The translations under genes and the position numbers were made by a program. A DNA stretch of 34,032 nucleotides from a bacterium (GTDB lineage: Bacteria; Patescibacteriota; Minisyncoccia; Phycocordibacterales; UBA12079). This document shows positions 1-34,032 of the stretch, piece after piece. The stretch is from contig DAOWHH010000008.1 of NCBI GenBank assembly GCA_030641525.1, positions 1-34,032 on the forward strand, given 5' to 3'. The notes under the pieces were generated by a model that worked only from the letters and a program-made list of their open reading frames with translations, did not search any database and was not told where the DNA came from. Positions within the stretch are counted from its first letter, which is position 1. Each line of letters starts with the position of its first letter.

Positions 1-851
1 GGTTTTAATTCTTTTCGTAATTCTTCTTCTGTTTTTTTGATATGTTCTAAATATTTATCGAATTGCAGTCCCATTTTAGTGATATCTTGTTTTGTTTGAG
101 CCAACATTCTTTCAATTTCACTATTGACCATAATTTCAGGTAAATCGATTTTTATTTTTTCTAGAATAGTGTCAATTATTTTAATTTTTTTAACTTCTTC
201 TGCTTTGTGTTCTTTTTCTTTTTTTATATTTTCTTTTAATTTAATTTTAAAATCAGCTACATCTTTAAAATCTCCTAATTTTTTAACCATTTCGTCATTT
301 AGTTCTGCTAATTCAATCTTTTGGGTTTCGTCTGTCTTAGTAGAAGGAACATCTACATTCTGATTTCCATCTGGGGTGGTATTCATTTTTCTAATTTGAG
401 TAATCGTATCTTCAATTTCTTTTTCTGTCACTTCAATCTTTTCTTGTTTTTCGTTATTAACTTTTTTGGCAATTTCTTTATAGTCAGGTAAAGTGAATTT
501 AGGCATAATAGCTATTTTAATTTTAACTTCAACAGGGGTATTAATAACCATTTTTGTAATAGTTATGTGAGGTTGTCCAATAGCTTGTATGGAGTTTTCC
601 ATTATTATCTTTGGATACATATCAGATAAAGCCATTTCAGCCGTTTCGTTTAAAATAGGTAATTCACCTATTTTTTTAACTAAAACATCTTCTGGGATAT
701 GACCTTTTCTAAAACCAGCAATAGAAATTTCAGAACCCATATCTTTTATGGCTTTTTCTCGGTATTTATTTAATTTTTCAATAGAAATAGATAATTCGAT
801 TTCTATTGTTGATTCTCCTAATTCTTTTATTTTTATGTCTTCTTTTTGCAT
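1..851 (-). CDS. tig: Trigger factor, 3'-truncated by window edge, without PPIase domain
   Basis: The frame is open from an ATG at 851 to the window edge (about 283 codons), so the ORF track omits it. Trigger factor is the ribosome-bound chaperone at the polypeptide exit. The ribosome-docking signature GFRKG..P is at residues 46-53, within an N-terminal domain that runs to about residue 125. In most family members an FKBP-type PPIase domain of roughly 90 residues follows. Here residues about 155-182 are only a polar linker, and the chain passes straight into the C-terminal chaperone domain (ELNDEMVKKLGDFKDVADF, then the LPE-MVNSEIERML helix). The PPIase domain is therefore absent, not merely unread. 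The remaining C-terminal arm lies outside the window. The fold assignment is strong. Confidence 0.9.
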   Translation of the reverse strand, partial: MQKEDIKIKELGESTIEIELSISIEKLNKYREKAIKDMGSEISIAGFRKGHIPEDVLVKKIGELPILNETAEMALSDMYPKIIMENSIQAIGQPHITITKMVINTPVEVKIKIAIMPKFTLPDYKEIAKKVNNEKQEKIEVTEKEIEDTITQIRKMNTTPDGNQNVDVPSTKTDETQKIELAELNDEMVKKLGDFKDVADFKIKLKENIKKEKEHKAEEVKKIKIIDTILEKIKIDLPEIMVNSEIERMLAQTKQDITKMGLQFDKYLEHIKKTEEELRKELK

Positions 852-870
852 ATTTTTTGAAATTATAAAT

Positions 871-899
871 AAAAATCACCTTATATAAAGGTGATTTTT
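871..899 (-). terminator. Hairpin terminator between the 936 gene and tig
   Basis: Perfect 12-bp stem AAAAATCACCTT / AAGGTGATTTTT with a 5-nt loop. Read on the minus strand, the stem ends in a T-rich run. It lies just after the stop codon of the 936-1259 gene and before the tig start, so it probably separates the two units. Confidence 0.75.
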
Positions 900-935
900 A
901 CCATCATAGCATTTTATTTGCTAAAAATAAATACT

Positions 936-1259
936 TTAGTATCCTACTGGAGGAATTTCTTCTTCCATACTTTCATCATCTACGATAAATTCATCTACTG
1001 GAGGAATTTCTTCTATGATTCCATCATCTACGATAAATTCATCTACTGGAGGAATTTCTTCTTCCATATTTTCATTAGGAATTATTGCGTCATCATCTGC
1101 TACATTTTTTGAACCCCAAAAATATAAACCACCAATAATAACTACAATTATAACTATTATAGAACCTATCATTGATCCTGAAGATCCTCGTTTCTCTGTT
1201 TCTTGAGGCATTTCAGGAGAAGATTGTTCTCCCATTTGATTTGTTTGTTCTTCATCCAT
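936..1259 (-). CDS. Small single-pass membrane protein with acidic EEIPPVDEFIVDD repeats
   Basis: 107 residues, no recognised family. Residues 1-28 are polar and acidic. Residues about 29-49 form one hydrophobic helix ending GGLYFWG. The rest is an acidic, proline-containing tail in which the unit EEIPPVDEFIVDD occurs twice plus a partial third copy. The layout (short polar N terminus, one TM helix ending in GG-Y-W, acidic tandem repeats with IPP/PVD) matches the 110-residue protein at 4410-4742, so the two look like distant paralogues. With no signal cleavage site it is probably an N-in anchor that exposes the acidic tail outside. It is followed by a strong hairpin terminator and preceded by a 20-bp inverted repeat. 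Function unknown. Confidence 0.75.
   Translation of the reverse strand: MDEEQTNQMGEQSSPEMPQETEKRGSSGSMIGSIIVIIVVIIGGLYFWGSKNVADDDAIIPNENMEEEIPPVDEFIVDDGIIEEIPPVDEFIVDDESMEEEIPPVGY
947..1069. repeat. In-gene tandem repeat, about 48-51 bp period
   Basis: TACTGGAGGAATTTCTTC recurs three times, followed in the first two copies by a closely similar segment ending CATCTACGATAAATTCATC. The copies differ by one codon in length and encode the EEIPPVDEFIVDD units, which suggests expansion by replication slippage. Confidence 0.8.
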
Positions 1260-1296
1260 AATTTTTATTAGAATTTAGGTTGACCTTTCCTAAATA

Positions 1297-1348
1297 TTTT
1301 GAATTATGAAACAGAACCCTACTGCGAATTCTGTTTCGTAATTCAAAA
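1297..1348. repeat. 20-bp inverted repeat upstream of the 936 gene
   Basis: Arms 1297-1316 and 1329-1348 (TTTTGAATTA-GAAACAGAA and its complement) match at 19 of 20 positions, with a 12-nt loop. It lies 38-90 nt upstream of the minus-strand start at 1259. A smaller hairpin ATTTAGG...CCTAAAT sits between it and the ATG. It could be a nusA terminator or a leader structure for the 936 gene. No good U-tract decides between these. Confidence 0.6.
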
Positions 1349-1476
1349 TTAAATAACTAATTTTAATAATATACTTTAACTAGAGTATATATAATAAAAG
1401 GAAAAAGATAAATGAAAATTGTGTATAAAGTGTGTTTAAGTGTTTTTGTCAAATACTTAAAAGTTTTTGCTCTTAA

Positions 1477-2646
1477 TTAATCTTTATCAGAAGATAAAGA
1501 TTCTCCTTCCATACTCTGAATATCAATTTTCCAACCAGTTAATCTGGCTGCTAATCTAACATTTTGCCCTCCTTTTCCAATAGCTAATGATTGTTGATCT
1601 TCCGATACCTTTACAATTGCCTTTTTTTCCTCCTCATTTAATTCAATATCTAGTATTTTAGCAGGAGATAAAGCCTCGGTAATGAATTTTTTAGGATCTT
1701 CTGACCATTCTATGATATCAATTTTTTCTCCACCTAATTCACTCATTACTGTTGATACTCTAACTCCTCTTTGTCCAACCAATGATCCAATAGGATCTAT
1801 ATTTTCGTCATTTGAGAAAACGGCTACTTTTGAACGAGACCCTGCTTCACGAGCAATGACCTTGATTTCAACTATATTATTAGCTATTTCTGGTACTTCT
1901 ATTTCAAATAATTTTTGAAGAAATTGAGGATGTGCTCTTGAAAGTCTTAAAAATACACCTTTAGGAGTTTCTTCCACAGAATAAAGATAAGCGCGAATTC
2001 TTTCTCCTTGTTTGAATCTTTCGGATGAAATTTGTTCAGAATAAGGAAGTATTCCAGTAGCTCTTTGTAAATCTACAAAGATATTACCTTTTTCTATTCT
2101 CTGAACGGTTCCATTAACAATTTCATTTTGTTTAGTGTCAAATTCTTTAGAAATAGATGATTTTTCTGCTTCTCTAATTTTTTGAATAATTGTTTGTTTA
2201 GCTGTTTGGGTAGCTATTCTACCGAAATCATCTTTACTTTCTAGTGGAAAAATCATTTCTTCATCTAATTGAACACCTTTTTTAATTTTTTTGGCGTCTT
2301 CAATTAAGATATGGTGTTCTGGGTTAAAATTAATTCTTTCATCCCCGTCTTGTTCAGGTATTTCTGACGATTTTTTATTGTATTCAGTTTCTTGTTTTTC
2401 CACTTCTTCATCTTCCTTTGGTATTTTTACCATAGATTCATCTACTACTATTTTAATTTGAAAAAATTCTGTTTTTCCTGAATCAATATCAAAACTACTG
2501 CGGATAATTTGTCCTCTTTTTCCATATTCCTTTTTATAAGCACTAGCTAATGACATTTCAATAGCTTCTATTACTTTGGCTTTTGGAATAGCTTTTTCTT
2601 CTTCAAGTTGGTCTAAAACTGAATGTATTACTTTTAAATCAAACAT
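1477..2646 (-). CDS. nusA: Transcription termination/antitermination factor NusA
   Basis: 389 residues. NusA binds RNA polymerase and nascent RNA and controls pausing, termination and antitermination. Visible in order: the N-terminal RNAP-binding domain (EKAIPKAKVIEAIEMSLASAYKK), an S1 domain (NGTVQRIEKGNIFVDLQ), and KH1 (DPIGSLVGQRGVRVSTVMSELGGEKIDIIEW region), then KH2 ending in the highly conserved LAIGKGGQNVRLAARLTGWKI. The N domain carries an acidic insertion of about 40 residues (around VEKQETEYNKKSSEIPEQD) between its halves. The protein stops shortly after KH2, so the acidic repeat tail of enterobacterial NusA is absent. The usual partners rimP and infB are not adjacent here. No Shine-Dalgarno precedes the ATG. 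Confidence 0.97.
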   Translation of the reverse strand: MFDLKVIHSVLDQLEEEKAIPKAKVIEAIEMSLASAYKKEYGKRGQIIRSSFDIDSGKTEFFQIKIVVDESMVKIPKEDEEVEKQETEYNKKSSEIPEQDGDERINFNPEHHILIEDAKKIKKGVQLDEEMIFPLESKDDFGRIATQTAKQTIIQKIREAEKSSISKEFDTKQNEIVNGTVQRIEKGNIFVDLQRATGILPYSEQISSERFKQGERIRAYLYSVEETPKGVFLRLSRAHPQFLQKLFEIEVPEIANNIVEIKVIAREAGSRSKVAVFSNDENIDPIGSLVGQRGVRVSTVMSELGGEKIDIIEWSEDPKKFITEALSPAKILDIELNEEEKKAIVKVSEDQQSLAIGKGGQNVRLAARLTGWKIDIQSMEGESLSSDKD

Positions 2647-2650
2647 AATA

Positions 2651-2931
2651 ATTAAGTATTAAGTAGTAAGTATCAAGTATTAAGTATAAAATTTGCGAAG
2701 CAAATTTTTACTACCTTCCACCCTCTACTTTCTGATTTATTTAATAAAAAAATTCGCTTTTTAGCGAACCTTGTGCCTTCTTTCTATCTTTTATTATAAT
2801 TAATAATATCATAAAGATGTTTTGGAAGCAACCAAAAAAATCTTGATGATTTAAGATTTAGGAATTAAGAAGGGGAAAATCGCTTTGCGATTTTCCTCGC
2901 TTGATACCTAATACTTACTACTTAATACTTA
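2651..2931. repeat. Intergenic repeat block: inverted AAGTATTAAGTAGTAAG elements and small hairpins
   Basis: The 404-nt spacer between nusA and the 3051 gene has no plausible gene. It holds AAGTATTAAGTAGTAAGTATCAAGTATTAAG (2655-2685), whose near-complement CTTGATACCTAATACTTACTACTTAATACTT is at 2899-2930. Three short hairpins accompany it: AAAATTTGC-GAA-GCAAATTTT (2688-2708), TTCGCT-TTTT-AGCGAA (2753-2768) and GGAAAATCGC-TTT-GCGATTTTCC (2874-2896). The last hairpin plus the CTTGATACCTAATACTTACT segment recurs at 17808-17863 upstream of comEC, and a shorter piece (GTAAGTATCAAG) follows ftsH. This is a dispersed repeat family of unknown role. Confidence 0.75.
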
Positions 2932-2959
2932 TTTTATCCACAGTTTTCATATAAATAAT

Positions 2960-2989
2960 TTGGTGACTTTGGTTATAGCAGTATATAAT
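2960..2989 (+). promoter_or_regulatory. Promoter of the 3051 surface-protein gene
   Basis: TTGGTG (2960-2965), an 18-nt spacer and TATAAT (2984-2989), with a second overlapping TATAAT at 2989-2994. The predicted transcript has a leader of about 50-55 nt. An AAGGAAGG run near 3020-3027 is too far from the ATG at 3051 to be a ribosome-binding site. Confidence 0.5.
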
Positions 2990-3050
2990 ATAATTTGAAA
3001 GGTTAGCTTTGTTTTAGACAAGGAAGGTATTTTTTTGTTATTCAAATTTT

Positions 3051-4316
3051 ATGCTAAAGAAATTAAAAAAGAACATTCCTAATATAATTTTAGTAAGTGT
3101 TTCCACAATAATATTATTGTCTATATTTGTTGTTTCTATTTTTGATAATAAAAATATTATACCTTTAGCGGAAGCTGGTGATGATCAAAATTTATCAGGT
3201 TATGCATGGAGTGATAATATTGGTTGGATTAGTTTTAATTCTAATAATGGTGATGATTCAGGAAATATAGATTATGGTGTAAATATTGATAATTATGGTT
3301 TATTTTCAGGTTATGCATGGAGTGATAATATTGGTTGGATTAGTTTTGAATCAAGTGATTTGAGTGGTTGTCCTGGAATAGATTGTAGGGCTTGGAGAGA
3401 TGGGAATAATATATTAGGTTGGGCAAAAGCTTTAAGTGCTGATGGTAATGGTTGGGATGGTTGGATAAGTTTAAACACCCTTAGTGATGGTATTAATAAT
3501 GTACCTTACGGATGGTATGTTGATGATGGAGTATTGAAAGGAGATGCTTGGGGTTCTGATGTGATTGGCTGGGTTCGTCTTGATCATCCTTTTGCTTCGG
3601 GTGGTGATGAGGTGGTATTAGAAGAGGATCCTACTGAAATACCAGCAATTAATAGTTTTGTTGTTAATTCTGCTCCAAACGGAAGTACACCGAGGATTTT
3701 ATGGACAACAACAAATATGGATGTTTGTACACTTAATGAAGTAGGAGAATTAAGTAGGGAGATTTGTGATAATATTGGAGATTGTTCTAGTGGTACCACT
3801 CAGGGTTATACAATAACAACAACACCAGCAGAATATACTTTAGGTTGTGAAGGAAGTTACGGTGGAAATTCATACACACCTGTAATAGAACCTACAACTC
3901 AGCCTGAAGACCCTTATGTCAGATTAGCATTTGTTGATGGTTTTAGTGAAAATCTTACCGTAAAATTTGTTGTGGCAGCAGCAACTACCTCCGCAACTAG
4001 GATTAATGTAATACCGTATAATAGTTTTTCAGGTGATGTGACAGTTAAAGCTAGAGTTCAAGATATAAATAAATTACCAAATGGATCTTGTGCTATTTAT
4101 TATCCAGAAAATTTGGATTTAGATGGTCCTTGTTCTAGTTCATTTGAAATTGAAAATGTATCTGTACCAAAAGCCTTTAATTTCAAAATCTTTTTGGCTA
4201 GTGACGAAATTACAGGGACACAGACTATAGAGATAGGAGGTGGGCAAGATGCCTTAGCTCCTTTAGAGGTTAAAGTGGGTGCAGAAAGTATAGTTCCAAT
4301 TTTTGAAGAGATTTAA
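3051..4316 (+). CDS. Secreted surface protein with GYAWSDNIGWISF repeats and an Ig-like region
   Basis: 421 residues. An N-terminal basic patch and a long hydrophobic segment (residues about 10-33) are followed by a signal-peptidase-like site (AEA|GDD). Next come at least two near-identical copies of GYAWSDNIGWISF and two diverged ones (ILGWAKA...GWDGWISL; GDAWGSDVIGWVRL), a Trp/Gly-rich beta repeat that I associate with exported CPR proteins. Residues about 195-285 resemble an Ig-like domain (INSFVVNSAPNGSTPRILWTT) with several cysteines. The rest is beta-rich and ends EEI with no sortase motif or C-terminal anchor. It heads a plus-strand block of three exported or membrane proteins. The role (surface layer, adhesion) is inferred from export and repeats; there is no enzyme motif. 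Confidence 0.8.
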   Translation: MLKKLKKNIPNIILVSVSTIILLSIFVVSIFDNKNIIPLAEAGDDQNLSGYAWSDNIGWISFNSNNGDDSGNIDYGVNIDNYGLFSGYAWSDNIGWISFESSDLSGCPGIDCRAWRDGNNILGWAKALSADGNGWDGWISLNTLSDGINNVPYGWYVDDGVLKGDAWGSDVIGWVRLDHPFASGGDEVVLEEDPTEIPAINSFVVNSAPNGSTPRILWTTTNMDVCTLNEVGELSREICDNIGDCSSGTTQGYTITTTPAEYTLGCEGSYGGNSYTPVIEPTTQPEDPYVRLAFVDGFSENLTVKFVVAAATTSATRINVIPYNSFSGDVTVKARVQDINKLPNGSCAIYYPENLDLDGPCSSSFEIENVSVPKAFNFKIFLASDEITGTQTIEIGGGQDALAPLEVKVGAESIVPIFEEI

Positions 4317-4324
4317 AGAATTAT

Positions 4325-4409
4325 ATGAAGCAAGCATATAATTCCATCGCTCGGACATAGTAAAAATAAATATTACCATAATCATTTTTACTAGTCCTCA
4401 CTTGAAATT
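4325..4409 (+). promoter_or_regulatory. 85-nt leader element, copy L1 (-10 box plus hairpin, ends at ATG)
   Basis: It contains TATAAT at 4337-4342, then a hairpin at 4353-4397: GGAC, bulged A, TAGTAAAAAT / ATTTTTACTA, GTCC. TCCTCACTTGAAATT then leads directly into the ATG at 4410. The whole element matches the sequence directly upstream of smpB (copy L2, 23459-23543) at 83 of 85 positions, although the downstream genes are unrelated. It is either a regulated 5' leader or a mobile promoter cassette. Confidence 0.75.
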
Positions 4410-4742
4410 ATGGAAAATTTTGAACAAAATGTTGAAGACAAAGATTTTAATAAATATATTGTAGCAGTTGTTATTTTAATTTTATTAATCGTGGGTGGTT
4501 TTTATTTATGGACTAATTATTTTGGTACTGATACGAAAGAGAAAATTGATTCAGCTAATATTCCTGAGCCAAGTGATGTACCTACTTTAGAAGAAATAGC
4601 AGAAGAACAAGGTAAAGATATTTCGGAGTTTTTACCTGAACCAAGTGATATTCCTACCTTAGAAGAAATAGCAGAAGAACAAGGTAAAGATGTAGCTGAT
4701 TTTATTCCTGCTCCTTCAAATATCCCACCACTAGAATTTTAA
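4410..4742 (+). CDS. Small single-pass membrane protein with acidic PEPSDIPTLEEIAEEQGKD repeats
   Basis: 110 residues, no recognised family. A polar start (1-15) is followed by one TM helix (about 16-36, ending GGFYLW), then an acidic tail. The tail has two nearly identical 24-residue units, PEPSD(V/I)PTLEEIAEEQGKD, followed by -SEFL or -ADFI, and a third partial unit PAPSNIPPLEF that ends the protein. The layout mirrors the 936-1259 protein. The start is supported by the 85-nt leader element, whose last base abuts this ATG exactly as its near-identical copy abuts the smpB ATG. It lies between two secreted repeat proteins, which suggests an envelope role. Function unknown. Confidence 0.75.
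   Translation: MENFEQNVEDKDFNKYIVAVVILILLIVGGFYLWTNYFGTDTKEKIDSANIPEPSDVPTLEEIAEEQGKDISEFLPEPSDIPTLEEIAEEQGKDVADFIPAPSNIPPLEF
4564..4722 (+). repeat. In-gene 72-bp tandem repeat
   Basis: CCTGAGCCAAGTGATGTACC... and CCTGAACCAAGTGATATTCC... share the identical stretch GAAGAAATAGCAGAAGAACA and encode the two 24-residue units. A partial third unit starts CCTGCTCCTTCAAATATC. Confidence 0.8.
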
Positions 4743-4752
4743 CAAAATTATC

Positions 4753-4770
4753 TACCTATAAGCAGGTAGG
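4753..4770 (+). terminator. Weak hairpin after the 4410 gene
   Basis: CTACCT-ATAAGC-AGGTAG just after the stop codon of the 4410 gene. The stem is only 6 bp and the following sequence is not a clean T-run, so termination is uncertain. Confidence 0.35.
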
Positions 4771-4806
4771 TTGAAAAATTAAATTTATTATCAATAATTA
4801 TTATTT

Positions 4807-4846
4807 GGACGATGTGAAAATAAAAATATTTAATTTCATTCGATCC
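4807..4846 (+). promoter_or_regulatory. Leader hairpin upstream of the giant secreted protein
   Basis: GGA-CGA-TG-TGAAA ... TTTCA-T-TCG-A-TCC forms an interrupted stem ending 16 nt before the ATG at 4863. The layout (GGAC at the base, AT-rich upper stem, TCCT just after, then ATG) resembles the 85-nt leader element but without clear sequence identity. It may be an analogous or distantly related leader. Confidence 0.3.
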
Positions 4847-4862
4847 TGATCATTATAAAGTT

Positions 4863-7800
4863 ATGGAAATTTCAAAAAACAATAATATTTGTCGCATCGT
4901 GGGAATGATTTCGTTATTTTTAACGATGTCGTTTGTGTCTAATATAGCACTAGCATGGACAGGCCCGACAGAAGGACCTACTGGTGGTAATACAGATGCA
5001 CCTTTAAATGTGAGTAGTACAAATCAGATAAAAACAGGAGATTTAACCTTAGGTAATTTGACTTTTCCGAAATGGACTGATTCTGATAATAGTGATTATA
5101 ATATTGATCCGTTTGGGAATTCAGTATTTGCTCGTGTATATTCACTACTTGATATATATACTCCCAAGTTTTTTGATCAGGATGATCCGAATAATTATTA
5201 TATAGATCCAAATCAGAATTCTGTTTTAAATACCATAGAAATATCTTCTCTTAAATTAGGAAGTGAAGAATCTTTAACTGCATGGCCTGAAGCAATAGCT
5301 CCTATTTGGACAAAGAATGACTCTGACACTTATTATACTACTGGAAATGTAGGAATAGGAACAGATGACCCATTAGTATCTTTGGATGTTGTTGGTAATA
5401 TTCAAGCTAGTGGAAATATCACATCTGGTGGTGAAAATGTTTGTCTAGAAGATGGAACTAATTGTGCAATTGCTACACCAGGTAAATGGGGAGACGGAAT
5501 AGGAACTGGAGATATTTATTATACTACCGGAATTGAAGTTGGAGATATAGGAATAGGAACAGACGACCCAACTGTAAAATTAGATGTTATAGGAGATATT
5601 AAATCTAGCGGAGATATTTGTAGTGGCGATGGATGTATTGGAGATTATATAGCAGGGTCTTCTATTTGGAATGAAAATGCTTCTGATATTTATTATAATG
5701 CTGGAAATATTGGAATAGGAACAGCTAATCCAAGTGAAGAATTAGAAGTTGTAGGAGATATTTTGGCCAATACAGGAAATTCCGTATTTGCTAATCTTTA
5801 TGCCAACCTCTTTAGACTTACAAATGATAGTATTTATGAAACTCTTGTGATTAAAGATGAAATTGGTGACACAACTCCATTTGTAATTGATGCAGAAGGA
5901 AATGTAGGAATAGGAAAAACTAATCCAATTAAAAAATTAGATGTTGTAGGAGACATTCAAGCCAGTGGAACTATTTGTGATAGTGATGGTAAATGTATTG
6001 GAGATATTCCAGCTGCTGATGAAGTGGGTAAGTGGAGTGATGGAACAACAATTGGAGAAATTTATTATACAGATGGTAATGTTGGAATTGGAGTGATTGA
6101 TCCAACCGAAGAATTAGATGTTGTTGGTAATATTCAAGCTAGTGGAAATATCACATCTGGTGGAGACTTACAAATAGGGGTAGGTGGATATATTGATGAC
6201 GATGACATTCAAGCAGGAACTTCTGATGATTGGATTCACTTAAATGGTTATCTTGAAATGAGATCTAATTCAGATAATCATGGAATTGTATTAAGAGATA
6301 AAGATGAGAGTAATTATCTTAGCATTACTCAAAAAAATGGATATTCATATTTTTCGGATTCTAATGTTTCAGGAAGTTATTTCCTAAGAGGAGGTGGAGC
6401 CAGTGCTACAATTAGAGGAGATTTATATGTAGCTGGTAGTGATGTATATGATGGATCTGGACCTCTTCGCTTAAGTGGTGAAGATAATGTACAGATTACT
6501 ATGGATTATTTGAGTAATGATACTGATTCAGCTATTATATTTGGTAAAGATAGTATAACTGCACCTACAGAATTAATGAGAATAACTGAAGACGGAAGGC
6601 TTGGAATTGGGACAAATAATCCAGCTTCAACACTTTCTGTATTAGGAAGTCTTACTGTTTTAAGACCTGAATCTACTACTTATTCACCTGGTAATGAAAT
6701 CTCTTTACAATCTTGGAGTACGAATACTAGTACTGAAAATGATGGTTGGATATCGGGATCGGCTACAGATACATGTAATGGAAATATAAGTGATTCCTAT
6801 ATATGTGCTGGTGGAGAAGGAGGTAAATTATGTGTAGATACCAAGTTGGTGGAAGGTGTTGAATATCAACATACAAATGTGACATGTGTGGCTGGTACAG
6901 AAACATATTCGTTGAGAACAGATGATGGTGTTTTGCAATTTTTAAATAATTTAAGTAACGAAAAATTTACTATAGATCAAGAAGGTAATGTAATAATTAA
7001 CGGAACTATTACATCTGGTGGTGAAAATGTTTGTCTTGAAGATGGAACTAATTGTCCAGCTGACAGTGATACAGGTAAATGGAGCGATGGAACGACAGAA
7101 GGTATTGTTTATGCTGATAATGTAGGTATAGGAGTAGCTAATCCAACCGTAGCTTTGGATGTTGTGGGAGATGTTAAAGTTAGCGGTGGTTCACTTCATC
7201 TTAATAAAGATGATTCAATATTCCTTGAAAATGATAAACATGCTATTACATATAATGATGGAAAAGGAAACTTTAATATTAGAGTAGGACATTCTCCTAG
7301 TGAAGTTGTCACTGAAGCAGGATATCCTTCTCATATGGAATGGAGTCAATCAAGTGGGTTGTGGCAAGTTAATTTACCTAGTAATTCTTTGAATGTAGGA
7401 GATTCTATAACTTGGGATAGAGTTCTACAATTTAATAAAGACGGAACACTTTCTATTAGTGGAGATTTAGATGTAAAAGGTAGTGATGTATATGATGGAT
7501 CTGGACCTCTTCGCTTAAGTGGTGAAGATAATGTACAGATTACTATGGATTATTCGAGTAATGATACTGATTCAGCTATTATATTTGGTAAAGATAGTAT
7601 AACTGCACCTACAGAATTAATGAGAATAACTGAAGACGGAAGGCTTGGAATTGGGACAAATAATCCAACAGTAGCTTTGGATGTTATGGGTGATATCAAT
7701 GCTAGTGGAGGTATCATATCTGGTGGTCAAAATGTTTGTCTAGAAGATGGAACTAATTGTGCAATTGCTGCACCAGGTAAATGGAGTGATGGAGCGACAG

Positions 7801-9947
7801 AAGGTATTGTTTATGATGGAAATGTTGGAATTGGAGTAGTTAATCCAACTAAACCTTTAGAAGTTGATGGGGATATTTTGGCCAATACAGGAAATTCCAT
7901 ATTTGCTAATCTTTATGCTAGTTTATTAAGACTTACAAACAGTAGTGCTAATAATACTTTAGAAATTCATGATGATGGAACATATACAGATACAACTCCA
8001 TTTGTAATTGATGCAGAAGGAAATGTAGGAATAGGAACAAACAGACCTGCTTCAACATTAGATGTATTGGGAAGTGTTAGGTCTGGAAATATAAAAACTC
8101 AAGATATAGATGTAAATTACTTAACTGTGAGTACTCAAAGTGATGATGTAGGTGTTCTAAATTTGAATAATAGTGCCAAAGCTAATTTTAGACCGAGTGA
8201 TATAGGTATTAGTGAGTGGACTGAATGGAAATTTGATTCAACACATACAACTGATACATGTGATGGTAATAATACTAATAAAATTATTTGTACAGATTAT
8301 AATACAGTTAATAATTGTGTTGATGTTGCTTTAGTAGAAGTGAGTGGTGAGTCTGCTGGATCTGCTTGGAGAGAAATTACTTGTAGACCAACTGCAGGAA
8401 TTTATGCAATTCAAAACATAGACAATAACCTTAATTTTGTAAATGGTGACGGAGATTCAAAAATGATAATTGATCAAGAAGGAAATATAGTTGTTGAAGG
8501 AGCCATTACATCTGGTGGTGAAAATATTTGTCTTGAAGATGGAACTAATTGTATGGCAAGTAAATGGGGTGAGGGAATAGCGTCTAGGGATGTTGTTTAT
8601 GAAGGTGGAAATGTAGGAATAGGAACAGATAACCCAACTAAAGCTAAATTGGTAATAAATAATGATACAGAGCCTTTTGACGAAGAATTTTTAGATCTTT
8701 CTTCAACAGGACATTCGGTATTCAATAATCTTTATGCAACCCTTCTTACACTTACAAATACAGGAGATAGGGATATCCTTTTGATTAAAGATGAATTGGT
8801 AGGGGAAGAAGATCCAACACCATTTGTAATTGATGCAGATGGTAAGGTGGGAATTGGAGTAGCTGATCCTGCTTCAACATTAGATGTATTAGGTTCTATT
8901 AGGTCTGGGGATGTTAATACTCAAAATGCAGATATAAATTATTTGACAGTAAGTACACAAGGAGAATCTGTAGGTGTTCTAAATTTGAATAATAGTGCCA
9001 AAGCTAATTTTAGGCCGAGTGGGGTAGGTGACAGCGTAATAGGTGCTTGGGATTTTGATTCAGAGCAAGGAGATACTTGTGAAGGTGAAGATAATGTTAA
9101 TGCAATTATATGTACAGGATATAATACAGTTAATGGTGGAGATAATGATACATTTTGTTATGATCGTGGAAATGTAATAGTTGGAGGATCTCCTGCAGGA
9201 CTTGCTACTCGAGAAATTAATTGTAGACCAAATGCAGGAAATTACGCAATCCAGAACATTGGAAATAAACTTAATTTTGTAAACGGTAGTGAAGATTCTA
9301 AAATGACAATTACTCAAGATGGTCGTGTCGGAATTGGGACGGATAGTCCAAGAGGGAATGCTGGAGATTTAACTTTGGGAAATGCCGATGGAACTCGAGG
9401 GGATCTTTATCTATATGATTCACTTGCAGGAAAATATTCTGCAATGAGAACCCTTAATGGTAATTTTCATATAGATTCAGATGACACCGGGATTTATCCT
9501 ATATTTTTGAATTGGTTTAAAGGAACGGGTGGGGTTGTATTTGGAAATGGAAATCAAGGATTGGCTGGGAAGATATCTGCTGGTGGAGATTTAACAATAA
9601 GTAATTTAAAGAATTGTGCATCTGTCTATACTGATGGTAATGGAAAATTCATATGTGAGGGTAAATTGAGTTGTCCTTATGTTGATGAAGTATACGGAGC
9701 TAGCTATTGTCCAGAAGGTCCTTGTTCTGGTTTGGATTGTGGTTATGTTGAAAGTACTTATTTTCAACAATACAAAAGAACAACGACTTGTACGAATCTA
9801 AATACTGGGGAGAAGCTACTCCCTCCTACAATTAGCTATCATACTGTAAATACAGGAATAAGTTGTTTAGTTCATTGTGGTTTTTGTGGTTTTGGTTCTG
9901 ACTGTAAATCTAACAGGTGTGTATTAGATGATCCACCAGATAATTAG
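4863..9947 (+). CDS. Giant secreted fibre-like protein with 13 GIG(T)-x-x-P-x-x-LDVVG repeats
   Basis: 1694 residues. A signal peptide ends at about NIALA|WTGPTEGPTGGNTDAPLNVSS, an N-terminal motif I associate with CPR exported fibre proteins. At least 13 modules of the form (N/R)VGIGT--P---LDVVGDI-ASG follow, of the type seen in phage tail fibres and trimeric adhesins. Interspersed are four CLEDGTNC disulphide-candidate motifs, three FANLYA..LTN..TPFVIDAEG modules and two copies of a longer Cys-containing module (VGVLNLNNSAKANFRPS...). The last ~110 residues are Cys-rich (CSGLDCGY, CGFCGFGSDC) and could form a disulphide-knotted tip. I see no C-terminal S74 chaperone domain, TM anchor or sortase motif. 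It probably forms a surface fibre or adhesin. It may be co-regulated with the two upstream envelope genes, but it has its own leader. Confidence 0.8.
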   Translation: MEISKNNNICRIVGMISLFLTMSFVSNIALAWTGPTEGPTGGNTDAPLNVSSTNQIKTGDLTLGNLTFPKWTDSDNSDYNIDPFGNSVFARVYSLLDIYTPKFFDQDDPNNYYIDPNQNSVLNTIEISSLKLGSEESLTAWPEAIAPIWTKNDSDTYYTTGNVGIGTDDPLVSLDVVGNIQASGNITSGGENVCLEDGTNCAIATPGKWGDGIGTGDIYYTTGIEVGDIGIGTDDPTVKLDVIGDIKSSGDICSGDGCIGDYIAGSSIWNENASDIYYNAGNIGIGTANPSEELEVVGDILANTGNSVFANLYANLFRLTNDSIYETLVIKDEIGDTTPFVIDAEGNVGIGKTNPIKKLDVVGDIQASGTICDSDGKCIGDIPAADEVGKWSDGTTIGEIYYTDGNVGIGVIDPTEELDVVGNIQASGNITSGGDLQIGVGGYIDDDDIQAGTSDDWIHLNGYLEMRSNSDNHGIVLRDKDESNYLSITQKNGYSYFSDSNVSGSYFLRGGGASATIRGDLYVAGSDVYDGSGPLRLSGEDNVQITMDYLSNDTDSAIIFGKDSITAPTELMRITEDGRLGIGTNNPASTLSVLGSLTVLRPESTTYSPGNEISLQSWSTNTSTENDGWISGSATDTCNGNISDSYICAGGEGGKLCVDTKLVEGVEYQHTNVTCVAGTETYSLRTDDGVLQFLNNLSNEKFTIDQEGNVIINGTITSGGENVCLEDGTNCPADSDTGKWSDGTTEGIVYADNVGIGVANPTVALDVVGDVKVSGGSLHLNKDDSIFLENDKHAITYNDGKGNFNIRVGHSPSEVVTEAGYPSHMEWSQSSGLWQVNLPSNSLNVGDSITWDRVLQFNKDGTLSISGDLDVKGSDVYDGSGPLRLSGEDNVQITMDYSSNDTDSAIIFGKDSITAPTELMRITEDGRLGIGTNNPTVALDVMGDINASGGIISGGQNVCLEDGTNCAIAAPGKWSDGATEGIVYDGNVGIGVVNPTKPLEVDGDILANTGNSIFANLYASLLRLTNSSANNTLEIHDDGTYTDTTPFVIDAEGNVGIGTNRPASTLDVLGSVRSGNIKTQDIDVNYLTVSTQSDDVGVLNLNNSAKANFRPSDIGISEWTEWKFDSTHTTDTCDGNNTNKIICTDYNTVNNCVDVALVEVSGESAGSAWREITCRPTAGIYAIQNIDNNLNFVNGDGDSKMIIDQEGNIVVEGAITSGGENICLEDGTNCMASKWGEGIASRDVVYEGGNVGIGTDNPTKAKLVINNDTEPFDEEFLDLSSTGHSVFNNLYATLLTLTNTGDRDILLIKDELVGEEDPTPFVIDADGKVGIGVADPASTLDVLGSIRSGDVNTQNADINYLTVSTQGESVGVLNLNNSAKANFRPSGVGDSVIGAWDFDSEQGDTCEGEDNVNAIICTGYNTVNGGDNDTFCYDRGNVIVGGSPAGLATREINCRPNAGNYAIQNIGNKLNFVNGSEDSKMTITQDGRVGIGTDSPRGNAGDLTLGNADGTRGDLYLYDSLAGKYSAMRTLNGNFHIDSDDTGIYPIFLNWFKGTGGVVFGNGNQGLAGKISAGGDLTISNLKNCASVYTDGNGKFICEGKLSCPYVDEVYGASYCPEGPCSGLDCGYVESTYFQQYKRTTTCTNLNTGEKLLPPTISYHTVNTGISCLVHCGFCGFGSDCKSNRCVLDDPPDN
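6435..6623 (+). repeat. 189-bp internal duplication, copy 1
   Basis: Begins GGTAGTGATGTATATGATGG and ends AATAATCCA. By eye it differs from 7479-7667 by one base (TTG versus TCG, Leu to Ser). Such near-identity inside a gene whose other repeats are diverged implies a recent duplication or gene conversion. Confidence 0.85.
7479..7667 (+). repeat. 189-bp internal duplication, copy 2
   Basis: Second copy of the 6435-6623 segment, same length and reading frame. The encoded module is GSDVYDGSGPLRLSGEDNVQ through LGIGTNNP. Confidence 0.85.
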
Positions 9948-10012
9948 ATGTTATGAATAATCAATTGTTATTCACAAAAGATAAAATACTTGTTTGAAAA
10001 ATGAAATTAAAT

Positions 10013-10046
10013 AAAACAAAAGCACCTCATTGGTGCTTTTGTTTTT
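10013..10046 (+). terminator. Strong intrinsic terminator after the giant protein gene
   Basis: Perfect 14-bp stem AAAACAAAAGCACC / GGTGCTTTTGTTTT with loop TCATT and a T-rich 3' arm. It lies 66 nt after the stop codon. Confidence 0.9.
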
Positions 10047-10076
10047 GATTATTATATTGAAATATTTTTAGTTATA

Positions 10077-10103
10077 TTTACCAGCTATCGGATAGCTGGT
10101 AAA
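10077..10103. repeat. CCAGCTATC palindrome, short form (copy 1 of 3)
   Basis: TTTACCAGCTATC-G-GATAGCTGGTAAA, a 13-bp stem around a single base. It shares its outer arms with the longer palindromes at 10928-10974 and 12735-12775. Confidence 0.8.
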
Positions 10104-10130
10104 TTATCTTTTGTTTTTACACATTATATT

Positions 10131-10159
10131 TTGGAATGAAAAATCTTTTATTGTATAAT
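10131..10159 (+). promoter_or_regulatory. Promoter of the PilB-like gene, overlapping the ORF-track start
   Basis: TTGGAA (10131-10136), a 17-nt spacer and TATAAT (10154-10159). The first ATG of the ORF track (10158) lies inside the -10 box and cannot be transcribed from this promoter. The next in-frame ATG at 10170 is 10 nt past the box, giving an essentially leaderless mRNA. Confidence 0.65.
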
Positions 10160-10169
10160 GGTAATTGAA

Positions 10170-11975
10170 ATGCTTTTAGATAATAAAAAAGTAGAAGATT
10201 TGCTTTTAGAATTAGGCTTGATTAAGCAAGAAGATTTTGATTTGGCACGACAAGAAATAAGAGAGAATAATAATCTCTGTGATATTTTAATAAGAAAAGG
10301 AAAACTAAATAAAGATGAATTAAGAGATATTCAAATGAAAATAACAGGTATAGATTTTGTTGATTTGAAGAATCAAAAGATTGATGAAAAGATTTTATCT
10401 ATTATTCCAGAACCAATTGCTCGGAAATACAATATAATTGCCTTTGATAGAGATGCTAAAACATTAAAAATAGCTGTTTTAGATATATCTGTTTTAGATG
10501 AAATAGATTTTTTAAAGAAAAATATATCTTTAAGAATAATTCCTTATTTAACCAATGAAGCTTCTATTAATAATAATCTTTTGCGTTATCAAGAATTATT
10601 AAAAAAAGATTATGGATCTGTAATTCAGAAAGAATTTTTATCTTTTCAGACTATTTCAGAAGATTCTATAAAGGATTTCTCAAACGAGAAATTATTAGAA
10701 TTAGCTAGAGATAAGAGAATAAATTTTGTTTTTGATTTATTTATACAATACGCTCTTTCTCAAAATGCTTCTAATATTCATATTGAACCACAAAGAGATA
10801 ATGTTTTGATTAGATATAGGATTGGAGGAGTTTTATATCCAGCTATGTTTTTACCAAAAAACGCTATGTTTATTTTAGCTTTAAAGATAAAAGCATTAGC
10901 AGGTTTATCCGTACAAATGGGTATGAATAAAACCAGCTATCCGATAGCCAGTGACTATCGGATAGCTGGTTTTAATAAAAACCATTGTTTTCAAATGGGT
11001 TTTGATGGTAGAAATGTTGATTTCCAAGTACATATAATTCATACTTTATGGGGAGAAAAAATAGTTTTAAATCTTTTGAGAGATGGGGACTCAGGTTTTT
11101 CTTTAGATTCTTTAGGCTTTCACGGAAAGGCTTTAGATGTTTTATATACAGAGTTAAATAAAAGAAACAAAATGATCTTGATTGCTGGTGATGAAGGTTC
11201 CGGTAAAACTACTTCTTTTTATACTTTTTTGGATTTATTAAAATATTCTAATTTAAATATTACAACCATAGAAAATTCAATTGGTTTTCAGATGTCAGGT
11301 ATAAATCAAATGGTGACTAATTCTGATATATCATTTAATATAGCTAATGGAGTTAAAAAATTAGAAAAACAGGATGTAGATATTATTGGTGTTGATGAAA
11401 TAGAAGATTTTAAAACAATCAAGTCGTTATTTAATGGTACTTATGAAGATAAATTCACTTTAGCTGTTTTAGAAACTAAAGAAAATTCAGGAGCTAAAAT
11501 AATTTCGAAATTATTGAGTGTGGAATTAAGTCCAGCAGCCATAACATCTGGTTTAGGAGTTATTCTTTTGCAAAAAATGTTTCCTAAATTAGATAAAGAA
11601 AATAGTAATGAGTATTATTTGAACGTTTCCGAAATCACAAAATTATCTAAATCTAAAAAAATTGATTTAGAAAAAATAATGGATGCTTTGGTTCAAGAAA
11701 ATATTTTAGAGAAAAAGATTCCTTGGTCACAAGTAAAATTTTATAAATCAGATAAAAATAAAAAAGATTCTTCAGAAAATAATAAAAAAATTATGATAAG
11801 CGAGGTTCTTAAAATAAGTCCAATAGTCAAAGAAATGATTTTAAATAATAAAAATTCTGAGGATATTGAAAAACAGGCATTGAAAGAAGGGATGTTTTCT
11901 TTAGAAGAAGAACTTATTTTTAAAGCTGTGCAAGGTCTCATTAATATAGACTTAATACTTATATATGAAATTTAA
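10170..11975 (+). CDS. Divergent PilB/GspE-family type II secretion/type IV pilus ATPase-like protein
   Basis: About 601 residues from ATG 10170 (the ORF track uses 10158, which lies inside the -10 box). An N-terminal MshEN-like domain (VEDLLLELGLIKQEDFDLARQ...) is followed by the secretion ATPase core. That core has NIHIEPQRDNVLIRYRIGGVL, Walker A GDEGSGKTT and an Asp-box-like TIENSIGFQMSGINQMVTN. Key motifs are degraded: the Walker B region reads VDIIGVDEIED instead of D-D-I-VGEIRD, the EKRLPQDGR segment is missing, and there is no tetracysteine zinc motif. Where EKRLPQDGR should be, a 47-bp palindromic repeat is inserted in frame, encoding KTSYPIASDYRIAGF. It overlaps tpiA by 11 nt. No pilus genes are adjacent. 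It may be a regulatory or decaying paralogue; ATPase activity is doubtful. Confidence 0.8.
   Translation: MLLDNKKVEDLLLELGLIKQEDFDLARQEIRENNNLCDILIRKGKLNKDELRDIQMKITGIDFVDLKNQKIDEKILSIIPEPIARKYNIIAFDRDAKTLKIAVLDISVLDEIDFLKKNISLRIIPYLTNEASINNNLLRYQELLKKDYGSVIQKEFLSFQTISEDSIKDFSNEKLLELARDKRINFVFDLFIQYALSQNASNIHIEPQRDNVLIRYRIGGVLYPAMFLPKNAMFILALKIKALAGLSVQMGMNKTSYPIASDYRIAGFNKNHCFQMGFDGRNVDFQVHIIHTLWGEKIVLNLLRDGDSGFSLDSLGFHGKALDVLYTELNKRNKMILIAGDEGSGKTTSFYTFLDLLKYSNLNITTIENSIGFQMSGINQMVTNSDISFNIANGVKKLEKQDVDIIGVDEIEDFKTIKSLFNGTYEDKFTLAVLETKENSGAKIISKLLSVELSPAAITSGLGVILLQKMFPKLDKENSNEYYLNVSEITKLSKSKKIDLEKIMDALVQENILEKKIPWSQVKFYKSDKNKKDSSENNKKIMISEVLKISPIVKEMILNNKNSEDIEKQALKEGMFSLEEELIFKAVQGLINIDLILIYEI
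10928..10974. repeat. CCAGCTATCCGATAG palindrome inserted in frame in a CDS (copy 2 of 3)
   Basis: Perfect 20-bp arms TAAAACCAGCTATCCGATAG / CTATCGGATAGCTGGTTTTA around the 7-nt loop CCAGTGA. It occurs inside the PilB-like coding sequence without breaking the frame. The same element lies in two nearby spacers. Confidence 0.9.
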
Positions 11976-12732
11976 AAAAATTGTCATTGCTAATTGGAAA
12001 ATGAATCCCAATAGCTTGTCTGAAGCTGAAGAGATTTTTAAAGGTATCAAAAAACGAGTTAATAAATTTAAAAATCTTAAAGTGGTTATTTGTTCTCCTT
12101 TTGTTTATATAAATAACTTAAAACAATTAAATAAAAAGGAAATTATTTCTTTAGGAGCACAAGATTGTTTTAATCAAGAGAAGGGCGCTTGGACTTCTAT
12201 GATTTCAGCTTCAATGATAAAAAGTGTCGGAGCTAGCTTTGTGATTCTTGGTCACTCTGAAAAAAGGTTAATAGGTGAAGATGACAAACAAATAAATCAA
12301 AAGATTAAATTAGCTTTTAAGAATAAACTTAAGGTGGTTTTGTGTATAGGTGAAAAAGAAAGAGACGAAGAAGGGGTTTATTTTTCGTTCTTAGAAAATC
12401 AAATATTATCAGCATTATCGGGGATTAATAGAAAATTTATTAAGAATATTTTGATTGTTTACGAACCAATTTGGGCCGTAGGTAAATCTTCTAGGAGAGT
12501 GATTTCAGATAAAGAATTACAAGAAATTAGTATTTTTATTAAAAGGGTTTTGATGGATAAATTTGGTGAAAAAGATTTTAATTTAATTAAAATTTTATAC
12601 GGTGGATCTGTAAGTCACAAAAATGTTGAAGATTTAATCCAAAATGGAGGAGTTGATGGCTTTTTAGTAGGTAGAGATTCTTTGGATTCTAGGAAATTTA
12701 ATAAGATTTTAGATGTAGTTGATAAAAATTAG
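11965..12732 (+). CDS. tpiA: Triosephosphate isomerase
   Basis: 255 residues, normal length. It interconverts dihydroxyacetone phosphate and glyceraldehyde 3-phosphate in cytosolic glycolysis. Catalytic residues are visible: Asn10 and Lys12 in IANWKMNP, His97 in LGHSEKR and Glu167 in YEPIWAVG, plus the phosphate-binding YGGSV and GFLVGRDSL near the end. The mobile loop after Glu167 reads AVGKSSRR instead of the usual A-GTGK-A, an unusual lid. The start codon lies inside the end of the PilB-like gene (11-nt overlap), so the two are probably translated from one mRNA. pgk follows after a 53-nt spacer filled by a palindromic repeat, so this is a small glycolytic cluster. Confidence 0.96.
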   Translation: MKFKKIVIANWKMNPNSLSEAEEIFKGIKKRVNKFKNLKVVICSPFVYINNLKQLNKKEIISLGAQDCFNQEKGAWTSMISASMIKSVGASFVILGHSEKRLIGEDDKQINQKIKLAFKNKLKVVLCIGEKERDEEGVYFSFLENQILSALSGINRKFIKNILIVYEPIWAVGKSSRRVISDKELQEISIFIKRVLMDKFGEKDFNLIKILYGGSVSHKNVEDLIQNGGVDGFLVGRDSLDSRKFNKILDVVDKN

Positions 12733-12734
12733 TA

Positions 12735-12775
12735 AACCAGCTATCCGATAGCCAGTGGCTATCGGATAGCTGATT
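12735..12775. repeat. CCAGCTATCCGATAG palindrome between tpiA and pgk (copy 3 of 3)
   Basis: AACCAGCTATCCGATAGCC-AGT-GGCTATCGGATAGCTGATT: 19-bp arms with one mismatch. It nearly fills the spacer between tpiA and pgk. It could act as an RNA-processing or attenuation hairpin, or simply be an inserted repeat. Confidence 0.85.
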
Positions 12776-12785
12776 TTTAATAAAA

Positions 12786-13907
12786 GTGAGAAATATAATT
12801 GATCAAAAAGGAAAACTAAAATCTAAGAAAATTTTATTGAGATTGAGTTTAAATGTGCCTATTGAAAATGGTGTTGTTGCTGATGATTTTAAAATTAAAA
12901 AAGTTTTACCAACAATAGAGTTTTTAAGAAATGAAGGAGCTCGCATTATTATTTTAGGGCATATTAGAAGAAAGAAAACAGATTCTTTATTATTAGTAGG
13001 AGAATATTTAAAACAATTTTTTCCTTTTGAATTTATTGAAGATGTTTTAAGTGATGAAGTCCCAAAAAAAATAGCAAAAATGAAAGATGGTGATATTTTT
13101 TTGTGTGAAAATTTAAGAAAATACGATGGAGAGATAAATAATGACCCCGATTTTTCAAAAAAGATCTCGTTATTAGGTGATATATATGTTAATGAGGGTT
13201 TCTCGGTATCACATAGATCACATAGTTCTATTGTATCTTTACCAAAAATGATGGAAAGCTATTTCGGACCACTATTTATTAAAGAGGTAGAAGAATTAAA
13301 ACAAATACTTTATTCAGGACATCCGAGGATATTAATTTTGGGAGGTAATAAATTAAAAACCAAATTACCTTTAATAAAAAACTTTTTAGATATAGTTGAT
13401 TTTATTTTTGTGGGAGGATCATTGGCTAATAATTTTTTTAAATTAAAAGGTTTTGAAATAGGTCGGTCTTTTTTTTCTGAAGAAAATTTTGATTTAGAAA
13501 ATTTGATGAACAATCCGAAAATTATTTTACCAGTTGATGTCATAGTACAAAATCCTAAAGGAATATTTACTAGAAAACCTGATGAAGTTTTAAAAGATGA
13601 TGAAATTTTAGATTCTGGTCAAGAAACAATTTCTCTGTTGAAAGAGATAATAAATAAATCAAAATTTGTTTTATGGAATGGTCCTTTGGGAGATTATAAA
13701 AAGGGTTTTACTGATTCTACTTTTGAACTTATTCGAATTATAGCAAAAAGTGATATAGAATCTGTTGTTGGGGGAGGAGATACAGTTTTTACTATTTCCA
13801 AATTAGCTTTAAATGATAGCTTTGATTTTCTTTCTACTGGTGGAGGAGCAATGTTGGAATTTGTAGCCAATGGGACATTGGTTGGGATTGAAGCTCAAAA
13901 AGATTAA
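12786..13907 (+). CDS. pgk: Phosphoglycerate kinase, divergent
   Basis: 373 residues with a GTG start, shorter than the usual ~390-400. It makes ATP and 3-phosphoglycerate from 1,3-bisphosphoglycerate. Supporting motifs are LRLSLNVPIENG, the LGH--R segment, FVLWNGPLGDYKKGF, VVGGGDTVFTISKL and FLSTGGGAMLEF. The substrate-binding Asp of the usual R-D-NVP motif is Ser here (RLSLNVP), and HASTVG is replaced by HSSIVS, so the substrate pocket is altered. The nucleotide-side glycine motifs are intact. The stop codon overlaps the 3' end of the convergent 13904 gene by 4 nt, with no room for a terminator between them. Confidence 0.92.
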   Translation: MRNIIDQKGKLKSKKILLRLSLNVPIENGVVADDFKIKKVLPTIEFLRNEGARIIILGHIRRKKTDSLLLVGEYLKQFFPFEFIEDVLSDEVPKKIAKMKDGDIFLCENLRKYDGEINNDPDFSKKISLLGDIYVNEGFSVSHRSHSSIVSLPKMMESYFGPLFIKEVEELKQILYSGHPRILILGGNKLKTKLPLIKNFLDIVDFIFVGGSLANNFFKLKGFEIGRSFFSEENFDLENLMNNPKIILPVDVIVQNPKGIFTRKPDEVLKDDEILDSGQETISLLKEIINKSKFVLWNGPLGDYKKGFTDSTFELIRIIAKSDIESVVGGGDTVFTISKLALNDSFDFLSTGGGAMLEFVANGTLVGIEAQKD

Positions 13908-14302
13908 ATTTTATCAGAAATTTCTAACCATCCATTTTTTATCCAGAACATAATATCTTCATAGAAAATATTGTCTTTAGAAGGTTCTTTTAATAGAATA
14001 ATTTTAATTTTATTTTTTCTAGAAAAATTTCTTCCAATAGAAAAAGCTAATTCAGTAAATACCCCTACTCCAATATACCCGATTTTATTTTTTTTATCCT
14101 CGTTAGCTATGAAATGAATATCTGTTTTTTCTAGATTTTTATAAAAGTTTTTATAAATTGATGGATATTCTTTTTCAAAATCTTCTTTTTTTATCGGTCT
14201 TGCCCAGTCTAGAATTTCAAAATTATTTTTCTTAAAATAATTAAACCAATCTTCTGCTTCTTTTCTTAAAGAAGCACTTCCTGAAATTGTTATTTTTTTC
14301 AT
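13904..14302 (-). CDS. Nucleoside 2-deoxyribosyltransferase-like protein
   Basis: 132 residues. The N-terminal ITISGSASLRKEAEDWFNYFKKNNFEI and the later FIANEDKKNKIGYIGVGVFTELAFSIG fit the small Rossmann-like fold of nucleoside 2-deoxyribosyltransferase-like proteins. In that family a Glu in a G--TE-A helix is catalytic, and VFTELAFSIG provides a candidate. The substrate is unknown, and the enzymatic role is an inference from this local pattern. It is the last gene of a minus-strand run with HIT and the toxin-antitoxin pair (7-nt gap to the HIT gene). It overlaps the end of pgk by 4 nt. Confidence 0.6.
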   Translation of the reverse strand: MKKITISGSASLRKEAEDWFNYFKKNNFEILDWARPIKKEDFEKEYPSIYKNFYKNLEKTDIHFIANEDKKNKIGYIGVGVFTELAFSIGRNFSRKNKIKIILLKEPSKDNIFYEDIMFWIKNGWLEISDKI

Positions 14303-14309
14303 ATGATTT

Positions 14310-14720
14310 TTAATTTTTTAGTTCTTTTATAATTCTTTCTTGTGCTTCTTTCATTTCTTCTTCATTTAATTTTTTAATATTATCAAAAATTAAAGCTCCT
14401 TTATGTCCATCGTTTTCGTGTCTAGGTACTAACCAAATATGTGCGTGAGGTATTTCTTCCCCAATAATAGCAGAAGCAATCATTTCTGTATTAAAAGCTT
14501 TTTTTTGTGCTTTTGCAATTTTATTTACAACATTAAAATATTCACCTACATCTTCCATATCCCATACCCATCTATAATGTTTTTTAGGGATAATTAAAGT
14601 ATGTCCTGGATTTAAAGGAGCAATACTCAAAAAAGCCAAAAAGTTTTCGTCTTCATATACTTTATAATTTGGGATTTCTCCCGCCACGATTTTGCAAAAT
14701 AGGCATTTTTCTTCTTGCAT
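14310..14720 (-). CDS. HIT-family nucleotide hydrolase/transferase
   Basis: 136 residues. HIT proteins act on nucleoside phosphates and dinucleotides through a histidine nucleophile. The start CLFCKIVAGEIPNYKVYEDENFLAFL and the middle PLNPGHTLIIPKKHY are typical. The active-site motif reads PHAHIWLVPR: the first two histidines (including the expected nucleophile) are kept, but the third of the classical H-x-H-x-H is Trp. The change at that position recalls the GalT/Fhit-type variation more than Hint. The two N-terminal cysteines (CLFC) could be half of a zinc site. One nt separates it from the toxin gene upstream. Confidence 0.9.
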   Translation of the reverse strand: MQEEKCLFCKIVAGEIPNYKVYEDENFLAFLSIAPLNPGHTLIIPKKHYRWVWDMEDVGEYFNVVNKIAKAQKKAFNTEMIASAIIGEEIPHAHIWLVPRHENDGHKGALIFDNIKKLNEEEMKEAQERIIKELKN

Positions 14721-14721
14721 A

Positions 14722-14979
14722 TTATTTATATATATTATGTTTACCGATTAATAAAAAAATAAAAACTTGTTCTTTTTCTATTTCAAAAATTATTCTATAT
14801 TGATGATTAATTGAGAAAGAATATAAATCTTTAAATTTTCCGTGAAGTTTATGAGTTTTGAGGGTCGGATTAAAAGGGTTTTTTCTGAAAACCACTTCTT
14901 TATTCTCAGCCAATTCCTTAATTTTATAAGGAAGTTTTTTATATTTTTTTAAAAAAGTAGGTGAATAGATTATTTCCAT
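14722..14979 (-). CDS. RelE/ParE-superfamily toxin
   Basis: 85 residues. The N-terminal MEIIYSPTFLKKYKKLPYKIKE, central LHGKFKDLYSFSINHQYRIIFEI and C-terminal FLLIGKHNIYK follow the RelE/YafQ/ParE toxin fold (basic helix, R-I-F strand, terminal G-H--IY). Such toxins usually cleave mRNA on the ribosome or, for ParE, poison gyrase; sequence alone does not decide. It lies directly downstream of a ribbon-helix-helix antitoxin gene with a 1-nt gap, the usual order for translational coupling. Confidence 0.85.
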   Translation of the reverse strand: MEIIYSPTFLKKYKKLPYKIKELAENKEVVFRKNPFNPTLKTHKLHGKFKDLYSFSINHQYRIIFEIEKEQVFIFLLIGKHNIYK

Positions 14980-14980
14980 G

Positions 14981-15196
14981 TTATCTTAAATCTTTTAAAC
15001 TTTTCAGCTTTATTCCTTTACCTTCTCTTATTTCTTTTCGGCTTTGTTTTAATTCTTGATAAAGAGTTTCTTCTTCCCAAGCACGAAAAAGAGAGCGAAT
15101 AAATTCACTTTTACTAGCAAAGTCACCTTTTTTAGTTTCTTGCTCTATTTTTTTTGCCATAGAATTAGGCATTGATATATTTAGAATTGTTCTCAT
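14981..15196 (-). CDS. Ribbon-helix-helix antitoxin (CopG/ParD type)
   Basis: 71 residues. MRTILNISMPNSMAKKIEQE is the beta strand and first helix of a ribbon-helix-helix DNA-binding domain, and FASKSEFIRSLFRAW is the second. The charged C-terminal tail (LKQSRKEIREGKGIKLKSL) would wrap the toxin. Such antitoxins repress their own operon. A near-consensus promoter with a TGTAATA...TATTACA palindrome overlapping its -10 box lies just upstream (15221-15257), which fits autoregulation. Confidence 0.85.
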   Translation of the reverse strand: MRTILNISMPNSMAKKIEQETKKGDFASKSEFIRSLFRAWEEETLYQELKQSRKEIREGKGIKLKSLKDLR

Positions 15197-15220
15197 ATTC
15201 TTTAATAATATTATTTAATA

Positions 15221-15257
15221 TGTAATATATTGTATTACAGTGCTGGACGATAGTCAA
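15221..15257 (-). promoter_or_regulatory. Promoter and probable operator of the toxin-antitoxin operon
   Basis: On the minus strand TTGACT (15252-15257), an exact 17-nt spacer and TACAAT (15229-15234). The palindrome TGTAATA-tattg-TATTACA (15221-15239) covers the -10 box, a good place for an antitoxin operator. Confidence 0.7.
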
Positions 15258-15294
15258 ACGAAAAATGTCAATAAATTATATACTTCATATGTGT

Positions 15295-15300
15295 TAAAAT
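15295..15300 (+). promoter_or_regulatory. -10 box giving a leaderless recJ mRNA
   Basis: TAAAAT is separated from the recJ ATG (15307) by exactly 6 nt (AATGAA), so transcription would start at or next to the start codon. No good -35 box is visible. Confidence 0.45.
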
Positions 15301-15306
15301 AATGAA

Positions 15307-17010
15307 ATGGAAAAGATAATTTTGGGTGAAGATTTGCCAGAAAAAATAAAAGAAGAATTTAAAGAATATCCTGAATTATTAGGACAACTTCTTTTTTATA
15401 GAGGAATAAAAACAAAAAAAGAAGCAGATATTTTTCTAAATCCAGATTATGATAAAGGTATATATGACCCTTTTTTAGTGAAAGGAATGGATTTAGCTGT
15501 TGAAAGAATATTAAAAGCTATAAAAGATGATCAAAAAATAATAATTTATAGCGATTATGATGCTGATGGTATTCCTGGGGCAGTGATTTTAAGTGATTTT
15601 TTTAAGAAAATTGCTTTTTTAAATTATAAAAATTATATTCCTAATCGTTTGAATGAAGGGTATGGATTGCATAAGAGTGCGATAGAAAGTTTTAAAGAAG
15701 ATGGAGTTAATCTTTTGATTACGATTGATTGTGGAATTACTGATGTAGAGTCTGTGCAATTAGCGATGGAAAATAATATAGATGTGATTATTACCGATCA
15801 TCATTTGATAAATGGGAAATTACCTCCAGCCTTTGCTATTTTAAATTCTAAACAAGAGGATGATAATTATCCTGATGATATGCTTTGCGGAACAGGACTT
15901 GTATATAAATTAATTCAAGCTTTAATTGAAAAAGGTGATTTTGATTTACCAAAAGGTTGGGAAAAATGGTTACTTGATATGGTAGCTTTGGCGACATTAG
16001 CAGATATGGTTCCTTTGAAAAAAGAAAATAGAATTTTTGCTAAATACGGGCTTTTTGTAATGAGAAAATCTCCAAGATTAGGGTTAATTAAATTACTTAA
16101 GAAAGCATGGGTTAGACAGAATGATATTGTAGAGGAAGATATTAGTTTTATGATTGCTCCAAGAATAAATGCTGCTTCTAGAATGGGTGATCCTCAAATT
16201 GCTTTTGATTTACTTTCATCTGATGACGATGTAGTGGTTGAAAATTTAGCAAAAGAATTAGAAAAATTAAATAATAAAAGAAAAACAACGGTGGCTGTAG
16301 CTGTAAGAAAGGCTAATAAAAAAATAAAGGAGAGGGGTGTAAAAGATGTTATTGTAATCGGTGATTCAGAATGGAATATTGGTTTGTCTGGTTTAATTGC
16401 TTCTTCTTTACAAAGGGAATATAAAAAACCTTGTTTTGTGTGGGGAACTGATAAAAGTGGTGCTTATTGTGGCTCTTGTCGTTCTGATAATGTTGATTTA
16501 GTTGAACTTATGAATTTAGTTGAGAAAGGATTTTTTAAGCACACAGGGGGACATAGGCAGGCAGGTGGTTTTGGTGTAATTTCTGAACAAATACATTTTT
16601 TTGAAGAGAAAATATTAAATGCTTATGAGAAAATTAAGGATAAATCAGAGGAAACAAAAGTTTTTGTCGATAAAAAATTAATATTGGATGATATTAATTG
16701 GGATAATTGGAAATTGATTGAAAAAATGGCTCCATTTGGAATGGGGAATCAAAAACCATTATTTTTATTTGAAAATATTGAGATAATTGATATGAGAGTT
16801 TTTGGAAAGACTTCAAATCATTTAGAAATAATTTTTAAGAATACTAAAGGTGAAAGGATTAAGGTAATTGATTTTTTTAGTGATTATATTGTAGACAAAC
16901 AATCTACCCTAAAGAAAGGGCAGAAAATAAAACTCTTAGCTAATTTCGAGAAGAATAATTTTAATGGTTCAAAAGAACTTCAACTAAGAGTTTTTGATAT
17001 TTTGTCTTGA
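15307..17010 (+). CDS. recJ: Single-stranded-DNA-specific 5'-3' exonuclease RecJ
   Basis: 567 residues, normal length. RecJ degrades 5' single strands in recombination and base-excision repair. The DHH-domain metal motifs are in order: DYDADG (83-88), DCG (141-143) and TDHH (163-166). The DHHA1 motif GGHRQAGGFGV follows further on, and a C-terminal OB-like domain ends the protein. It opens a plus-strand run with the DUF1653 protein and rnhA, 42 and 15 nt apart, so they are probably co-transcribed as a DNA/RNA-processing group. No Shine-Dalgarno; a -10 box 6 nt upstream suggests a leaderless message. TGA is the stop codon. Confidence 0.96.
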   Translation: MEKIILGEDLPEKIKEEFKEYPELLGQLLFYRGIKTKKEADIFLNPDYDKGIYDPFLVKGMDLAVERILKAIKDDQKIIIYSDYDADGIPGAVILSDFFKKIAFLNYKNYIPNRLNEGYGLHKSAIESFKEDGVNLLITIDCGITDVESVQLAMENNIDVIITDHHLINGKLPPAFAILNSKQEDDNYPDDMLCGTGLVYKLIQALIEKGDFDLPKGWEKWLLDMVALATLADMVPLKKENRIFAKYGLFVMRKSPRLGLIKLLKKAWVRQNDIVEEDISFMIAPRINAASRMGDPQIAFDLLSSDDDVVVENLAKELEKLNNKRKTTVAVAVRKANKKIKERGVKDVIVIGDSEWNIGLSGLIASSLQREYKKPCFVWGTDKSGAYCGSCRSDNVDLVELMNLVEKGFFKHTGGHRQAGGFGVISEQIHFFEEKILNAYEKIKDKSEETKVFVDKKLILDDINWDNWKLIEKMAPFGMGNQKPLFLFENIEIIDMRVFGKTSNHLEIIFKNTKGERIKVIDFFSDYIVDKQSTLKKGQKIKLLANFEKNNFNGSKELQLRVFDILS

Positions 17011-17052
17011 GTGATATAATTAAGTTAATTATAAAAAATAATTAAAATCTTT

Positions 17053-17283
17053 GTGGAAAAAATAAAAATAGGTAAATATAGGCATTTTAAAGGTAAAGAG
17101 TATGAGGTTATTGGAGTGGCTCATCATAGTGAGGATTTGAGTGAATTAGTTATTTATAAAGCTCTTTATGAATCAGAAGAGTTTGGAAAAGACGTTATTT
17201 GGGCTAGACCAGTAGAGATGTTTTTGGGGGCAAAGGAAATAGATGGAAAAGAAATTAATAGATTTGAATATATAGGAGAATAA
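17053..17283 (+). CDS. DUF1653 protein
   Basis: 76 residues from a GTG start. The GKYRHFKGKEYEVIGVAHHSEDLSELVIYKALY pattern and WARPVEMFLG near the end are characteristic of the small DUF1653 family, a single beta-barrel-like domain of unknown function. It lies between recJ and rnhA on the same strand with short gaps. A TATAAT (in TGATATAATTAAG) upstream may add a promoter. Function not inferred. Confidence 0.85.
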   Translation: MEKIKIGKYRHFKGKEYEVIGVAHHSEDLSELVIYKALYESEEFGKDVIWARPVEMFLGAKEIDGKEINRFEYIGE

Positions 17284-17298
17284 AACTAAATTAATATA

Positions 17299-17718
17299 AT
17301 GGAAAAAATTATAATTTTTACAGATGGTGGTTCAAGAGGAAATCCTGGGATAGCAGGGGTAGGGGTGGCTATTTTTGATAATAAAAAGGAAATAAAAGGG
17401 GTTTCTAAATTTTTAGGTAAAAGAACTAATAATTGGGCAGAATATGAAGCTGTTGTCTTAGCTTTAGAGACTGCTCATAGAATGTTCGGTAAAAAAACTT
17501 TGAAAATGGATTTTGAAATTAGAATGGATAGTCAATTGGTACAAAGACAATTAAATAATGAGTATCAAATTAAAGAAGAAAGTCTTTTTGAACAATATAT
17601 TAAAATACACAATTTAATTATTAAATATTTTCCTCATATCAAATTTATCCATATTCCTAGAGAAAAGAACAAGAGAGCTGATGAATTATCAAATGAAGCA
17701 ATGGATGAGGGTAAGTAA
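17299..17718 (+). CDS. rnhA: Ribonuclease HI family protein
   Basis: 139 residues. It cleaves the RNA strand of RNA-DNA hybrids. The four acidic active-site residues can be placed: Asp9 in FTDGGSRGNPG, Glu48 in TNNWAEYEA, Asp77 in RMDSQLV, and an Asp in NKRADELSNEA near the C terminus. There is no N-terminal hybrid-binding domain, and the form is the compact one common in Gram-positives and archaea. No Shine-Dalgarno. It is last in the recJ-DUF1653-rnhA run, and repeats fill the 144-nt gap before comEC. Confidence 0.93.
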   Translation: MEKIIIFTDGGSRGNPGIAGVGVAIFDNKKEIKGVSKFLGKRTNNWAEYEAVVLALETAHRMFGKKTLKMDFEIRMDSQLVQRQLNNEYQIKEESLFEQYIKIHNLIIKYFPHIKFIHIPREKNKRADELSNEAMDEGK

Positions 17719-17807
17719 GTATCATTTATCTAGGTCAAAGTTTAAAATTAAAAATCTAGAATTCCAAGGAGAATCATAATATCAATTAGAAGTTAATAGT
17801 TTTTAGA

Positions 17808-17862
17808 GGAAAAATCGCTTTGCGATTTTTTCTACTTAATACTTGATACCTAATACTTACTT
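17808..17862. repeat. Dispersed repeat (GAAAAATCGC hairpin plus ACTTGATACCTAATACTTACTT) abutting the comEC start
   Basis: AAAAATCGC-TTT-GCGATTTTT followed by CTACTTAATACTTGATACCTAATACTTACTT, which runs into the comEC ATG at 17863. The hairpin and the ACTTGATACCTAATACTTACT core match 2874-2920. The rest of the 17719-17862 spacer is featureless AT-rich sequence. Confidence 0.8.
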
Positions 17863-19359
17863 ATGAATCTTTCTTTTTTCTCCTTTTCAGTCTTATCTTT
17901 TGTAAGTGGTGTAGCTTTTTGTTCTGTTATTGATTTAGGATTTTCTTTTGGTTTATTTTTAATTTTATTAAGTGGAGTTTTGATGATAATAAAAGAACGA
18001 GATTTGTCTTTAAACAAATCTCGTTCTTTTCTTTTTGTTATTTTATTTTTTCTATTTTTTGGACTAGGTTCTTTACGTTGTTCTGTTTCAAACGAAATGT
18101 ATAACGATAAGTTATTAGATAATTTTATTGGAAAAAATATTTCTATGTTAGGAATAATAGTAGAAGAAGCAGATGAAAGAGAAAATCATATTAAATTAAT
18201 TGTAGAAATTTTTGAAATAGAAAATTTAAAAGAATTAAAAACAAAAATTTTATTAACAACTTCACATTATCCGCAATTTAAGTATGGGGATGAAATTAAA
18301 ATTATTGGTGAATTGGAAAAACCAAAAAACTTTCAAACAGATAACGGAAAAGATTTTGATTATATTTCTTATTTGAAAAAAGATAAAGTATTTTACTTAA
18401 GTTTTTTTCCAGAAGTAGAATTTGTGTCTGAAGGAAATGGAAATATTATAAAAGAAAAATTATTTACTCTTAAATATTTATTTTTAGAAAAGGTTAGAAA
18501 AACAATTCCAGAACCACAAGTTTCTTTATTAGGAGGATTATTATTAGGTTCAAAACAATCTTTAGGAGAAGAGTTACAGGAAGACTTTCGAAAAGTTGGT
18601 TTGATTCATGTTGTGGTTTTATCTGGATACAATGTAAGTATTATTGCAGGATCTATTTTAGCTTTTCTTTCATTTCTTCCACAAATGATTGGAATGATCT
18701 TAGGGTCTTTGGGTATAATTCTATTTGCCATTATGGTAGGAGGGACAGCCACGATTATTAGAGCTTCTATTATGGCCTTATTAGTAATATTAGCTAGAGC
18801 CACAGGGAGAGAGTCTGAAGTTATTAGAGCCTTATTTTTAGCTGGGTTTTTGATGATTTTGTATAATCCTCAAATAGTAGTATTTGATCCTTCTTTTCAA
18901 TTATCTTTTATGGCTACTCTAGGTTTAATTTGTTTATCTTCAAAAATTTCTAATGTTTTTAAATTCATTCCACAAAAATTTTATTTAAGAGAATCGGCAA
19001 CAGCAACCATATCAACTCAAGTTTTTGTTTTACCGCTTTTGTTATATATGACAGGAGAATTATCTTTAGTATCTGTTTTTGTAAATTTATTAGTTTTAAT
19101 GTTTATTCCTGTCACAATGTTATTTGGATTTCTAACAGGTGTAATTTCTTTTGTTTCAATTTACTTATCTTTACCTTTTTCTTATATCACATGTTTTTTA
19201 TTAAGTTATGAATTAAAAATAGTTGAGTTATTTTCAAATTTACCTTTAGCGTCAATTAAAATTTCATATTTTCCTTTTTGGTTATTAATTATTTTTTATT
19301 TAATTTATTTTTTTGTTTTCAAAAACTTTTTAGCAAAAGAAAAAACAAAATTTGGCTAA
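17863..19359 (+). CDS. comEC: ComEC/Rec2 competence channel protein, no beta-lactamase domain
   Basis: 498 residues. ComEC forms the inner-membrane channel for single-stranded DNA during natural transformation. The N terminus has two or three TM helices and a DUF4131/OB-like region (GKNISMLGIIVEEADERENH; YGDEIKIIGELEKP). The competence core follows, with the LIHVVVLSGYNVSIIAG signature and GGTATIIRASIMALLVILARATGRE, and then several more TM helices. The metallo-beta-lactamase-like domain found at the C terminus of many ComEC proteins is absent; the chain ends just after the last TM helix. The start abuts a dispersed repeat. A 17-bp hairpin lies inside the 5' coding part. The stop codon TAA is contributed by a hairpin-family repeat (GGCTAAAACAT). 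Confidence 0.93.
   Translation: MNLSFFSFSVLSFVSGVAFCSVIDLGFSFGLFLILLSGVLMIIKERDLSLNKSRSFLFVILFFLFFGLGSLRCSVSNEMYNDKLLDNFIGKNISMLGIIVEEADERENHIKLIVEIFEIENLKELKTKILLTTSHYPQFKYGDEIKIIGELEKPKNFQTDNGKDFDYISYLKKDKVFYLSFFPEVEFVSEGNGNIIKEKLFTLKYLFLEKVRKTIPEPQVSLLGGLLLGSKQSLGEELQEDFRKVGLIHVVVLSGYNVSIIAGSILAFLSFLPQMIGMILGSLGIILFAIMVGGTATIIRASIMALLVILARATGRESEVIRALFLAGFLMILYNPQIVVFDPSFQLSFMATLGLICLSSKISNVFKFIPQKFYLRESATATISTQVFVLPLLLYMTGELSLVSVFVNLLVLMFIPVTMLFGFLTGVISFVSIYLSLPFSYITCFLLSYELKIVELFSNLPLASIKISYFPFWLLIIFYLIYFFVFKNFLAKEKTKFG
17991..18030 (+). repeat. Perfect 17-bp inverted repeat inside comEC, terminator-like
   Basis: AAAAGAACGAGATTTGT / ACAAATCTCGTTCTTTT with loop CTTTAA, followed by CTTTTTGTTATTTTATTTTTT. 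It encodes the in-frame segment KERDLSLNKSRSFLF. As RNA it would look like an intrinsic terminator about 130 nt into the gene. Confidence 0.8.
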
Positions 19360-19417
19360 AACATCTTTGCGTAACAAAGATGTTCGCCCAAACATTTTTT
19401 GTGGGAAATGTTTTAGG
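19354..19417. repeat. CTAAAACA...TGTTCG hairpin pair after comEC
   Basis: Two units joined tail to tail. Unit one is GGCTAAA-ACATCTTTG-CGTAA-CAAAGATGT-TCGCC. Unit two, read on the minus strand, is CCTAAA-ACATTT...AAATGT-TTGGG. The ends match the repeats at 22514-22656 and 25668-25767, but the stem sequences do not. The comEC stop codon lies in the first motif. The rest of the spacer to 19630 holds only AT-rich inverted stretches (for example GAAATAAAAATAAT near 19511 and its imperfect complement about 25 nt later) and no gene. Confidence 0.8.
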
Positions 19418-19630
19418 AAAAACTTTTTAATTTTTTTAAAAAAATTAAAAAAATAAGTTATCAACATGTAATTTATTGCAGAAACAAGTTAAAATTATAA
19501 GTAGCTCAGAAATAAAAATAATCTTTGGTCGTTATTATTTTTTATTTCATAAAAAAGAGCGGTGTGATCAACCTCTGATAAATAAAAACTTTTTTAAAAT
19601 AATTTTTATTTAAAAGATACGATCTAAATT

Positions 19631-19906
19631 ATGGTAAAAGCAAAAAGAACTACTAAAAAAAGAGTGGTTAAAAGAAAAGTTACTAAGAAACCTGTAAGAA
19701 GGAAAGTGGCTAAGAAGCCAGTTCGAAGAAAAGCTGTTAAGAGAACAGTTAAGAAGAAGGTTGTAAAAAGGAAAGTAGCTAAAAAGCCAGCTAAAAAAAG
19801 AGTAGTTAAGAAAAAAGTTGTTAAGCGAAAAGCAGCTAAGAGAACTGTAAAGAAAGCCGTGAAGAGATCTCCTAAGAGGAAAGTGGCTAAGAGAAGGAAG
19901 AGGTAA
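19631..19906 (+). CDS. Lysine/arginine-rich histone H1-like DNA-binding protein
   Basis: 91 residues, almost entirely Lys, Arg, Val, Ala, Thr and Pro, built from irregular KRKVAKKPVRRKA-type pentad repeats. There are no acidic residues and no folded domain. Such tails resemble the eukaryotic histone H1 C terminus and bacterial HC1/AlgP/BphA-like nucleoid proteins, and would bind DNA or RNA non-specifically. Transcribed alone and closed by a strong terminator. A nucleoid-compacting role is inferred from composition only. Confidence 0.8.
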   Translation: MVKAKRTTKKRVVKRKVTKKPVRRKVAKKPVRRKAVKRTVKKKVVKRKVAKKPAKKRVVKKKVVKRKAAKRTVKKAVKRSPKRKVAKRRKR

Positions 19907-19923
19907 AAGCTATTTTATTTCTC

Positions 19924-19958
19924 AAAAACACCAATCGTAAGGTTGGTGTTTTTGTTTT
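19924..19958 (+). terminator. Intrinsic terminator after the histone-like gene
   Basis: AAAAACACCAA-TCGTAAGG-TTGGTGTTTTT, an 11-bp stem followed by TGTTTTTT. Confidence 0.9.
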
Positions 19959-19971
19959 TTAAAAATTTAAT

Positions 19972-20011
19972 AAAAAAAAAACGAATCTTAGAGTTTATTT
20001 TCTAAAATTCG
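19972..20011 (-). terminator. Intrinsic terminator of the 20035 gene
   Basis: On the minus strand CGAAT-T-TTAGA ... TCTAA-G-ATTCG is followed by a run of nine T. It is the minus-strand counterpart, back to back with the terminator of the convergent histone-like gene. Confidence 0.8.
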
Positions 20012-20034
20012 CTTTATAATGTAAATAACGATGT

Positions 20035-20565
20035 TTATACACCTGTCTTTGTTATCTCTGCTTTTTCTTCAGCTTTATACATACAGCTTATGAAGAATGT
20101 AATCGGTAAACCGATCCCTGCCATCCAGTAATCAAATGATAATATCTGGATTTTGATGGGTAAACTAAGAAGGATTGCTAGGGTTGTTCCGAATACAATC
20201 GCTTTTTGCACACTCCACCAATTTATAATTGGAAGATTATTAGTGAACCAATTAATGGTTCGCAAAACCAAAGTACAGATGACTGCAAAGGTTAACACTA
20301 GAGAGTTTGATGAAGTCCCGTTGATTTTTTGTACATCACGCTTTATAAGCGTTAGGATACCGTCAACAATCCAGCTAACAAGTTGATCAATAATGGATGC
20401 AATCGGAGCAAACATTATTGCAAAGATTATTATCAGAAATTCTGACGAAGGTCCGTAGGGAATCGGAAATTCACGGTGATAAAACCATAATCCATATGTT
20501 AAAGAAAAACAAGTGACAAAAAATACGAAACTGAAAATTCTATCTTCGATTTTGGAAGGTTGCAT
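20035..20565 (-). CDS. Unknown multi-pass membrane protein with strong SD
   Basis: 176 residues, no family recognised. About four hydrophobic helices (near residues 10-28, 41-70, 88-105, 122-160), with a basic Lys/Asp loop (IKRDVQKING). Start choice is firm: AAGGAG lies 6 nt before the ATG (20572-20577), and a consensus promoter (TTGACA, 17 nt, TATAAT) sits further upstream with the palindrome AAATGTTTAAACATTT in the leader. Most genes in this window lack a Shine-Dalgarno, so this gene has different expression signals. Its codon use also looks less AT-biased than its neighbours (CCG, GTC, GCC, CTC appear). Acquired origin is possible. Confidence 0.65.
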   Translation of the reverse strand: MQPSKIEDRIFSFVFFVTCFSLTYGLWFYHREFPIPYGPSSEFLIIIFAIMFAPIASIIDQLVSWIVDGILTLIKRDVQKINGTSSNSLVLTFAVICTLVLRTINWFTNNLPIINWWSVQKAIVFGTTLAILLSLPIKIQILSFDYWMAGIGLPITFFISCMYKAEEKAEITKTGV

Positions 20566-20586
20566 TTCTAACTCCTTTTTTAGTTA

Positions 20587-20649
20587 AATGTTTAAACATT
20601 TTTAAAGAATCTTAATTGTAATTATATATTGGATATAATTATTTGTCAA
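20587..20649 (-). promoter_or_regulatory. Consensus sigma70 promoter, leader palindrome and SD of the 20035 gene
   Basis: Minus strand: TTGACA (20644-20649), exactly 17 nt, TATAAT (20621-20626). Downstream is the perfect 16-bp palindrome AAATGTTTAAACATTT (20587-20602), a candidate operator, and then AAGGAG. Confidence 0.8.
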
Positions 20650-20758
20650 ATAATATAGTTTTGTGGAGACCATATTTAATAATTGGAACTTCCTAGAAAC
20701 CTATATATTTAATATTTATGATATAATTTATTTATTAAAAATTAATTAAATATAATAT

Positions 20759-21784
20759 ATGGATTTTCAAAATATGTTTAAAAAATTTGATTTAAAAAAT
20801 TTTCTGAAGTTTGCTGGAATTGGAATATTTACTTTATTAATTTTAGGACTTTTAGTTTCTTTAACCTCTTTTATAATTCGAACTGCTTTTAATACTCCTC
20901 GATATGATATAAGTTCTGTTTCCTATGATGGTTATGGTGGAGGTTATAAAGGAGAAATGATAAAACAGGATTTTGAATTATCAGCAAGAAATATTGCATA
21001 TCCAGTACCTACTGTGGATGAAGATTATATAGCAGGATCAGATTTAGAAGATTTTGAGATAACAGAATATAATGCGTATATTCGAACAGCGAGATTAGAA
21101 AAAACTTGTGGAGATATTGAAAATCTAAAAGTAAGAGAAGATGTAATTTTTGAAAATGCTAATAAAGGAGATAGGTATTGTAATTATCGATTTAAGGTAG
21201 AAAAAGAAAAACAAAATGAAATTCTAGAAATTATTAAAGATATGAAACCAGAAAATCTAGATATTAATACAGAAACAATTAAGAAACAAATCGATGACTT
21301 TACTAGTGAAGAAGAAATTCTAGCTAAGAGATTAGAGCAGGTAGAAGAGACTTTAGAAGAAGCTCAAAATGCTTATGATCAAGTTACTCGTCTTGCAACT
21401 AATTCATCTGATGTAGAATCTTTAGCTAAAATTATAAATGACAAGATTGTTTTAATTGAAAAATTAACAAGAGAAAGATTAAATACAAAAAATAATTTAG
21501 ATAGAATTTCTCGAGCTAAGGCAGAACAATTAGAGAGATTAGATTATACATTTTTTTCTGTATCAGTTTCAGAAAATCTAATTATTGATTTTGAAAGAAT
21601 AAAAGATTCTTGGGAAAACGAATTAAAGAATTTTGTAACAGAATTTAATAATCTTCTACAAAATCTAACAATTAAATTATTATCATTTGGTTTAGTTTTA
21701 ATTCAAATTGCTATTTACTTAACTCTAGCTTTATTGATTGGAAAATATGGATGGAGATTTGTGAAATTTGTTTGGAAAAAATAA
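20759..21784 (+). CDS. DUF4349 membrane protein with coiled coil
   Basis: 341 residues. An N-terminal TM helix (about 17-42) is followed by an extracytoplasmic domain in which AYIRTARLEKTCGDIENLKV and the later LDYTFFSVSVSE match the DUF4349 pattern. Between them a long Glu/Lys-rich coiled coil spans about residues 165-255. A C-terminal TM helix (about 305-333) ends in a basic KFVWKK. The family is a putative membrane-anchored lipoprotein-like domain without assigned function. It is a single gene followed by a hairpin terminator. TATAAT lies 4 nt before the ATG, and another TATAAT about 40 nt upstream is the more likely promoter. Confidence 0.75.
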   Translation: MDFQNMFKKFDLKNFLKFAGIGIFTLLILGLLVSLTSFIIRTAFNTPRYDISSVSYDGYGGGYKGEMIKQDFELSARNIAYPVPTVDEDYIAGSDLEDFEITEYNAYIRTARLEKTCGDIENLKVREDVIFENANKGDRYCNYRFKVEKEKQNEILEIIKDMKPENLDINTETIKKQIDDFTSEEEILAKRLEQVEETLEEAQNAYDQVTRLATNSSDVESLAKIINDKIVLIEKLTRERLNTKNNLDRISRAKAEQLERLDYTFFSVSVSENLIIDFERIKDSWENELKNFVTEFNNLLQNLTIKLLSFGLVLIQIAIYLTLALLIGKYGWRFVKFVWKK

Positions 21785-21834
21785 AAATTGTAGACTGCTC
21801 TGGCTTTCGATTCCTACCGACTATTTCCACGCTG

Positions 21835-21877
21835 ATAAAACAAAAAAACAGGCATTAGAGTCTGTTTTTTGTTTTAT
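21835..21877 (+). terminator. Terminator after the DUF4349 gene
   Basis: ATAAAACAAAAAAACAG / CTGTTTTTTGTTTTAT with one bulge and a 10-nt loop; the 3' arm supplies the T-run. Confidence 0.8.
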
Positions 21878-21981
21878 TGTGAAAAGGAACGCTTCGCATG
21901 TTGATTAGTAGGGAATCGGTCACGAATCACTAAGTATTTTCTTCGTCCTTTGGACTCAAAAATATAAAGTGTTCGCGACCC

Positions 21982-22041
21982 TTGAAATAATGCCTAAGCA
22001 TTATTTCAACAACATCAATTTGTTCGCAAGCTCACAAATTG
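21982..22041. repeat. Two hairpins downstream of ssrA
   Basis: TTGAAATAATGC-CTAA-GCATTATTTCAA (21982-22009) and CAATTTGT-10 nt-ACAAATTG (22016-22041). The ~340-nt stretch 21785-22124 holds no plausible gene. It contains these hairpins, the terminator at 21835, degenerate CGATTCC-ACCG motifs near 21809 and (inverted) 21908, and the ssrA-derived inverted repeat. Confidence 0.7.
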
Positions 22042-22058
22042 GCTTCACGCCTCCGTCT

Positions 22059-22144
22059 TTCGATTCCCACCGTCTCTCACAAACGCAAACGACACCAAAG
22101 CATTGCTTTGGTGTCGGCGTTTTGTGGAGACGGTGGGAATCGAA
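22059..22144. repeat. Long inverted repeat made from the ssrA 3' end
   Basis: TTCGATTCCCACCGTCTCTCACAAACGC ... GACACCAAAGC-ATT-GCTTTGGTGTC ... GCGTTTTGTGGAGACGGTGGGAATCGAA. The right arm is the T-arm and acceptor strand of tmRNA. The left arm is an inverted copy with few mismatches. The inner 11-bp perfect stem could terminate ssrA, although no U-tract follows. Confidence 0.8.
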
Positions 22145-22515
22145 CCCACATGTGACAATACTTTTAATATGATTCTACAATATATAGATTATTTTTTTGT
22201 TTTAAATGAAGAAAATAAGAAATAATCAAAAACATTCTTCATCGATTTTCTTAGTTTCGAAAATTTGCTGAAAAGGTTCAAATTTTTATATCCTGAAAAT
22301 ATTATGCCGAGATAGATTTATCAGAAATCAATCCATCCGACACCAGTCGCTTTTTAAGCAAAAGCTAGAGCTGGAGTAGAGAAGTAAGGCGAAGCCATTC
22401 TTCCTACTTTCTTAGATAAGTCTGCACTTAATCTGTTCTATTTTTTAACGAGTATAATAGAAATCTCGATATTGCACATAATAAAGGAATATTACCAGCG
22501 AAGCCGATCATCCCC
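22125..22515 (-). ncRNA. ssrA: Transfer-messenger RNA (tmRNA)
   Basis: About 391 nt on the minus strand. The 5' end GGGGATGATCGGCTTCG has the conserved tmRNA GGCTTCG. The 3' end is GTGGGTTCGATTCCCAC (T arm), CGTCTCC, then discriminator A. GGGGATG pairs with CGTCTCC over 7 positions including G-U pairs. The next bases are CAA, so CCA is not encoded. The tag frame resumes at GCA (22425-22423, preceded by TTAAGT) and reads ADLSKKVGRMASPYFSTPALAFA, ending TAA at 22354. tmRNA with SmpB rescues stalled ribosomes and marks the product for proteolysis. smpB lies upstream on the same strand, separated by a GIY-YIG gene. Confidence 0.93.
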
Positions 22516-22656
22516 CTAAAACATTTCATGAAAGACTATTTTCTGAATTTTAAAATTCAGAAAATAGTCTTTCATGAAATGTTCGGGCGAACATCTTTTA
22601 TTCTATAATTTTTAAGATTTTAATCTTAAAAATTATAGAATAAAAGATGTTTTAGC
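22514..22656. repeat. Two giant palindromes joined head to head, directly 5' of ssrA
   Basis: Unit one, 22521-22582, is a perfect 62-bp palindrome (31-bp arms, no loop), ACATTTCATGAAAGACTATT... . Unit two, 22591-22650, has perfect 29-bp arms ACATCTTTTATTCTATAATT... around TT. They are separated only by TCGGGCGA and flanked by CCTAAA and TTTAGCC, the constant ends of the hairpin family. A degenerate third unit (AAACATTCTAATGCTTTAGGC) may be at about 22692-22712. The first unit touches the tmRNA 5' end. Confidence 0.9.
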
Positions 22657-22725
22657 CATAAAACCGTTATTAACGATTCGGGCTAGCCACAAAACATTCT
22701 AATGCTTTAGGCGGGTGACCAAAAA

Positions 22726-22992
22726 TTATATTAATTGTTTTAAATATTTTGTTTTAATTTGTTTTTTAAATCGTGCTCCCCAAAGACTTTTCAAAAACCT
22801 TTCTTTATTGAATGCTTCTTCTTTATCTTCAAACTTTTCATAATGTATTAAAACTAAAGGTTTTCGATGTTTCGTAGCTTTTATATTGCCTTTATTATGT
22901 CTTTCTAATCTTTTCTCTATATTAGAGGTACACCCCACATAAAGTTTTTGGTCTTTTTTACTAAACAATATATAAACAAAATATTTTTCCAT
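22726..22992 (-). CDS. GIY-YIG single-domain endonuclease
   Basis: 88 residues: the whole protein is a GIY-YIG nuclease domain of the UPF0213/YhbQ-like kind. YFVYILFSKKDQKLYVGCTSNIEKRLERHNKG contains the GIY-equivalent VYI, the YIG-equivalent YVG and the catalytic-type Arg in EKRL. Glu in FNKERFLKSLWG completes the set. Stand-alone members may act in DNA repair or structure-specific cleavage, and some relatives are homing nucleases. The gene is wedged between smpB (13-nt gap) and the ssrA palindromes on the same strand. Confidence 0.9.
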   Translation of the reverse strand: MEKYFVYILFSKKDQKLYVGCTSNIEKRLERHNKGNIKATKHRKPLVLIHYEKFEDKEEAFNKERFLKSLWGARFKKQIKTKYLKQLI

Positions 22993-23005
22993 AATTTTTA
23001 AAGAT

Positions 23006-23458
23006 CTATCTATATCTATCTTTCATTTCTCTATCTATATCTCTTTGTATATCTTTCTTTTTTATAGTTTCTCTCTTATCGTATTTTTTCTTTCCTTTCA
23101 CAACGGCTATTTCTAACTTGATTTTATTCCCCTTATTATACATTGAAACTGGGATAATTGTCAATCCCTTTTGAGCTTCTAAATTAGCTAGATGTGAAAT
23201 CTGTTTTTTACTTAATAAAAGGATTCTATTTCGCTTTGAGTCATAATCTAAAGGGGTGTTTTTGGGTTGGTAGGGTGGAATATTGGAATTAAATAATATA
23301 GCTTCATCTCCTCTAATACTGATATGAGAACCTTCAAGAGACCCTTTCTTTCCTTTAATAGATTTCACCTCAAAACCAAGCAATTTTATTCCTGCTTCTA
23401 ATTTCTCTAAAATCTCATATTTTAGTCCTATTTTTTTGTTCTTTATGAATATTGTCAT
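23006..23458 (-). CDS. smpB: SsrA-binding protein SmpB
   Basis: 150 residues, normal length. SmpB binds the tRNA-like domain of tmRNA and lets it enter stalled ribosomes. IKNKKIGLKYEILEKLEAGIKLLGFEVKSIKGKKGSLEGSHI is the typical OB-fold start, and HLANLEAQKGLTIIPVSMY the conserved middle. The basic tail KKKYDKRETIKKKDIQRDIDREMK is the segment that forms a helix in the mRNA channel. Its RNA partner ssrA lies 500 nt downstream on the same strand. The start is fixed by the 85-nt leader element (L2) ending directly at the ATG. Confidence 0.97.
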   Translation of the reverse strand: MTIFIKNKKIGLKYEILEKLEAGIKLLGFEVKSIKGKKGSLEGSHISIRGDEAILFNSNIPPYQPKNTPLDYDSKRNRILLLSKKQISHLANLEAQKGLTIIPVSMYNKGNKIKLEIAVVKGKKKYDKRETIKKKDIQRDIDREMKDRYR

Positions 23459-23543
23459 AATTTCGAGTGAGGATTAGTAAAAATGATTATGGTAATATTT
23501 ATTTTTACTATGTCCGAGCGATGGAATTATATGCTTGCTTCAT
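23459..23543 (-). promoter_or_regulatory. 85-nt leader element, copy L2, ending at the smpB ATG
   Basis: Reverse complement of L1 (4325-4409) with 2 differences in 85. It has TATAAT, then GGACA-TAGTAAAAAT ... ATTTTTACTA-ATCC, then TCACTCGAAATT and the smpB ATG. Confidence 0.8.
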
Positions 23544-23545
23544 CT

Positions 23546-23629
23546 AATTTCGAGTGAGGATTAATAAAAATAATTATGTAATATTTATTTTTATTATGTC
23601 CGAACTATGTAATTATATGCTCGCTTCAT
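23546..23629 (-). promoter_or_regulatory. 84-nt leader element, copy L3, in tandem upstream of L2
   Basis: The third copy, 2 nt from L2. It is more diverged, but the stem is preserved: TAATAAAAAT pairs with ATTTTTATTA where L1 and L2 have TAGTAAAAAT and ATTTTTACTA. Both sides of one pair have changed together. It retains TATAAT. Confidence 0.8.
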
Positions 23630-23644
23630 ATAGTTATTAAAATA

Positions 23645-23674
23645 TTAGCATATTTTCTGTTGTGAATGTATAAT
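23645..23674 (+). promoter_or_regulatory. ftsH promoter overlapping the ORF-track start
   Basis: TTAGCA (23645-23650), an 18-nt spacer and TGTATAAT (-10 at 23669-23674). The first ATG at 23673 overlaps the -10 box. The in-frame ATG at 23685 is 10 nt downstream and gives a near-leaderless mRNA. Confidence 0.6.
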
Positions 23675-23684
23675 GTTTTTAACT

Positions 23685-25640
23685 ATGAAAAAACAAATAA
23701 AGAACCCTAAGTTTTTGATTAAACCAAAAAAGGGAAGAAAAAAAGGTAAAAAAGGTAAATTTGATATTGGTTTTGATATTAAAAAACCTAAATTAAGCTT
23801 TTTTAATAATTTTTTGAATATAATTATAATCCTATTCTTGGCGATTATGGTTTATTCAATGATAGCTGAAAATTTGGATAAACCTGAAGAAGTATCTATC
23901 TCTGAAATGGTTTCAGATATTTCTATTGGAGAAATAAAAACTATTGAAGTAGAGGGAGAAAGGCTGTCTATTATATATCAAGACGATTCAATTAAAAAAG
24001 CGAAAAAAGAAACTGAATCATCTTTATCAGAATCTTTGATTAATTACGGATTAAGTTCAGAACAATTAAATACTATTGATATAATTATCAAGGAACCAAG
24101 TGGTGTTCGGTTTTGGTTTTTGATGCTTGCGCCATTTCTTATTCCGATTTTATTTATATTAATTTTCTTTTGGTATATGACAAGGCAAGTAAAGGGTTCT
24201 AGTATGCAGGCCTTTAGTTTTGGAAATTCAAAAGCGAAATTTATTGATCCTAAAGACACTAAACAAAAAATAACTTTTAAAGATGTAGCTGGTGTTGAGG
24301 AAGCTAAAGAAGAATTAATTGAAATTGTAGATTTCTTAAAAAATCCCAAAAAGTTTTTAGATATTGGAGCTACTATCCCTAAAGGAGTGATATTAATGGG
24401 GTTGCCAGGAACGGGTAAAACTTTATTAGCTAGAGCTGTGGCTGGTGAAGCAGGTGTGCCTTTCTTTTCTATTTCTGGTTCTGAATTTGTAGAGATGTTT
24501 GTAGGAGTGGGTGCTTCTAGGGTGCGTGATTTATTTAAAGTTGCTAAAAAAATGGCTCCAGCCATAATTTTTATTGATGAAATTGATGCAGTAGGACGAG
24601 TGAGGGGAACTGGTGTGGGTGGGGGTAATGACGAAAGAGAGCAAACTTTAAATCAAATTCTTGTAGAAATGGATGGTTTTGAATCAAATGGAAAAGTGAT
24701 TGTAGTAGCTGCTACTAATAGACCTGATGTTTTGGATCCTGCTTTACTTCGTCCTGGTAGATTTGATAGAAGAGTAATTATAGATGCTCCTGATAGAAAA
24801 GACAGAGAAGCTATTCTTAAAATTCATTCTAAAAAGAAACCTTTTTCTGAAGATGTTGATTTGAAATTAATAGCCGAAAGAACTCCTGGGTTTTCTGGGG
24901 CTGATTTACAATCACTAATGAATGAAGGAGCAATTCTAGCAGCTCGAGAAGATCGTAAAAAAATATCTCAATTTGATTTGATTCGTTCAATTGAAAAAGT
25001 GATGTTAGGTCCAGAAAGAAAAAGTAATATAATGACGGAAAAAGAAAAGAAAATTATTGCTTATCATGAAGTAGGGCATGCATTAGTCGCTTCTCTTTTG
25101 CCTAACGCTGACCTTGTTCATAAGATTTCTATTATTTCTCGTGGTAGAGCTGCGGGTTATACAATTAAATTACCAGTGGAGGATAAGAGTTTATATGCTA
25201 AGAAATATTTTTTAGATGACATTGCTGTTTCTTTAGGTGGTTATTTAACAGAGAAAATGGTTTTTGGTGATATTACGACTGGTCCATCAAATGATTTACA
25301 AGTAGCATCTGCTTTGGCTAGGGATATGGTGACTAAATATGGTATGTCTGAAAAACTTGGTCCTATAGCTTTTGAAAAATCTGACAAGATAATGGTTCCT
25401 AATTATCCTACTAATAAAGTTTATTCAGAAGAAACAGCTAAAGAAATTGATAATGAAATTTCCAAAATTATGAAAGAAGCTCAAGAAAGAGTGAGAGATA
25501 TTTTAGAAAATAATAGAAAAGCTTTGGATATGATTTCGAAAAAATTAATGGAAGTGGAGACTTTGGAAAGAGATGATTATGAAAAACTTTTGATCTTGAA
25601 TGGTATTGAACCTAAAAAAGTATCAGGTATCAAGAAGTAA
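23685..25640 (+). CDS. ftsH: ATP-dependent zinc metalloprotease FtsH
   Basis: About 651 residues from ATG 23685 (the ORF track starts at 23673, inside the -10 box). Membrane-anchored AAA+ protease for membrane and short-lived cytosolic proteins. An unusually long Lys-rich cytosolic N terminus ([11 protein letters not shown]) precedes TM1 (about 48-65). A small periplasmic domain and TM2 (about 148-168) follow. The AAA module has Walker A GLPGTGKT (243-250), Walker B IIFIDEID (298-305) and the second region of homology ([20 protein letters not shown]). The protease zinc site is HEVGH (465-469). Numbering follows the ORF track. FtsH can degrade tmRNA-tagged proteins, and here it is divergent from smpB across the leader repeats. 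Confidence 0.97.
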
Positions 25641-25778
25641 GTATCAAGCGAAAAAATTTGCTCTCTAAATCAAAACTTTGTTTTAATCCTAAATTAAAAC
25701 TTTGTTTTAATCGGACGAACATCAAAGATGTTTTAGTCGGACGAACATTCTTCAAAGTGTTTTAGTCGCAAATTTTTT
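25625..25778. repeat. Repeat cluster after ftsH: CTAAAACA hairpin units within an outer inverted repeat
   Basis: AAAAAATTTGC (25652-25662) pairs with GCAAATTTTTT (25768-25778). Between them, read on the minus strand, are four units: CGACTAAAACACTTTGAAGAATGTTCGTC, CGACTAAAACATC-TTT-GATGTTCGTC and two of GATTAAAAC-AAA-GTTTTRAT type. GTAAGTATCAAG at 25639-25650 matches the AAGTATTAAG repeat family, which overlaps the ftsH stop codon. Confidence 0.75.
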
Positions 25779-25824
25779 ATATCACTATTTATTATATTCT
25801 GTTTAATAATTAACCAATCTAATA

Positions 25825-26514
25825 ATGAAAAAAATAAATATAACTGAAAAAGAAATTCGTCAAAGTCCTTTGACTATTGATGAAATAGAAAAACAAAAAA
25901 GCTTTTTTAATAAAAAATTAAAATTGATTGAAAAGGAATTTAGGTTAGGATTTGATTTTATTAAAAAATATCCTAAATCTATTACATTTTTTGGATCAAC
26001 TCGTTTTAAGGAAAATAATAAGTATTATGAAAAAGCGAGAGATTTGGCTAAATTATTATCAAAAGAAGGTTATGCTATTGTGACAGGGGGTGGTCCAGGA
26101 ATAATGGAAGCTGCTAATAGGGGAGCTGTAGAAAATAATTCAAAAGGGATATCTATTGGTTATGGAATTCAACTTCCACATGAACAAGTTATTAATCCTT
26201 ATGTCACAGAGAATTTGAATTTTCATTATTTTTTTAGTCGTAAAGTGATGTTGTCTTTTTCTGCTGAAGTTTATGTTTATTTCCCAGGAGGTTATGGAAC
26301 AATGGATGAATTTTTTGAAATTTTGACTCTTGTTCAGACAGGTAAACTTAAAAAAGTTCCTATTATTTTATTTGGAAGTGAATATTGGAATAAATTTGAT
26401 AAATTGATAAAAGAAACTCTTTTTGAAGAATTCAAAACTATAGATAAAGAAGATGTTGATCTTTATACTATAACTGACGATATTGAAGATGTGATGAAAA
26501 TAATCAGGGGTTAA
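25825..26514 (+). CDS. LOG-family protein (TIGR00730-like)
   Basis: 229 residues. The Rossmann-like LOG fold is shown by ITFFGSTRF, AIVTGGGPGIMEAANRGA and the PGGYGTMDEFFEILTLVQTGK motif. Characterised relatives hydrolyse nucleoside 5'-monophosphates such as cytokinin ribosides; older annotations as lysine decarboxylase are considered wrong. The Arg and Glu of the active site (SRKVML; GTMDE) are present. An N-terminal extension of about 45 charged residues precedes the domain. It is followed after 15 nt by the hydrolase gene, so the pair may be co-transcribed. Confidence 0.9.
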   Translation: MKKINITEKEIRQSPLTIDEIEKQKSFFNKKLKLIEKEFRLGFDFIKKYPKSITFFGSTRFKENNKYYEKARDLAKLLSKEGYAIVTGGGPGIMEAANRGAVENNSKGISIGYGIQLPHEQVINPYVTENLNFHYFFSRKVMLSFSAEVYVYFPGGYGTMDEFFEILTLVQTGKLKKVPIILFGSEYWNKFDKLIKETLFEEFKTIDKEDVDLYTITDDIEDVMKIIRG

Positions 26515-26529
26515 TTTTAAGTATAAATT

Positions 26530-27189
26530 ATGTTTAAAAAAATAACTAAAATAGTATTTTTGATAACTGTCTTATCGGTATCTATTTATTCTACAAATTA
26601 TACTATGGGTAGTGGTGTTAATGATTTGGGTATTGATATGAGTGGTCAAAATTTTGATAGAATTCTTTTTGTTCCAGGAATAAATACTTATACTTTTGAT
26701 TTGCTTCGTTGGAAAAGAGATTTAAAAAAGAATTTTCCAACTAAGGAGGTTATTTTTCTAGACGACTCAGTTTATTATTATTGGCAGGATGTTGAAACTG
26801 AAAAAGTTGTTGAAAAGGGAATTTCTATTTTGAATGATAATAAAGCTACACTAGTAATTAGTCATAGTTACGGAGGAGTTTTAGCTACAACCATGATAGA
26901 TAGGGCAGAAAATGATAATGTTGTGAAATTAATTACTATGGCTTCACCTCATAAAATGGATTCTTTTGGGATAGATAATTCTAAAGAGTATTTAGGAACA
27001 CCTGATGAGGTTGATGTTCCTACTTTTAGTTTTGGTGGTTATATAGATCCTGTGGTAATTTTTCCTAATACTAATAATGGAAATTCAAATCATCAAGATA
27101 TTTGGTCAGGACATAGTAGTTTTCTTTTTAATAAAAATGTTCGGCGAAAGGTTTTAGAATTTGCTCTTGGTCTTAAATATGAAGATTGA
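26530..27189 (+). CDS. Exported alpha/beta hydrolase-like protein
   Basis: 219 residues. A signal peptide or anchor occupies residues 1-25. ILFVPGINTYTFDLLRW resembles the oxyanion-side strand of a lipase-like alpha/beta hydrolase. ISHSYGGVLAT provides the nucleophile elbow (Ser113 in S-H-S-Y-G-G), GGYIDPVVI a candidate acid and SGHSSFLFN a candidate His. Substrate unknown: a lipase, esterase or thioesterase acting outside the membrane would fit. TGA stop. A bidirectional hairpin terminator separates it from the convergent 27238 gene. Confidence 0.75.
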   Translation: MFKKITKIVFLITVLSVSIYSTNYTMGSGVNDLGIDMSGQNFDRILFVPGINTYTFDLLRWKRDLKKNFPTKEVIFLDDSVYYYWQDVETEKVVEKGISILNDNKATLVISHSYGGVLATTMIDRAENDNVVKLITMASPHKMDSFGIDNSKEYLGTPDEVDVPTFSFGGYIDPVVIFPNTNNGNSNHQDIWSGHSSFLFNKNVRRKVLEFALGLKYED

Positions 27190-27209
27190 TAATATTTTGC
27201 ACATTAAAA

Positions 27210-27239
27210 AAACCCATCGATCATATAGATGACGGGTTT
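27210..27239 (-). terminator. Terminator between convergent genes
   Basis: AAACCC-A-TCG ... TGA-C-GGGTTT; on the minus strand it is followed by seven T. It overlaps the stop codon of the 27238 gene and probably also stops the plus-strand hydrolase transcript. Confidence 0.75.
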
Positions 27240-27612
27240 ATGATTGTTTTCTTTCTGTATGTATTACAGATCGGAAAGACTTTCTTGTGTTGTATTTTGT
27301 GAAATAAATGGAATTGATATTTTTTATCTCACCATTTTTATTATAAAAAGTGAGTATCACATTACCATTAGGGTATTTTGTTATTCTTTTAAGAACAAAA
27401 GGTCCTTTTCCGTTTTTTTCTTTCATACACTCGGCAGCAAACCTTGTCGGAAGTCCAAATAATAACTTAGGATCAATCCAACTAATTTTTTCCTTAACCT
27501 CAATTTTAATTGAAGTAAATGATCCGTAAGGTTCTTGTAATATAGTTTCTTTAAGATTACTATAAATTGGTTTTTCAAGATTACCGAGGGAGTTATTTAA
27601 TGCTACTAACAT
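27238..27612 (-). CDS. Unknown protein with strong SD and consensus promoter
   Basis: 124 residues, no family recognised. No TM helix or signal. There are mixed beta-strand-like stretches (SFTSIKIEVKEKISWID; GNVILTFYNKNGEIKNINSIYF) and a basic C terminus. The start is firm: AAAGGAG (27618-27624) lies 5 nt before the ATG, and a TTGACT-17 nt-TATAAT promoter is upstream. With the 20035 gene and the 33524 small ORF it belongs to a minority class here with classical ribosome-binding sites. It stands alone between a plus-strand hydrolase and a divergent transglutaminase-like gene. Confidence 0.65.
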   Translation of the reverse strand: MLVALNNSLGNLEKPIYSNLKETILQEPYGSFTSIKIEVKEKISWIDPKLLFGLPTRFAAECMKEKNGKGPFVLKRITKYPNGNVILTFYNKNGEIKNINSIYFTKYNTRKSFRSVIHTERKQS

Positions 27613-27660
27613 AATTTCTCCTTTATTTGTAGTAATTTGATATGTACTAAACTTATTTTA

Positions 27661-27689
27661 ATTATACACAATATATAGAATTAAGTCAA
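27661..27689 (-). promoter_or_regulatory. Sigma70 promoter of the 27238 gene
   Basis: Minus strand TTGACT (27684-27689), exactly 17 nt, TATAAT (27661-27666) with a TG extension (TGTATAAT). Confidence 0.8.
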
Positions 27690-27751
27690 AGGTTAAATAA
27701 ATTGATTTTAAATTTGTATTTGGATATTATGTAAATAATAATGTAATAATT

Positions 27752-28177
27752 ATGAAAAATTATAATATAAACAATTTACCTGAAGAAATGCAGAAAATAA
27801 TTGGTGAATTAAAGCAGTCAAAAAATAAATTGGATTGTTTACATAAGGCTTATGATGCTTTAACAGCTAAGCATAGAGGGTATAGATATGCTACTATCAC
27901 ACATTTTTCTAATTTATTTATTAAAAATCCGAATGAGCTTTGGGATAAGCGAGAAAAAATACTTTGTACTAATTTGAACCACCTATTAAAAATATTATTA
28001 GTAGGAAGTGGTTTTTTTATGGATAAAGATGTCAAAAAGAAGTGGACAAGTGTTGGTTACACATCACCACACCAATATTTAAGAGTAAAAATAAATGATA
28101 ATCAATATATTAATGTAGATGTCTGGGGTAAAGCAAACGGAATTGAATTTGGTGATTACGCTCACGGTTTTCATTAA
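27752..28177 (+). CDS. Transglutaminase-like small protein
   Basis: 141 residues. An N-terminal helical part is followed by LCTNLNHLLKILLVGSGFF, then SPHQYLRVKI and INVDVWG. The order Cys72, His107, Asp123, with the His and Asp on successive beta strands, is the transglutaminase/papain-like catalytic triad pattern, and CTN-N-LLK-LLV-SG-F is a pattern I associate with small CPR proteins. Cytoplasmic by sequence (no signal peptide). Peptide bond hydrolysis or crosslinking is only an inference. A TATAAT-like promoter is not obvious, and no Shine-Dalgarno is present. Confidence 0.55.
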   Translation: MKNYNINNLPEEMQKIIGELKQSKNKLDCLHKAYDALTAKHRGYRYATITHFSNLFIKNPNELWDKREKILCTNLNHLLKILLVGSGFFMDKDVKKKWTSVGYTSPHQYLRVKINDNQYINVDVWGKANGIEFGDYAHGFH

Positions 28178-28239
28178 AAACTTGTGTAAATATGAACGTT
28201 TGATATAATATACTGTAATTAGTATTTAAACATTCATCT

Positions 28240-28902
28240 ATGGTAAAAAGAAAAGAAAAAATATTAGCTATTAAACTTAGGAAAGAGGGTAAAAGTTATT
28301 CCCAGATTCAGGGTATTGTAAAGGTGAGTAAAGGAACACTTAGTGATTGGCTCAAAAATTATCCTTTATCTCGAGAACGGTTAATCAAATTACGTGATAA
28401 AAATCCAAAACGTATAGAGAATTATCGAAATACATGTCAAAAACGACGGGGAAAGATTTTAAAAGAGGTATATAATAAAGTAAAAAAAGATATAGGGAAA
28501 TTTTCAAAAAGAGATTTATTTATTGCTGGGTTATTTATGTATTGGGGTGAAGGAACAAAAACATTTAATACTGCTACTTCTATTTCTAATACTGATCCGG
28601 CAGTTTTAAAACTTTTTATAAAGTGGTTAAATGATTTTGGTATAGACAAAAAAAGTTTAAGAATTAAACTTCATTTATATTCAGATATGAATATAAAAAA
28701 AGAAACAAAATTTTGGGTAGACGAGCTTTCTATACCAATATCACAGTTTAGAAATCCGTACATAAAAAAGAATGAATTTAAAGATATAACATATCGTAAA
28801 GGAAAGTTTGGACACGGGACTTGTAATGTGTTATTTTATAATCGACAGTTTAATGATTATATTTTGACGGGTTTGGTTCGTCTTCAGGAAATATTTAAAT
28901 AA
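28240..28902 (+). CDS. HTH protein with possible LAGLIDADG-like endonuclease region
   Basis: 220 residues. The N-terminal KILAIKLRKEGKSYSQIQGIVKVSKGTLSDWLKN is a clear resolvase/MerR-type helix-turn-helix. After a basic linker, DLFIAGLFMYWGEGTK, SNTDPAVLKLFIKWLNDFGI and a C-terminal GTCNVLFYNRQFNDYI recall LAGLIDADG homing-type domains (the AGL-xx-GEG helix as a degenerate catalytic helix). No second LAGLIDADG motif is visible, so it would have to dimerise. It ends 3 nt before tRNA-Ile, and tRNA genes are common insertion neighbourhoods for such elements. A TATAAT lies about 36 nt upstream. Possibly a selfish or regulatory DNA-binding protein. Confidence 0.6.
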   Translation: MVKRKEKILAIKLRKEGKSYSQIQGIVKVSKGTLSDWLKNYPLSRERLIKLRDKNPKRIENYRNTCQKRRGKILKEVYNKVKKDIGKFSKRDLFIAGLFMYWGEGTKTFNTATSISNTDPAVLKLFIKWLNDFGIDKKSLRIKLHLYSDMNIKKETKFWVDELSIPISQFRNPYIKKNEFKDITYRKGKFGHGTCNVLFYNRQFNDYILTGLVRLQEIFK

Positions 28903-28905
28903 TTT

Positions 28906-28979
28906 GCGCTCATAGCTCAATTTGGTAGAGCACGTTGCTTATACCGACGCGGTTCTTGGTTCAAGTCCAAGTGGGCGCA
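28906..28979 (+). tRNA. tRNA-Ile (anticodon UAU)
   Basis: Cloverleaf by eye: acceptor GCGCTCA/TGGGCGC, D arm GCTC...GAGC, anticodon arm CGTTG-CTTATAC-CGACG (anticodon TAT), T arm CTTGG-TTCAAGT-CCAAG, discriminator A. CCA is not encoded (next bases CAAA). It reads AUA directly instead of through a lysidine-modified CAU anticodon. Confidence 0.9.
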
Positions 28980-29007
28980 CAAAGTTTTTAAATCTATATA
29001 ATTTGTC

Positions 29008-29042
29008 CACAAAAGACTTCGGTAAATTCGAGGTCTTTTGTG
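29008..29042 (+). terminator. Terminator after tRNA-Ile
   Basis: CACAAAAGACTTCG-GTAAATT-CGAGGTCTTTTGTG, a 14-bp stem with one G-U, followed by TTATTATT. Confidence 0.85.
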
Positions 29043-29084
29043 TTATTATTCATTATAAATATAAGAATTCTAGAGGTCTCTAAG

Positions 29085-29109
29085 ACTCATTGATTTTTAA
29101 TGAGTTTTC
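29085..29109 (+). terminator. Small hairpin upstream of the 29122 gene
   Basis: ACTCATT-GATTTTT-AATGAGT followed by TTTCA, 13 nt before the ATG at 29122. It could be a weak terminator or a leader hairpin. Confidence 0.35.
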
Positions 29110-29121
29110 AATAATATTTGT

Positions 29122-29652
29122 ATGTTACAGAATATAATTATTTTTTTTGTGTTTGGAAGTTTTATTGGATGGTGTCTTGAAGTACTTGATTGGTTTCTAA
29201 AAACTAAAAAGACTAAAATCAAAAGAAAAGCTAAAATCAAAATTAGAAGATTTATGATTGGTCCTTATCGTCCTATTTACGGATTAGGGTTTGTGATTAT
29301 ATTTTTTGTATTATCTATTGAAATAGGTATTTTATGGAGAGTGTTTATAGCATTGTCTTCTGTAGTTGTATTGGAGTTAGTATTAGGGTTGTTCTATATA
29401 AGAATAGGGATACCTTTGTGGGATTATACTAATAGTAGATATAAAAATTATAAAGGAATTGTTAGCATTAGCTCTTCAGCGTTTTGGTTATTAGGAATAA
29501 TAGCGTTTTATTATTTTATTTTCCTAAATCTAGATAAATTTTTAAATTTTATTTTGGACAATAATTTACTTAATATTATTAATTCTCTTTGCGTTGTTAT
29601 TGCTGTAGATTTTATTGTCTCTTTTTATAGGGCGAAAAAGAAATTTAAATAA
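29122..29652 (+). CDS. Putative ABC-transporter type IV-like membrane protein (PF06541 family)
   Basis: 176 residues with about five TM helices. FVFGSFIGWCLEVLDWFLK at the start, IGPYRPIYGLGFVII, a conserved Glu in a helix (VVVLELVLGLFY) and LWDYTNSRYKNYKGIVSISSSAFW make up the pattern of the PF06541 putative permease family. Despite the family name, no ATPase or binding protein lies nearby, and transport activity is unproven. No Shine-Dalgarno. Its transcription terminator (29693-29722) lies inside the antisense 3' end of recG. Confidence 0.75.
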   Translation: MLQNIIIFFVFGSFIGWCLEVLDWFLKTKKTKIKRKAKIKIRRFMIGPYRPIYGLGFVIIFFVLSIEIGILWRVFIALSSVVVLELVLGLFYIRIGIPLWDYTNSRYKNYKGIVSISSSAFWLLGIIAFYYFIFLNLDKFLNFILDNNLLNIINSLCVVIAVDFIVSFYRAKKKFK

Positions 29653-29658
29653 AGTTTT

Positions 29659-31836
29659 TTATTCAAAATGGATTAATTCTTTTGTTTTGACAACCCTCTC
29701 TTTAATAAGAGGGTATTTTTTTAATTTAGGATCTTTTTCTATTATTTGTTGAGCTTCTTTCCGAGAGGCTTCTAACATTTTTATATTTTTAATCGCTTCC
29801 ATTCCTAAATCTGATATACCCCATTGTTTATTTCCTATTAATTCTCCCGGACCTCTTATTTCAAGATCAAATTCTGATAATTCAAATCCATTTTTAGCTG
29901 TTTTGAGAGCATTTAATCTTTCTATTGTTTTTTTTGTTTTAGATTCGCAAAAAACATAACAATATGATTGATGATTACTTCTTATTACTCGTCCACGAAG
30001 CTGATGAAGCTGGGCTAAACCAAATCTTTCGGCTCCTTCTAAGATTATTACTGTAGCATTAGGAACATTAACCCCGACTTCTATTACAGAAGTGGCTACT
30101 AAAATAGAAATCTTTTTGTTAACAAAATCATTCATAATTTCTTCTTTTTCATTGGGTTTCATTTTGCTATGTAATATTCCTATTTCATATTCAGGAAAAA
30201 TTTCTTTTTTTAATCGTTTTGCTTCTGCTTTGACTGATTTTAATCTAAGAGCAGTGGCTTTATCTGGGTCAGGTTCATCAATACGAGGGCAAATTACATA
30301 CATTTGTCTTCCTTTCTTTAATTCTTTGCGAATTTTTTCATAAGATTCATTTCTTTTGCTTGGTGTAATAATATTTGTAATGATTGGTTTTCTTCCATGA
30401 GGCATTTCATCTAATAAAGTTAAATCTAGATCACCGTAAATACTCAAAGCAAGAGTACGAGGAATAGGAGTGGCTGTCATAGAAAGTAAATGCGGACATA
30501 GATTTTCTATTTCGGAATCTGATTTTTGAGTTAATCTTTTTCTTTGCATAAGTCCGAAGCGATGTTGTTCATCAATGATTACATAGGCAAGACTTTTAAA
30601 TTTTACTGATTTTGAGATAAGAGAGTGGGTCCCTATTAAAATAGGAATTGATCCGTCTTCAACCCATTTTAAAAGTTGAGCTCTTGAGATCTTTGTCCAA
30701 TCAGTTGGATCTACTTTAGACGGGAATTTACAACAACCACTTGAGGTAATCAGACCAATATTGATATTAAGGTGTGAAAAATATTTAATAAATGACTCAA
30801 AATGTTGTTTAGCTAATATTTCAGTCGGTACCATGTAGGCGGTTTGAAGATTCCCGTAATTTTTTCCGTTGGGTTTGGTGGTTGTGACAGCATAAACAGC
30901 TGAAGCAGCTACTGCTGTTTTTCCAGAACCGACATCTCCTTCTAAAAGTCTATTCATAGCAAAATTTTTTCCGAAATCTTCTAAAATCTGATTAATAGAT
31001 TTTTTCTGTGAAAGAGTTGGTGTGAAAGGGAATCTTTTTATAAACTCATTCATTTCCTTTTTAGTTTTTTTAATTTTGAAAGATGGATTTTCTTGATATT
31101 CTTTTTTTAATTTAGCTCGTGAAAGTTGAATAAAAAATATTTCTTCAAAAGCAAATCTTTTTCTTGCCGCTACAGCATCTGATTTTTTTTGAGGACTATG
31201 AATCCAAATCAGAGCTGTTTTGAGAGTAGGTAAATTATATTTCTTAAGAACTTTTTCAGGAATAGGATCTTCTAATTCATCTAAAATATTTTCAGAAAAT
31301 ATTTTTTGAATTTTATGATAAATCCATCCTGAATTTAATCCTCTTTTTTCTGAGTAAATGGGATAGATGAAATTATCTTTTTTTGAATTTTTAGAATTAA
31401 AAAGAGATTTATCAATATCTAAAGGAATCTCTGCTACAATTTTATATTCAGGGTTATTTATACATAATTGTCTGTTTCGCTCGGTGATTGTTCCTTGTAA
31501 TTTAACTGATGAACCAACAGCTAACATTTTGGCTATATATGGTTGATTGAACCAAATAGCTTTGATTGTTCCTGTGGTATCTTCCAAAATAGCTTCTGTC
31601 ATTGGTATTTTTTTGACATAGGCTTTTCTCATATTTATGCTTTTTACCTTGGCATAAATAATTGTTTTATCATTATTTTGAAGGTTTTTAATATTCTTTA
31701 ATTCTTCTGTATTCTCATAACGAGAGGGGAAATAAAATAACAAATTTTCTATGGTTTTCAGACCAATTTTTTTGAATGCTTTTTTCTGTACTTCTGTGGT
31801 ACGGAATTCTTTTTCTATCAGAGAATCTAAATTCAT
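29659..31836 (-). CDS. recG: ATP-dependent DNA helicase RecG
   Basis: 725 residues. RecG remodels stalled forks and Holliday junctions. A wedge/OB domain spans the first ~250 residues (YAKVKSINMRK, AILEDTTGTIKAIWFN). SF2 helicase motifs follow: I LEGDVGSGKTAVAAS, II IIDEQHRFG, III SMTATPIPRTLALSIYGDLDLTLLDEMP, the RecG-type ICPRIDEPD, V/VI ATSVIEVGVNVPNA and AQLHQLRGRVIRS. The C-terminal RecG-specific WGISDLG region is also present. TAGAAT lies exactly 6 nt before the ATG, so the mRNA should be leaderless. The 3' end overlaps a plus-strand terminator. Confidence 0.97.
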   Translation of the reverse strand: MNLDSLIEKEFRTTEVQKKAFKKIGLKTIENLLFYFPSRYENTEELKNIKNLQNNDKTIIYAKVKSINMRKAYVKKIPMTEAILEDTTGTIKAIWFNQPYIAKMLAVGSSVKLQGTITERNRQLCINNPEYKIVAEIPLDIDKSLFNSKNSKKDNFIYPIYSEKRGLNSGWIYHKIQKIFSENILDELEDPIPEKVLKKYNLPTLKTALIWIHSPQKKSDAVAARKRFAFEEIFFIQLSRAKLKKEYQENPSFKIKKTKKEMNEFIKRFPFTPTLSQKKSINQILEDFGKNFAMNRLLEGDVGSGKTAVAASAVYAVTTTKPNGKNYGNLQTAYMVPTEILAKQHFESFIKYFSHLNINIGLITSSGCCKFPSKVDPTDWTKISRAQLLKWVEDGSIPILIGTHSLISKSVKFKSLAYVIIDEQHRFGLMQRKRLTQKSDSEIENLCPHLLSMTATPIPRTLALSIYGDLDLTLLDEMPHGRKPIITNIITPSKRNESYEKIRKELKKGRQMYVICPRIDEPDPDKATALRLKSVKAEAKRLKKEIFPEYEIGILHSKMKPNEKEEIMNDFVNKKISILVATSVIEVGVNVPNATVIILEGAERFGLAQLHQLRGRVIRSNHQSYCYVFCESKTKKTIERLNALKTAKNGFELSEFDLEIRGPGELIGNKQWGISDLGMEAIKNIKMLEASRKEAQQIIEKDPKLKKYPLIKERVVKTKELIHFE
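29693..29722 (+). terminator. Plus-strand terminator embedded in the recG 3' coding region
   Basis: ACCCTCT-CTTTAATA-AGAGGGT-ATTTTTTT: a GC-rich 7-bp stem and T7, 41 nt after the 29122 gene. On the minus strand the same bases encode the KYPLIKERVV end of RecG. Confidence 0.8.
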
Positions 31837-31842
31837 TTTTCC

Positions 31843-31848
31843 ATTCTA
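31843..31848 (-). promoter_or_regulatory. -10 box giving a leaderless recG mRNA
   Basis: Minus strand TAGAAT, GGAAAA, ATG: a 6-nt spacing to the start codon, so the transcript should begin at the start codon. Confidence 0.5.
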
Positions 31849-31871
31849 GCATATTTTATCCTATTCTAAAT

Positions 31872-31896
31872 CTCCGGAGGTCCAACCTCCGGAGGT
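31872..31896. repeat. CTCCGGAGGT palindrome pair between recG and rbr
   Basis: CTCCGGAGGT-CCA-ACCTCCGGAG: arms that pair with each other, each containing the self-palindrome CTCCGGAG. Lies between the divergent recG and rbr promoters. It is GC-rich in an AT-rich spacer, so it may be an operator or a remnant terminator followed by TTTGTTTTT on the plus strand. Confidence 0.6.
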
Positions 31897-31974
31897 TTGT
31901 TTTTGTGGTGGTTTATTTTTTCTGATATAATTTTTTGTAGAAGATTAATATAAAAGATTAATTTAATAAAAATC

Positions 31975-32586
31975 ATGAAAAAAACTTTGGAAAATTTGGG
32001 TAAAGCGTTTTTAGGTGAAAGTCAAGCTAGAAACCGTTATTCTTTTTATGCAAAAATTGCTCTTAAAGAAGGTTATGAACAAATTTCGGAGATATTTTTG
32101 AAAACAGCAGAGAATGAAAAAGAACATGCTAAATGGTTATTTAGATTAATTAATGAATTGAAGGTCCTTAACTCTTCAGATGGGCGAGTTAAAGAAGAAA
32201 ATTTTGAAAAACTTGTTGTTGAAGCTGAAGTGCCAATGGTATTAGGTACTACTATTGAAAATCTTAAAGCGGCTATTGAAGGTGAACATTATGAAAATAC
32301 AGAAATGTATCCTGAATTTGCAGATATGGCTGAAGAAGAATGTTTTCCTGAAATTGCAAAAAGATTAAGAGCCATTGCTATTGCAGAGGAACATCATGAG
32401 GAAACTTATATTCGTTTACTTGATAATATTGAAAATAAAAAAGTCTTTCAAAGGGATGAAGAAAAGAATTGGGTTTGTAGAAAATGTGGTTATAGACATA
32501 CAGGAAAAGAAGCTCCTGAAAAATGTCCTTCATGCGATCATGAACAAAAATATTTTGAGTTAGATTCCTATATTTGTAATATCTAA
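31975..32586 (+). CDS. rbr: Rubrerythrin
   Basis: 203 residues. Rubrerythrin reduces hydrogen peroxide in anaerobes with a di-iron centre and a rubredoxin-type iron. The four-helix part shows iron-ligand motifs FLGESQARNRY (Glu), ENEKEHAKW (E--H), EGEHYENTEMYPEFA and AEEHHEETY (E--H). The C-terminal rubredoxin-like domain has WVCRKCGYRH and EKCPSCDHEQ. Nothing else redox-related is adjacent. It implies exposure to oxidants in an otherwise fermentative, anaerobic lifestyle (inference). No Shine-Dalgarno; TATAAT in TGATATAATTTTTTG about 50 nt upstream is the likely promoter. Confidence 0.95.
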   Translation: MKKTLENLGKAFLGESQARNRYSFYAKIALKEGYEQISEIFLKTAENEKEHAKWLFRLINELKVLNSSDGRVKEENFEKLVVEAEVPMVLGTTIENLKAAIEGEHYENTEMYPEFADMAEEECFPEIAKRLRAIAIAEEHHEETYIRLLDNIENKKVFQRDEEKNWVCRKCGYRHTGKEAPEKCPSCDHEQKYFELDSYICNI

Positions 32587-32587
32587 A

Positions 32588-33310
32588 TTACTTCATTGCT
32601 CTCTCTTTTAAATTTTTAGGCATTTTTTCTATTGCATAGCGTAAAGCTGTGCGAGGCATCTTCTTTTTATTCTCCATAACAAAATTAAAGACTTCTTTTT
32701 GCCAATGATCGCTAGCTACTTTTAACATCCACCCATATCCTTTTTGTACTAAATCATCTTTGTCTTGGAGTAATATTTTAGCTGTTTGAAAAACATTTTT
32801 CAGAATCTTTTTGTCATCTTTTTGAATAGGGTGAATGAGTATCACAGCAGAGACACGACGAAGCCAGTGATTGGGTGACTTTGTCCATTTTAAAACTTTT
32901 GGTAGTAATTCTGGATATTGATAAATCAAAGAACCAAAAGAATGAGTGCAAAAATCATCGCACTTAGACCAATTATTTACATATTTTTTTAATAAATTTT
33001 CAAAGATAATAAAATCAGATATAGAATATTGATTTTTAATTTTGAAAAGCCATTGGAAAGCGATTGTAGATTCCTCACAATAATCAGATTTAAGAAGAAT
33101 TTCGCATATTTTAAAAAGTTCTTTTTTATTTAGATTTTTAGGAAAATATTTATTAGCAATTTTACGCACAATAGGAGTTCTAACTCCATAAATTTTAATC
33201 GGTTTCTTAAAATATCTTTTTACTCCAATTTTATATTGAATATCTACTTCAGATTTTAATTCTTTTCTTATTTTAGAAATTATATTTGTATTTTTATTAT
33301 TGTTTAACAT
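32588..33310 (-). CDS. DNA alkylation repair protein, AlkD-like
   Basis: About 240 residues from ATG 33310 (the ORF track uses 33346, upstream of the promoter). AlkD proteins are HEAT-repeat glycosylases that remove 3- and 7-alkyl purines. KYVNNWSKCDDFCTHSFG corresponds to the Trp and catalytic Asp region of the family. CEESTIAFQWLF, NHWLRRVSAVILIHP and GYGWMLKVASDHW are the following HEAT helices with family Trp/Arg residues. TATAAT (33317-33322) followed by exactly 6 nt before ATG 33310 makes that start leaderless and favours it over 33346. It is convergent with rbr with a 1-nt gap. Confidence 0.9.
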   Translation of the reverse strand: MLNNNKNTNIISKIRKELKSEVDIQYKIGVKRYFKKPIKIYGVRTPIVRKIANKYFPKNLNKKELFKICEILLKSDYCEESTIAFQWLFKIKNQYSISDFIIFENLLKKYVNNWSKCDDFCTHSFGSLIYQYPELLPKVLKWTKSPNHWLRRVSAVILIHPIQKDDKKILKNVFQTAKILLQDKDDLVQKGYGWMLKVASDHWQKEVFNFVMENKKKMPRTALRYAIEKMPKNLKERAMK

Positions 33311-33316
33311 ATTTTT

Positions 33317-33322
33317 ATTATA
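33317..33322 (-). promoter_or_regulatory. -10 box giving a leaderless alkD-like mRNA
   Basis: Minus strand TATAAT, AAAAAT, ATG: the same 6-nt spacing as recG and recJ. It lies inside the 5' part of the longer ORF and decides the start. Confidence 0.6.
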
Positions 33323-33511
33323 ACTTATTTGTAGTTTTATCCACATAAAAAATATTTGTTTTTTTCAGTGAATATAATATGATGATTTTATCAGTGCAAT
33401 GTTCAATTAATTGATTAAGCTATGGAATGGATGCTTATCAAGTAGTTATTGTATTGTGTAGAGCTTTTGGCTCAAACTGAAAAGAAGTTCTTTTTTAAAT
33501 CTTTATCAAAA

Positions 33512-33518
33512 GAGGAGA
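33512..33518 (+). promoter_or_regulatory. Shine-Dalgarno of the 33524 small ORF
   Basis: AGAGGAG, 5 nt before the ATG. It is one of only three strong ribosome-binding sites seen in the window. The 160-nt leader upstream (33347-33511) holds a TATAAT at 33373 and a small GAGC-TTTT-GGCTC hairpin near 33461, but no convincing -35 box. Confidence 0.7.
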
Positions 33519-33523
33519 AATCA

Positions 33524-33643
33524 TGCCAGGTATTTGCGGAAATGCGACGATGAAGCGTTTGAGTATTTGTGAAAAAATGAAGAGTGCTGACAGAGCATCA
33601 CCATCTTTGAGAGAAGAAACGAACAACCAGGATAAAAAGTAAG
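33524..33643 (+). CDS. Small ORF of 39 codons with strong SD, unknown
   Basis: Too short for the ORF track. It reads MPGICGNATMKRLSICEKMK, then a polar charged tail ending NNQDKK and TAA. There are two cysteines, no TM helix and no recognised family. Support for translation: AGAGGAG 5 nt before the ATG in a genome where such sites are rare, codon choice richer in GC (GCG, ACG, GAC, CAG) than neighbours, and two hairpins including a U-tract terminator immediately downstream. It could be a small protein or a leader peptide, but nothing is translated downstream before the tRNA gene. Confidence 0.55.
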
Positions 33644-33662
33644 CCACAATCCGGTTTAGGTT

Positions 33663-33694
33663 GTTGAAAGAGGAAGGCTAAGCCTTCCTTCAAC
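33663..33694 (+). terminator. First hairpin after the small ORF
   Basis: GTTGAA-aga-GGAAGGC-TAA-GCCTTCC-TTCAAC: a 13-bp stem with a 3-nt bulge. Confidence 0.7.
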
Positions 33695-33695
33695 T

Positions 33696-33730
33696 CCCAA
33701 TTACTTCGTGTAATAGGGGGTTTATTTTTT
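33696..33730 (+). terminator. Second hairpin with U-tract after the small ORF
   Basis: CCC-A-ATTAC-TTCGT-GTAAT-A-GGG followed by GGTTTATTTTTT. Together with the preceding hairpin it forms a strong intrinsic terminator. Confidence 0.8.
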
Positions 33731-33943
33731 ATATAAAACTTTTTAATAAGGTTTTTTATTTTGTCTAATTTTATAATAAATTTGTGGAGATACGATCTTC
33801 ACAGATTAAATTAAAGATAGATTTTTGGAGTTTATTTTGATAATATAGGAATAAAGTAAAGCTTTATCTAATCAAAAGTTTATAAAGTCGAAAACTGATT
33901 GTAGAGAAGTTCGTCTTAAGAGGATTTATAAAGTTGAATATAT
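33731..33943. other. AT-rich spacer before tRNA-Ser
   Basis: No gene. A 9-bp hairpin TGTGGAGAT-ACG-ATCTTCACA lies near 33783-33803. A possible -10 (TATAAA near 33927) could serve the tRNA. Nothing else seen. Confidence 0.5.
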
Positions 33944-34030
33944 GGAGAGGTGGCTGAGTGGTCGAAAGCACCGCACTGCTAACGCGGCAAGGGTTAATAC
34001 CCTTCGCAGGTTCGAATCCTGTCCTCTCCG
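33944..34030 (+). tRNA. tRNA-Ser (anticodon GCU)
   Basis: Acceptor GGAGAGG/CCTCTCC, D arm starting TGGCTGAGTGG, anticodon loop CTGCTAA (anticodon GCT), long class II variable arm AAGGGT-TAAT-ACCCTT, T arm GCAGG-TTCGAAT-CCTGT, discriminator G. CA follows at the window edge, so CCA is not encoded. Confidence 0.95.
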
Positions 34031-34032
34031 CA

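Follow-up and report, generated by a model that had tools for sequence, protein, structure and literature searches.

A small protein-less mobile DNA element that folds into hairpins and is placed at start codons and tRNA-Ile genes in Campbellbacteria-like Paceibacterota

The leader of about 85 letters that precedes two genes in the window (the whole analyzed stretch of 34,032 nucleotides) is a copy of a small mobile DNA element that encodes no protein and folds into hairpins. The element inserts precisely, carries AT at its ends, is constrained in its folding, is gained or lost lineage by lineage, and is placed at start codons and in tRNA-Ile genes. We consider it probable that this is a non-autonomous element (74-110 bp, no ORF) of Campbellbacteria-like Paceibacterota, with start codons and tRNA-Ile genes as its sites, and that it is moved in trans.

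Copies in the window and their structure

Two copies, L1 (4325-4409, + strand) and L2 (23543-23459, - strand), differ at 2 of 85 positions, and an ATG directly follows each, in agreement with the initial annotation, which had described a shared 85-nt leader, 83/85 identical, ending at the ATG. The AT at 4323-4324 adds two nucleotides of the element to the left of L1 as first delimited. The third copy, L3 (23629-23545, - strand), lies in tandem upstream of L2, one unit (86 nt) off. A 26-nt core gave three matches in the window against zero expected (100 shuffles). The features are as follows.

4323..4412, + strand: copy 1 (L1) with the flanking AT and the ATG, ATATGAAGC...GAAATTATG
4323..4339, + strand: left hairpin H1 of copy 1, ATATG-AAGCAAG-CATAT, whose stem covaries across genomes
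4337..4343, + strand: 5' strand of the outer stem P1 of copy 1, TATAATT, which doubles as a perfect -10 box
4346..4404, + strand: near-constant internal-loop halves around P2 of copy 1, TCGCTC before and TCACTTG after (4398-4404), from alignments
4353..4397, + strand: inner hairpin P2 of copy 1, GGAC(A)TAGTAAAAAT ... ATTTTTACTAGTCC
4406..4412, + strand: 3' strand of P1 of copy 1, AATTATG, the final three bases being the start codon of a 110-aa membrane-protein ORF
4410..4742, + strand: target gene 1, a small membrane protein with acidic repeats
23456..23545, - strand: copy 2 (L2), joined to copy 3 by AG and ending in the smpB ATG
23543..23631, - strand: copy 3 (L3), older and more diverged, the first of two array units
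23006..23458, - strand: target gene 2, smpB

The TATAAT, the GGACA, the arms TAGTAAAAAT/ATTTTTACTA (TAATAAAAAT/ATTTTTATTA in L3), and the TCCTCAC described at the outset were all present. The left flank of copy 3 (...TATGCTAATATTTTAATAACT) is similar to the native smpB promoter region of relatives. L2 is almost the same as L1, whereas L3 is more diverged; this would fit the recent insertion of L2 between the smpB ATG and a copy that was already there. The window encodes, at 936-1259 and 4410-4742, two small membrane proteins that each span the membrane once, carry acidic tandem repeats, and seem to be of one type; the element is found only at the second.

The element is a structured, non-coding unit of about 74-110 bp composed of H1, P1, an internal loop, and P2. 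From left to right, the order is H1, the P1 5' strand (TATAATTNC), NNCGCTC, P2 (GGA...TCC), TCRCTYG, and the P1 3' strand (GNAATTATR). The internal loop is near-constant (TCGCTCGG/CCTCGCTCG), the sequence of P2 is highly variable, and covariation was found in every stem. H1 starts at the extreme left end and occurs in a 'long' form, ATATG-AAGCRAG-CATAT (7-nt loop), and a 'short' form, ATATGC-AAA-GCATAT. Its pairing is kept across ATATGC/GCATAT, ATATGG/CCATAT, ATATC/GATAT, ATATGAG/CTCATAT, ATATAC/GTATAT, ATATGAAATC/GATTTCATAT, and ATATACCCAA/TTGGGTATAT, and that of P1 across AATTCC/GGAATT, AATTGC/GCAATT, AAAAGC/GCTTTT, AATCAC/GTGATT, and ATTTGC/GCAAAT; this comparison of P1 and H1 comprised 42 copies, among which the row of G147 is shifted by one base.

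For P1 and P2 in 20 copies of the own genome, 97.8% of cells pair, six pairs are altered on both sides, and the covariation score exceeded all 500 shuffles and all slid controls. The change from G-C to A-U first noticed in L3 is real and is one of these six pairs. The compensation is strong, but it also fits a mobile element and does not show gene regulation. The folded strand could be the substrate of a mobility enzyme, and for this reason compensatory change is no proof of regulation.

H1 overlaps P1 and competes with it in integrated copies. When the tandem or circle junction (GAAATT-AT-ATGC-AAA-GCATATAATTCC) was folded, H1 and P1 merged into one continuous stem. That H1 and P1 are both constrained is what most suggests that the element works as a circle or in tandem. 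Internal tandem junctions of the own genome mostly read AATT-AG-ATG (e.g. window 23543-23545, L004, L008, and L023); relatives and external ends have AT. There is no ORF within the element, and no ORF-bearing copy was found. A conserved upstream mini-ORF (ATGAAGCAAGCA...), read by eye, was rejected due to early stops in several copies, and a rolling-circle nick site, TATTAC in the P2 loop, was rejected as unconserved and missing from the short forms. Neither attC nor self-cleaving ribozyme motifs were seen in the element.

Distribution, filled sites, and empty sites

The own genome (584 kb) contains 31 matches, which stand singly or repeat head to tail every 85-88 nt or so. Several lie at contig ends, where arrays probably broke the assembly; the genomes used are draft assemblies (MAGs), and an array that reaches the end of a contig is incomplete. 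With a covariance model, the element was detected in 10/10 relatives of the same family (Campbellbacteria/Paceibacterota), with up to 13 copies each, and in five further genomes of the order, with 1-3 copies. Pattern scans of 397 genomes of the order yielded further multi-copy relatives, such as G187, G245, G206, and G178; G187 has five near-identical copies of 107-109 nt. The RE matches in G134/G218/G245 (TCCTCGCTCGTAATTGTG) and in G148 were judged to be chance or larger repeats. In a scan of 84,980 species, the carriers were Candidatus Campbellbacteria / Paceibacterota / Patescibacteria MAGs, and Paracoccus gave one match to a single pattern only. The phage and plasmid records gave no credible match. 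Near-identical response-regulator starts were observed on two contigs (L013 on G000:C4 and L025 on G000:C18), each behind a different variant of the element, and two rplU copies on two contigs (L198 and L207); these doubled loci stem either from duplication or from an assembly that mixes strains.

An AT stands at each end of the insert, against a single AT in the empty site. At smpB, 10/10 relatives are without the element, their ATG coming straight after a short upstream stretch rich in A/T; here, two units stand between a similar promoter region and the ATG. At rplU, the site is empty in G007 (tatatagtaatt directly before the ATG) and filled in G006 (tatatagtgatt[ATATGGAGC...AGAAATT]ATG). 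A copy at rplU is also present in G003 and absent from G001, the RplU proteins of the two being 92% identical, and at tpiA the element is present in G002 only.

The copies in tRNA-Ile anticodon loops were found outside the family, and the forms of other families are often placed so. In G072, one copy of tRNA-Ile(GAU) is split within the anticodon loop, and an intact one lies beside it. The insert in G138 and G052 splits one tRNA-Ile(UAU) gene and itself holds another, complete one within P2, and G274 has a decayed case (loci L172, L160, and L154, respectively); in all three, the nested tRNA-Ile(UAU) gene in P2 is intact and lies in the anticodon loop of another tRNA-Ile gene. In silico excision of the insert restored a predicted tRNA-Ile in L172, L160, and L045. 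Copies at or beside tRNA-Ile remnants occur in G094, G043, and others. In G094, a tRNA-Ile-like fragment (L046, 1200-1300) with a long hairpin (GAGAAACAATGCATAGGCACTGTTTCTC) in place of the anticodon arm adjoins an intact tRNA-Ile(GAU).

The element is mobile because the empty sites at smpB, rplU, and tRNA-Ile show clean, lineage-specific insertions. The initial annotation had offered a mobile promoter cassette as its second option, and the mobility in that option is borne out by the roughly 30 copies, the tandem arrays, and the presence or absence among close relatives at smpB, tpiA, and rplU.

Placement at start codons

Of the 62 array-terminal copies that the family has, 38 have ATG as their last three bases, and in all but one of these (37 of 38) the ATG begins an ORF of 60 codons or more. 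In DNA sampled from the family, start codons make up 21% of the non-coding/start T-ATG sites and 6% of the T-AT-R sites. The corresponding binomial tails are near 1e-24 and 1e-28; these values are indicative, as they rest on a simple null model and gene calls, and the insertions are not all independent. The long-H1 form was found at starts in 32/41 copies and the other forms in 5/21 (Fisher 7e-5). An excess over chance at start codons, which had been proposed as a check, is therefore evident in the family copies. Random placement together with a lack of compensatory change, which would have pointed to a simple mobile repeat, was seen on neither count, as the placement is strongly non-random and the compensation strong.

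The targets in the own genome are unrelated (dnaN, rplF, rpsQ, rpsU, secE, smpB, a response regulator, and secreted proteins), and elsewhere they include murG, rnhA, tpiA, rplU, and rpsS, names assigned from the translated starts. Only 12% of the genes of this lineage have an SD by a lenient test, and AAATT-ATG, the context formed by the right end of the element, is frequent. This match may explain the tolerance of insertions at starts, even of those within an operon of ribosomal-protein genes. Nearly every copy contains TATAAT, and tandem junctions with CTTGAAA show, as read from the sequence, a TTGAAA-16-TATAAT spacing that resembles a sigma-70 promoter. A leader or promoter role of the inserted copies is plausible but unproven, and in an RNA started at a promoter further upstream, the AUG would hypothetically be part of P1.

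The first option of the initial annotation was a cis-regulatory RNA coupling ribosome rescue to an envelope gene. A true leader family of this kind, similar to a riboswitch or thermometer and with smpB and the envelope gene in one regulon, would explain a covarying structure in sense orientation directly 5' of start codons, and the P1 3' strand contains the AUG and could hide it. However, the target genes are unrelated and differ among species, and some orthologues of smpB and rplU have the element while others do not. Additionally, many copies are intergenic or within tRNA genes, tandem arrays are formed, and no credible match was obtained among 4227 Rfam families. We regard this explanation as unlikely, and the proposed coupling of the two genes is not supported.

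Mode of movement and relation to known systems

The element behaves like a MITE, but its targeting is unusual and no parent transposon was found; it can be seen as a variant of the MITE/REP kind. As in MITEs (Correia/NEMIS, ERIC, RUP), the copies are short, non-coding, numerous, dispersed, and hairpin-forming, use a target dinucleotide, leave clean empty sites with a small target duplication, and lie in transcribed regions; short length, lack of coding sequence, hairpins, and a target dinucleotide are MITE-type features in reviews (PMC2229807, PMC10969869). As for terminal inverted repeats, P1 is an inverted repeat of 7-9 bp whose left arm lies about 12-14 bp inside the left end, behind H1. 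In contrast to MITEs, the target is T-AT-R with exact placement at start codons and in tRNA-Ile anticodon loops, the element is asymmetric with an extra left hairpin, and head-to-tail arrays are common. The same small-mobile-sequence reviews, PMC10969869 and PMC2229807, contain no mention of 'start codon', and we found exact placement before start codons or in tRNA-Ile genes described for no other such element.

By patterns of the left and right ends, no convincing autonomous version was found in the 397 genomes of the order, although a diverged parent is possible. The unpaired ends L159 and L226 gave nothing convincing in this respect, the viral contig scans returned 0, 0, and 2 matches, the two being without the rest of the element, and no dedicated transposase or autonomous partner was found.

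A single-strand (HUH-like) or other circle-based mechanism would fit best. An enzyme encoded elsewhere would recognize the folded strand and cut at T/AT on the left and AATT/AT on the right. A circle, for which tandem junctions are all that was observed, would then form, its junction AATT-AT-ATGC joining H1 and P1 in a single stem, and would insert at a new T-AT-R site; repeated insertion would produce the tandem arrays. The start-codon bias may result from a T-ATG target combined with tolerance of, or selection for, such insertions. The right end would recreate the SD-less AAATT-ATG context usual in the lineage, so that insertion would add an 88-nt hairpin leader with the start neither moved nor destroyed, and TATAAT (with TTGAAA across the tandem junction) may serve as a promoter.

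Guide sequences of IS200/IS605 elements base-pair with their cut sites. Like these elements, the present one has subterminal hairpins and, on the proposed mechanism, would have a short target recognized beside one end and a circular junction, and its GCATATAATT strand can possibly pair with both ends as the guide sequences do. It differs in that no Y1 TnpA is tied to it, its hairpins overlap the very ends, and it is far smaller.

A REP/REPIN-type element moved by the RAYT (Y1) transposases of the genome would account for the hairpins and the small size, and RAYT-like PF01797 proteins are encoded in 11/11 family genomes. REPs are also palindromic and occur in the same genomes, and single-strand folding likely matters for both. 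However, REPs are 20-40 bp long, bear GTAG/CGTC tags, and lie mostly downstream of genes (PMC3733652), whereas the element is 74-110 bp long, asymmetric, placed at start codons, and without such a tag at the hairpin foot. The RAYT loci examined (L031, L032, and L208-L225) mostly have their own, distinct symmetric palindromes (e.g. CTCCGGAGGTTGAACCTCCGGAG and TAGTAGACATCGGATGTCTACTA), the Y1 proteins of the own genome are RAYT-like and go with other repeats, and none of these loci flanks the element. This origin is thus quite improbable. A different family of REP-like palindromes (CCAGCTATCCGATAGC...) was observed at 10074-10112, 10916-10986, and 12724-12777 of the window, one of them inside a GspE-like ORF (10158-11975), and a similar palindrome, AACAGCTATCGGATAGCTGTT, comes after the element copy L028. 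Two perfect inverted repeats (22520-22583 and 22590-22651; arms of 32 and 30 nt, loop of 0-2 nt) lie beside the tmRNA gene (22122-22515, - strand).

We give even less credence to sites of a large serine or tyrosine recombinase (attC/att-like) with AT as the crossover. The 2-bp AT at both ends, the tandem junctions, and the tRNA targets recall site-specific integration, and one copy in G005 precedes a small ORF upstream of a serine recombinase. However, this copy is an ordinary start-codon site, the AT lacks symmetric arms, and the GTTRRRY/RYYYAAC motif is absent; serine recombinases were detected in 10/11 and tyrosine recombinases in 9/11 family genomes, and G001 carries at least 12 copies with neither detected. 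Inspection for integron attC found no RYYYAAC...GTTRRRY cores in the element, and the arrays are without cassettes. Anticodon-loop integrative elements also target the anticodon loop of tRNA-Ile, and three copies here likewise bring a replacement tRNA-Ile gene; unlike them, the element has no integrase and no duplicated tRNA end, the P2 loop contains the replacement, and the insertion splits the target.

Least probable of all is a small circular intron-like RNA that enters mRNA starts and tRNA anticodon loops by reverse splicing and is then copied to DNA: the sites of insertion, start codons and anticodon loops, are landmarks at the RNA level, the junction form adopts a single rod-like fold, and the interrupted tRNAs of L172 and L160 would be intact without the insert, but several of the copies in tRNA genes run antisense to the tRNA, splicing is not needed where an intact tRNA-Ile accompanies the interrupted one, either next to it or within it, and no ribozyme core is recognizable.

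A bolder form of the mobile-element reading can be offered only tentatively. The element might represent a new mobile class, a folded single-stranded circle of DNA or RNA whose own sequence steers it to start codons and tRNA-Ile anticodon loops, which spreads ready-made 5' leaders in ultra-small genomes, sometimes carries a replacement tRNA gene, and relies on an enzyme with no link so far to a known transposition system.

The finding is also a warning that covariation in a shared leader need not imply a regulon. It raises tractable questions in a lineage with little-known gene expression, namely which enzyme moves the element, whether the circle is DNA or RNA, and why start codons are chosen. 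Small bacterial mobile repeats are usually intergenic, whereas this element lands on the start codons of essential genes without destroying them, and in the nested tRNA-Ile copies it interrupts a tRNA while bringing a substitute. In this way it can give Patescibacteria, whose genomes are minimal, new 5' leaders and perhaps new promoters.
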